NCBI RefSeq assembly: GCF_964355755.1
Contig: NC_092670.1
Span: forward strand, 14,011,201 to 14,075,200
Source of the DNA: Antedon mediterranea
Taxonomy: Eukaryota; Echinodermata; Crinoidea; Comatulida; Antedonidae
Length of the DNA: 64,000 nt
Direction of reading: 5' to 3'
Positions 1-64,000 of this stretch are shown piece after piece. Positions within the stretch are counted from its first letter, which is position 1, and each line of letters starts with the position of its first letter. The notes below the pieces were generated by a model that searched no databases, was not told where the DNA came from, and worked only from the letters and a program-made list of their open reading frames with translations. A program made the translations under genes and the position numbers.

Positions 1-153
1 CTGAAAAACATTTAAAATTCTCAGACAATTGGGGTTTGCTTCAAATTAAATTTACTACCAAATCAGGGATGTCAGTCTATTCTTCAAAGCTCTAATTATG
101 AGTTATATTACCAAGTACATCATCTGTTTATTACGGACAAAATTTCTACTTAC

Positions 154-2075
154 GAACCAAATGCCTTTTCAACGCCGTCACTCTTCCCGCTGTCTAACGG
201 ATAATACCAATACAAGTTATACATTGCACAGAGAAACGCTACTAAAACAAGACCAAACACAATTCCGAAGCGTAGAATGTCACCAAGCATACGACCTAGA
301 GAGATCTGCAAAGGGCCTAAGAATTCGCTAGCTGCTAGAACTTCGGTTACTCTCGTGAAACTTAGCACATTCGCTAGAGCGTAAAGACCTTCTGCTAAAA
401 ACACTGGATCACATGGGTTCCAGCAATTACGGTCTGGAAAGAATGAATGAAAGAAATAAAGTAAGTTATGTTAAATATTCACATTTTTTTTGCAGCGTCA
501 TTAGCAATGACTGTTGGAATTGAACGATTGACTGATTGATTATAATATATACCAACGATGTCACTTCTTTCTATGAATGCTATACATTAGAAAGACTTCA
601 TATAGTCTTATTTATAGATTTGACAAAAGCATAACTTAGACTTCATGCCCTCCCAACATCAACAACTTTGGTTTACCTGGAGTAAATTGATTTTAGTTTG
701 TTAGTATTTATTTGTTAGTATTCCAGGTACACCTTAAACCTAGCCAGTGCATAATGGATAACATCTTACCTACAGACAGATAATACATATGATTCGTAGC
801 TGTGCCTCCTGTGGTGTTTTCTAATGTTAAGTTTGCGCATGCAAACGGATCATCCTTGTAAAAATCGATTGCCTGTCTCGCTGCGCGATACGAGATGAAT
901 TTGAGAATAAAGCTGGTGAAATAGAGGTTTAACATGGCGATATCTAACCAGTTCCAGAACGATGATAAGTATATACGACTACCTTCTAGCCACACTTGTT
1001 TCAATTCGTTCCAAAACATTCCTATAACAAATTAATAAAGAGTTATTTTTTAATATATTATATAGTTTGGTATCTTTATTTCACTTTCAAAAAAACATGC
1101 CCCGGCAGAGATATGGAGGAAAAACGTATACTAGGCCGCCACACTCTCCATGATGGGAAGAATCATATAATAAGGTACCCACACAAACAAGAAAAGAATC
1201 ATTGTAGTTTTTTACTTGAGAAAATCTGAATCTATAATAATTTTGTTAAGTAGAATTGAAATTGTAATTCTCCTCACCGGCCATATCCTGAATTTAAGCA
1301 TTTGCTCAATTGGTGGTAAGATAAATTAGCGTGTGTTTTGTTAACTTATGTTAGACATTTCTCCAGAGAACGGGAGACACTCACCTACTAAAAATATCAT
1401 TATAATAATGTCAAAGATATTTGGTCCAGTGTCACGCAGCAATCTATTGTTACTATCACACACTTCATAAAGATTAATAGCGTCGTCGAGGGCGCTACAA
1501 CTTTTGTTCATCATTACGTCACAAAAGATTTCGGTTGTGCTAAGTGTTTCTGAAAACTGTGTTTCTGCGAACGTTGATTGAAAGAATAGAAGTGATAGGT
1601 AGATTAAGTAAGTCCCAGAATGCATTATAAACTTGACTAATGGAGTTCGAACAAATTTTCCAATCTGTCAAAAAAAGTAGAAAATAGTTAGATTAATATT
1701 TGGCAAGTTGAAAGGCGACAGAGGGCGGGCTAAAAAGTGATAGAGGGCGTGATTATTCAGTAAATATCAGAACCATATATAAAAGATAATAGAAAAAAAA
1801 CTCGAGATTAAGCTTTTTTGACCTTTTGACTTTATGTCAACAATATGTGGTCTGTTTCATAGCTATATTTATCACAAAAAAAATCAGGACGATAATTATC
1901 GTGCAAGCAAACACATTTGTATTTTTGCAAGTAATGAGAGTATGTCAGCGAACCGTGAGTAATTTGATTGTCGCTTGTGGTAAACTATTGCATTATACTA
2001 CTTGATGATGATTGACTATGACGATATCATAAGTGGAAGACATTGTATTATAAGCAGAATTGATTTAAAGACACG

Positions 2076-2107
<32 letters not shown>

Positions 2108-5100
2108 AGAGATGATGATGATGGAGATGATCGAAAGTGTTTCTAACATTAGATGATGATGTGGTAAATGGATACTTACCCTACTTCGTGGAACTACTAT
2201 ATAAATAAATGCTAGTACTGGTATTGTTAGGAACACTAAAAGCGACATAATGGACTTGTACACAATATTTCCTTGTCTCCAACCAGGCATTCCCTTGTAC
2301 CAAAGCGTTGCCAGCAAATGTTGACAGTGTGGATGGGCGACAAACTATAAATAACAAAGTTACAGTATAGTATTATTTTTGGCTTGTTACAAACTGGATA
2401 TGATGTATAACAGGCTATTGTACGACTACAGCTACAGCACACTGTTTTGTTAATAATAGTGGAGAATCATACAGAATCGAACGACACTGTTTCCGTTCCG
2501 TAAAACGGAACACGTATGAAATTAATGTGATACGATGAATGCCTTATAAGGAAGCGATGCAAGTTGATTTCATTTAATTAATACAGCAAAACAAAATACA
2601 GTAAGTGGCATATTACGGAAGCAATAGTGACCACCACCCAACCAACTGCATTATTATCTGTGTGGTCACTATAAGCTTCCGTAAGCACTAGTTTTCAATT
2701 AAAGGCTCAAGAAAATATAGATGGTAAGCAAAAATAAATGGCGCCTATAATGGTTTCACAGACAATATTTCCTCGCCTAATTTTCGAACCATGAATGTTG
2801 GTACTGGTTGTATAATTAAGAAAAACGTGTAATCGAGAGTTCGTGTTCACAGTATTATCTAAAAATACCCATTATAAGAATCATTTTTGTTATTAAACTG
2901 CAAATGATGAAAACTATTACGTGCTCGACTGGATTATTATTATTTGCTTTCATAATGATACAACTGACACAACGACGCAGACATATGGGACAATTTTATT
3001 ATGCGTTCAAAAGCAATATAATTATCATAAATAACTAAAAAGAAACTGGAATCATAAACAGTTACATTCGATACGGTGTTTAATATACTGTTCCGAGTTC
3101 CAGACAGAAAAATTATTATATAAATATCTCATGCTTTTCACATTTTTGTTGAATTTAACAGGCATTGATTTTGGTGTAACAAAAATCAAGAAAAATGTCT
3201 ATGCCTAACAGTGTCTTCGTATATACAATGATGTATTAGAGAAACCCACGCTAATGCACTTTGTCTCTGACAGACAATCTTTAGCCTGGTCACATTCGCC
3301 AACGCTAATCGAACGTGACCGACCCTATAGCCTTAATGGTGTTTTCAGTAGGTGTGAAAGTGCATTAAAGTACGGTATAATACTGTAGTAGAATTTATAT
3401 CCATAATTTTTACAATTTCATCGAAATACAATGACAATGAGACTACAAAATCGGTTACTACCATATTTGGGCACATCACACTGATGGTGTAGACAGAGCT
3501 AGGGTCTACTACCGTACACTTACTGCTTTCTGTTGGTAAATGATAGCCTGTTTTACACGTCCAAGGTCTAGCGTTGCTGCATGTCGCGTAGACTCGCTGT
3601 CGTCTGTCACGTTTTCTAATGTTGTTCCCGCCATCTTGAGCAGCGTTTCAACTTCCTCTGTACTTTGGCACATCTCAAGTAGATCGGATGCGTATTTCTT
3701 GCATTGTTTAGATAGATCTCTATACTGATTCTGTTGGATAATAATGATGTATTTTTTAATACCATGCGTCAGTATCCATTAACAATTAGAAGTAAACGAT
3801 TACTTAGGCCATTAAAATTAAATTAAAGAAGGCGCGGAGAGTGGACTAGTAGCGTTGCATTACCGGGAGATGATTTTCTATGTTCTAGTTTGCGTATCTT
3901 ATATGTAAACAAAACTGACGTTCAATCTGAAGAACGAGGCAATAGGAACAAATTGAAATGTTGGGCTAAGTGACAGGCCTTTCAACGCAATTAGTCGGTG
4001 TAAAAATTATCTGATAGAAATTTTGTAGCGTTTCATATTTTCTTTTGACGTGTGGCTTCTTTTGTTTATCAGAAGTAGCACAGTCGCCTGATTTTAACAG
4101 TATTAGAACCAAATTAAGATGTTGGGCTTAGTGATAGGCCTTTCAACGCAACTAGTCGATGTAAACATTATCTGATAGAAATTTTGTAGCGTTTCATATT
4201 TTCTTTTGACGTGTGGCTACGTTTGTTTACCAGAAGTAGCACAGTCGTCTGATTTTAACAGTATTAGAACCAAATTAGTGAGTCTTTCAATATTGCTTAC
4301 GCCACACTTACACGTATGTTTACTCGGATGATCTTTGCGAGTGGGCTAATTATATTTTACATTATAGATCATGGAGCCTTACATTTTATTATTGTATCGG
4401 TGTTGTCCGTGTACTTTTAATGATTTTCGTATATAAACTAATGTTATGACGTCAATCCAATGTGTTAAACTTGCCTATTATGCATAACGGCCAACTGCCA
4501 CCTGAATAGCCCCAAAGGATCAGAAATACATTTTCATCTGCTGGGTCTACAAATTCCACTTTAGTAACACATGGTCTTCAATTATATATTTGTTGGTGGA
4601 AGAAGACCGCAAGATCGATTTAACGTTATAGTAAATTTCTCTGAAGGGGGTTGTGGATTACATCGACATTGAATTTGCATTGACCAACATATATCATCAA
4701 TGTTGCCTACAATTTATGGAGGAAGGAATGGGACGGAATGGACTTTTATTACGTGGCTCAGTAGTCTAGGTTCTAGACGGCGATTCAAACTAGGCCTAGT
4801 ATTGGTAAAAAGATAAACATGTTGACACACATGACACTATATGACAATAACGAGAGATTTGGGACAGGTAAGTATCTATGCTAAAATGAGCATAAGACTT
4901 GAGGTTAAGCGTATCATGACGAAGAATATCAAATGCGTTCAAGTAGAATAAAAAATAGATCACAGTAATGAGCTAGATACGTTAGCAATTTAAATGTTCA
5001 ATATGGGATTAACCTTTGACCAACTTGATAAGCACAACGTTATTATGTGAGTAAAGAAAATAAGGACATATATTCAAGTTCTATAATTTTATCATATTAG

Positions 5101-6726
5101 TCTCAGATCTTCGGAAATTCTGTTCTCCCAAGAGAATACCTATTGATAACAGATTACCAATTTGTCTGTGACATCAGATTTTAAATTACACGTTTTGTAG
5201 TGTAAGTATTCGAGCTCCTAATTTTTGTAATGGCTTGCAGTTTTTTTTTACGTCATGAAAAACTATGTCAGCAGGCGGCTGTTTGGAAATAGTAACGTTA
5301 ATTTATTTGTTTGCATATCGTAACAGACAGAAAGTTCCTCAACCATTAACAAGAACTAAGCCTGGTCGTAGGAAGGATTTTTATGTACCATTCCTTTTTT
5401 TCACAGAGAAGAGCACTCACACAAATGGCAACCATCATGAACTATGCTAGTTAAGCATAATTCATCATAACATTTTTGCTACGGCTTGATCTATAGTTCG
5501 AAAGGGCTTGTTCCAACCTTCAAACCCCTAGTTACGCACTTGACAGTTTCCTCTTAGGCCAATGGCAATTTGTGTTTAATCTTAAAACAGCAAGAGCAGA
5601 AAACAGAGCATGGTCAATGTACGGGACTATATTGAATTTTGGATTTAAGATTAAGAATGCCATTTTCATTTATGTTGTATACCGTGCTAAAATCCATGAA
5701 AAACAGTATAAATTGTTTATTTGTTAGTATCACATTTACCTAAGTGTATATCTACTACAAGAGAGTGTCAATATAGCCAAGTCAATTTTGAAAAAAAAAT
5801 CGAAAGAAGTCTGCTGCTTTTCATATCAATATTGTGTGTGGACGGTTGATTTTGCAGCTGGTTTTTTGTTTTAAAAAACACTGTAGGCTATGTTGTACTA
5901 TATATAGATTCACAGCTCAGATTTGAAAACAAAAATCGTAAACAGTTTTGCATTACGTACCTTAAATTCCTTTTCAATAATTGCATACTCCATTAATTCA
6001 TTACTGAGAACGAATGCTGTTAGTATTGGATCTGAACTAGTAAGTGACATCCAAGCGGGACTGGCAAGTGCTTTGAATGCATGCATCCTGGCTTTCGAGT
6101 ATTTCAACGGATCAAAACGTCTCCTGTTTGAACAATTTGTGCAAGCACAGAGTATATGGTGCTGTTCTGGTATGCCTTCTCCACGTTGCAGCAATAACCT
6201 TATTATATCTGCCTCGTTGCAGTGGGCAGCCAACATAATCGGTGTGATATCCTGGTCAAACTTAGAATTAGTTGCAGTAGTCCTACAAAAGTAGTTTGTT
6301 ATTGTTCCCAGACGACTTTTGTCTTTACTTTTTTGTTTAAACATAGGATGCTTCAACAATGCTTTGGTAATGCGTACATATCCTTTACTTATGGCAATCA
6401 TTAGAGATTCGTTGATTGGCCTCATCTCCAATCTCCTGTCGCCATGTTTTATGAGGTACTCAACTATCTCTAGATGTTCATTTTCCGTGGCGATTTCAAG
6501 CGCAGTGCGATCGTTGTAATCTGTACAATTTAGCAGACTATGATATGTGTCTTTTTCCAACATGGCGCGTAATGTAGGCAAATCTCCATATTCGGTACAT
6601 TGAAGAAATCGTATCTCGTCGTCGTTCGGTTTTCCGATTTCTTTTCCATTAGGCGAGATAAATGAATTGTTGTAAGCCTTTCGTCTAACTGTGGCAGGAA
6701 CTTCTCTTTTTGCTTGTTTCTTTGCC
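154..6726 (-). CDS. TRPC3/6/7-like cation channel, partial (ankyrin region to S5)
   Basis: A receptor-operated, calcium-permeable plasma-membrane channel subunit, expected to assemble as a tetramer. Exons on the minus strand are 5961-6726, 3524-3730, 2180-2344, 1385-1664, 770-1021 and 154-433; all have GT..AG borders and phases that match, giving 650 codons. The first exon carries ankyrin-type repeats (FLQCTEYGDLPTLRAMLE; AISKGYVRITKALLKHP), the TRPC zinc site HHILCACTNC (H-x3-C-x-C-x2-C) and the TRP_2 segment ending IEKEFK. The next exons give the linker helices and the pre-S1 region (VAHPHCQHLLATLWYKG), then S1 (about 1550-1625), S2 (ending IMIFLVG), S3 (NWLDIAMLNLYF), S4 (GLYALANVLSFTRV) and S5 (FGIVFGLVLVAFLCAMY). 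GPLQISLGR before S5 is typical of TRPC. Pore, S6 and TRP box lie outside the window. The first exon has no start Met and begins in mid-codon, so an upstream exon exists. The exact paralogue within TRPC3/6/7 cannot be assigned. Confidence 0.93.
2075..2131 (+). repeat. (GAT)n microsatellite in TRPC intron
   Basis: An imperfect GAT/GATGGT triplet run in the intron just downstream of the exon 2180-2344 (minus-strand sense). It is non-coding. Confidence 0.85.
2613..2684. repeat. Short perfect-arm foldback in TRPC intron
   Basis: Arms of about 22 bases (TTACGGAAGC.ATAGTGACCAC and its reverse complement) surround a 28-base spacer. Such a 72-bp hairpin is typical of a small non-autonomous DNA element. 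No other copy was noticed in the window. Confidence 0.7.
3452..3508 (-). repeat. Fragment of foldback family B
   Basis: Contains TACCATATTTGGGCACATC, then CACACTGATGGTGTAGACAGAGCTA, matching one end of the elements at 29921-30080 and 58391-58550. It lies just downstream of the TRPC exon 3524-3730 in the direction of transcription, within 16 bases of its donor. Confidence 0.65.
3941..4278. repeat. Two-copy tandem duplication, about 160 bp
   Basis: The segment 3941-4100 is repeated at 4101-4260 with few differences, and a third copy begins at 4261 (TATTAGAACCAAATTA). Shared landmarks are ATGTTGGGCT, GGCCTTTCAACGCAA and GTAGCGTTTCATATTTTC. It sits in the large TRPC intron between exons 5961-6726 and 3524-3730. 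Confidence 0.9.
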
Positions 6727-9640
6727 CTGAAAAAAAACCAATTATTATTATCAATTATTGTTTGAAGGTTTGCATGGAGAAATCAAATGTTATCAAACGT
6801 ATATTAGTTCTGAAAAGAACTGTTTAGTATCTCGACGTTTCGATCAAGCACATTATCAATTAGGCAGTATGAAGAGTATCGTAGCATTGCCAACAGTAGC
6901 AGCAGCATAACAGTAGCAGAAAGGGTAATTATGTAAGAGCACTAGTATAGCAGCAGTAATGGCAGCATGAGTAAAAGCACCAGATTCTGCAGCTGTCACT
7001 AGATAGATACTAACTGACTATCGCAAGTCATCTAGATATCTCTGTTAGTAGGTTTTATCTGCAGTCAATGTATTACGTGAATGTGTTTGCATTATTGTCT
7101 ACTTGCGATGCCAGTAATCACGTATTGCATTTAACGACTGCTTTTTAAATATATAGTCGTGAGGGTGTTTTTTTTCTGCTTATTTTCTATATTAAAAAAA
7201 AAGATCAATTCGTGACGATTTTTCTCATGTATCTTTAATATGGGCCGAAATATTAAATAGCACGTCCTATACCAAGTATTTCAGTTACTGAAAGCGAAAT
7301 ATATTACCATTGCAAACATACCAACATGATTTAAACTGTTTTTATCAGGTAAAACATTAATAGGTCAATTAAATATTTAGTATCCACTTTGAGAGTCATA
7401 ATTAAGTAACTTCGTTTATAAATGCTATAATCCTATTTTGAAAGAAAACACAAAGTTATTATACATGCAAAATTGTCACACAGACATATCATTACTAATC
7501 AAGGACTACTGCAATTAATGATGATGTTAATAGCTGGAACCTAAGTGTAGATATATAATGATTGTATTCCTGAGAACTTTTTGAATTTTCTTGATAGCAA
7601 AGTAGATGACATAGGCCTAATTGAAAATGGCACTGACCCAATATTATTCCATAGAAAGTATGAATTAAATGTTTACTAGAATGTTAGAACATTTTTTTTA
7701 GTTGATAAACTGAGTCCAGGTTAACCCAGTGCCTTCTTGAATACAACGAAAAATACATACTAAAATTACAACGTGAATTATACATAATTGATTATATATA
7801 AATATATTAGAGTACTTAGAGTATACTATATATATTATATAGTATCAAATTACCGTATTTAATAATAAGAATATAGCTTAAGATCTGTGTAATATTTCAA
7901 TTTATTTGTTTACATATACCTCTTCAGTACAAGAAGTTTCTCACAGAGAGCCCAATGTACAGGCCCATGATCAGTGTGTAATGTATGTAACTGAAGGAGT
8001 AACTCTAACATGCCAAATTTGATTTCCGTAATGACGTAGGATGTAGGATAAGCGCAACGTACGTGATTTGCCCAATCACAAGCTACGGAATTCGTACTTC
8101 GTACACATCTGGTTTGTTACAACCGCATATTGGTCTCCCGTACTCACATTGAACCAAGAAACCCGAGTCCTAATCATTCTATGTCATTTTATTAATTAAT
8201 CACGCATAAAGGATTGTAACTAGCGCCATCACAATATACAGTGTTATGTAGTACCGGTTAAAAGTCAACACTACACGCATAGTCAAATAAATAGAACGAG
8301 ACAATGCGGCAAGATGTATTATTTATATACTTGCAAATATGCAATAAATCTACTAATGCAATAATAAAAGCATAGTTCAGTTATCAAGGGACATGATTTA
8401 AATTAAATGAAAATACTAAAAATAGCAACAAATATACATAATTCAGCATTGTTGGTAATTAAAGCAATAACATATTCTTTTGTAGGCCCCCTGAAATAGT
8501 TTGTATGATTTGCATTATCCGATGATTAGTATACCATACCTAGATTTGCTCCAGTTATTGTCATTTTACATGCATTTTCTAGAAATTAGATCATTCCAGC
8601 TCAAGTTTAAATATGACACGCTATGTATGCCAAAAAAGTTTTCGTTTTATGAATAATTAAGTCAATCGCCGTCAAGACTGGCCATTCATAATAAGTTTGA
8701 ATGTATAGATTTTTAAAATCCTTGTATGTATCATCGTTAGAGAGCTATACTAGGGCCTTGTAGGAGGTAGGCTAGCCAACAATTGTTTTACTACTTTGTC
8801 GTTTTCTTGACTCCTTTCTTATACTAAAACTCTATCTGAATGTTTTTTAATAGTTTATTAAATGTTTATCTGGTAAAATTTAGCGGGTCTGTGCCGCGTT
8901 TAAAAACTTAATTTTCAAATGAATACATCTTAAACGTGTGTGTCACGCTACACACAATGTACGATGTAGGCCTACGGTACTGCCTATTGATAAAATCACA
9001 AAAAAATGATTAACATTACCGAATTTCTTTGAAAAAAAATAGCTATTATTTTTAAACCGATGAATACTAATGAGCAATTTCTTCGTTTTAGTTTGTGAAT
9101 CAGATAGCCAACGCCCTATTATGTTCGTGCGGTATTAGTATTAGCAGGTAATTTGCCATAAGAGCGACGTCGTTAATATTAACTAGCATATTACGCCAAA
9201 CGAAATGTATCTAGACTCGCATCATATGATCAACGATCCGTACTTTTTTATGTATAGTAAACATTTCAAATCTTTATTAAAGAATGTTATTACGCATAAA
9301 TACAGAAAAATAATTCTTTTTTTAAAGGTATATAATATGCTTTCGAGTTATTTAATAATCGATTCACCTATATCAAATTAAAAATTGAGTCACTTTTCCA
9401 ATTTTACTAAGAATTGGATTACGTGTGTTGTAGAGGATGAGTGAAAATGCATAACGTTTATGTCATTATTTACTGTTGTTATTGAACGAAAATGATATCT
9501 ACGAATTGTATCCACATAAAACGCGGATATACATGATATAGGTAAACAGGCAAAAAATACTAACATCACTAACATACAGTAACAAATACTTGATAATCGT
9601 TATTACATCATGTTACTGCAATGTAAACTCAAACAAACCA
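6727..9640. other. No recognised gene; AT-rich DNA upstream of first TRPC exon found
   Basis: No convincing exon apart from the weak candidate at 7920-8011. A degenerate piece of foldback family A is present at about 8036-8098 (CGCAACGTACGTGA, CCCAATCACAAGC). A stretch around 6825-6870 (CTCGACGTTTCGATCAAG) resembles ends seen in Penelope-type elements, but this is not secure. Confidence 0.6.
7920..8011 (-). CDS. Possible 5' coding exon of the TRPC gene
   Basis: This is an open frame on the minus strand from an ATG at 8011 to a donor-like AG|GTATATG at 7920. It leaves two bases of a codon, which fits the single base that begins the 5961-6726 exon, so the joined reading would be ..LLVLKR-AKKQAKREVPA... 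That faintly resembles the basic segment before the ankyrin repeats in vertebrate TRPC3/6. Against it: the frame runs upstream into a degenerate foldback element (8036-8098), the ATG context is not distinctive, and a phase match occurs one time in three by chance. Confidence 0.2.
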
Positions 9641-9835
9641 AGGCTTGGTTCCCACGACGCAAGAGTCGTTTTTGCATATGCGTTGTGCGTCCGAGTTGAA
9701 CCTTGTTCCCACTTGACGTACACGCAACGCAAACGACGATCAAGTCTTGATTGGTCGTTTGTACGTTAGTAAAACGCAACACATTTACGTTGCGCAGCGT
9801 AGCACGCGTTCGCACACGTGTTTCCACACACCCCA
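9641..9835. mobile_element. Foldback family A (divergent copy)
   Basis: Begins AGGCTTGGTTCCCAC and contains CTTGATTGGTCG and several ACGCAACGCAAA/TTACGTTGCGCA blocks in opposite orientations. It is the most diverged of the long copies of the family (compare 10949-11132 and 28815-28972). No coding capacity. Confidence 0.65.
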
Positions 9836-9861
9836 CTTGACTCCTCGACACCAGACGTACA

Positions 9862-10330
9862 TTTCATTCATTCATTTCACATTTATTCAATTACTGAAAA
9901 CTTAAACAATGTAAACTATATAAACAAAATAAATATTTCATTAATTAGGATCAGACTTAGAGGCCAAGGCCTGTCTCAGAAAGACCCAACAAGACATAAA
10001 ACAAAATAAAAATTATGTAAAAGTGGCATAATAATAATACATTTATGAAAGATAATTTTCCAAATAATTAAATTTCATTTGATGTCTGAATATTTTTGCA
10101 TTTTAACATTTTTTTAGATTCTCTTTTAAGTTATTCCATAATTTAGGTCCATGAACTGTAATAAAAAATTGGCTTTTACCATGTTTTACAAAAGGAACAT
10201 AAAGTAACTTTGAGTTCTTAAGATAATAACTATGAACAGTTTTTGGTTTAAAAAAAAATGAAATTATGGAAAATGGAAGTTGACCTTTAACATTGGAACA
10301 TAAAAGTAAGTGAATCTATTACTTTTAAGA
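9862..10330 (-). mobile_element. 5'-truncated CR1/L2-type LINE, 3' end of reverse transcriptase ORF
   Basis: Read on the minus strand, about 10130-10290 encodes a broken frame containing VHSYYLKNSKLLYVPFVKHG and VHGPKLWNNLKENLKK. This matches the C-terminal signature of CR1/L2/jockey-like reverse transcriptases (HSY..R, LYVP, GPKLWN.L). After the stop there is a 3' untranslated part of about 250 bp ending in a (GAATGAAT)n-type tail at 9862-9885, as in L2/CR1 elements that end in short tandem repeats. Nothing of the catalytic domain remains, so it is a dead copy. Confidence 0.75.
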
Positions 10331-10559
10331 TATACATAACAATCAACAACCTAAGTTTTAGATACATTATGTGTTATTGGTTAATACAAACATCCTTCAG
10401 TCAAACATGATGTACCGTATGTCTGTAATAGCGTTAACAATCAAGCTAGTGGCAATTGTATATATATCTTGGTCGTTGACTCGCATTTGAACTTTTACCA
10501 TTTACAGGAACATAATTAAATTGTATATTCACATCTATATTATTAACATGATTTCTGCC

Positions 10560-10867
10560 TTAAAGATGTATTGTCCCCAAATAACACGAGAAATAAATAT
10601 TACAAAAATCAGAATTTGAATATGCCATTTTGTAGTTTTAACAAAATTAATCACTTCGGAAAAAATAATGTTTTCAGTTATAACATGACAAAATAAACGG
10701 TTAGATTCAATCAAAAAACTATTGGCTGGCATCCAATTTGACTATTTGTGTTTTAATTTACAGTTTTTCAAGTAAATAATTTTTGTTTTGATCCAGTTTT
10801 TGGTCAAAGTGAACTATTATGGCATATTCAACAACAACAACAAAATTCATGGGACAATACATCTTTA
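10560..10867. mobile_element. MITE family D, complete copy with inverted ends
   Basis: Terminal inverted repeats are TTAAAGATGTATTGTCCCC at 10560 and its reverse complement at 10867. The interior is AT-rich and non-coding, with the phrases TTTTTGGTCAAAGTGAA and ATATGCCATTTTGTAG. Relatives occur at 41281-41635, 44218-44530 and, in part, 57895-58075. Confidence 0.85.
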
Positions 10868-10948
10868 ACCTTATATTGTCCACCCGTGAGTTGGTTACCG
10901 TGCCTACCAACTACAGTTCGCGATGTGGTCCCATGAAGCGATTAAACT

Positions 10949-11132
10949 AAAGCATGGTTCCCACTAGCGACGCAACGCAAGGACGTAACGCAACGCAAGT
11001 GAAATGACCAATCACAAGCGATGGCTTATTCGCTTGTGATTGCTAACTGTCTATAACTTCGCTTGTCATTGGTTAAAACGCTTGCGTTGCGTTTACGTCC
11101 TTGCGTTACGTTCTAGTGGGAACCACGCTTCT
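10949..11132. mobile_element. Foldback family A, full copy
   Basis: Almost the whole element is a palindrome. The left arm begins AAAGCATGGTTCCCACTAG and runs through ACGCAACGCAAGGACGTAAC to TGACCAATCACAAGCG. The right arm mirrors this and ends CTAGTGGGAACCACGCTT. Each arm holds a CCAAT motif. There is no ORF, so movement would need a transposase from elsewhere. Confidence 0.88.
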
Positions 11133-12330
11133 GAACGGGTAATAAATATCACATGTTTGACTGTGTGACACACGTAGGCCTAAATCACACCACTTATTTT
11201 TATTAAAATATAAAATAATAACATAGACGGTAAAAATGTCCTCGGGGAGTTAAGCCGTCAATTTCACTCGAGATCAATTGAAAAAGTAACATTTTTCATA
11301 TACTGAATTAGTTAAAGAATAATATATACTGTTACAAATACATGTTTATGCTCTTCAGATGAAGTAGAGCTGAATCATCGAATTACACAAGAGACACACC
11401 AGTACGCAGACTACGTTTGCCTACGCATTTCTTTTATTAATGTCTCGATGTTTTATGTTCAAATAGTTCAAATTTGAAAGAAGGCGTACACACGCACACA
11501 ATTAATATCTAATGAGTGAAATTGTGCGTTTATAAATACATAAGGCCTAACCTTTCTGTTTCAGAAAACTGTAGATGGTACGCGAGCGACGCGAATTAAT
11601 TAATTTTGCCATCACGTAAATTTATATTATAAATATGTGTGTGTTCGTTTCGTTGATGTGCTTATTGCCTTATTTGAATAATTGTATATATTGGATACAA
11701 AATTAAAGAACAACGTTACACTATTATAGATTAATGTTCCTGTTTTTAAAGACTAATTATTTAATTGCGTGAATACAACATTATTGTTCTGAGTGTATAT
11801 GTATTTACTCTAGACTTGTCTACACCTACACTTTTTTTTAGTAAGTTTGCAATAAATTATTTTATTTAATCAATAGAACCGGCCGAATTTAGGGACGATA
11901 AATTATTGAATTTAATCATGAACAGACTATGTTTATCAATTTTTACGCAATGATAATAAATCATTGTATGTTTCTATTGATAAACAAGATATATTGTAAT
12001 TACTAAGTTTCGAGAATAGTGTGTTTTATATTGAGGTAATTTATAATTTTTGTAATTACGGTTTCTTTTGTATATTAGACGAGGCGCATTAGTCTTCGTT
12101 TGCGATTCATTTCCTATGCAGATGTTTCGGTATCAACGCTATCAAATCAGGCCTTTTGATTGTAGTTTCACGTACATAGACTAGGCCTATGTCAAAGGTT
12201 GATGTTGGACAATTTAGCCGGAAGGCCAAAGTTCAAAAGATACGGTCAATTACGTACACAGAGCGTCTTTATGGTGGCTAGATAAATTCATCATTATGTT
12301 ACGTTACTGCCTTTGCTGTGATAAAAACGG

Positions 12331-12436
12331 CTACAAAACGCAAGTGAATTGACCAATCATAAGTCAAACAGTGATCTATCGCGTCGTGATTGATCGAATT
12401 ACTTGCAGCGCGCTTACGTCATTGCGTTGCGTCTTT
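12331..12436. mobile_element. Foldback family A, end-truncated copy
   Basis: Holds ACGCAAGTGAATTGACCAATCA and its opposite TGATTGATCGAATTACTTGC followed by TTACGTCATTGCGTTGCGTC. The outer AAGCTTGGTTCCC ends are lost. Confidence 0.7.
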
Positions 12437-13653
12437 TGGAATGATACAATTAAACAAAATAGGCCTAATTGTTCAGAGCAGGGAAGCGTGAATCCCAGGG
12501 GCCGTTCACCAATCGCACTTAGGCTAAGGGAAACAATTACCCTTAAAAAATCTTGTATCTAAGTGAATACCAATTAAAGGAAAATACTTAAATATTTATT
12601 GAGTTAAGTAAAATACTTAATATTTAAGGGATAGGTTCAGAGAAGGCCCGCAATAATACACTTACTTTTTTGGAATGACAATGCAACAATTAGTAGCATG
12701 CACAATACAAAGATGTCCCTGATTTATGTAAAAATCACAAGCTTTGATAACTATAGCAATCACAATACGTTTTAATACGTTGTTGTGCTAAAGTATAATC
12801 TACAATGATCTGTAAAAGGACCACGTACACCATAGCGTTCAAACGCGTAGATTGCGCAGTTAATCTCGTTAATCTGTCTTTTCTCTTTCACAAAAGTCTG
12901 GAGAAATTGGTTTTACAAGACGTCTGGATGTTATTTCTAACCATGATATTATATCGTTGATCTCAAAAGGCAATAACTGATATACAGTAGGTAATATTAT
13001 ATAACCGTGTCACGTGATTTCGTGCATGGGGTTATATTGGAGCTAATTGCCTCAGAAATACAATAACAAGCCACAAGCAGGTAGTATTAGTGAGAACACC
13101 CTAAAGCCAGAAGTACTGAATAATGGCTTATTCCGCTTAGGGTTGCAACAATTAACTGCAATGTGTGAAAGCTGCAAACCATTAAAATATAGATTTTGTC
13201 TTTATATAGAATTATCTACTAAAACAATAATCCTTTAGACTTACGGTAGTTCTCTATGAAGTTTTCAAAGCAAAATTAATGACATAGAATAATTACTTAT
13301 ACAGTATAATATCATTATATAATATTTGTATTTATGCAAATTGTTAAGACTAGTGTGTATTCTGTAAGCATAAGCGAATTCATTCACTATTCTCATCGGA
13401 GCTAATTCCTGTAAAATATTAAAATTTGTTTTAGGACAGCTTGAAAAAGACTTGCATTTTGGAACCATATGTTAATGTTAATATTACGTAAAATCCTCCC
13501 CGTAAAATGTTATCTAATATTACCAAATGTCGACATGCTTAATGTGTAAACATCCGTAAAGGTAAATTAGATGAATGCTATAGAATCATTATTATCGATA
13601 GCAATGAATCTTGGCGAATCATGTTTACAGTTTTATAGGTAAATGTGATAAGC

Positions 13654-13760
13654 ATACACTGTCATATATATCACATGTCACGCCTGTATCATAGTCCATA
13701 ATAAGCGTAATATAACCTTAACACAATATAGGCGAAACATGTGATATATGTGACCCTGTA
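13654..13760. mobile_element. Foldback family C
   Basis: The ends TACACTGTCATATATATCAC and GTGATATATGTGACCCTGTA are inverted copies, and the core includes CGCCTGTATCATAG. Related segments are at 30591-30690, 34484-34610 and 35538-35665, which share TGATACA..CACATGT and a TAACCTT core. Confidence 0.6.
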
Positions 13761-16589
13761 CAGTTGCCTATAATACAGAACAGACAGACATTATGCGGAC
13801 AGAAAGTCAATCGGGTGGAATAAACATTGCGTAAGTTTTTACACGTTTGAAAATGACAAAACCCATGTTATAGAACCTGATAAATTGATGAACGAATTGC
13901 CATACATCCTCACAAAATGAGCGGAACTGCATTCTGGGTAGTTTAATACCACAATTAAATACGACACTTTTCGCCAAAATTGTCAAAATATTGTATCAAA
14001 TAAAATACTGCAAAGGAATATTAAAAATGTTAAAACTTAATATCAAAACATCCGAATTCAATCAGATGTTACAATCGGATGTGTTGGTCTATTATTATAG
14101 AAATCGAGATTATCTTCACGTTAAGATTGTACATTTTTGACAATATTGGCTACCTGGAGATTTCGATTTAAACGATTCCTTCTCTACCACCTGCCTATGC
14201 TTTCCTCTAATTAATACAATAAAAAATAGTAATTAATTGAAATGGGGAAAATGAAATAATACGGTTAGTGAGATATTATTACGGTAAGATTTTTTGGTTT
14301 ATCTATCTGCCTGTTTATTTTGGTGTGTGGGGGCTGGGGGGGGGGTGTAGTTGTGTGTTTTGTAATGCTATTAATAGTTAATGCGGTACGGTAATCGGCA
14401 CTACAAAGAATACATTTAAATTAAGTGTGTTTGGTTAGTTGTTCAGAGTTACAAAAATACTATTATGTCGTCCTGTACATTGAATAAAACTTCAGTTCTA
14501 AATAACGACAAAATTTCCTTCAGCCTCTAATAACAAGAATGGTCTAAAATCTGGTGACTTTATTTGTCCATTATTATGAGGACGTGTGGCGTGTGAGATC
14601 GAGGTTTGAATCCAACTCTCGGGGATTATGCTTCCATGCGTGTTTGATCCAAAAAATGGGGTAGTATTAGTAATGTTCAGCGCTTTGAGGTTTCACAACA
14701 TTAGACGTTATATAATCCAGGATATTATTATTATGTAAGCCCTATGACCGGGACAGTCCTAGATAGAAAGTCCCTATATTGGCGATAACAGCGCCTTTAA
14801 CCTCTATAGTGGACAGAAAAAACCATAATGTTAAAAAAAGCCAATATAATGGACATGTTTCACTAAGCCCGTTTTGTAGACAAGTACACCATACACCGAC
14901 CTCCATCCGTACCGATAATAAGCATAAAACGGTAGGAGTTCAAATGTAACATACACTATCAGAGATTACAACAATAGGCCTATATCACGGGACTTTGCTA
15001 CGAAATAACATCAAAGACCAATGCTGATATCATTTTAATCCAAAACAATCCCGTAAAAGAATGGAAAGGTATGACTTATTAACCAAAGAGATGGTTGATT
15101 ATGATTGATTACTGGATAATCAGTCAAATCAGTTAACGAGCTGTCCAGATTTAGATAATAATTAATGATAATATTTAATTTAAAATCTTGTATGATGCAC
15201 ATAATCCACATTAGCAAAACATAGTTATTATCACGCCCAATTATGACCAAATATCTTGTACTGGCTTTGTGTACATTATCGTCTTGTGTTACCATAGGTA
15301 GTATACTGATTCGTAAATTCGTGCGACACGCGCGGATTGACTGACATAGGCATCATGTTTATTGGAAAAGTGTAGTCCTCGAATTTTATGCAAACAGATG
15401 TGTAACATAAAAATAATGATGTTGATATAGTTCGCGTAATAACATGGAATTACTTGTCAAGATGTTTCTACTTACCATACTATTGAAGCGCACTACATTA
15501 ACATCAAATTTGCATTTCCAACGAATTCAGTGTATATATGTATATATTTTCCTCTAATTGCAAATATATATGTCATAAATTATTATTAATAATTTCAAAC
15601 GAAAAAAAATAAAACAAATAATGCCAATAGTAATGGTATTATTACCATTTAGCAATTTCATATAATTAAAAATATATTATACCGTCGCCAACAAAACGTG
15701 TGCATATTTATGAAATGTTGAAAGAATGCTTTTAGCTTAGGCCTATAAATGAGAATTTAATATTTTCGAAACGTCAATTTCGAAAAGTCAATACTCTTTG
15801 TATTGACTTAAAGTAGTAAACACAAAAGCCTCGCTTATTGTGGGAGGGGTTAGTTACGTCATTGACTAGTCCACTAGTACACTTCTGCTGATGTTTTACG
15901 TAATGCAATGTTGTTTATGGGCAATAATATTGTGGTTATCACTATCTGAACTTAAAATAGACATTAATGAGTGTGAAAATAACTATATTGAACAATAGAA
16001 ACGCGGAACTAATACCCTTGTTTGTTTACACTTTGTCTGCTATGACAGTATACATCTACATATACCCTAATAATAATAATAATACCCTGATTAAGGTAGC
16101 GAAAAGTATAGAAGTTAAACTGTAATTTATTGCTATAGCTAGCTATAATTTAATTATTTCAAATGGTACATTGTATTATAATTGTAATTATGTATGTATG
16201 TATATGTAAATAAAAATGTAATCACGAGTGTCTTCAACAAATCATTAGTAAAGTATTGTTGAGTCTACTATTAATGGTATCTTGTCTGAGCTGAGATATT
16301 ACCACCACCGTATGATGTGCGACCATAAAACACGATTGTAAAGTGAAAGCCATGTTTTTGACCACTTAATTTTATAGTCATATTTTCTTTTTCAATCTAT
16401 TAGCTTGGAAAATCAACATTATGGATGACCTTCAAATTCTAGAGGCCATTCATTCTTTCTTTCCTTTACCTTTCTTTTTCTTCTTTTCTCTTTCATTCTT
16501 TTGTTCGTTTTTATCTTTATGCCTACTAAACCACAACTACGGTAATTGAAGAAGAAATACAAGACTCAAAACATTTTTACGACAACCAG

Positions 16590-17030
16590 AATTTGAACTT
16601 TGTACTAGAAACACTAAATGTTTCCTTTTTCTTTTCTCTTTCTTTCTTTCTTTCTTTTTTTTTTCTTTCGTTTGTTGTCCCTTTATCTTTACTAAATCCC
16701 AAAGCGATTTTACCACAAATAAATTTGAACTTTGTACTGGAAACACTTAATGTTTCCTTTCTCTTTTCTCTTTCTTTTTTTTTTTCTTTCATCTTTCCTT
16801 TATCTTTACTAAACTCAAAGCGATTTTACCATAAACAAATTTGATCTTTGTACTGGAAACATTCAATGTTTCATTTTTTTTCCTTTCCTTTTCACTTTAT
16901 CTTTATCTTTTTTTGTGGGGGGGTGGGGGGGGTGGGCTTTACTTTATTTACTATTTTTTATTTTACTATTTTATTATTTAACACAAACAAATTTGAACTT
17001 TGTACTTGAAACACTTAATGTTTCCAGCAA
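16590..17030. repeat. Tandem units with long CT tracts
   Basis: Four units begin at about 16590, 16722, 16838 and 16990 with AATTTGAACTTTGTACT.GAAACACT.AATGTTTCC. Most are followed by a pure pyrimidine run (TTTCTTTTCTCTTTC) and CTTTATCTTTACTAAA..CAAAGCGATTTTACC. Unit spacing varies (132, 116, 152) because the pyrimidine run changes length. A G-rich run (G8-T-G8-T-G3) at about 16917-16937 interrupts the third unit. Confidence 0.85.
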
Positions 17031-17566
17031 TAATGTTCCCAGTGTACAGCAATGTAAACACCAAAAGTGTTATTTCATAATGTCTTGTGCAGCGCTGTAA
17101 TTAAGAACTTAAATGGGTCAAACACTGTTTGTCTTACAATCTGAAGAAACGCAAACAGCATTCGTTAATTGTTTATTTATTTTTAATTCTGATAGTAAAT
17201 CTACCTCAACCGTTTTAAAAAAAATATTACTCGTCCAGGTATGTGTACTTGATAAGTAACTAAACTTAACTTCAGTACTTTAAAATGTCTTTTTATTACA
17301 GAGCTACTTCCTTTCTTAATTCTCTCTCCCCATCAATTGCAATATATGTTTTGAAACCAACCAAGTTAAAATTATATCTCAAAGATAAGCAATAAAACAA
17401 GCAATATTTTGGTTTTATATTTCAATGAAACTTAATGAATTTTCTAAAGTTTGTACACATGTATGAATTTATAATTTTTACAGTAATCTGTTTGAGAATT
17501 TTAACTCCTCTTGTAAACTATTTGAACGTCGTTTGTATAATTGTGTATTGTTTTTAAGAGGGCTTT

Positions 17567-17645
17567 TTAGTCGCGTTGACGCGACTCTATAGTTCACTAT
17601 GTCGGTCGGTCGGTCTGTCGGTCTGTCGGTCTGTCTGTCGGTCCG
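17567..17645. repeat. Palindrome plus (GTCGGTCT)n run
   Basis: A GTCGCGTTGACGCGAC palindrome is followed by CTATAGTTCACTAT and about ten GTCGGT/GTCTGT units. It is a compact GC-rich block in AT-rich surroundings, probably the end of an old mobile element. Confidence 0.7.
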
Positions 17646-18569
17646 GTATCACTATGCGTTTTAGCACGCAACTTATGGCTGTTGGCCTTGTTTTAATTCA
17701 GCTGTACTACTGGTAGTACATCTGTTAGAGCTACCGGTAAAACAAAATTGAACAAATAAATAAATATCAATTTGAACAGACTTCTTTCCCACTGTTGCTT
17801 TTAATTAATTTATATTCAGTTCAAGTACAAAGAGCACTAAACAGAAAATCTTAAGAGTTTGATTCCTATAATTTAGGGAGAATCTATCCACGCGATTTCT
17901 GAGATTTGTATAGCATTCCTTTCACACCAAGTAGAAATGAATTCACATGCGGATAAACCATCACATGTGAAAACAGCATATAGAAAAAGGGAGAAAGGTA
18001 TTGAGTTCAAGCACAACATTCCTGACCAATATACCTATAAGAACAGCCGCTCATAACAAACGTTCTGTAAATCTGACAAACAAACAAAAACATAGAAATG
18101 AAAATAACTCTACAAGATGAATATGTGTAATCTGCTGCGCTATGTATACCGGATAACAAACATTGTTCCAATAAATGTAACAATTGCATTGCTGAAGGGT
18201 TTGTACAATGTAGGCATATAAACGAACGTATACAAGTTATACTATTCGGTGGAATAACACATGGATCTACTCAATATTATGAATAATTATTCCGATTTTA
18301 AACTTGTTATATTACAATAGGCACTTATAAAATATTAGGCTAGTTGTTCCATGTCAGCACACACACTTCACAACATCAACGGTTATCTATCATTTCTTAT
18401 GTGAATACGGTAGAACGTATGTGTTAATTTCCTACGACAATTAGCATTCTGTCAACGTAGATAGGCCGTAATTGATAAAATGAATTACGCATCGGTTACT
18501 TTGACGCGGCTGTATTCGCGCAAATTGACTATACTAATAAAGACAGACGAAGGCATAATTGATTAGAAT

Positions 18570-19090
18570 GTGGCGTTTCATATTATAATAAAAATGTAAA
18601 TATGCATATGGTGTTAACCTATCATCTGATCAAGGCTGTAATCTATCACAAGGTGGCGTTTCATATTATAATAAAAATGTAAATATGCGTATGGTGTTAA
18701 CCTATCATCTGACCAAAGCTGTAATCTATCATAAGGTGGCGTTTCATATTATGATAACAATTTAAATATGCGTAAGGTGTTAACCTATCATCTGACCAAG
18801 GCTGTAATCTATCATAGGGTGGCGTTTCATATTATGATAAAAATGGAAATATGCGTAAGGTGTTAACCTATCATCTGATCAAGGCTGTAATCTATCACAG
18901 GGTGGCGTTTCATATTATGATAAAAATGGAAATATGCGTATGGTGTTAACCTGTCATCTGATCAAGGCTGTAATCTATCATACGGTGGCGTTTCATATTA
19001 TGATAAAAATTTAAATATGCGTAAGGTGTAACCTATGGTAACCTATCATCTGACCTTAATTTATCCTAATGTGGCGTTTCATACTTGGTA
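18570..19090. repeat. 83-bp satellite, six units plus degenerate flank
   Basis: Units start with GTGGCGTTTCATATTA at 18570, 18653, 18736, 18819, 18902 and 18985 (exactly 83 bp apart) and then at 19071. Each contains TATGCGTA.GGTGTTAACCTATCATCTGA and GGCTGTAATCTATCA. A weaker copy of the start (ATGGCGTTTCATATGATAAG) is seen at about 19164. Units differ by a few bases. Confidence 0.93.
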
Positions 19091-19875
19091 AAAGTGTAAA
19101 TATACAAGTATTGTACTGTAATACATTTTTTGGAGGAGTCAGTATGGCTATGATAATTAGCATATGGCGTTTCATATGATAAGTGTAATGATCTTGTGTA
19201 AACCCGTGAACAGAGTCAGTTATTGTGTAATCGTTATGTAAAAGTTTCACATAACTACATGTAAATATATGCATGGTATTACCCTGTCTTGTGACATTAT
19301 ATGTAATCGAGAAGGTTTAAGTATATGAGCTACCGTACTCTTTGGACTCAAACATCACCGCCTTTGTTTATAAATTTAGAATGATCATCAACAATGATTA
19401 CTGCGGGATCTGTGATTCTTATGTAAATAAATATATAAATACAATAAAAACAACTAATTTAATCTTAGGGATTAACTCTGATCCAGTTGTGATCTTTTAA
19501 AGATATGTATAGATCTAATCTCAGGGATCTCTTTTGCTATGTGTAGCGTAGCAAATAAATCTACGGTGCTGCTATTCATAAAATGGTAGGCCTACTGTAT
19601 AAACAAAACATGCAGTACAATGTTAATATACATCGGATATCATCATCTTAACATTGATAATGAGCTACCGTGCTATCATTTAATAAAGTTTAGCATACTA
19701 TTAGAAAAACAAATCTCATGGAGACAATATTTATTTTGTTGATGTCTCAATTACAGGTCTGGTCAGTAAGCATATATATAGGCCTATCAAATATAACGAC
19801 AAATAGTTACATTCAATATCTCTTGAAACAATGTGAATCTGCAATTGTCAATTTGTTTCATTTTACTGTCTTATG

Positions 19876-20228
19876 CTATGCTTACACTATCAAACTAGTT
19901 TGACAAAAAAAGTGTGATGTGTCCAAATATATATGTCTATATAGGCACATCACACTTCTTTGTCACATAAAGTTTGTAGACGGAGCTATAGCTTAATTAT
20001 CGGGTTTTTTTTCTCTTGAAAGAATATTATAGCGATTTTTTTTTAAATCAAACACAATCAGTATTTTTTACCAAAAACATCTTCAAAGTATCTTGGTGAG
20101 ATATATCGTAAACAATCGAAAATATGTGATGATGTCATATCTCTACAATATTTAGGCATAGCACTACATATTTGGGAACATCACACTTTTTTGTCAAACT
20201 ATAGTTTGATACTCTAGACAGAACTTAA
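19876..20228. mobile_element. Foldback family B, two adjacent or interrupted copies
   Basis: 19876-19992 runs from ACACTATCAAACTAGTTTGAC through AGTGTGATGTGTCC to GGCACATCACACTTCTTTGTCA and GTAGACGGAGCT. A second set, 20115-20228, gives ATGTGATGATGTCATATC, GGGAACATCACACTTTTTTG and TTTGATACTCTAGACAGA. They may be two elements or one split by about 120 bp. Confidence 0.7.
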
Positions 20229-21209
20229 TTCAATCTTCATCCTTCATCAACTTCCAATCTAAAAACATTTATCTTATTCATTCTTAGAAGGTATAAACTC
20301 ATCTCACTTTATTTGTAATTATTCATGGGTCGATAGACTCACTGTTATCGGTAAGAAGAAGATCTGCATAGTACCCATACTGCTATTTATAGTACGTTGT
20401 AATTTACTTTTGAAGAGCATTTTATTCAGTTATATTGGAAAAGTCCGTGACTACTTGCAATTCTCTCATACGGTGTCCTAATACATTTCTGGGCTGGTTC
20501 TGCCACCGGTAAACTGAGTATGATCTGATTCTGTTCTAGGCCTAGTTGTGTGTCGTTACTTCCATTCCTGATAGGTCAGAGTTTTCGATACAACGTCCAT
20601 GTTGGAACGCAGCAGGAGAAGTTAAACGGATCGAAACAGTAATAGGCCTAGTAGCACTATTTCAACTTGTGGATCTAACGATCGAAATTTTATTGTTTAA
20701 CACTTATAGGCATACAATCAACCATAGTGTGGGTGGGGGGAACACCTCATAACTCCAATTAGAGAAAATATAAACTAAATAAAAATATACATTACCCTAT
20801 GAAGATTTCATAGGCCCTATGAAGATTTCATAGGCGCTAAGACGATAACGGTTTGTTGTGTTTCCAGGAAAATGACTAATCAAATAATAAAGTCACTAGA
20901 AAAACCGATTTACAATCATTATAGAAATGTTATAATGGAATATAATTACTATACTGACTACTAATTTTCCCCCGCAAAACCCAACGTCTCAAATTACACA
21001 TCTAAATTGTATGATTTCTTTAAAAACAAATCTCGTTAGCTGGATAACCATTTGAATTTATCATTCTGTAGATAGGTCGTAACTTTCTATATAATAAATA
21101 ATAAATAATCTGAAGTTGAATGGGAAAGACAACTAAACAAAATAAAACATAAAAAATACAAATACAAAAACGTCAGTGTCTCTTTTCTGAGAAAGATATT
21201 ATAAAATTG

Positions 21210-21418
21210 AAATATACGAATTAAGATTAGAATGATATTAAATAATAATAAATGTATAAATTTACATTTTGATATTGTGCATGGAGGATGCAAGACGAGT
21301 ATATACTCGCACAGAAATATACGAATTAAGATTAGAATAAAAATAATAAATATCTAAATTTAATTTAGATTATGATATTCTGAATTGAGGATACAAGGCG
21401 GGTAAACTCACACAAAAG
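21210..21418. repeat. Two-copy tandem duplication, 105 bp
   Basis: The segment beginning AAATATACGAATTAAGATTA occurs at 21210 and 21315, and each continues to GAGGAT.CAAG.CG.GTA..CTC. Divergence is moderate. Confidence 0.85.
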
Positions 21419-21695
21419 ACCAACAAAAAAATCTTTTCAAATTTACAAAATTTCACCTCAATTAAAGATTACAATTTATGCGTGTATTTGGATATTATTT
21501 AATATTAGCATTCTTGTAAATAAATCAACTGATCTCTCAATCTTTTCTTCGTTGAATGTTGAAAATTATTAATATCTTAATAATAAGCAATTTAGTATTT
21601 TCCAGATTAAAGTAACAGCGCGTATTTAACTGTAACTACCAGATTTTCTTCTTATTCTAATTTCCTCGCGTTTGGTTAAACGACTTAATCTCAAC

Positions 21696-21902
21696 GGTGA
21701 TTTGCATAATGTAAAATACGATTCACACTAATTCTAGTGAGAGAAAAAAATTTCGGAGAAGCAGTTTTGTTTGCAGACAGAGTAATATAAATTTGATATA
21801 TTGGCAAGATATACATAACGTGTCCTGTACTTAAAAGGTTACAGGTTCGAATCTCATTAACATATACAAACAAAGTGGTGATTTGCATAATGTAAAATAC
21901 GA
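21696..21902 (+). mobile_element. SINE-like insertion flanked by 26-bp direct repeats
   Basis: The same 26 bases (starting GGTGATTTGCATAATG, ending ATACGA) stand at 21696-21721 and 21877-21902, with 155 bp between. The insert holds a perfect tRNA-type B box (GGTTCGAATCT at about 21843) with an A-box-like TTGGCAAGATATA upstream. This fits a tRNA-derived retroposon with a target-site duplication, although 26 bp is long for one. Confidence 0.55.
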
Positions 21903-22088
21903 ATGTAAAATCTTTTTGAGTGCAGTAAAAATTAAAAATGGTATCCGCAATATCAGCAAGAGAGATGGGAGTGGGGGAGAGAGAGTTTGGAGTTTCGACG
22001 GCCTCAGAACTACGACATAGGCCTACTACATTACAATTTTATCGGAAATCGAAAGCTGTATTATTGACTGCATAATATAATATTATAC

Positions 22089-22208
22089 TCGTCTTCAAAT
22101 CAAGGGGTATGCGATTTGAATCTAACAGTATTTTATATCTATCCGTTCTCGTCTTCAAATCAAGGGGTATGCGATTTGAATCTAACAGTATTTTATATCT
22201 ATCCGTTA
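22089..22208. repeat. Perfect 60-bp tandem duplication
   Basis: Positions 22089-22148 are repeated without visible change at 22149-22208 (TCGTCTTCAAATCAAGGGGT..). The identity suggests a very recent event or an assembly artefact. Confidence 0.92.
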
Positions 22209-23878
22209 CTTAATGTTCCACGTTTCCTTCATGGGAATTATTTGTTAATTGGAAAGGGGAATTTCTACAGCATACTGTAGATTCCTTACATAAATATTTT
22301 AAATTATCATGTCATGTTGTTAATTATATTAAACACCTCAGTAAATTTACAAATAAACTTAGTATTTAACTGAAAGCCGTACTCAACCTATATTTAAGGT
22401 TTACCGTTTAATTAGGTCTTACTTTTTAACTACTTAACTCGGCACGCACGCAACTGTTGGAAATCACTAAATTATACAATAATAATGATAATAAAATAGA
22501 GGTAAATAAATAACATTCTAGGTGGTAGTAGTTGTAGTAGTATCCTTATTGTACATGATCATCCGCCAACCCCCCCCCCCCCCCCCCTCACCCATAAAAC
22601 CCTTCGTTACAATAATATTAAAATAATTTCAAATAAATTACAAATTAAAATAATATTATTAATATTGACAAATGACGAAATAAAAGGAATTAGGGTGACT
22701 CATAATAATTCGAAGAATCATAATTTCGATTATTAATTGCAATGATTAACATAAAGTGTATAATATAATTCTGTACTAACTTATATAAGGTCTATTGTTA
22801 TTGTTAATAAACAAATAACAATTAGGTTTACAATTGTGAAGGTAATAATACTAACAATTTTAGTCGAAACAGACATGCGCAGTATATCACAACATCGTTT
22901 CTTTCTTTTTTCTGTCGGTATCCTGGTATTTCATAAAACAAATTAAATATCATTATGCTTATTAGTCAACAGATACAAGTTCCACAGGTAGGATCATAAT
23001 TATCATGTGCATATTTACAGAATGTACTGGTATTCAAATAAATACATTGAAAACAAAATTAATTCCGGGAAATCTAACGATAGAATAGAGGATTTTCCCA
23101 GGATGTTTAGAATATAGTTTTATTTATTTATTCTTACAAATGATTTAATATTTTTGGTAAAAGGATATGATTATCGTGACTATCACGGCATACGTCATCA
23201 TTCAAGAATAGCATTACAAAGTGTAGGCCTATACCATAAACTTTTTTTTTCTCTATGACGGTTATATACTGTGTTATTACTACTCCACGCAATGCCTACT
23301 TTTATAGACATACAGTGCGAAGTGATGATGGTTTATGTATATAACCCACCAATCGAATAACAAAATAGGTAGTCGTTATCTCGGGACCCTTCTATGGTCA
23401 CCGCCAGGTAGGCTTACTTCATCAAGGCTTCTATGAATGGCTGACGATTTGGGAGCAGGAACGCTAGTAGACCATCACACCCATTACATTCAGACATCAT
23501 TATAAGTAGATCAGGAAGGGTTAGACTGACACAGGAAAAAATATCCACAAACCGTTTCAGATTTTCACCAATGTACATAGCATGCAATTTGTTTAACAAA
23601 AACTTTTCAGGATAGTCACTTGTATCATTTGTATTTATTTATATAGTTATCACATCGTATTATTTATTCTACTCAGGTACAAAACATATCTCGAAATTGT
23701 TAACAATTTTGACAATAAAGTTATCTTGTATCTTGTATCTTGTAGACCAAACCCAGTACCGTTTTGATTACGATCAATCGGGAAATTAGCTCACGAGGCA
23801 ATTCATAAGGTATCCCTCAAAGACATAGTCAGATATAGCTATAAAACACGGCTGTTGCGGATATATTGATCAGACACT
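22209..23878. other. No gene seen; poly-C tract
   Basis: AT-rich DNA with an 18-base C run at 22570-22587 and a short (TCTTGTA)n run near 23725. No exon or named element could be supported. Confidence 0.6.
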
Positions 23879-24014
23879 AAAGCTTGGTTCCCATTTGGAC
23901 GCAAAGTAAGGACGTAAGCCAAACGTCAATTCGAATAATCCATCGCTTTGATTGGTCAATTGGCATGGGTTGCGGCTCACGTCTTTGCGTTGCGTCCTGT
24001 TGGAACCAAGCTTA
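23879..24014. mobile_element. Foldback family A, compact copy
   Basis: From AAAGCTTGGTTCCCATTTGG to CCTGTTGGAACCAAGCTTA. The arms contain GACGCAAAGTAAGGACGTAA and ACGTCTTTGCGTTGCGTCC, with TTTGATTGGTCAATTG in the middle. Confidence 0.88.
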
Positions 24015-24040
24015 AGACAAATTATGTTCAATATGAGAGG

Positions 24041-24112
24041 CAGGGATTGTAATGGAGATGTAGCTTTGTGCTTGCCTTCCAATCCCAAGGTACATGGTTC
24101 GATCCTGATCAT
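24041..24112 (+). mobile_element. tRNA-derived SINE head
   Basis: GATGTAGCTTTGTGCTTGCC, then TTCCAATCCCAAGGTACATGGTTCGATCCTG. It carries A-box and B-box (GGTTCGATCC) elements with tRNA-like spacing. A second member with the same CTTGCCTTCCAATCCCAA core is at 63885-63955. Confidence 0.65.
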
Positions 24113-25553
24113 GGTTAGTTGTAACTCTCACGACACTTTCTACTAAAATCCTAACCTTCAAACGAGGCCTAATTTATTAACATTTTATAGTTTATCCATC
24201 ATGTATTGGAGGATTTATAGCTGTTGGACTCTGTATGCGTAATAATGAATGAAAAGTGGGTGGGGGTAGGGAGGGCTTACAACTGAGCATTTTATGAAGG
24301 TGGTGTGTACACAATGGATGAGACACAACCTTTAAACACATAGAATCCAACAAATATGAATTGAACAAATCAGTTACATTGTGAAGATAGACAATTTTGG
24401 CTTTAAACATTTTCCAGGGTCTTATAAAAACCATCAAAACAATGTTTTACAATGCTCTTTGTAAAAAGTCGATAACTTATGTTCGATTAAGTTACGAATT
24501 GTTCAAATAACAAATAAAACATTGTTTTTAAATTTACCAGTAAGGAGAGTATAAACGCATTTGCAACACAGCCAAAGAATACATTATTTTCGAACTACTA
24601 CATCTGCATGTTTCTAAACAGTAATCTACAATTTAATTATAAGATTGTTTTCTATGTTCTTACCAGTAAAACTCATGACGCTTTTCATATGTCGATTGGT
24701 GGGTCGACATCGTCGCGGCCGGCTCAATACCAAAACACGCCTGACATTATTAAATCCTCAGAAAAGCGGCATTATTGACGTATTTTGACAGTAGAAAGAA
24801 GCATGCATATTACATCCTGTCATCTGTTGAGTATCGGTACGACTATTGCACGTCTACTCGTAAGTACGTTCGTCAAAGTCATCATCATTAAGAAGAATCG
24901 TGGACGATACATGAGGGCGCACTGATACAACAATGGTAAATCAAGGCAACAAACACTAGATAGTATCCATATTTTAAGTCTAAAAAGGGTCAATCTGGGG
25001 AAAAATTAGACACAAAAATTAGTGTTTCTCAACTGATCTGTGTCATTAATTTGGGTTCTATATATCCACCAAAAAAAAGTTCCAGCTCATCTGGCCTGGA
25101 TATATAGACCTCAAATGACTCAAATCAGTTAAGAAACACTTAATTTTTCCCAGAGAGAACGTGTAAAATAGGAATACTAAGAAACTGAAACACTGAGTGT
25201 AAACATAATGAAATTAGCGCCACCAAACGGTTTCTTATGATTCGATTTCAAACCCAACTAGATGTCGTATAGTAGGCCTATGTTCACCATTTAACTTTAT
25301 TGGTTCTCTAAAACAAATCATTCTTTTGAGATATGTAATTATAATCGTGATGTTCACTAGGACGGAGAGAATAATAAATTAACAAAAAATCAGTTTTAAA
25401 AATAACAATTAGAAGATTATTATTTAAAGATTTTTGGTGAAATTAACTGTTTTGTCGAATTTATAGAATGATTACCGTACGTAACGCATAACCGTATAAA
25501 TAGAACGATCACCGGTGCTGGTGTACAGGGGATCGGCGTAGGCCTACGTGCGT
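24113..25553. other. No gene seen; contains a long hairpin
   Basis: AT-rich spacer. The only structured part is the 162-bp foldback at 24994-25155, listed separately. Confidence 0.6.
24994..25155. repeat. 162-bp foldback
   Basis: The left arm (TCTGGGGAAAAATTAG, ATTAGTGTTTCTCAACTGAT, GGTTCTATATATCCA) is mirrored by TGGATATATAGACCTC, ATCAGTTAAGAAACACTTAA and TTTTTCCCAGAG around a spacer of about 28 bases. It is probably a small DNA transposon of a family otherwise absent from this window. Confidence 0.75.
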
Positions 25554-25840
25554 TTAGCTTGGTTCTCACTAGCGATGCAACGTAAGAAAATGCCCTTCCA
25601 ATCATTGTGCCTGCGTAAAATCAAACCTACGATGTTTGCAGCATTATTGCGTCGTCGGTTTCTACTTGTGATACAGCACTTTGGGCCGTCGATACATCGC
25701 TGCGTTGCGTTCTAGTGGGAACCACGCTTTAGTTTAGTTTGGTTCCCACTAGGACGCAATAATACGAATAACTCGACAACGCTTGTGATTGGTCAAATTA
25801 CTTGCATTGCACGTTACGTCCTTCATTGCGTCCTAGCGAA
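25554..25840. mobile_element. Two adjacent foldback family A copies
   Basis: The first copy (25554-25731) begins TTAGCTTGGTTCTCACTAGC and ends TCTAGTGGGAACCACGCTT. Five bases later a second, shorter copy (25737-25840) begins GTTTGGTTCCCACTAGGACG and ends TTGCGTCCTAGCG, with GTGATTGGTCAAATTACTTG inside. Neighbouring insertion or element slippage could explain the pair. Confidence 0.82.
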
Positions 25841-28814
25841 AATAAATAGCGTACGTGCCATCATTTGTAAATAAAGTATGAATTAATTATAATAACTGTT
25901 GTCGTTAATTTTTGTCGTAGCCTACGTAATATTATCGTGAACGGACGTATAATTAGGGGAATCTTCAAAACGAATGTAGGCTTACATAGGCCTGAGTTGG
26001 TTGTTGACGAATTATGACGAAAGATAAAGTCATGTAATTAATGCTGGATCGTACTAGGCCGTGAAAGTTGCAATCACGTAAAAATAATGATGTTGAGGTG
26101 AAAGTGATTTAACTATTTTACGTTGACACAATTTTAAACACGAGGGGCTCATAAGCATCGCTTGACGAATCTCAACAAGTAACAAGATCGTCACGGTCAA
26201 TTGGAGGTTACAACAACAGCGCCATCTTTGTACGTTCTGTGATCAATTTTGACAAATACTTTGCATACTGATTAAACAATTCCTGTGCAACTGTTAGTCA
26301 TGTTAAACATAAATAACCCAAATATTTCCTATCAATTTAGTATAGGTTCGAAACTGAATTTCAACTTAAATTGGTACAACTATACATGTTTGACACACAT
26401 GGCGTTTCATACGTAAAAATATCGGCTGTCATTAATTCACTAATTTCATTTTTTGATTTAAAAGAATTTCATTTTGCAGTGTAAGGCACTATTTTGTCCT
26501 AAAATTTACAAAAAAAATGAATTTTAAATTTAACTTCCCTATCTTTTTACTTACCGCGATTGTTTTCCACCGAATCTAAATGCGCATGTGTAATTAATCA
26601 TATTCCCAAATAAGATTGTGATTTGTAAACTTTGAACAAATAATAATAAAACTCTTCGGTTCTTGCGAATACTTGTGCCTACTAGAAAACCACCCAAAAC
26701 TTAACAAACAATATTCTCCAACAATTGCTTCATTTATTTAGCTAGATATCGATCTACTTTTGTCCAAACTGATTTTGTATTTAAGACAGGACCACAATAT
26801 AAAACAGGTTTTTTTTCTTTAATTGTAATCCTGGATAAATAATTGTTGTTAAGTGAATAAATAAAATGACCCTTACCGATGGGGCTGCCACTACCCATCC
26901 CCACGGACAAGTTAGATATTGGGAAAACATAATTAATTTAATCACACATCATTACATATGATATTCATTTGAAACATATAGGCTACAATATATTCATTTG
27001 AAAGTCTGCATGCATAAAGTACTACCCCTGATATAGCGTATAATAAACAAAGCTTAGGTCTAAAACATCAGTCATTCGAGGAACATACATTAGACAGACG
27101 TCAAGATCCAATAAGACTCAAATCATTGAGACAGTTGCGTTTCAAGTGTGACTTGCCACAATAAATGTATAAATTGTTCTTATACATATCGTACCGCCAC
27201 CAGCTTGTGTTTTGAATATTTTCTAGGAATAGACGTAAAAAGCCGAGTAGGCCTATAGCAGTCTAACCCAGGCAAACAAGCAATGAATCAAATTTAATTA
27301 AATACAAATACTAGACTTTAGCGAAGGTGCATTTTTGTGATTAGTCGCCAATCAGATTGTTGTCTGATTTCAATCAAAGAAAACATTTAAAGATTCTGAG
27401 CTACAGCCATAACCCACTTAAAACAAGATGTATCGATACCCGAGTGGACTGGCTAACATCCGGCCCTTGCCTGGGAGCCGAGAATGCTCGTCTGCAACGC
27501 TCCTCCCCATCCCGGCTTACACTTTTTTTGTATCTGAGCCTAGTGTGAAGGCCAGCACACGACCGGAATAATTACAGGCCTATAAAATGGTTAGGTTTTA
27601 TAGTTTTACATTATCAGTATAGAAACATGTTTTTGGTTAACAAACGAAATTAATCATTTTGACGAGTCTTTGGAGTTTGGACATTTACTTCTCTGTAATA
27701 ACCATACAATGTGTATGTATTAAAATAATAATTATGTATGTAACATTTCCTCTATGTTGCAACCGAGTGTACCCTAAGGTCTACTCATGACCGGAAACAA
27801 AAGTACCAACTTAAGTGTATTTCCGAATATTTTAAACATAGTGAAAAAATGTAGAAATGTGTTAAAACCTTTCAAAATCTCATCTTCTAAATAGGTGCGC
27901 CTATCATTTTCACTAAGTGAATATATTGCACAAATCAAATATCCATGAGCTCTGATTGGTTGGGCAAATAAATGTTCACGTGAAAAATATAGAACACTTA
28001 TTAACTGGGAGATAATACATCAACGTTTATGAATTGCACGAATAATTTCGACTAGATGGGAAGACAAGGTTAAGATAATAGTGACGTATACAAACGCTTA
28101 GGAATTAATAATACATTACATGCATTTCGACTAATAACAGATATATATACATATTCTGTTTTATTAAAGTTTACATACGTTTATTTTGTCATGGATTTAC
28201 ATTAATTCGATATGGGTTTAGGAAACACTCGCTAAAAAACTGAATATTAATTAGCATACATAGCTTATTCGAGGTGTATTGTAAAAATTGTTTTAAAAAA
28301 TCCTCGGGGTACGGTATTAACCCTTTCATTAGATTTTAATCGACTGCAATCAGCTCTGATGACGTCATAACGGTCGTTTGTCGTTATGTAACGATCGTCT
28401 CAGATATGGTCATGTGATGCAATTTCTGCCAATCACGTTCTTTATTTACATAAGCTACAGTATGTAATACTTACATAATATTATACTATATAATATCTGA
28501 TGGCTTTGTTGCTTTAGTGACCCAGTTAACTCTTACGCATCATAAAATTATTATATCAGATTTATGATTTAGGGGCTAAACATACTGCATCAGTTTCGGA
28601 TATGTGTAAATTTGAAAAATAAAATCCCATTTCAAGATAAATATGTAGGGCCTACGTGAATAATATTGAGAGCAATTTGCAAATTATAGCCAAGTGATTC
28701 CGAATCGGTAAAAGTGAGTAATATAGGCATATAATCACAAGAAGCGAGAGTTAAAGTAATCCATTGGTGGTGATTAGTCAAGACATGCGGTGTGCTTACT
28801 TGTACATCAAAACT
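25841..28814. other. No gene seen
   Basis: Intergenic or intronic AT-rich DNA. A GC-richer patch at about 27425-27560 (CCGGCCCTTGCCTGGGAGCC, CTCCTCCCCATCCCGGCTT) shares wording with the GC-rich repeat at 45896-46140 but is too short to classify. Confidence 0.55.
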
Positions 28815-28972
28815 AAAGCTTGTTTCCCACTAGCACGCAACGTAAGGGTGTAAGCCGCTACGCAAGCGAATTGACCAATCAATGGCTTATTCCAACTCTG
28901 ATTGGTCAATTGTTTTGTTGCGGCTTATAGGCCTACGTCCTTGCGTTGTATCCTAGTGAGAACCAAGCTTTA
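28815..28972. mobile_element. Foldback family A, full copy
   Basis: AAAGCTTGTTTCCCACTAGC at the left and TAGTGAGAACCAAGCTTTA at the right. The inner arms are AATTGACCAATCAATGG and CTGATTGGTCAATTG. A further fragment (CACAACGCAAGTGAG, GACCAACCACACGCG) is at about 29165-29215. Confidence 0.88.
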
Positions 28973-29920
28973 AGACTCAACCCAAAAACGTACACGCAAA
29001 AGGAAGTGGAAGTGCTCACGTGCTCAGGTGTACCTTCTTGCGTTGCGTATCAATGACAAGTTTAGTATAGTAGGGAATGACGGTTCGATCTTAAAAACCA
29101 ATGATACTGTCCAAGTCCACCAATGTGGGGCAACCATCAGTTTGAGTAGGCCTATAGCTTTTTCCCATGACGTAGGCACAACGCAAGTGAGTTTAGACCA
29201 ACCACACGCGACAGGACGTCAACATACAGTACATGCTTTTTCATATTTTATAATTCGAACTGGGCTTTTTTCTTGCTGTATTTAATCAATGCGTATGTAA
29301 ATATAGTTTACAACACCGTTTATATAAAAGTGAGGATGTTACCACTTAAGGTTATAAAGTGATGCGGGTTATATAGGCATTGCGGGTAAATAGGCATATA
29401 AATCTCATGTCTATATAACCTGCAGCCTTTCCGCTGTCTATATGTTTTATCTTATATCCAGATCAATTAAATAATGCAAACGGTTGCCAGGGTGACCACT
29501 TAATAAGAAGTGCTCTTTATATAAGCGTCATATTACTTGACATTGTAGTGAAATCATCATTTTCATAATGGGTTGAAATAGTTTTTTTTTTGTGATATAC
29601 AAAATTGTCGGACGAGGGATACTATAAAAGCATTGTTATTTTTACAATGATGTTGATGTCAATTATAATTAGTTTTAATAATATTTTTATGAAGGCAACA
29701 TTATAATATTATGCTCCCGTCACTCAAACAATAAATAGTCAGTTTTAAATAATATGATAGTTTGTTATCTATTATTTGAAATTGACATATCTGTCGTATA
29801 TATTATAATACATTTTCTTATGGTGTATTTTTTGTACTTAACTAATGAATAGAGATTGATTGATGACAAATTAACACAATGTTACATATCGGAGATTGTA
29901 AATCATGCATTCAGTAAATC
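28973..29920. other. No gene seen
   Basis: AT-rich DNA apart from the family A fragment near 29165-29215. The open frame over 29028-29285 crosses that fragment and has no family resemblance. Confidence 0.55.
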
Positions 29921-30080
29921 TCTGTCTATACTATCAAACTTTATGTTACAAAAAAATGTGATGTTCCCAAATATGGACATGATGATGTCATATCACTAAT
30001 ATATTTGAGCATAATTACTACCATATTTGGCCACAATAACACTTTTTGGTCCAACTAGTTTGATATTGTAGACGGAGCTT
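29921..30080. mobile_element. Foldback family B, full copy
   Basis: TCTGTCTATACTATCAAACT to TTTGATATTGTAGACGGAGCTT, with mirrored AATGTGATGTTCCC and GGCCACAATAACACTTTTTG and a central ATGGACATGATGATGTCATA. Confidence 0.85.
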
Positions 30081-32365
30081 TACACAGGAGATATAGCCTA
30101 TAATATACATTTATGACGAAATCTCTGTTCAATAACTACCGCATTACTATGACAGACATCTACATACGGCACCACGCTTTTTACATTAATATCTTATGAC
30201 TTTAAACGTATTGTACTTTAAGGGCGAGTGTCTAATAAATCGTGTGTGATTATAAAAACGAACGTCATTCGCAATCATTTGAAAGTAAATCTCGTTCTTA
30301 ATATTCGAACGAAATACAATACAGATACGTTTATTTTAAAAATGAAAATTATGAAATGGGGGCACAGGAAACCAGGAGTTTTTGTATGAAAGAGACCTAA
30401 GATTACTCTTAAATAAATACATACATTATTAAAATTGGTTTTCAAAATAATAGTTCAAGTTTAACAGATGAAAAAATAAAGAGGAAAGAAGACAAAAAAA
30501 TAGACATGATAATTATTTACAAACAAAATAAACGAAGACAAAATTGTTTAAAAAAGATTCTTATTGCTGTGTATCCTCAAATATGACAATATTTGTCAGT
30601 ATTAGGCAAATTCCGTGATACAAAAGTGCATGTGTATCACATGTGATGTCTGTATCATGGAAGGTTAGGGGTTATAGGGTCGTGAAGTAAAGTCAAGTGT
30701 AATTTGTTTTATAGGCCTACATCGGAAAATCGATACAGCACTGAGAAAAGGCTAAAATTAAGATATGGAAATTACTCATCATTTTATCTTTTTTGGGGGG
30801 ATGTTGAAGAGGGTGCGATTTTTCAGATTGTTCTTTCTATAGGAACACTCATTGGTGAAGTTTGGTTTGTCTCTGTCTTCTTTCCGAAATCGATTTTTGC
30901 TTCATTTCATAGCACCAGTTTTTATAGCTTTGTCGTAAATTGTTTAATCAAAAAATTTCTCTTTAAATTCGCGTGGCTGTTTCATCGCAACGAACCGATA
31001 AAAAACACACACGCACACAACACTTGCATTTCACGTATTGTGAATCCAATTAAATGCTAACTATCCCGGTAAAGGCTGACAAATTACATTCTGTATAGGC
31101 CTAAATTTAATTCACAATTTCTATAAAATGAATTACAACATTGATTCTGAAAACATTATTAGTAGTAAATATTATTCCCAATTACAAGAAACGTGACTTT
31201 CAAGAGAATGTATACGATTAGAAATGTAGACCTAGGTGTAAAGAAAACAACTTATATGATTAAATTGAATATATATTATTATATCATATTTCTTTACCAT
31301 TGCGTCATGAGAAAACACACGACACACGGATAACTCGAGCGTAGAAAACTGTAACAACCGTATATTTCATCATTAATCATGATTGAAAATTCGTTACGAT
31401 TTCCATCAACGCGCGCGTTCAAAGTTGATGCGTGCGTTCAACACGCACGCATCAAAGTAAACATTGTCATCGGCATTTAAACGCGTGTGTAAAAATCGAT
31501 ACGATTCCCATAAGCGTTTAAAACGAGCTCATCTACGTTTGAACGCTCGGATCAACGTTTGGATACGTGTCAAAGTTCATATTGACAAGAAAATTAATCA
31601 CAATTTTTTGGTATGGTTATTATTAGATGTTATATTGCCAGATACATCATTATCACTAGTTATATTCAATAATATTTACATTGTTAACAGTATCATTATT
31701 ATTATTCAAACAATATTTTAATTAGTGGTAATAATAATATATGTATCGCGATGATTGTGGTAATGTTGAGGATGATGGCGACAACGCTGATGATTGAAAC
31801 GTGAATTTCGTACATTACTCTTTATAACTCATGGTAGTGTGGCATTATGTTTACCATCATAAGAAGAAAATTAAAAACACTACACACGATACTAATCCGT
31901 GTAAGATTGAAAATTAAAAACAACTTTAATTAATTATAATCCTGCTTCTGTATGAATAATTTAGCTTGAAAATTCCTCATTATTATTTTGTGTTTTAAAA
32001 GTCAATAACAGTAAAATTAATATATTCGAAAACAAAACAGGTTTTCGATACCATTTTATTTGACTCGATGATTTGAAATGAAATGTTCTAAACAGCTTTA
32101 ACATCAATTGCTTTATTTTTCAATGTAATTATTATTTTATTAATTAATAGGGGCCAGAGGCCTAAAGTAAATAAAGTCTGGCGATAAGCCTGAATGAATG
32201 AATGAATTGAATTGAATATTATAATTTCAAAACATTAATGAATAATGAAAATTGTATCAATAACTTGAATTTGAATACAAAAATCTCATCACGGGGTCAG
32301 CATCGATCGCTTTGGTGGAAATTAACAATATTTTTCGGCAATACAATATATAATCAGATAAACAG
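30081..32365. other. No gene seen; family C copy, CG-rich hairpin, LINE tail
   Basis: A family C segment lies at about 30591-30690. Open frame 30704-31060 has no Met start and no recognised motif. At 31425-31455 there is a perfect 12-base-arm hairpin (TTGATGCGTGCG, spacer 7, CGCACGCATCAA) in a CG-rich 180-bp block. A LINE-type tail is listed separately. Confidence 0.55.
32140..32216 (+). mobile_element. Likely LINE 3' tail
   Basis: GGGGCCAGAGGCCTAAAGTA, TCTGGCGATAAGCCTGAATG and a GAATGAATGAATT run. This resembles the (GAATGAAT)n ends of L2/CR1 elements, in opposite orientation to the copy at 9862-10330. No coding part was recognised upstream. Confidence 0.4.
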
Positions 32366-32765
32366 CTAGTTGAGTATTTACTTTAGTACAAACTCTTTGA
32401 GTTGAATAAGTTCTCCAACACCTTGAGTTGAGTAAATACTCCATTCCTTTGAATTGAGTAAGCACTCCAACATGTTGGGTAAGTACTCAAACTCTTTGAG
32501 TTAAGTAAGTACTCCAACATGTCGGGTAAGCACTCAGATCCTTTGAGTTGAGTAAATTGTCCAATATGTTGAGTAAGTACTCAAAAGTACCCTTTGAGAA
32601 GTAAGTACTCTGGGTAAGAAATCAAACCTTTTTACTCAATCATGTGAGACTCATTCTCTTTGAGTAAGTACTTCGATATTTGAGAATCAACTCATTGTGA
32701 GTATTATAACATGTTGAGTTCTGAAACCAAAACTTCAACATGTACCAAAATCATTTGAGTACGTT
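32366..32765. repeat. Dispersed-tandem TTGAGTAAGTACTC repeats
   Basis: About a dozen imperfect copies of TTGAGT(T/A)AGTAAGTACTC separated by short links such as CAACATGT and AAACTCTTTG. Both orientations occur because AGTACT is palindromic. No constant period is visible. Confidence 0.85.
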
Positions 32766-34044
32766 CTCCGTTTTAACTTGGTTATACGTATCTAGTTAGA
32801 CTAGTCTATTAATAATCTATTCGTATAGCTTAATCATCGGCTAGTTGTACAGTGTTTTGCAGTATTATAATGGTATTCAATTCTACTAAATTAGTAACTT
32901 GTATACAGTATGTCACCTAATACGTCGTACACAAACAACAGTGATTTGTGTAAAATTGATTTTCTGTGTAAACAGAGATTATTACCAAATTTGGTACGTG
33001 GAAATAAACGTAAACATGAAATCTTAGAAAAGCAATATTGTAATTGTAAGAAGTGGATTAAAACTCAAGTGGAAATTAGCCTATTTTAATAAGAAATCTG
33101 AAATGTTGTCAATTGTTAATTAAGGTATGACTGAAGAAGTGATATTAGTTATTAGGTTAATTTGAAACAGTATAATATTTACTATGAACATCGCTGAGTT
33201 TATTGAACCTCCCACACGTTTTGGAAAAGTAAATCCACATTTAACTTGGCTAGGTATTTGATGCCAACAACATCAATGTATACCCATTGTGAACCCGCCC
33301 TAGTTGTGTGGTTATAGAACTAAATGTGGTAAAAACATGTGTTTCGCACAAACTAATTCCGCACAGGAATGGAAATGCGTACAGCTGCCATTAAACGCCG
33401 GCGTTAATTCGTTCGTCCACAATGACAGGGTTGAGACAATATACCCCTATACACGAAAGATTCACTTGACTGTGAAGAGCCAGATGTGTATACTATTTGA
33501 CTTCGGTATAAGTTCTTTAATGAGAAGACTTATTCTACGACCAGAACCAATTGAACTCGTGCCGATTTCATTATAGGGCACCCCTGCCTCAACCAGTCGT
33601 CCACTCCCAATCGACTGGTTATATATCGCTACATAAAAAAAAAACGAAATTTGACGTCATGTGTTAATTCAAAAGGACAATCAATACAAGCTACCTTACT
33701 ATATTGGTGTTCATTGTAAATGGCAAAGGAGCTTATTGTTAATCTTGTTATTTATTTGAGTTTTATTGAAATTAAAAGTCAAGTCAATAGTATTTATTTT
33801 ATAATGTTTTAGAACGGACTTTATAAACTAGTAATTCTGAAATGACGTCATGCTCACTGTATTAATTTAATTTTGTAAAATGTTTAAAAAAAGGGTTTTC
33901 CACCAATATAAATAAAGTTAATAATTTCTACTCAAGCATTGGTCTAGGTGAACTTTAACGTTTAAATCTTTAAAGGTAGCAATCCTGATAACTCTAAAAA
34001 AAAGTCTTTAAGAGTACTGTAGAGTTTTCATCCATCCTGACAAA

Positions 34045-34115
34045 GAATGGGAATTGAACCCGGACTCAACTTTTATTGATAGACGATCATCTTAACCATT
34101 AAACTACAACTAGAC
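34045..34115 (-). mobile_element. tRNA-like sequence, probable SINE head
   Basis: On the minus strand TAGTTTAATGGTTAAGATG (A-box-like) is followed about 40 bases on by GGGTTCAATTCCC (B box with a CG to CA change). There is no clear seven-base acceptor stem, so a functional tRNA is unlikely. Confidence 0.45.
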
Positions 34116-35100
34116 GAACCAATAAATGGTAGGCATTTAGAATATCCGAGTAAATTTTCAGTTTCCACATAATATATTAGCTAAGATCTATCCTCTACCA
34201 AAACGGCTTTAAACAAATCAAAGATCAAATCAGAGAAGATCAATATAACATTAATGCTAATATTAGTTTTTAACAGAAATGTAAATTGCCAGAAGAGGTT
34301 CAAGTACATTATATGATTAATGTATTCAAAACTATGTTGATACTATTCACTATTTTATACTAAGACAATACAATATAAAACAATGCAATTTTTTCATATC
34401 TATCGAATATGTAATTTACTCAATGTTTTGAGAGACCTATACTCATCTTAGCTGATTCTCGGTACTGTTTCTATAAAGTTACAGTACAATAAGCAAATTC
34501 CATGATACAATGTCATATGTATCATCTGCCACTCCTGTACGTTTATAAACCTAACTTCAACATTATACTGTGAAACATGTGACAGATATGTGACAGTATT
34601 ACCGAATTGTGAATGATACCCGATACATAATGCTATATTTTGAGATACAGTGACAATTGAGTGCTCAGTATACACAGTGAAGAACCTCATTTTCTAACGA
34701 GATCTGATTCCTAGAATAGCTTAACAAAAATGCTTAAGGGTGTTAAGGGAATAACCTACTCAAAAGAAATGAACTTCCAACATGCCTCAGCCAACATTAG
34801 AAATCTAGTGCTAGTATAATATCTGATGGAAACCGACATCACCTAATTTTCATAATTTAAATATATAATATTAAATTACATTCCGTGCAGGCTATTATAG
34901 CTTTACCTGGGTCGTATTTATTGGTTTCTTGACCATGAGATCTAATTAGTAGGCCTACCTTCAATAATACAACCAATGTAATGGACGAAGCAAGGTACGT
35001 ACCATTGTGTTTGATTACAATACATTACGTTTTGTTTTATTATAGTTGTCATTGGAAAAAATAATCATATACGATTACTGAACCCGCATTCTGTAGATGT

Positions 35101-35285
35101 CATCAGATTGATTCTAACTGACTGTCGAAAGTCAGAAACTATAGACCGATGGGGTGTATAAAATACCTTTAATACATCAGTGGACTTCAGTGATACACAA
35201 TGTACCGGGAACCAGAGGAGAAGGTTATACTAGACAGGACTGGTTTTTAACTGACTGTCGACAGTCGGTTAGAATCTATCTGATG
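35101..35285. mobile_element. 185-bp element with 34-bp inverted ends
   Basis: CATCAGATTGATTCTAACTG, then ACTGTCGAAAGTCAG at the left; CTGACTGTCGACAGTC, then GGTTAGAATCTATCTGATG at the right. A relic with ACTAACTGACTATCGCAAGT is seen near 7009-7030. Confidence 0.8.
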
Positions 35286-36149
35286 GCAGCTGCTGGTCGT
35301 GGGATTATAAGTATAGTAGGCCTATTGACAATAATAACATACAATTCGTTCAATCCATATATTTTAGAAAATCAATAAGAAAATTATAATATTTGTGTAG
35401 GCCTATTTATGTGCTTATCAATTATGTAATATTTTTTCATGTAACATGTTTATAAAAGAAATGACAATAACGGTATGTTTACCACGAAAGATAAAAAAAA
35501 ACCTGATCCGATTCTCAGTGTGTATTTAAATTTGCCTCAGTATCATAAGCAAATTCATTCCTGATATAGAATGTATGTGTTTCACCTCTGTATTATATCA
35601 CCTAACCTTCCATAATACACTAGCACATGTGATACACACATGAGTTGCTGTATTGCAGGATTTTACAAAATATTATTATAATGTGGAGATACACAGCAGA
35701 GGGAATAGGGCGGTTATAGTTATATTTTAAAATAATTTTTGAAATAATATATTTATAATCGGCTACAACATGCAAGTGTGCGTGAAATTACTTTAAAGTG
35801 AAATCTAGAAAATATCTCTAGTGATTAAATAATTGTAACTATTTCAAGTTCAACCTTTAGAGCTAGATGTATTGTGCACTTACCACGTGCATCATGTCTA
35901 GGATCTCATTTTGGATGTTTTATAATAATAATCGTAAATCGTATTATTACTTAGTATTAGTGTAGTTAATAATATTATTTATTATAATAAAAAACAAAAA
36001 AAAATGATTTCTGGCCATCAGTTGGATAAAAGGGCATCGTTATTAAAATAATCTTTTTTTTATACAGCAATTCAGTTTGCTTTTATACTTCTGTTTAATC
36101 GATTTATGTTATGTTTCTGTCTTGACGAAATAAATGAAATGGAATCTCT

Positions 36150-36278
36150 AGGCTTGATTCCCACTAGGACACAAAGTATAAGCGTAATGCAAGTTGACCA
36201 ATCACAAATGACAGTTTGGATGACCCATCGCGTCCTGATTGGACAACCTAACTCTTGACGTCACTGGGAAGCAAGCTG
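36150..36278. mobile_element. Foldback family A copy
   Basis: From GGCTTGATTCCCACTAGGAC to CACTGGGAAGCAAGC. Central GTTGACCAATCACAAATGAC and CGCGTCCTGATTGGACAACC. Confidence 0.85.
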
Positions 36279-36888
36279 ATATACACTAACCAATCTTTAG
36301 GGATATATTGCGTAATACAGAAAAAAAAATCGTTACAAAATTTTGTTTTGTTATTGCTTAATAAAAACCAGGTTTACATAATATAATTTTATAAACATTA
36401 AATACGAAAATTACAATCACGTTTCAGGTTTATTATAAATTGTAAAGGTACACGTACAATGAATTAGATATCGTCAATACAAAAATGAAATTTATAATTA
36501 AATGTGTATATTCATAATAACAACTCCCTTCCTCTTCTCTCTCCAGTTTTAATAAGTACATTAACAACATTGTTTTAAAGATGACAACCTAAGTAGCTTA
36601 TATAGAATACATTATTATTATATACGCCTATAAATTATGAAATGAACTAAGATGACTTCATAATGTATTCACCATAAGCATGGGCATCAGTACAAGCTCG
36701 TTTTGTGTGGCCAGTAAAGATGCGGTCACAAGAAAACTTGATCTAATCACTATGACTTCGAAGTGAATAAAATATGAAGTCATTTTCATGTCGGAATATT
36801 TTTATTTTATCGAGATCTACCTTTGTACATCAATCACCGTACTAAGATGGTCTGAACTTCTACACCTACTTATGTTGTACATCATTCT

Positions 36889-37058
36889 AAAGCTTGTGCC
36901 CACTAGACGAAACGCAAGGACGTATATATGCGCAAGGCAATCGAGTTGACCAATTTCAATGCCAAGTGAAAGTATGAAATAATCAATTGCGTGTGTGATT
37001 GTGGTCAAATCACTCACCTTGCGCTTAATTGCGTTGCGTCCTATGAAAACAGACTTAA
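36889..37058. mobile_element. Foldback family A copy
   Basis: AAAGCTTGTGCCCACTAGAC at the left, and TTGCGTTGCGTCCTATGAAAAC at a degraded right end. Next to another copy at 37070-37243. Confidence 0.82.
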
Positions 37059-37069
37059 GGTGCATACCA

Positions 37070-37243
37070 TGTTTGTTTGATTTCCACACACTTGGACGCA
37101 TCGCAATTGGCGTAGGCGCAACGCAGGTGAGTTGACCAATAATTTTGGATGATCCATTGCGACGACGCCATTGGTCAAATTGCTTGCGATGTGCGTTTAC
37201 GTATACGTATTACACGTTGTGTCCACATGCGAACCAAGCTTTT
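37070..37243. mobile_element. Foldback family A copy
   Basis: TTTGTTTGATTTCCACACAC at a diverged left end, GGCGCAACGCAGGTGAGTTG, CCATTGGTCAAATTGCTTGC, and an intact right end GCGAACCAAGCTTTT. Confidence 0.82.
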
Positions 37244-39407
37244 AAGTAAATCCAAAATTAACATACTAAAATATTTTATGTATATACGTATTCAGTTGGA
37301 GACAAGAACTAAGACGTTTCAGTCTTCTTCACAAGCATTAAATAAGTAGGCCTAGGTCTCATCCAGTACTGTATAAAAAAAAAAGCATATACGTCTGTGA
37401 GCGGGTACATTTTAAATTTGCAACGATGAAATAAAGACCGTAGGTGTTGCCATAAAATGAGGAAACGAGAGACGACGACCTTCTTAGAGTGTATTTTAGT
37501 ATTAGATATTAACTATCAGCCTTTATACAGTACTGTGATTCAGATTTGAAAGATACTTGAGAATAATATTGGCAGGAAAATTAATGTTTCTGTACACGGT
37601 ACATTACCTGTAGCCAAATGATTTACAGTCAGAGCAGTATATTGCACAGATTGCTTTTATTACAATCTATGATATCCAATCGTAACTAAATGGCACATGT
37701 AACACTTGTAGAAACGACTTACCGAGACTAAATTATTACAAAAATAATGTTATTAGTTGTATATACCCTCTATTTTCATTTTGTTTATCTTATCTTTTAA
37801 AGAGCGAACTCATTATTTTATTCGTGTTTTTTCCGTCGGTCCATTTTGTGACGTGTCAAGTCATATTCTAAGAATACGGTAATTGTTGTTTTATCATGGA
37901 ATTTGTGACATGTTTAGTCTGATTTTGTAAGAATTAGGCATAATACCTCCCTGTTTAGACAGTATTTATAGATTTTAGTTATTACATTTTTAGCAAATTA
38001 TGCTTTTATGTGTTTTGTTTATGTCTCTCCGTCGGCAGATGTTTGAAATAAATAGATATATAATATGACTGGATTCCTGGCGAACCGAGAGTAGCCTAAA
38101 ATTAGTTATGTAATGAATATTAATGCGAATAGTCTTGGTTCTATACGAAGTTTTGACTTAATATAATATTATTTTACAAAGATAAAATATGTTTGCGTTT
38201 CATACGTATACTAATTGAGCTTGTAAACTTAAATTTTCAGACAAAAATCGAAAAGTCGATTGCTGGACTAAAATAAAAAAAAGACAATAAATACAGACTT
38301 GGGGCAAGTCTATAGTTAAATACTTAAAATTAGGCGTACAGTATTTTGGCCTAGGCTTACGAGTGTTTAGTAGAGTAGGCCTAAATCACCTAGCCGGATA
38401 TAATGTAAGAGGCGAAGTCGACTGATAATAATTAAGACTGATAATCTAAACTAATAATAATGTCAGTCGTTTGCATTAAGTGACGACTTAATTGGATGTC
38501 ACAGTGGTTCGCACTTCAATGGAAGTCATCGCAACGCATTATATTGATTTGCTAATTACTGTATATTAATTAATAATTACCAAGATTCACTTAGCGACTG
38601 CTACAAGTCTATTTACTCTTGACACATTGTAAAGCCGTAATAAAACAACATGTGGTCCAATCTGTTTACGCAAAAAACGTATTTACTTTAAATTTACATT
38701 TATAATTAAAAAAAATGTTACTCATTGTAAACACATCGAATTGTGTCAATAAGAAGCCGACTCCTGATACTGTACCGGTATCGAAATATATCCAGTCTCG
38801 GGAAAATTCCATGATGTGCCTGATACTGGATATTTAATATTGTCAAATTACAGCACTTGCGTAATATAATAAGCAGGATGTAACAAACTTGCTTAGCAAA
38901 CAAATTATCTTTAACTTTAGTCAAACTTATTTTGCTTACGTCAGATTATAAATAACCTTAAGCAAACACGTACATATATTTTTTTTTCAAATCTATTATT
39001 GTCACTGGCTTTGCTTTAAGCTTAATGTTAAGCTGTGCGTTGCTTAACCCTTTGAACACCAGGCAAAACAATTGATTGATAAAATGTCACCGCAAATTTT
39101 TCTATTTAAAAAAAATTTACAACAAAAATAAAAAATTAAAGCATAGTCTTAAAACAAACTAAATACATTCGTAATAAAACCAGGCTTACAAATCAAGAAA
39201 ACAACAAATGGCAGCTAAAATTACGATCAAAACTTCAACTGAAAACATACAAGATAGGCTAATGATAAAATAATAAGCAAATCCTAAGAAAAAATTCGGT
39301 CATATTAAAGAATAAGTTTGGGACCTCTTATGCGAACTCCTTCCTAAATATAACTAAACCTAACCCTCTAAATAATCTCTCTCACTATAAAGTAAAAAGA
39401 AGTTGAT
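37244..39407. other. No gene seen
   Basis: AT-rich DNA without exons or clear repeats that I can name. Confidence 0.55.
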
Positions 39408-39475
39408 ATGGGATTCGAACCCCATAGTCTAGTCTAGGCCTAATCCAGTCAACTACACAGACGGCTCGATGGAAA
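39408..39475 (-). mobile_element. tRNA-like sequence (pseudogene or SINE head)
   Basis: On the minus strand GTAGTTGACTGGATTAGGCC is followed by GGGGTTCGAATCCCATATC, a consensus B box in a plausible T-arm (ATGGGGTTCGAATCCCAT). No anticodon arm or acceptor stem can be folded with confidence. Confidence 0.5.
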
Positions 39476-39850
39476 GCGTTTGCATTAGCAAATTGTAGTT
39501 AGCTCAATTCGTACGTCACACCTTATGGATATGATTAATGAATATTCATGTTTATTTTGTGACATTTAATTAGCGGTCCCAACTTTTGCACGAAAAGAAA
39601 TATCGACTAGACTATAAGAGGACACCGTTATCTCTTATGAATATAACGGGGGAAATACTATGCAACTAATCATGGGAACCCCTCTATTAAGGGAAATGTA
39701 TGTTGGTCCCAATGGTATCCCCTATGAGGCACGCACCTGATATTCATACCAGAGGTTTAAATTCAATAGATTCTCTGGTATGCTGAGCTGAATACAAAAG
39801 CTTAATTTTAAATGACGAACGAACGAAACATTTTGCTTTATACGGCCGAT

Positions 39851-40055
39851 TGGAACAAGGCAATCTAACCAACAGGATACTGAGCTCCGGAGATCAAATA
39901 GTTTATTTTAGAATGCGATCAGCCACAGATCAGCGACCAGTACCAGTACTGTTGTTATTTGTCGCAGCCAGACAAGAGATCAAAGGACTGTTACGAGTTT
40001 CTATATCTTGGCAAGGCGAGCTCAGTGTCATGTTAGATTGTCTTGGTGGAATGTT
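39851..40055. mobile_element. Foldback family R
   Basis: The left arm GGCAATCTAACCAACAGGAT, ACTGAGCT is mirrored on the right by AGCTCAGTGTCATGTTAGATTG. The interior has TATTTGTCGCAGCCAGACAA, AGATCAAAGGAC. Related pieces: 56065-56150 (left arm only) and 63555-63722. The open frame across it (39850-40098) is a by-product of the repeat. Confidence 0.7.
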
Positions 40056-43000
40056 CAACCAGCTGATGATCGTACGGTGTCTTGTCAAGAGACAATAAAC
40101 CGTGTGGCTGTAAATTATCTCTAGACATAATACAAGAAACCCGTGTGAAGTAGTAATTACTTACCAAACTGCTAACTGGTTTGGAAGCTCAAACGGCATC
40201 GCCAATAACCGTCCTTTATATCTGAAGTATAGCAAATCCAATTATTAATACCACAAAACTGGTCCACGAATTTTCTAACCTTGCCTTAAAACAAAACATG
40301 GATTTATCAAATCATCACGAACCACAACCGTTTTGTCTTGAATATATACTTAATAGTTTCCAATGATTTTAAATCAAGATCAATGCGCGCCGATGAGTCT
40401 GCTAACTTCCTAATAACCAGACGACTAATAATGGTTTAGATGGATTGAAGATTCTCAATAGGACAATTAGATGAATTCTGCTTATTCTAGGTGGCGTCCT
40501 TCTAGTAATATTATCAGAGCCATAATATGTTAAAACAATACTATAATGCTACTAAACAGTAGGGCCTAACCTTTCAAACTCATTCAATATTAATCTATAT
40601 ATATATATTTTTATTTTGTAAATGAAATTACAATTTCTAGATTTTAACACAACGAACACATTTCGTATTTTATGTTGTTCCAAGGCTACATTATACCACT
40701 TTTTTAGGTTCTTAAATGTTACTGTGTTGTTGATGGAACAGTGTACTTTTGTGTTATGGCTTTTCTTCATGTGTTAATGGAAATATAAAAAAAAAATCTT
40801 TTATATTCGATTCTCGGATGCCATTAAAAGTTTAATGCTCGTCACATTATGCAAATGAGATGGACTACACTTTAAACAACTGCACTCAGAGATCGCTTAG
40901 TAAGCCAATTAAATTAAGAAAAAAAAAAGATTAACGTTGATGGACGAACCACTTAAGAACTTAAAGCACAACAACTTAAGTATAGGCCAAATAAAATATG
41001 CTTAAAAGAAATGATAAGCTAAATATAGAATACAAATTTTGGCAAATGGGTTATAATCGTAATGACATGTTTATAGTGGACAGACATTATGTATGTGATG
41101 ATCTGTACTGTGGCCGCATCTACCAATCAAAGTGAAGTGTGATTTTTTGCTTTAAATTCCCGTTTCTACTGAGCAAGAGAATACGGATTTAAACACTGTA
41201 TTTTGAAAAACGCTATTTTCTTTTCAACAGAAACGGATTCACATCCATTTGTAATTTAATTTTAATGTTTTTTTAAAATCCTTAAAGATGTATTGTCCCC
41301 TGAATAAATAATTCTTAAAAATATTTTTGTTGAATATGCCATTTTAATGTAACATAATAGTTATCCACTTTGACCAAAAATTGGATTAAAAAAAATGTAT
41401 TTACCTGAAAAAAAAATGTAATTTAAAGCAAACAACGGTCAAATTGGCTGCCAGTCAATGGATTTTTGGTTGAATTTAACCATTTATTTTGTCATTTTAT
41501 AAGTGAAAACATGATTTGTTTTCGTTTTTTTTCCTATGGAAGTGATTAACTTTATTAAAACTACAAAATAAAATATTGAAAGTCTGAATTAATTAATCTT
41601 TATTTCTCATGTTTTGGGGGAAAATACATTTCAACTGAAAAGGATCCTGTTTTTTTATAAAAACGGTTTCTTCAAAGAAAATCGGAAAACCCCGGAACAT
41701 GTTCTCAGTGTATCGCCTGTTAATACATTGAAAGTAGACATTTATATTTCTCATGTGAAATGTATTCATTACTATAATAAATCAGATATGTAAATTTGCT
41801 ATCTCCAATAGTTGTTTCATTAATTAAAGTCAGTACAGTATACGACTGTACTGACATGATTATAAGTTTACATCTGCATATATTAGAATACAGTAGTTTC
41901 AACTAATCTATACTTTTATCGACTTCTAAGAATTATCTTGACAACATGTAATATAATATATTGAAAAAACGACAGAATGTATTTAAAGAAAACTGTTATG
42001 TACCCTTTTTCTTCGTCTTCTTTACTTTTATGTCTTTCGTTGTTTTATTATTATTATTATTGATATTTGTTGGCTTTAAGATAATACAAGTAGGCCTACA
42101 TAGGCTGCATCGTGCTGTTATTCATTGTTTTATTTTATTACCAATGAAGAAAGTTATATTATCATCATAATGATAACCTTAATATTCGATATTCATTTTA
42201 TTTTGAGTGAAAAGAGGTAGCTCTGTATTGTTTATCCTACAAATATTATCATATAATTGGTATACTACACGAGAATAAAACGTTTTATAATTACTGTTCA
42301 GCTAACAGACTGAATCTGTAATCAGTATTTTCATGTCCACTTCAGCAGAAACAAGAGATACCAAACTATATTAGGCATATTTGACAATACATACTCTATT
42401 ATTTCACAGAAAACCTTTTAGATATTCTTACATTTCTTACAAAACCCAACTTAACATACAGATATGAAAATGAAGGATTATACGCAGAATGCAAGCTGCA
42501 CATAGTATAGAAGCGAATATTCAGTTAATTCTAAGCTTAAGATTCATTCACTCAAGACCACTTACTTAAAATTATCAACAGAGGTATATCTAGGTTGTTA
42601 GGAAGGGATCGAACATGGGGTATGAGGCTTCTTCCCCTGAATCAATTCTTCGATTGTTTTCTTTAGTCTTTACAACTTGCAACGCAGGGGGCTGGGGCCA
42701 ACTATACCATCTTACAAATCCACTTATAACATACCTGAGTATCAAACCCTAATGACTTCGTTTCTCCAAGTAGTCAATTAGTTTAATAACATTTATATAA
42801 AGTACATAAGAGTTGTTGTGGTAATAAAAAATTGTGGTAACAAAAATCGCAAAAAAACCTAAAACCGACGACTTTTATTTTATCATCAATTTTTGGTAAA
42901 AGTGAAAAATTACCATTTTAAGTTATTCTAATTAATGTATGCTGTTTTTATTTCATGAACTGTTTTCTAAATAAATGTTGATGTTGACTAAAAAAAATGT

Positions 43001-43369
43001 TGACTAAAAAAAAACGTTTTGTTCAAAAAACCTAAAACCGACGGCTTTTATTTTATCAACAATCATTTGCAATATAATTTATGCAATAGTTCATGTTGTT
43101 ATTTTTCAAATCGTTTTTTGTTTGGTATCTTGTTATGTATATTTTTTTAAATAAAAAAAACCGACAACTCAAGATTATTGACATTACAGAATTACATTAC
43201 ACATTTTGTTTGTATCATACTGTATTATAATCAAACTAAATCTTCATTTGAGATTTGTTTCTGGTGAAACTTATCTAAACTATCAAAGAGAAATATGATA
43301 TCTTATCAGAATAAAATATGTAACAATAACATACAGTATTTACAAACATTTTATTTTCAAAATTAAAAT
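40056..43369. other. No gene seen; MITE D copy and short direct repeat
   Basis: Downstream flank of MRTO4. Includes family D at 41281-41635 and a direct repeat of about 45 bases at 42849 and 43022 (CAAAAAACCTAAAACCGACG, then CTTTTATTTTATCA). Confidence 0.6.
41281..41635. mobile_element. MITE family D copy
   Basis: CTTAAAGATGTATTGTCCCC at the left and a diverged mirror GGGGGAAAATACATTTCAA at the right. The interior shares GAATATGCCATTTTAATG and CACTTTGACCAAAAATTGGA with the other copies, in opposite relative orientation to 10560-10867. Confidence 0.78.
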
Positions 43370-46300
43370 TTATTTTACATCATCGTCTTCTTCAATAGAT
43401 TCTGTTACCATATCATCTTTTTGTTTCAACTCTTCAAAGGCTCCATCGTTGGACCACATACACTTAAGTAAGATTTTAAAGTCGACCATTTGCTGCCCGA
43501 AAAGTTTCTACGAAGAAGTGAAATTAATCGTTTTATAAAGCTCAGTCTTCACTATCAAACTTTGTGTGACGACAAAAAAAATGTGATGTGCCCATATATG
43601 GACATGATGATGTCATATCACTACCATATTTCAGCATATCTCTACCATATTTGGACATATCACTACCATATTTGGGCATATCACTACCATATTTGGGCAT
43701 ATCACTACCATATTTGGGCACTAGTTTTATAGTATAGACAGAGCTTAATGTGGGGCACCAACTATGTAACAAAGATCACAACTACAAGCCAATCAGATTT
43801 GATAAAACTAAATTATTCGGACTAGGGAGGAGTTTTGCAAGAAATACCTTTTATTGCTATGCATTCATACAATGGTTTAAGCCAAACTGCAGTAAAAAAC
43901 TATGTTTCTTGCTTAAAATTCAAATTAATCAACAGATTTTGCTAATCTACATGCCACATTCAATACTAATTAGTTGGCATTTTGATTACAGAAAATTCAC
44001 CCTTTTTCATATAACTATGTGTTCAAAAACTCACCAATATCCTTGCTTGCTCCGGGGTCAACATTTGACCTTCTTTGCATACTGTGTGGTTGTCAATAAG
44101 ATGAATAACACCTAAATATAGAAAAAAAACAAGTGCTTACTTGAGGAAGAAAATGAATCGATAGTAGTTTAAAAAATCTGGTTTTTCAGCCAGACATTAT
44201 TTTTGCCCACAATTATGTAAAGATGTATTGTCCCCCAAAATCATGAAAAATGAAGATTAATAAAATCACATTTTGCAGTTTTAATAAAGTTATTCACATT
44301 AAAAAAAATTAGTATTTCACTTATAAAAATACAAAAGTAACATTTAATTTTAACCAAAAACCATTGTCTGACAGACAATATTATGTATTTTTAGCTTTAA
44401 ATTACATTTTTTTCAGGTAAACCATTTTTTTTCTGATCTAATTTTTGGTTTTGGTCAAAGTGAATAACTATTATGTGACATTAAAATGGCATATAAAAAA
44501 AATTAAAAATTGTTTAGGATGACAAAAAGTAATAAAAAAAATCTTGGTTTTCATTTCAAATTAGTACTAGTCAAAACAATACATATAATAATAACTAATT
44601 TGTAATGTTCATAAATGCACTAAAACTGATTGTTTTGATTTTCTGTTCATGGAATAAGTACAAATAGGTCATTAATATTTTAAATAATATACTAAAAATA
44701 ATCAAGAATTAGTTTAGTATAAAAAATTCTATTTTGATGTACATGGGTGAATGTTCATTTACTAATTTACTTTTTAAGCCAGAACTTATTATTACGTATT
44801 ACTCATTGTATGCATATTATTTAGTGTATGCTATTAATTGCCACGGTCTCCAAGTAGAAAAAATAATAACTTGAAAACACAATGATGAAGGACTAAGCCA
44901 CAAAATTTCCTATGCAGCCATTTAGGAATGGTTGAATAATGTGCTGTTATACTAATATGATGGATAATGATAAGGATGGCTAAATTACAAGATAACAAAA
45001 AACTACGCCAATGACACCGTAATGATTGATGACAACAAAACTAATGACCGGTAATCACGAACATGCTAATTAGTTATGATAGATGATTGATCTTCTGTGT
45101 ACTGTTTCCTACACAAATTAAAATAATGTCACCTTGTTCTAAATTCATTATCAATAAAGCACTACAAACATTGATGCAAGGCCATCTCATGTAATAAACA
45201 TTTTTATTTATTTCCAATGCAAGACGTTTTGGGGTTTTTTTTAAATGTAAAAGGCTACCTAACTCGTTCCACCAGCAGAAACAAGGACAATGGCTATAGG
45301 CTAGGATTCTCCTTCTTTAACCAATAGACCACTTGTCTCTGGGTACTTTTTAGATATACCCACCTTTTTTAAGTGTTGTAGGCAGTCCTAGCTGCCGCAG
45401 CTGAGGTTCTAGAGAGTGTGGAAACTGGCTGAGAGGACCCTGGTCGAGTTCATAATTAAACAGTGCTTTGTTGCCGGTCCTTGCATAGTCTGGATCTTGG
45501 AAGTCTTCAAACCACCTTTGAAAGAAAAATGAAATGATGAATGTGTACAACAAGCTTACAAAAAAATTCTTCAGTGTACAGTGTAGGCTAGGCCAGAGTA
45601 GTTAATTTCACTCCTTTTTCCTGGCTAGGCCTAGAGTAATTAAAAGTATTAAACAAGAGCAGTCACAGACTATATTTGGATTGTATTTAGATCAGCTACA
45701 TCTTATGATTATCACCTATGATTCAGTAGCTCTTAATTATCCACAATTAATTTATATTGGGAGAACAATTTACATGTCACACAGTTGTGGATATGATAAC
45801 TCCGTAACCATCCAAAGTATGCAGGCCTGCATGCTGGGTAATTATTAGGGATTAACAACCAATGACCAAACTATGTCATGTTAATTCATTTCATTCATTC
45901 ATTTTCATTCATTTTAATTCATTGTGCGCATGCAAAGATGTTGGGACGTGTGTTCTCGCTCCCCATCCCAGCACAGGTTTATGCCTGGTTTCTAGGTCCA
46001 GGCGACGACCGGCGACACATTGACCTGACCTAACTTGGTCGTCGTCGTTCCTCAATCGTTGAAAAGCGAAAGCTCTCTAATTATCAGGAAGCGGGTGCCC
46101 AGTCCAGCTTAGATAGTTCTTTAGAAGCAGAGAAAGGGAGGAGGGTATACAGGCCTCCAATACACACTAATTGAATACAGTACTAAGCATTATTGTTTAT
46201 TTAATCAGTACAGTACTTATATAATCATCAACCTTCTAAAAAAATACATAATTTATGGCAGTAATTACTGTAGCAATATAAAATATGTATAAAAGCAAAG

Positions 46301-48390
46301 TTACTGAATAGAAAGGAGAGACAGACTTAAATATAATTTGTCTCGGAAAATTTAATATTTATAGCAAATAATATTAATACTTTCTATCATAACATTTGAC
46401 AATACAGGAGGATGCATAATTACTACAAAACACAGATTACATACAGACTTTCATTAGCTTAACTACAGTAGATCCCTCTGAACCTCCCATTTTGACCACC
46501 ATATCATACCTCTATTAAGGCTGAACAAAGGTCAATCCATATTTGAAGGAAACACCTTTAATAGAGGTTATAAATACCTAATAACATCATCTTTTTTCTC
46601 ATTTGTAAACAGTAGCCCAACATTTCCCATCAACTTCTTGCTAAGCTCATGTAAGTTTTCTCTGTATTCATCTTCTGGTGTTCGACCAAGCGCGACAGAC
46701 ATCACTTTGTTTTTACCGAAGAAGAATCTGAATAAAACATGTTGAATAATAATTAGTGACTCAGAGACTTTAATTAATAATTACTGTACTAAAACTTGAT
46801 TGTTTGTTCTGCCTTGTATATATGAATTATTCATTATTATAAAATGTTCTTTTTAATAAGCACATCTTGTTACCAATAAAAATAATTAATGTCTTATACT
46901 TGTTAAATGGGAACAATATTTCCCATGCAATGCCTGACTGTCTCTTATTTAAATCGGCCTAGTTTCATTCTATAGAAAGTTATTCTTTGAACTCATAAAA
47001 TATCCTCTCCATTCAACTCATGCACACATTCATTATCCTTGTTTATAACACACCAGTAGATCATGTCATTTAATTGGAGTATTGTTGGTCATTTTCTATT
47101 GAACTCTTTTATTATGTCATTAAGAGTGCAATTCAACCTGTAGTATGTGCTGTCTATAAGTTTTGTATTTTCATCTCATTCAATTATTTGTACAATTGCA
47201 CTCATAAACATTAAATATTTAATAGTATTTTGAATTTAGGATAGTGATTCAGCATTGTTAACCTACTATACCTTCATCTGTCCCATACTTCTTTTAGTTT
47301 TACATTTCTTATATTATATTTTCACCTCATTAAATTATTTGTACAGTACCATTGCATTCATAAACATTCATTATTTGTATTTTTGTAGTATGTATATTGA
47401 ATTTAGGATGATGATTCAGCATCGTTAACCTACCTGCTATGCCTCCATCTGTCTCGTACTTCTTTTAGTTTTACATTTCTCATATTATCAACAGAAAATA
47501 AAAATATTCTTGAGAATTTATCAACAGATTCTTGGATCTGAAAAATAAATGTTGTTTTATGAAAATTAGCTTTCAAAAATTATTTTAATATTTTCCTTAA
47601 ATAATTAATTTTCATCATTATTTATTGTTCCATCGGGTTTATCACAATATTGACTACTGTCCAATTAACTTTAGATTTTAAATAAATTAGAAAAATTTGG
47701 GTTTAGGAATTACTAAACGGTAATACACTAATAATATAAGGTAGAACTGAATTTGTTCAGCTTCATAAAATTCAATTATTCACTCAGAGATGCGAACTAA
47801 AAATAATTTGTTTACAGTATCTGAATAAATCACTATTACTATACTTTACCTCTTGAATTAATTTTTGCTTTAGTTCTAAACCTTTCTTTTTTGTATTTGT
47901 AAGAGAAACTGAAAATAAATTAATATGAAAACGCATGGTTAGTAATGTCAATAATGTTTATTAAAAAATAAAATGAATAACGATTGACATATTAATTATT
48001 AATTATTATGTGGATTGATCGTGTTACGGATAATTAATAATAAATATTATTATAAAATTATTAAATGCATACTTAGTGAATCGTGAATGACTTTCAAAAA
48101 AATATAATTTGCGTAAATTATTGTCATGGTCATATAATTTATAAAGCAGAGATGTAGCTAATAATCTGGGACGAAACGACTCTCTAGGTATCCGGTCACC
48201 ATATTGGTCTAAACTCTACATGACACAACAGTGAATGATTTTGTACGCTAGCCCTGACTGACTGCTGCCTCATCATCGTAAAAGATTGACTTACTAGGCC
48301 TACACTTTCATAGACAATGATACAAAAATTAAGAAAAATGCGTAATTGTAAATTTTACTCACTTCGTTTATCACGTTTTGATTTTGGCAT
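43370..48390 (-). CDS. MRTO4: mRNA turnover protein 4 homologue (ribosome assembly factor)
   Basis: A nucleolar trans-acting factor related to ribosomal protein P0. It occupies the P0 site on pre-60S particles and is later exchanged for P0 during stalk assembly. Exons on the minus strand: 48363-48390, 47850-47908, 47434-47537, 46578-46727, 45364-45515, 44035-44111, 43370-43507. All borders are GT..AG with matching phases, 708 nt or 235 residues (human protein about 239). Family landmarks in order: [124 protein letters not shown]. The C-terminus is acidic and ends at a TAA at 43370-43372, with AATAAA a few bases downstream (43350-43355). It starts 124 bp from the divergent SDR gene. Similarity to the vertebrate protein is strong along the whole length. 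Confidence 0.97.
43538..43747. mobile_element. Foldback family B copy with five 21-bp internal repeats (MRTO4 intron 6)
   Basis: Left end AGTCTTCACTATCAAACTTT, AATGTGATGTGCCC; right end TAGTATAGACAGAGCTTA. Between them CTACCATATTTGGGCATATC is repeated five times (43621-43722). This local expansion is absent from the other family B copies. Open frames on both strands here reflect the 21-bp (7-codon) period. Confidence 0.88.
44218..44530. mobile_element. MITE family D copy (MRTO4 intron 5)
   Basis: TAAAGATGTATTGTCCCCC at the left, the interior phrases TTTTAATAAAGTTATTCACA and TTTTGGTCAAAGTGAATAAC, and a decayed right end near 44530. Confidence 0.75.
45896..46140 (-). repeat. GC-rich interspersed repeat with (TTCA)n edge (MRTO4 intron 4)
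   Basis: A TTCATTCATTTTCATTCA run is followed by about 200 bp of much higher GC than the surroundings (CCAGGCGACGACCGGCGACA, GGTCGTCGTCGTTCC). On the minus strand it would end in (GAATGAAT)n, like the LINE at 9862-10330. No coding motif was recognised; it could be a SINE sharing a LINE tail. Confidence 0.5.
47168..47488. repeat. Tandem duplication copying part of MRTO4 exon 3
   Basis: 47168-47318 and 47319-47488 are diverged copies of one segment (TTTTCA.CTCATT.AATTATTTG start, TTTAGGAT..TGATTCAGCAT middle). The second copy includes the 3' half of MRTO4 exon 3 and its donor. The first copy carries the same exon text (TACTTCTTTTAGTTTTACAT on the plus strand), but its frame has a TGA and its donor reads TAGGTTAAC, so it is a decayed pseudo-exon inside intron 3. 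Confidence 0.88.
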
Positions 48391-48514
48391 TTTGTATTTT
48401 AAAGACAGTAAAAAACACACACGTGGGTCGAAATTTTGTTTTTTAAAGTAAATTACGCCCTCTCTGGACCTCTATCAGTATTTGTCGTTGGGGGAGACAA
48501 ACAATCATAACAAA
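48391..48514. promoter_or_regulatory. Probable bidirectional promoter MRTO4/SDR
   Basis: Only 124 bp separate the divergent start codons, so both 5' UTRs and the core promoter must overlap here unless extra 5' exons exist. A canonical E-box CACGTG is at 48420-48425. No TATA box is obvious in either direction apart from AT-rich runs (TTTTTTAAAGTAAATT). Confidence 0.65.
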
Positions 48515-50689
48515 ATGTTACGTTTTGTCGCCTCAAAATTGCAAGAATTTTATCATCACAACAAACAATCAAATTCGCAAACATTTGGCTCAATGCCTTT
48601 CTTAAAGTGTATTACCTTTGTAATTGAATTGTTTGTATTATTTCAACGAATTTGGTTTGCTGTATTTAGGGTTATATGGAGGATGTTTTTCTCAGCCCCA
48701 TTAAAAAATGTAGACGGAGAAAATGTGTTAGTGACAGGGGCAGCGAATGGTCTTGGCCGACTACTGTCACTGGCGTTTGCACAACTTGGGGCTAACTTGA
48801 TACTTATAGACATTGATGAAGACGGGCTTCGAGATACAGAAAAAGCAGTAAAATATTTTGGGAAAAAAGTTCGTATTTACGTGTGTGATCTTAGTCAGAG
48901 AAGTGACATTTATAGGACAGTTTCAGAAATTCAAAACGACTTTGCTGGTGTTGATTTTATTGTAAACAATGCGGGTATTGTGAGTGGAACAAACTTTCTA
49001 GAATGCCCGGATGAGAATCTTGCAAAAATATTTGAAGTCAACACATTAGCTTATATGTGGGTAAGAAAGGGAATATGCTTATCAAAAGACCATGAATAAA
49101 TTGTTGAATTGATGAATATGTTATTTGTTAAAAAAGGTTTGCATGGTGAATAAACACAGACAGTAAAAAGTTACTTACAGGACGGTTGTATTGTAGCATA
49201 AAAATCGAAACATCGAGACATTTTTAACAATCCTTATTATTTTCTGTTTTTTATGTTATGCCAATTGTTTGTTTATTTGTTGCTAGTATGATACACTGAA
49301 CTGATACTGTTCATTCAAAACAATTACATTAAAAATTTATTTCCTCATGTTTTTAGTTTTTACACCGCAGAAATCAATTTTGTTTTAAATACAGATAACA
49401 AAGGCGTTTCTTCCTAGCATGTTAGCCCGAAATCACGGTCACATTGTCAACATTGCGAGTACGTCTGGCTACATTGGGAGCAATGGATTAATAGACTATT
49501 GCACTAGTAAATTTGCAACTGTTGGGTTCTCAGAATCGATACAATGTGAGTTGCGAAAGGTACGGAGAACAGGTGTCAAGGTGACGATTGTTGCTCCATC
49601 ATATTTCAAGTCAGGGATGTTTGCTGGTTGCACCTCCAGGTATGCACTTGCCTAATTTATAACGTTAATGCTGATCATGCTCCATAGTTTCCCGAAAAAG
49701 AAATTGACCAATCAACAAATAAGGGCCTGCGGAAAATTACAAAAGAAAAAGTGTATAGTGTGCACTTTAAACATTAATTCATTTTGTGCTTTTTACATTT
49801 TCTGTTTCTTAGAGGCGCCCTGCATTTTGCGCTATATAAATTGAGCATTAATATTATTATTATAATGAAAATTTGCTACTTATAATAAATAATTAAATCA
49901 TTAATGATTAATTGTTAGTAAATATTAATGATTAAAAAGTTTGCACCATGCACTAAAATTTGTAAAATAAAAATATTTCAAATATTACTTTTTTTTAACA
50001 TTTATTCAATATTTACCAACAATCACTTGAAATTCCTCATTTTATTTTATCAGATTTCCGAGACCACTTCATCTAGACTCAGCGGTCACTAAAATAATGA
50101 AAGGTATCCTAAGAAATGAAGAAGTTATATTTGTACCATGGTACATGCAATATATGCCACTTCTCAAAGCGTGAGTATCATCTAAGATCTCATAAATACA
50201 ATCATTCTTGTAAACTTGGTTCCTTCTTGAACTGAATGCAACAACAATTGAGTTGACCAATCACAAGCAACAGTTCTGATGATCCATTGTGTTGTGATTG
50301 GTCAAATTACTTGTGTCATGCTTATGTCCTTGAGTTGTATCCAAGTTTAAACCAAGCTAAATACATGAGCGCTTTTTGCATTAAATGGTTTCGCCTCTGC
50401 TTTATTAACCCTACTAAAAATATGCAAGTTTCCTACTTTGGCAGTATAGTATATAAGATTTGTTTCTCATCACCCTAGATGCATAGAATAAAGTTATTCC
50501 AGTAGAATGAGTGTATTCTGTACAAATACTGAGTAAATTAATTTATAATACATAAATAGATTACTGTATAATTATTATTTTTATATTTAATTTTTCAATA
50601 GACTTCTTCCTGTTCGGGCATTATTTGCGATTCTTGATTTCATCGGCACAACCAATTTCATGAGTGGCTACAAGGAAAAAGAGCAATGA
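48515..50689 (+). CDS. Membrane-anchored short-chain dehydrogenase, RDH10/SDR16C (epidermal retinol dehydrogenase 2-like)
   Basis: A classical SDR predicted to oxidise or reduce retinoid or steroid-like lipids at the ER or lipid-droplet membrane. Exons: 48515-49060, 49395-49639, 50054-50170, 50602-50689; phases match; 331 residues. Residues about 29-60 form a hydrophobic anchor (FVIELFVLFQRIWFAVF). The cofactor loop is TGAANGLG (74-81), with D99 in LILIDID favouring NAD(H). NNAG is at 151-154 and the catalytic serine is in ASTSG (about 203-207). The Y-x3-K pair is Y217 and K221 (DYCTSK). GIVSGTNFLECPDE resembles RDH10, whereas the tail MSGYKEKEQ is closer to SDR16C5/HSD17B11-type endings, so the exact orthologue is open. 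The ATG at 48515 is the first in frame. The CDS has only one family A element in an intron (50212-50358). Confidence 0.92.
50212..50358. mobile_element. Foldback family A copy in SDR intron 3
   Basis: AAACTTGGTTCCTTCTTGAA to GTTTAAACCAAGCT, with GTTGACCAATCACAAGCAAC and GTTGTGATTGGTCAAATTAC. It begins about 40 bases after the exon 3 donor. Confidence 0.85.
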
Positions 50690-50794
50690 ACGACGCCAAC
50701 TTTATTTTAGCTGTTAGTCAATCACTGCGTTTTAGTAAACAATTTTTTTAGGGATTTTCATAAATGACAATGGGTAAGGATACATACTGTCTCA

Positions 50795-50800
50795 AATAAA
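50795..50800 (+). terminator. Candidate polyadenylation signal of SDR gene
   Basis: AATAAA, 106 bases after the SDR stop codon. It is the first such hexamer downstream. Confidence 0.45.
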
Positions 50801-52917
50801 AGCCATGATGAGCTAAACATGGACAAGAAATGTCAATAATAATATAGTCTATCTATAAGTTATATCCATTCAAGAACAATACAAATACTGGTATTCCAAG
50901 GGTGCTTTTTTTAAACTGCATCAGGATGTTTCAACACCCAATATAGATTATCTTCTCCAAATCAGGTACAGTACCTCATTTTAAACATGTACAGTATATT
51001 CTATGTTTCTTACAGTATCTCAGATTACCTCATTTTAATGTGTATATTCTTTTTGATAGAAGTAATTAAGTGAAAGTATATTATATTAACGGGGTATTTG
51101 TTTAAGGATGAAACGATGTCAATGCAATTGTTATTTTATAGTTTAAGCCTCCATATGTGTCAAAACAGAGTCTACATAACTGAAAATATCCCCTGTAATA
51201 TCCTTCCTCTCGGGTACAGTACCTCATGGAGAGTCTGTATGGTTGACTGCAGATGTTAGCAGCCTAGCCTATTTAAGCTTGGTTTTTTAGCAACACAGCT
51301 TAAGCACAAAACACCATGAGTTGACCAATCATGAGCGACAGTTTGGATGATCTATCGCATCTTGATTGGTCAGATTACTCACTTGTGTTGCATCCAAGTC
51401 ATAAACAAGATTTAATTCTGTCCCACCATAATGTGCTGCTCACAGTATACTGTATGTATAATTCTAAGGTGAACACCAAATGTTGAGGTGGGAGGGGGTG
51501 GATGGGAGGTAATACGTTTTCATTTCATATTAGATTATTAGCAAAATGTTATTCATATTTTAGTACAGATTATAGATACAGTATTAGGAAATATAGATGT
51601 AATAGATTTTTCTTTCCATTGAGTGGCACTGTTTGCGCATGAATGCCAATTTAGGCCTACTATACTTATTCTGTAGTATCGATATAATTGATGATAATTA
51701 TTTCAACAATAAGTATTTATTTTTTTATGATTTTATTTTTAGACCAATTAATAAAAATATATCTTTGAGTGAAAATTAAAATTATGACAAAAAACTGTTG
51801 CTTACTGTATTTGTTGTGAAAATGTTGTGTGTTCACAAGAGATTCTGATATTACTCTTACATACTTTTATTCTTTCATGACAAAGTATATTATCACACTT
51901 TTCATTTATATTGACCTCCCCAACTTACAAACTTTCACATAATAGAAATAGAGTAACAAAATTGGGTCATAAACGAACTGTATTCTGGCAACACTATTAC
52001 GTGGTTGTTTTTCTTTTTTTCGCGAAAGATGTCTGCCGTGTAAGAATAATAGAAGAAAAGAAGTGTATATTTTATCATTTAATTTCATGGTACATTGTTT
52101 TATTTTTCATTTTGATAAATTATAAAGTCTAACTATTAATTATGCAATTTATTATAGATTAAATGGCCTAATATAAGCTCAGATTGAAGTAAGCGTAAAT
52201 GTAGGCTAGGCAAACGACGTTGGCCGCAATGCTGTCTGCAGGCGCAGTGAGTCCGGGCAGTGATATGTATGATACTTGATAGGCCTACAAATAGCCATCC
52301 TTTTTTCTAGGCCTAAACATAGGGCGTGCCAAGGTCTGGAAGATTTAAGAAGATAGAAAACAGTTTTTTTTTAAATAAAGAATTAGATTTTAAACAGAAA
52401 TTAATACAGTAAAGTTTAGTAACTTTTTTTTCACAAACGTAAGTCGTAACTCAAGTCAAACTGCAAAAAATGTAGAATTGTGTTTGTTTTTTATATTGTA
52501 AATTGTATGCGCCTTTAATTTTTCAAAATCATGTGTCTGGCTTTATACAATGAAATCGGTCATGTTTTATTTTTATCACGCACAACGGAATGTCACTGAC
52601 TAGCTAAAGAACGTACTTACCCAAATAAACAAGTAAGTAATCAAGTCTCTAATTAAGATATTCAAACTCTTTTTTACTCAATAATATTTATAATAAAGAT
52701 GTTTAGTAAAAAATTGTAATAGGCAGGGGGATTCTTTTTTCCACAAAAATTGCCCATTCATGGCTCTTCAACTCGATACTTTAGCGTTCATTACTGGGGT
52801 CCGAGATTATCAGACAAAATATATTTTATAAACAAATTTAATTTCTAGGAATGCAGGATTTTATTTTATTGCATACAATTACAACAAATAAATAAATCTT
52901 TTATATAATCTATTGAT
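50801..52917. other. Intergenic, no gene seen
   Basis: AT-rich DNA. Family A copy at 51272-51414 is the only element recognised. Confidence 0.6.
51272..51414. mobile_element. Foldback family A copy
   Basis: TTTAAGCTTGGTTTTTTAGC at the left, a decayed right end CATCCAAGTCATAAACAAG, and a clear centre GTTGACCAATCATGAGCGAC and CTTGATTGGTCAGATTAC. Confidence 0.82.
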
Positions 52918-53275
52918 ACATGGAAACTTCATCTACTGCAGCGGTCTTTTTTTAGAGTCATGTAGATGGTCATCTTTTGGAGGGTCATAATTAAAGGGTT
53001 ATTATTTTAGACTGATCATTTATTCGTCCTCACACTGGTCATTTATTCGTCTTCAGACTGGTCATTTACATGGAAACTTAATGTACTGCAGCGTGTTTTT
53101 TTTAGAGTCATGTAGATGGTCATCTTTTGGAGGTTCATAATTAAAAGGATTCTTTGCTGAAGGGTTATTATTTTAGACTGATCATTTATTCGTCCTCAGA
53201 CTGGTCATTTACTCGTCTTCAAACTAGTCATTTATTCGTCTTCAGACTGGTCATTTATTCGTCTTTTGAGTATAG
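52918..53275. repeat. 150-bp duplication ending in 23-bp repeats
   Basis: ACATGGAAACTT..T.TACTGCAGCG begins at 52918 and again at 53068. Both copies run through AGAGTCATGTAGATGGTCAT to a string of ACTGGTCATTTATTCGTCTT, CAG units (about two in the first copy, five in the second). Confidence 0.88.
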
Positions 53276-56200
53276 TTCTACTGGTCATAATCTATTAGAG
53301 GTTAGTTAGAATCATTAAATAAAAGGAAATGGAAGGTAGCTACAAAAAAGAGTTTGGTATGGTAGGGTAATGGTAGGGTGAAAGTGGTAAAGAAATACTT
53401 ACAGTAGGAATTGCATGGATTCTATGCTACTAGATTTAATTAACTGGGTTTTAAAAGTTTCTTCTAGTGACACATGTACCAAATTACATCCTGAAATTCT
53501 AATTTTGCCTATTTTTCATTTGTTTTTGTTGCAAAGTATAATTTTTACTGGATTAATTAAAATCTTTTTAAACACGAAACTGAATATTTGATTAATTTAA
53601 ATGCAAACAAAACTGCAAATTCAATTTAATATTTTGTTGGAAAATTATGGTCACATGTTGCATTAGAACATCAATCAATATTTCCAATCATAATAAATTA
53701 TCTTTATCAAATATTATATATCTTCTTTCATTGTGAAAAACAGAATAAAATGTGTGTACTTTAATTGAATTTTAATTCCGCAGCCTGTGCAGTTTGAGAA
53801 AGTCTTTGGAAAAATATTTATAACTAAGATTAAAGTCTTGCTGTGTAATAAATAGTAATTTCCACATATTTTTTATTACATAATTAATATTTTAAATCAC
53901 AAATTATTTTTATTTATCTCAATGTTGTTTATCAATATGACACGATAAATGAAACATCTTTATAAATGTCATTACATATGTTTCTCACCTCTTCATGAAT
54001 GCTGATGAACTGCGATTGGTTAACAGAGATGCAAAAATGTCAACACCGTTCTCTACATTATTAATTACATGTCGAGCACCGTTAGATAGGTATTGTGTAA
54101 GCTGTGCAGTTCTCTGTAGGTATTGTGTGGGCTAGCTTTCAGGTATCTATAGCATCATCAAGATTGTATTTAAAACATATGTTGCATTCACGGCCTTGCG
54201 CTGGAATACAAACTAAATTTACACTGGATGTTGTCACTGTGCTGATAAACGTGGCGGAATTTAGCAGGCTAGAGGAATATGTTTTGTTGTATGTATAAAT
54301 TCTGATTTGATCATTTAAGACATTTTTTTTTTCTTACCTGTACTTGATTTAGCTTTCCAGATTAAATTATCTAAATCCTTTTCTGAACGCATCAGCGATC
54401 TAATTTACTGAACTGCTGTTACATCTAATATTTAAGACTTAGATTCAGCAAACATATTTCTGATTCAAATATTAATATAGATTTAATAATGCAAAAAAAT
54501 TATTAATACTAGTGATATACCTTGAACAAAACATCAGGTTCGAGGTCTTAATAGATACAGTATTTAATGTCATCTACAGGCAGTAAAGAAAAATCATGCA
54601 CAAAATGTACTTATAATACATTCAATAATAATTTAATAAAATATATCATTCGTGGTTTTATTTGCAAAACTGAAAACATTTGTTGGCTCGATATGTTACC
54701 TGGAAAAACGCTTGCAAAATATTACTTTATTTACTAATTTGCTTAATGTGTTTGTATGCAAGTTTTGCTCTGTTTTTTTACAATGATATTTGTTTTATAC
54801 GAGTATCGTATTTTTCTGATTTTTTTACAAATTTAGCTACTGTACCAACATTACCATGTCTATAGATTTTCCGAAAAATCTATATAATTGGTATCATCAA
54901 CTTATTTTAAAATCTTTTCGTTTTCAAAATTCCACGATGTGTCTTTGTTTATTTTATCAATAATCAGCTTCAGTTCATTTTATGTACCGAATATGAGTCA
55001 GAGGTTTATATACAACAGTAGAAGTAGCTTCTTGTTGAAATTAATCATTAATAATTCATAATATAATGCTCATTATACTAAACATTAACATTAATATTTT
55101 TAACAATACATAGTATTTCATATGATATTGATCATACAGTAGATCTGAATTTATAAATTATGTTATTCATAATTAACATAAAACAACTGTGAGTAAGGAA
55201 TTAAGTATTTGAATTATTAATATTACAGATGATCATATCAAAATTATTCTAATGCATATACTGCAGTAACAACTTGTACATAATATCTTCAAAACATTGT
55301 ACTGGGACTAAATAAAAAACACCTAGGATAAGAATCTATAAAAAACATTTTATCATATAGACCTGCATAGAATAATAGAAACACATAGAATTGGAAAATT
55401 GGCTAATTTAACATTACAGCTACCGATAACTACATTGTTATCGCATAATTAGATTGAGTATACCCCACAAATTTTGTAAAACAACTTCATTAGTGATTTT
55501 GATCTGCTTCATAAACGAAATTAAAACAATTTACGTACGTAGCTACCGTAAGTTCAGTGAACCGAGTATGTGTAATAGGATGTCTTTAGTCGGACTGCCA
55601 TGAGTCGTTCTTCCTGCCTCTGTTTCAGCGTTTTCTACCGTACAGTTTTCACTCTCTAGAAACGGCGCAGAAATTGGAAATATCGTTATTTTCCACCTTT
55701 TTGCAGCTGTTTTTTTTGTCTACTTCTTGCTGAAGTTACTTTTTTTTTTCTCCTGGTGTGATATAAATAAACCATCTATATGCTGTGTTTTCGCCATCCA
55801 GTAAGAATAAACATGGCCACTTCTAATTGGTATACTTCATTGGATGGTAGAGTATTTCAGTCTATTATTGTTCATGTTTTGTCAATTTTTAAAGGGACTT
55901 GCAATTTCTACATCTGACCTGATGATTGTAAAGAATTTGTGGTGTATGTAGTATGTGCACTTGTTAGTCATGTTACTTTGTTTTGGTTTTTAAATTTACT
56001 TAATTTCATTCTCCAGTGAACATGTTGCATTTTTATATTGTTTTCACATGATTCAGAGTTTGGTAAAACCAAGGCAATCTAACAACAGGACGCTGAGAGT
56101 TTGACTTGCCAAGATAGGCTATCGTCACAGACTTAGATCTGCGGTTAGGCTTCGACGAATTCATACAAAGCCATCAAATTCTAGGCTATGTCTACACCAT

Positions 56201-56312
56201 ATATTTAATTGTTTTATTGACTATTTAATACATTTTAATACATATTATATTATTATTGTCTAGTAGCCATTGATTTACTAAATTGTTAACCTAGTTTTTG
56301 TTTTCTTTTCAG
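53276..56312. other. Intergenic or MTMR9 5' region, no exon fixed
   Basis: AT-rich DNA. Since the MTMR9 start exon opens at a splice acceptor, a non-coding first exon should lie upstream. A donor-like CCA|GTAAGAATA at about 55799-55808 is one candidate, unproven. The left arm of foldback family R is at about 56065-56150. Confidence 0.5.
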
Positions 56313-56329
56313 CCAAAGAATTCCATGCC

Positions 56330-59300
56330 ATGGAGTTTGTTGAGTTTATCAAAACGCCAAAAGTCGACAACGTCGTACTACACAAGCGATATCAGCCACG
56401 GGTCGAGGGAACGCTATGCCTCACTGGTCACCATCTTATTCTGTCATCAAGAAAAACAAACACAGAGGAACTCTGGGTAAACTTTCTTGTGTTATTATTA
56501 TACCCCTTTCACACCAAAACTCAGGGTTTATGACCATTCTAAACGTCGAGAAATTCCGGATATACCCCTTTCACACCAATCTAACAACACCGGGGTTTAT
56601 AAAATGAAATTGTAAATGTCGCTCTCTATTTTGTTTGTTTACATAGCGACGATCATTAGAATCATTTTAATTAACAATATTTTTAATTTAATAATTACTT
56701 TTAAAAGTCTCAGAATGTTTTATTGATACTACTTATACTAAAGCAATCGTGTGAGGAAGACCTTTTGACCTAAAACTCCGGAGTTTTGATGTTGGTACCT
56801 TTCACACCAAAACACAGGGGCGACCCCGCAGTTCGATCTCTGGAGAATGTTCAGCTGTTAAACCCCGCAGTTTTAAACTCCGGAGTTGCTTGATTTTACC
56901 TTTCACACCAAAACAGCGGGACGTCAACTCCGGAGTGTCTCCGGAGTTTTGATTTTGGTGTGAAAGCGGTATTATTCACACAGTATTAACTTGGTCAGTA
57001 GAATTCCACTAATTGACCCATCACTTTTTTAATTATTGCAAATAAATTAAATATTTGTATTTATCTGCAGCTTCTTCATAGCAATATTGATGCCATAGAA
57101 AAGAAGTTAATAGGGTCAATGGGTCAGCTGACCATCAAGTGCAAGAACTTTAAGGTCATTCAATTGGACATTCCAAATGTTGACGACTGTCTCAATGTGG
57201 TCAGTTCTATAGAATCACTCTCCAATATTGGTAAGTTTGATTTTTCTTCTGTGACGTTGCTACAGTGAGACACCCTATTCAAGAAACAGCCTATTGTATA
57301 AAAGGGACACTTTCCAGAAACGATTGAGGCCCAATACAGTATATGTTTTAACGCTACAGCCAACTTCTTTTCAGAGTACACCTTTTTCACTATACAATAG
57401 TCTGTGTCAAATGTCACGGTCCAGATTGATTGATATGTTGAGAAATATCGAGAGCTCTTTTTTCAGAATCATGTGAAGAGCATAAGAAATTTGTCTTTTA
57501 ATACAGCTGCAGTAACAACTAAGTTTATGTAAATTACTGCAGTTTTTTTTTTTATTTGTAGAAACTATAAGTATGATGTATCCATTCTTCTATCGTCCAA
57601 TGAGTACAGAGAAAACTGAAAATGGTTGGGAAGCATACTTACCAGAGATTGAATTTAACAAGATGGACAAAGATGTGTGGCGGCTTAGCACTGTTAACCA
57701 ATCATATCAGGTATAAAAAATATTATTGTACTTAAATATGCACTATTACCAAAGTTAGACTCTGCGTAAATATGAATTAATAATCAGTTTGTTTACCTAA
57801 TTTTTGCACCTAATAGTTATTAAGTAATATAAAAATAGTACGAAAGTTCAAAAAGCTTTTGAAAAAATCAGCAGCTGATATAAATAATAGTAGTAATCTT
57901 CACTTTCACCAAAAACTGGATTGTAAAAAAAAACAATATTGACCTAAAAATCGTAATTTAAAGCAAAATATATTCTGATAATTATTTTTGTTGGTTTCTC
58001 ATTCTACGGAAACTACAAAATAGTACATATAATAAATTTTACTTTAATTTCAGATAATTCACTTTATTTAACTGAAAATGTGGAAAAAAATCATAATTGT
58101 TTTTCTTTAATACATTAAGTATATAGGGTTTAGGCTTGCTTGTAACACATATATATATATATATTTTTAGGTATGTAAAACATACCCCCATGCAGTAGTT
58201 GTACCCAAGACAATCACGGACGATATGTTGAAGCAGTCTGCTAGTTTTAGACATGGAGGGCGCTTTCCTGTGTTAAGTTATTATCACAAGAGTAATAAGG
58301 TAAAGGCTTAATTTTCAATGTCGTAATAAATTGCATCCTAATGAAATATGGAATTTAATTGTGTATTCATTTCAACATCTTCCCTTGGACACTGTCTACA
58401 CTATCAAACTAGTTTGACAAAAAAAGTGTGATGTGCCCAAATATAGTAGTGATATGCTCAAATATGGTAGAGTGATATGACATCATCATGTCCATATATG
58501 GGCACATCAAATTTTTTGTCAGATAAAGTTTGATGGTGCAGACAAAGCTTTAAATTCATTGACTTCATCCTAGGACTTCATCTCTGTTTGTACTGAAACA
58601 TGGTAGCATTTGTTAAATTTATTTTAAAGTACAGTATTACAAAACCTCTACTTTTATGACAAGGCATTTGATAGTCGGGTCATGTATAATTTACAAGTGT
58701 CCCAACCTAGTGTAACTTTCTATTTTAATTTGTTTAAAATATTTCTAAATTTTTAATTTTTATAGACAAGTTTGTTGAGATCTAGTCAGCCATTAACAGG
58801 CCAGAGTGATAAAAGGTGTAAAGATGACGAGAAACTGCTAAATGCGTGCCTCGACACTAGTCACCGTGGTTACATCATCGATACACGGTCACAAAATGCA
58901 TCATTAGCATCTAGAACAAAAGGTATGAGTGACATCTCCCAAAATTAGTTTGAGCTGACCCAAGTTTTGGTAAACAAATGAATAAAATTCAAAAACCAAT
59001 TTAGCAATTACTGAATCCATTTAAACAAATTGTTTTAGTAACTCATAACAGTGAAGTTGTATTGGCATTTAGCGGAACCAGATGAGCGACAAAGGGTACG
59101 CCTTCCTCTCTTTTGACATCCGTAAAATGAAAATAATGAAATACTTTTGACAGACTATATATTTGTTAGCACTGGATCTGCCCCTGTTTACATATACACT
59201 TTTAAAAATTTGGTAATCATTTAATGTAATTTGTGTCCTATAGTACTATGTTCTCTCATCCACAAATGTGTGTTGTACGCATTGTTGCAACCATTTATTT

Positions 59301-62300
59301 GTTGAATCTTTTGTTTTTTTGTATTAGGTGGAGGATTTGAGTCGGAATCAAATTATTCCCAGTGGAGAAGAATCAATAAACCCCTGGAAAAGTATTCAAA
59401 TCTACAAGAAAGCTTTGTCAAGCTACTGGAAGGTAAATACATTATTTTATATTAAAAAGGATACATTAATCATTCCCCATTTTACAATGACTAGCACAAA
59501 CTTTACTCTGTGTGGATGGAAATATAGTGTTGTACAATATAGGTTTGATTTAATATATTATGAAGTAATCTTATTGCAAAAATTTAAATGTGTGTACAAG
59601 TGTGGATGACATACAACAGCTGACATCTCCCAATGTCCTTTTGTGTCGTATAGCTGCCACTAAATGGCTCTCATTCGCCACAGATGGACTTGTACACCGA
59701 AGTAATCTACAGTATTCTTCCGGGGGATGTACTAAGTTCTTTAAATGCACACAGAGCTATATTATAAATCAAATAGCAGCTGCATAGGCAGGGTAGATAG
59801 AAAAAATCAAACAAGTTAAAACTGCCTTGACATAAATGTATTATATCATCATCACCTGATGATGGGCTATGCATGAAACATGTGGTGTTAACAAATTTAT
59901 AGTGAGGCAGTTTTTAATTTGTTTGATTTTGATTTTTTCAATCTACAGTACTATTTGTTTAAGATATATTATAATATGCATTGTGCAACCTCCTTATTCG
60001 AGAATATTTGACAATGGATTCTTTAACTTGAAATCATAATAATCTTTATCTTTTTTAGCATGTCGGGATAGGGGTTGTTCAATGGATAAGTGGCTGACGA
60101 GGTTAGAATCATGTAGTTGGCTAGATCATGTGAAGGAGTTACTGACAACGTCTTGTCTAACTGCCCAGTGTGTGGACAAAGAAGGTAGATAGAATTACAT
60201 TTCGTACTTATGATTGTGGTCAAAAACAAATAGCAGCATCTTATCTAACCCCACAATGTGTGGACAAAGAAGGTAGATAGAATTACATTTCGTACTTATG
60301 ATTGTGGTCAAAAACAAATAGCAGCATCTTATCTAACCCCACAATGTGTGGACAAAGAGGTAGATAGAATTACATTTCATACTTATGATTGTGGTCAAAA
60401 ACAAATAGCAGCATCTTATCTAACCCCACAATGTGTGGACAAAGAAGGTAGATAGAATTACATTTCGTACTTATGGTTGTGGTCAAAAACAAATAGCAGC
60501 ATCTTATCTAACCCCACAATGTGTGGACAAAGAGGTAGATAGAATTACATTTCATACTTATGATTGTGGTCAAAAACAAATAGCAGCATCTTATCTAACC
60601 CCACAATGTGTGGACAAAGAAGGTAGATAGAATTACATTTCATACTTATGATTGTGGTCAAAAACAAATAGCAGCATCTTATCTAACCCCACAATGTGTG
60701 GACAAAGAAGGTAGATAGAATTACATTTCATACTTATGATTGTGGTCAAAAACAAATAGCAGCATCTTATCTAACCCCACAATGTGTGGACAAAGAAGGT
60801 AGATAGAATTACATTTCATACTTATGATTGTGGTCAAAAACAAATAGCAGCATCTTATCTAACCCCACAATGTGTAGACAAAGAGGTAGATAGAATTACA
60901 TTTCGTACTTATGATTGTGGTCAAAAACAAATAGCAGCATCTTATCTAACCCCACAATGTGTGGACAAAGAAGGTAGATAGAATTACATTTCATACTTAT
61001 GATTGTGGTCAAAAACAAATAGCAGCATCTTATCTAACCCCACAATGTGTAGACAAAGAGGTAGATAGAATTACATTTCATACTTATGATTGTGGTCAAA
61101 AACAAATAGCAGCATCTTATCTAACCCCACAATGTGTGGACAAAGAGGTAGATAGAATTACATTTCGTACTTATGATTGTGGTCAAAAACAAATAGCAGC
61201 ATCTTATCTAACCCCACAATGTGTGGACAAAGAAGGTAGATAGAATTACATTTCATACTTATGATTGTGGTCAAAAACAAATAGCAGCATCTTATCTAAC
61301 CCCACAATGTGTAGACAAAGAGGTAGATAGAATTACATTTCGTACTTATGATTGTGGTCAAAAACAAATAGCAGCATCTTATCTAACCCCACAATGTGTG
61401 GACAAAGAAGGTAGATAGAATTACATTTCGTACTTATGATTGTGGTCAAAAACAAATAGCAGCATCTTATCTAACCCCACAATGTGTGGACAAAGAGGTA
61501 GATAGAATTACATTTCATACTTATGATTGTGGTCAAAAACAAATAGCAGCATCTTATCTAACCCCACAATGTGTGGACAAAGAAGGTAGATAGAATTACA
61601 TTTCGTACTTATGGTTGTGGTCAAAAACAAATAGCAGCATCTTATCTAACCCCACAATGTGTGGACAAAGAGGTAGATAGAATTACATTTCATACTTATG
61701 ATTGTGGTCAAAAACAAATAGCAGCATCTTATCTAACCCCACAATGTGTGGACAAAGAAGGTAGATAGAATTACATTTCATACTTATTGTGGTCAAAAAC
61801 AAATAGCAGCATCTTATCTAACCCCACAATGTGTGGACAAAGAAGGTAGATAGAATTGCATTTGATATAAGTTGACTTCGCCTAAGCTGTCCCTGCCCAA
61901 GATTCATCATTATATTATTTATATATTGTACTGTATGTTATTTGATATTTTATTGGAAATATGCTAGTTGAATACGAAATAAGAAGAAAACAATTCCTTG
62001 GCTAACAACACAGTCCTGCTTTCATTTCTCATTACAATGTTTAATCCCACAATAATAACTTGTTTGCTATGTTGTAGGTGCTTGTGTGCTAGTGCACGGC
62101 TCAGAAGGCCTAGATGCTACCTTACAAATAACATCACTAGCTCAAGTGATTCTTGACCCAGATTGCCGAACTATGCGAGGGTTAGTATGCCTATGCCTGT
62201 TTTCTCGTTTCCTTAAATCACCTATATCTGGAGTAGAAGCATAATTATAAAGTTGAATTATAAGCCCCTCTTGAAAATAAAGTCCCAACAGCTACAGATG

Positions 62301-63865
62301 TAGGATGGGTGACCAGTGCTTGTGTCACAACAACTCTCATACTGTAACTTGTTTACAAGCAGCATGGGGACTGCCCTGGATAGCCTAATTCTTTCTAAAA
62401 GGAGACAGAGCCAGACAGTGGCAAGGAACTAATATAGACTTGTTGATTTGCTCTCAGAGAAAGAGCGAGAACATGTTTTGAGCCTGAATAACACACTTCT
62501 CAATACTATATATACCAGTAACTCGTCATTAGCCTATGAGTATATATTCTGATGATGCCAATATAACAAATCCCATTATACACTTACAAAAATTTCTGTT
62601 TCAAAATCTTGAAGAAGAAAAAATGTTGATTTATTACTATTATTATTTATAGATTCCAGGCTTTGATAGAAAGGGAGTGGATTCAAGCAGGCCATCCCTT
62701 CACAAGTCGCTGTTACAAATCTGCATTTAACCCAGCAAAGTTTAAGTTTGTTGGACCTGTCTTCCTCCTGTTTCTTGACTGTGTTCATCAGGTAAGTTAT
62801 TTATTTGGGCAATTCTTTTCTAATGCCTACCTCAATTTAAAGAGCTTTGAAACACCCACACCAACCAAATTATTGTGACATACATACAGTGATATGTGCA
62901 GACATCATTGCTGGATCCAGGATAATATCAAGTCTAGTAAACCTAATTTCTTTATTTGCAGATTCATGAACAATTTCCGTGCTCTTTTGAATTTAGTGAT
63001 AGATTTTTGATATTTTTGTTTGAACATGCATATGCATCTCAGTATGGTAAGTACTAATGTATTATATACACAGATATAAAATGTATCGAGTCTAAAGAAC
63101 TCCATAAAGCTTATATAGAAGATGATGCTGATGTGATGTTTCTTTTTGGTTGTTAGTGATAGACAAGGATGTGAACTTCAGTTATATTAAATCATTTTCT
63201 TGTTTCAGGGACGTTCTTGTGCAATAACGATGCAGAACGAATGAAAGTAAAGCTTCCAACAAAAACGATGTCATTATGGTAAGAATGATTGAAAGGTCAT
63301 GTCCTTTCTCCAAAACAGTATTGTACGCTTACCAATTTCACTCACTCTCTCTTTGTTTGTGTTTTCTATCTAGGTAGTTTTGACCACTCAAATTGTCTTT
63401 TAAATTTCCTAGTAAAAATTCTGTCCCAGTAAAACAAATAGTGATTTTTTATATTCATGCTATGGTACAAATAAATTAATTTGGTTAATTACTGGACTGT
63501 ATTATTTTATTTTTTAACATCAAAGCCTTAGAATTATATCCTGTCCATTTGTATTTTCTCTGTGGCTGCGACACATCAGTTCCACGCCCCTTAACAGACA
63601 CAGCGTGGCACAAAGATGTACATACAGTAGTACAGTACTGTTGGTATTTGTCGCAGCCAGACATAAGATCAAAGGACAAGCTCAGTGTCCTGTTGTTAGA
63701 TCAAACAGGATTCAACCAAGCATCACAACTTCTCTCAATATGACCTTTTCTATGTTTTCTTCCAGGTCATATGTAAATAAGCCAAACATACTGGAGACAT
63801 TCCTAAATCCACTGTACCAGCCAAATAATGCGGTATTATGGCCAAGTGTAGCTGCTCAGAGTTTG
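56330..63865 (+). CDS. MTMR9: Myotubularin-related protein 9 (inactive phosphatase), 3' end missing
   Basis: A catalytically dead myotubularin that in vertebrates binds and activates MTMR6/7/8-type PI3P and PI(3,5)P2 3-phosphatases on endosomal membranes. Coding exons: 56330-56476, 57071-57230, 57562-57710, 58171-58299, 58766-58922, 59328-59432, 60059-60184, 62078-62180, 62653-62791, 62962-63046, 63209-63278, 63766-63865; all GT..AG, phases consistent, 490 codons of about 550 in the human protein. The PH-GRAM part opens [18 protein letters not shown] and includes [15 protein letters not shown]. The phosphatase-like part has [47 protein letters not shown] and MSLWSYVN. Where active relatives have HCSDGWDR, this protein has VHGSEGLDA (330-338): catalytic Cys is Gly332 and Arg is Ala338. 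The C-terminal coiled coil lies outside. The first coding exon starts at a splice acceptor (56313). Intron 7 holds the exon-derived minisatellite. Confidence 0.97.
56500..56975. mobile_element. Foldback element in MTMR9 intron 1
   Basis: Opens ACCCCTTTCACACCAAAACT and closes with the mirror GATTTTGGTGTGAAAGCGGT. Internal copies of ACCTTTCACACCAAAACA occur at about 56563, 56799 and 56898, and the palindromic CTCCGGAG occurs several times. Starts 24 bases after the exon 1 donor. Confidence 0.7.
57895..58075. mobile_element. Partial MITE family D (MTMR9 intron 3)
   Basis: CACTTTCACCAAAAACTGGA, GTAATTTAAAGCAAAATAT and ATAATTCACTTTATTTAAC match the interior of family D; both terminal repeats are missing. 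Confidence 0.5.
58391..58550. mobile_element. Foldback family B copy (MTMR9 intron 4)
   Basis: ACTGTCTACACTATCAAACT, AGTGTGATGTGCCCAAATAT on the left; ATATGGGCACATCAAATTTT, TTTGATGGTGCAGACAAAGC on the right; GTGATATGACATCATCATG in the centre. Confidence 0.87.
59793..59946. repeat. 154-bp foldback (MTMR9 intron 6)
   Basis: Arms GTAGATAGAAAAAATCAAAC, AAGTTAAAACTGCC and GGCAGTTTTTAATTTGTTTG, ATTTTGATTTTTTCAATCTAC. The loop contains CACCTGATGATGGGCTATGC, a phrase similar to Penelope-type element ends; this likeness is tentative. Confidence 0.75.
60185..61875 (+). repeat. 87/88-bp minisatellite derived from MTMR9 exon 7 and its donor
   Basis: Nineteen units, defined by GTAGATAGAATTACATTT at 60185, 60273, 60360, 60448, 60535, 60623, 60711, 60799, 60886, 60974, 61061, 61148, 61236, 61323, 61411, 61498, 61586, 61673 and 61761, plus a partial unit from 61846. 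Ten units are 88 bp (ending GACAAAGAAG), eight are 87 bp (ending GACAAAGAG) and the last is 85 bp. The final 34 bases of a unit match the last 34 bases of MTMR9 exon 7 (60151-60184) at 29 positions, and the next bases repeat the exon 7 donor GTAGATAG. The array therefore begins exactly at the exon border. Units differ at only a few sites (CGT/CAT, TATGATTG/TATGGTTG, GTGGAC/GTAGAC). Open frames of 65-94 codons are by-products of the period. Confidence 0.96.
63555..63722. mobile_element. Foldback family R copy (MTMR9 intron 11)
   Basis: TGTGGCTGCGACACATCAG is partly mirrored by TATTTGTCGCAGCCAGACAT, AAGATCAAAGGACAAGCTCA, GTGTCCTGTTGTTAGATCA, which match the element at 39851-40055. Confidence 0.65.
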
Positions 63866-63884
63866 GTAAGATTTAATGTAGGAA

Positions 63885-63955
63885 TTATCAATAGTAGTGG
63901 TGATTAACATGCTTGCCTTCCAATCCCAATTCATGGGTTCAATCCTGACCTAGTA
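63885..63955 (+). mobile_element. tRNA-derived SINE head (MTMR9 intron 12)
   Basis: TAGTAGTGGTGATTAACATG (A-box region), CTTGCCTTCCAATCCCAATT, CATGGGTTCAATCCTGACC (B-box region). Same family and orientation as 24041-24112. Confidence 0.65.
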
Positions 63956-64000
63956 TCAGGGTTTTTTTACTTTACTACTGTACCAGCCTCAAATAAGGCA

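Follow-up and report, generated by a model that had tools for sequence, protein, structure and literature searches.

A minisatellite repeating a splice donor at the exon 7/intron 7 border of an MTMR9-like gene in Antedon mediterranea

The window considered in this study (the whole stretch of 64,000 nucleotides that was analysed, at 14.01-14.08 Mb of the 41.4-Mb contig C1, in a genome of 354 Mb) has a G+C content of 32.7% and carries on its forward strand a gene whose coding exons 1-12, as modelled, extend from 56330 to 63865. All 11 introns of the model have GT/AG ends, the 12 coding exons measure 70-160 bases each, and the 490-codon reading frame is still open where the model stops; the gene probably extends past the end modelled in the window. 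At its other side, an acceptor-like TTTTCAG ends 17 bases 5' of the model's ATG (56306-56329), which makes a 5' untranslated exon likely, and "exon 7" consequently means coding exon 7 in what follows. The predicted protein contains a myotubularin domain (PF06602, E 1.6e-135) and a GRAM domain of the MTMR6-9 type (PF21098, E 1e-16), and its best match among six solved relatives in the PDB is MTMR6 (2yf0, E 9.9e-99). The active-site loop reads HGSEGLDAT, versus HCSDGWDRT in MTMR6 (the latter motif is kept in the paralogue loci L019-L021), and is devoid of the catalytic cysteine, the absence of which we take to be the mark of MTMR9 within the MTMR6-9 group. It is from these domains and from the cysteine-less loop that we provisionally call the gene MTMR9-like, no chain named MTMR9 being present among the six PDB matches.

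Coding exon 7 (60059-60184, forward strand, 126 bases, ending in phase 1) closes with AAAGAAG and is followed by the donor GTAGATAG. The position given to this donor by a first-pass annotation of the sequence, directly behind 60184 with the intron starting at 60185, is the one found in the gene model, where the exon is joined to coding exon 8 (62078-62180, forward strand) at the acceptor TTGTAG/GTGCTTG, with GAA G plus GT GCT restoring the frame; the protein aligns without a gap over this join with MTMR6 and MTMR2 chains. The same annotation had placed a tandem array at the exon 7/intron 7 border, and Tandem Repeats Finder, combined with the gene model, confirms it: the repeat runs from 60151 to 61867 with a period of 88, 19.6 copies, 97% matches and 1% indels, and thus begins within coding exon 7 and sits at the exon-intron border. 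The start agrees with the one first proposed, whereas the proposed end (61875) lies 8 bases past that of the program. With the array, intron 7 is 1893 bp long; it would be of 232 bp if the 19 units described below were removed, and the other ten introns measure 162-626 bp.

When cut at the donor, the minisatellite (60185-61867, forward strand) resolves into 19 donor-to-donor units (60185-61845) and a partial final unit. Unit length is 88 bp in ten cases, 87 in eight and 85 in a single one (1661 bases in sum); the units fall into seven types, with a mean pairwise identity of 97.9% and a minimum of 94.3%, and each is composed of the final 34 (or 33) bases of exon 7 and of about 54 intron bases. 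The earlier wording, in which every unit ends with a 34-base relative of the exon end, was too loose, because one base is missing in 8 of the 19 units (AAAGAG for AAAGAAG), three of these eight having TGTAGAC too. The GTAGAT donor is found at 20 places, as AAG/GTAGAT in 12 of them (the true donor included) and as GAG/GTAGAT in the remaining 8, so that the announced number of about twenty candidate donors stands, as a fact of the sequence. The window contains the word GGTAGATAGAA 21 times, where 0.02 occurrences would be expected; 19 of these are the copied donors, one is the true donor and one lies at 59792, in intron 6. The latter was considered as a possible relative of the array and rejected: it is the tip of an unrelated MITE-like inverted-repeat element (59793-59946, forward strand, tip reading GTAGATAGAA, recognised from its inverted arms and its matches in the genome) that lies outside the array, and we take the resemblance as a coincidence. 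This MITE-like family is dispersed, with at least 80 match rows, its own included, obtained from the best 40 of 230 candidates.

The unit itself appears to be confined to this locus. A search of the 354-Mb assembly, which passes over very common words and in which some stretches read N, revealed no further copy, the 161-base and 293-base queries giving 20 matches each, all of them here; the possibility that the unit is a dispersed element or an introner was set aside, no second place having been found in the assembly. Minisatellites in general are common in this genome. Ten distinct arrays (period of at least 40 and at least 4 copies, overlapping rows being merged, which reduced 17 rows to 10 arrays) are present in 9 of 18 stretches sampled at chosen round positions, not random ones, on C1-C11 (179,900 bases without N), and four of them have at least 10 copies; by the same period and copy cut-off, the window contains three (18570-19036, 32389-32585 and the array in the MTMR9-like gene). 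Since minisatellites are so common, some arrays should hit exon borders by chance. As to individual arrays, the one at 18570-19036 has an 83-bp unit in 5.6 copies with 93% matches, L008:4815-6943 consists of 101-bp units (21.4 copies, 90% matches), and L014:1-10000 (C7:13.0 Mb) is satellite-like, being a tandem repeat over the full 10 kb with units of 87-252 bp and 70-80% matches.

The first-pass annotation had also derived the array from the exon, arguing that the peptide at this place is conserved in MTMR9, and had given an identity of 29 bases out of 34 between the exon end and the end of the unit. The figure is exact for the stretch 60151-60184 (forward strand) aligned to the end of the first unit, and the identity depends on the distance from the donor: it is complete over the nearest 16 bases (16/16), falls to 13/18 over the next 18, and drops to 19/54, near chance, beyond 60151. 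A match of 13/18 to the 18-mer of the unit is reached at only 2 of 60,000 positions on the plus strand of the window, so that a homology extending out to 60151 is unlikely to be due to chance. One and the same 18-mer is common to all 19 units, and five of its bases differ from those of the exon.

The direction of the copying is supported by the MTMR6-9-type frame of the exon, by two of the five paralogue loci and by the presence of the unit at a single locus. In L019 and L021, a single open frame passes through the homologous place, and neither an intron nor a repeat interrupts it; the alignment of L020 covers the place but has a stop shortly before it, so that an intron could be close by, and L022 and L023 end short of it. 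Exon 7 looks like old coding sequence, the Pfam and PDB alignments both continuing through it. The conservation that MTMR6 and MTMR2 show at the residues encoded by its end is modest. One could argue from the identity of the final 16 exon bases with the first unit that the array is in fact older, as an intronic satellite, and that the exon end was captured from it. We give this next to no credence, because the exon continues the protein family without a gap, two paralogue loci have the homologous stretch without repeats, and a satellite-first origin fits badly with a unit of which the assembly search found no copy elsewhere. The origin of the array from the end of exon 7 appears, on the sequences compared, well supported. 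We also considered that intron 7 itself could be array-born and dropped the idea, the bases 5' of its acceptor being, by eye only, unlike a unit.

Judging from this anatomy, a segment of about 88 bp (34 bases of exon 7 and 54 of intron 7) would have been duplicated in tandem, after which the downstream copy, relieved of coding constraint, would have drifted at five positions; this drift should have preceded amplification, because the five differences are common to all 19 units. Unequal exchange or slippage would then have expanded the copy to 19 units, and this expansion is probably recent, since the units are near-identical and a block of five of them is duplicated. The order of unit types is a b c d c c c e a e f a e a b c d c g, in which the block a-b-c-d-c appears as units 1-5 (60185-60622, forward strand) and again as units 14-18 (61323-61760, forward strand), the two copies being identical over 438 bases; any repeated five-unit block is obtained in 79 of 20,000 shuffled unit orders. 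Such a duplication suggests that the length of the array changes. Because the duplicated block starts, with unit 1, at the true donor, the intron side of this donor seems to have taken part in the recent exchange. The five differing bases of the exon have not been overwritten by array units, and exchange from a unit into the exon would be harmful: in our computations, an AAAGAG-type unit end placed in the exon shifts the frame and ends the protein after 328 residues; an AAAGAAG-type end causes two missense changes, C to Y and A to P. We infer that selection keeps the end of exon 7 unchanged. Assemblies can mis-size tandem arrays, and the array, or its copy number, might be suspected of being an assembly artefact; this we regard as very improbable, given that 1.7 kb of seven unit types in a non-periodic order do not resemble a simple collapse or loop, and that the contig is chromosome-sized.

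The consequences for the protein can be computed for each donor. With the true one, the frame is open through the whole model. The in-frame stop announced right behind it (GGT AGA TAG) is indeed there, and use of any of the 19 distal donors, or retention of intron 7, leads to an identical truncated product of 326 residues (ending in QCVDKEGR) that falls short of the active-site loop. Since all distal uses truncate identically, the length of the array would be expected to affect the amount of full-length message, and not the protein.

Donors were ranked with a matrix made from the gene's own donors and with the energy of pairing to U1. The splice-site matrices draw on a small set of 11 sites each, all from the MTMR9-like gene, and their scores serve for ranking, not as probabilities. 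The true exon 7 donor has a matrix score of 6.69, ninth of 12; its U1 energy is -6.5 kcal/mol, a value tied by donor 1, only donor 5 of the gene being weaker. Eleven copied donors are identical to it over the 11 scored bases (-3 to +8) and have equal score and U1 energy, and the eight GAG donors score 4.03, under all 12 true donors (5.12-10.66), although at -6.6 their U1 energy is no weaker. Of the 348 non-donor GT sites that the gene has outside the array, 4 equal or exceed the score of the true donor. The true donor gives an exon 7 of 126 bases, which the two donors behind it would lengthen to 214 and 301 and the last one to 1787; conversely, the last five donors would leave an intron 7 of 580-232 bp, which is the gene's usual size. 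The RNA of the first two units is predicted to fold no more stably than shuffled sequences (z -0.20; 83 of 200 at least as stable), and neither a search at Rfam gathering scores nor ARAGORN found a structured RNA or tRNA in the window.

One might imagine that the units erase themselves, by re-splicing within the array. Their geometry, by inspection, suits such a removal, and a tandem duplication of AGGT can create an intron, according to two papers (PMC3443670, PMC4974935). However, the AG that closes a unit has a score of -12.24 in the AAG type and of -7.32 or -6.04 in the GAG type, and no AG in any unit does better than -2.29 (a value reached in 3 of them), versus 6.06-14.52 for the gene's 11 acceptors (leave-one-out), the median of the 321 other AG sites in the gene being -6.1; self-erasure is in our opinion hardly believable. 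The related proposal that an intron was made here by AGGT tandem duplication was rejected, the AGs of the units not being acceptor-like and the true acceptor, before 62078, lying outside the array.

We think it likely that the array is a minisatellite specific to this locus, that it originated from a splice donor, and that it is for the most part tolerated as intron filler with a small cost for splicing. In the pre-mRNA, U1 would face one true donor and 19 copied ones. The donor next to the exon most likely prevails, being the only one to yield an exon of normal size: in line with what is generally known of splicing in animals, we favour exon definition, under which mainly the true donor would be used. 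Low-level use of the first one or two copied donors would bring in the stop after 326 residues, presumably followed by decay of the message, and the array could in this manner make splicing leaky. By analogy, the use of downstream repeat units as donors in human IFI6, as described in the literature, would count in favour of leaky donors. Two points weigh against such a preference for the first donor: being weak itself, it has no edge in strength over eleven identical copies, and intron definition would favour the last five donors, which leave introns of usual size. The choice among donors could moreover be shifted, because SRSF1 and hnRNP A1 bias competing donors, favouring intron-proximal and intron-distal ones respectively, as stated in a paper on this subject (PMC5585400).

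The first-pass annotation went further and suggested that array length tunes MTMR9, which we would formulate as a competition of copied donors for U1, more copies meaning less full-length protein. In its favour, the 326-residue truncation is common to all distal donors and to intron retention, eleven of the copied donors are as strong as the true one by matrix and by U1 pairing, the duplicated five-unit block hints that array length changes, and there is a precedent in human CBS, whose activity, as a review states, is lower with more repeats of 31 bp (PMC5188458). On the other hand, the matrix scores of 8 of the 19 copied donors are below those of every true donor, and a near-normal exon size is obtained only with the first one or two distal donors; regulation by array length is, to us, a possible but unlikely function. 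We are more doubtful still of an extended version that would combine dosage with a mutation switch, copy number setting the loss of message to decoys and a recurrent exchange from unit to exon producing null or reduced alleles, although such exchange would be expected to recur, since AAG-type units are identical to the exon in its final 16 bases and in the donor.

Our preferred reading, a tolerated minisatellite derived from a splice donor, finds its closest parallels in human genes, and two features of the CBS and IFI6 kind are found here: an array at an exon border, and an exon end with its donor in each unit (20 of 20 positions). No report of an MTMR9 array was found in the open-licence literature, among the matches listed. 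The VNTR of human CBS is designated c.1444_1467+7(16_21), with 31-bp units (PMC2630376), which, on our reading of the notation as it appears there, means 24 exonic and 7 intronic bases in 16-21 copies, and the review already cited describes it as non-coding and locates it where exon 13 meets intron 13 (PMC5188458). As in the MTMR9-like array, the CBS unit, so described, spans an exon end and its donor, and the copy numbers are alike (16-21 versus 19 units), but the CBS unit is shorter (31 bp, versus 34 or 33 exonic and about 54 intronic bases), and the CBS VNTR is polymorphic with a reported effect on activity, whereas the MTMR9-like array is known from the sequence of one assembly. The review's source for the relation between CBS repeat number and activity is reportedly Lievers 2001, and the minisatellite of human IFI6 (6-16, G1P3) is said to have been described by Turri et al. 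in 1995. In IFI6, two downstream repeat units act as donors and give rise to three mRNA species, according to another paper (PMC4526556). This is again a minisatellite supplying several splice donors, but the IFI6 variants, as described there, encode isoforms and their use in RNA is reported, whereas the distal donors of the MTMR9-like gene all give an immediate stop. A third comparison is with 24-bp repeats of fission yeast, in which an intron is reported to run over several duplicates (PMC3443670, PMC4974935); introns formed by AGGT duplication resemble our case in that a segment with AG/GT is duplicated in tandem, and differ from it in that the MTMR9-like array instead lengthened an intron whose own acceptor stands outside the array.

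Given the parallel with CBS, arrays of this sort would seem to arise time and again, in different animals. The MTMR9-like gene would offer a natural case of many near-equal donors with a single readout (the frame is kept by the first alone, and the truncation is identical for the other 19), which could show if splicing in this animal tracks exon or intron size at nearly constant donor strength, and could also show how minisatellites born from coding sequence are tolerated. The splice-donor minisatellite is already known in human; what appears to be new here, from the sequence, is the gene, the animal and the greater size of the unit.
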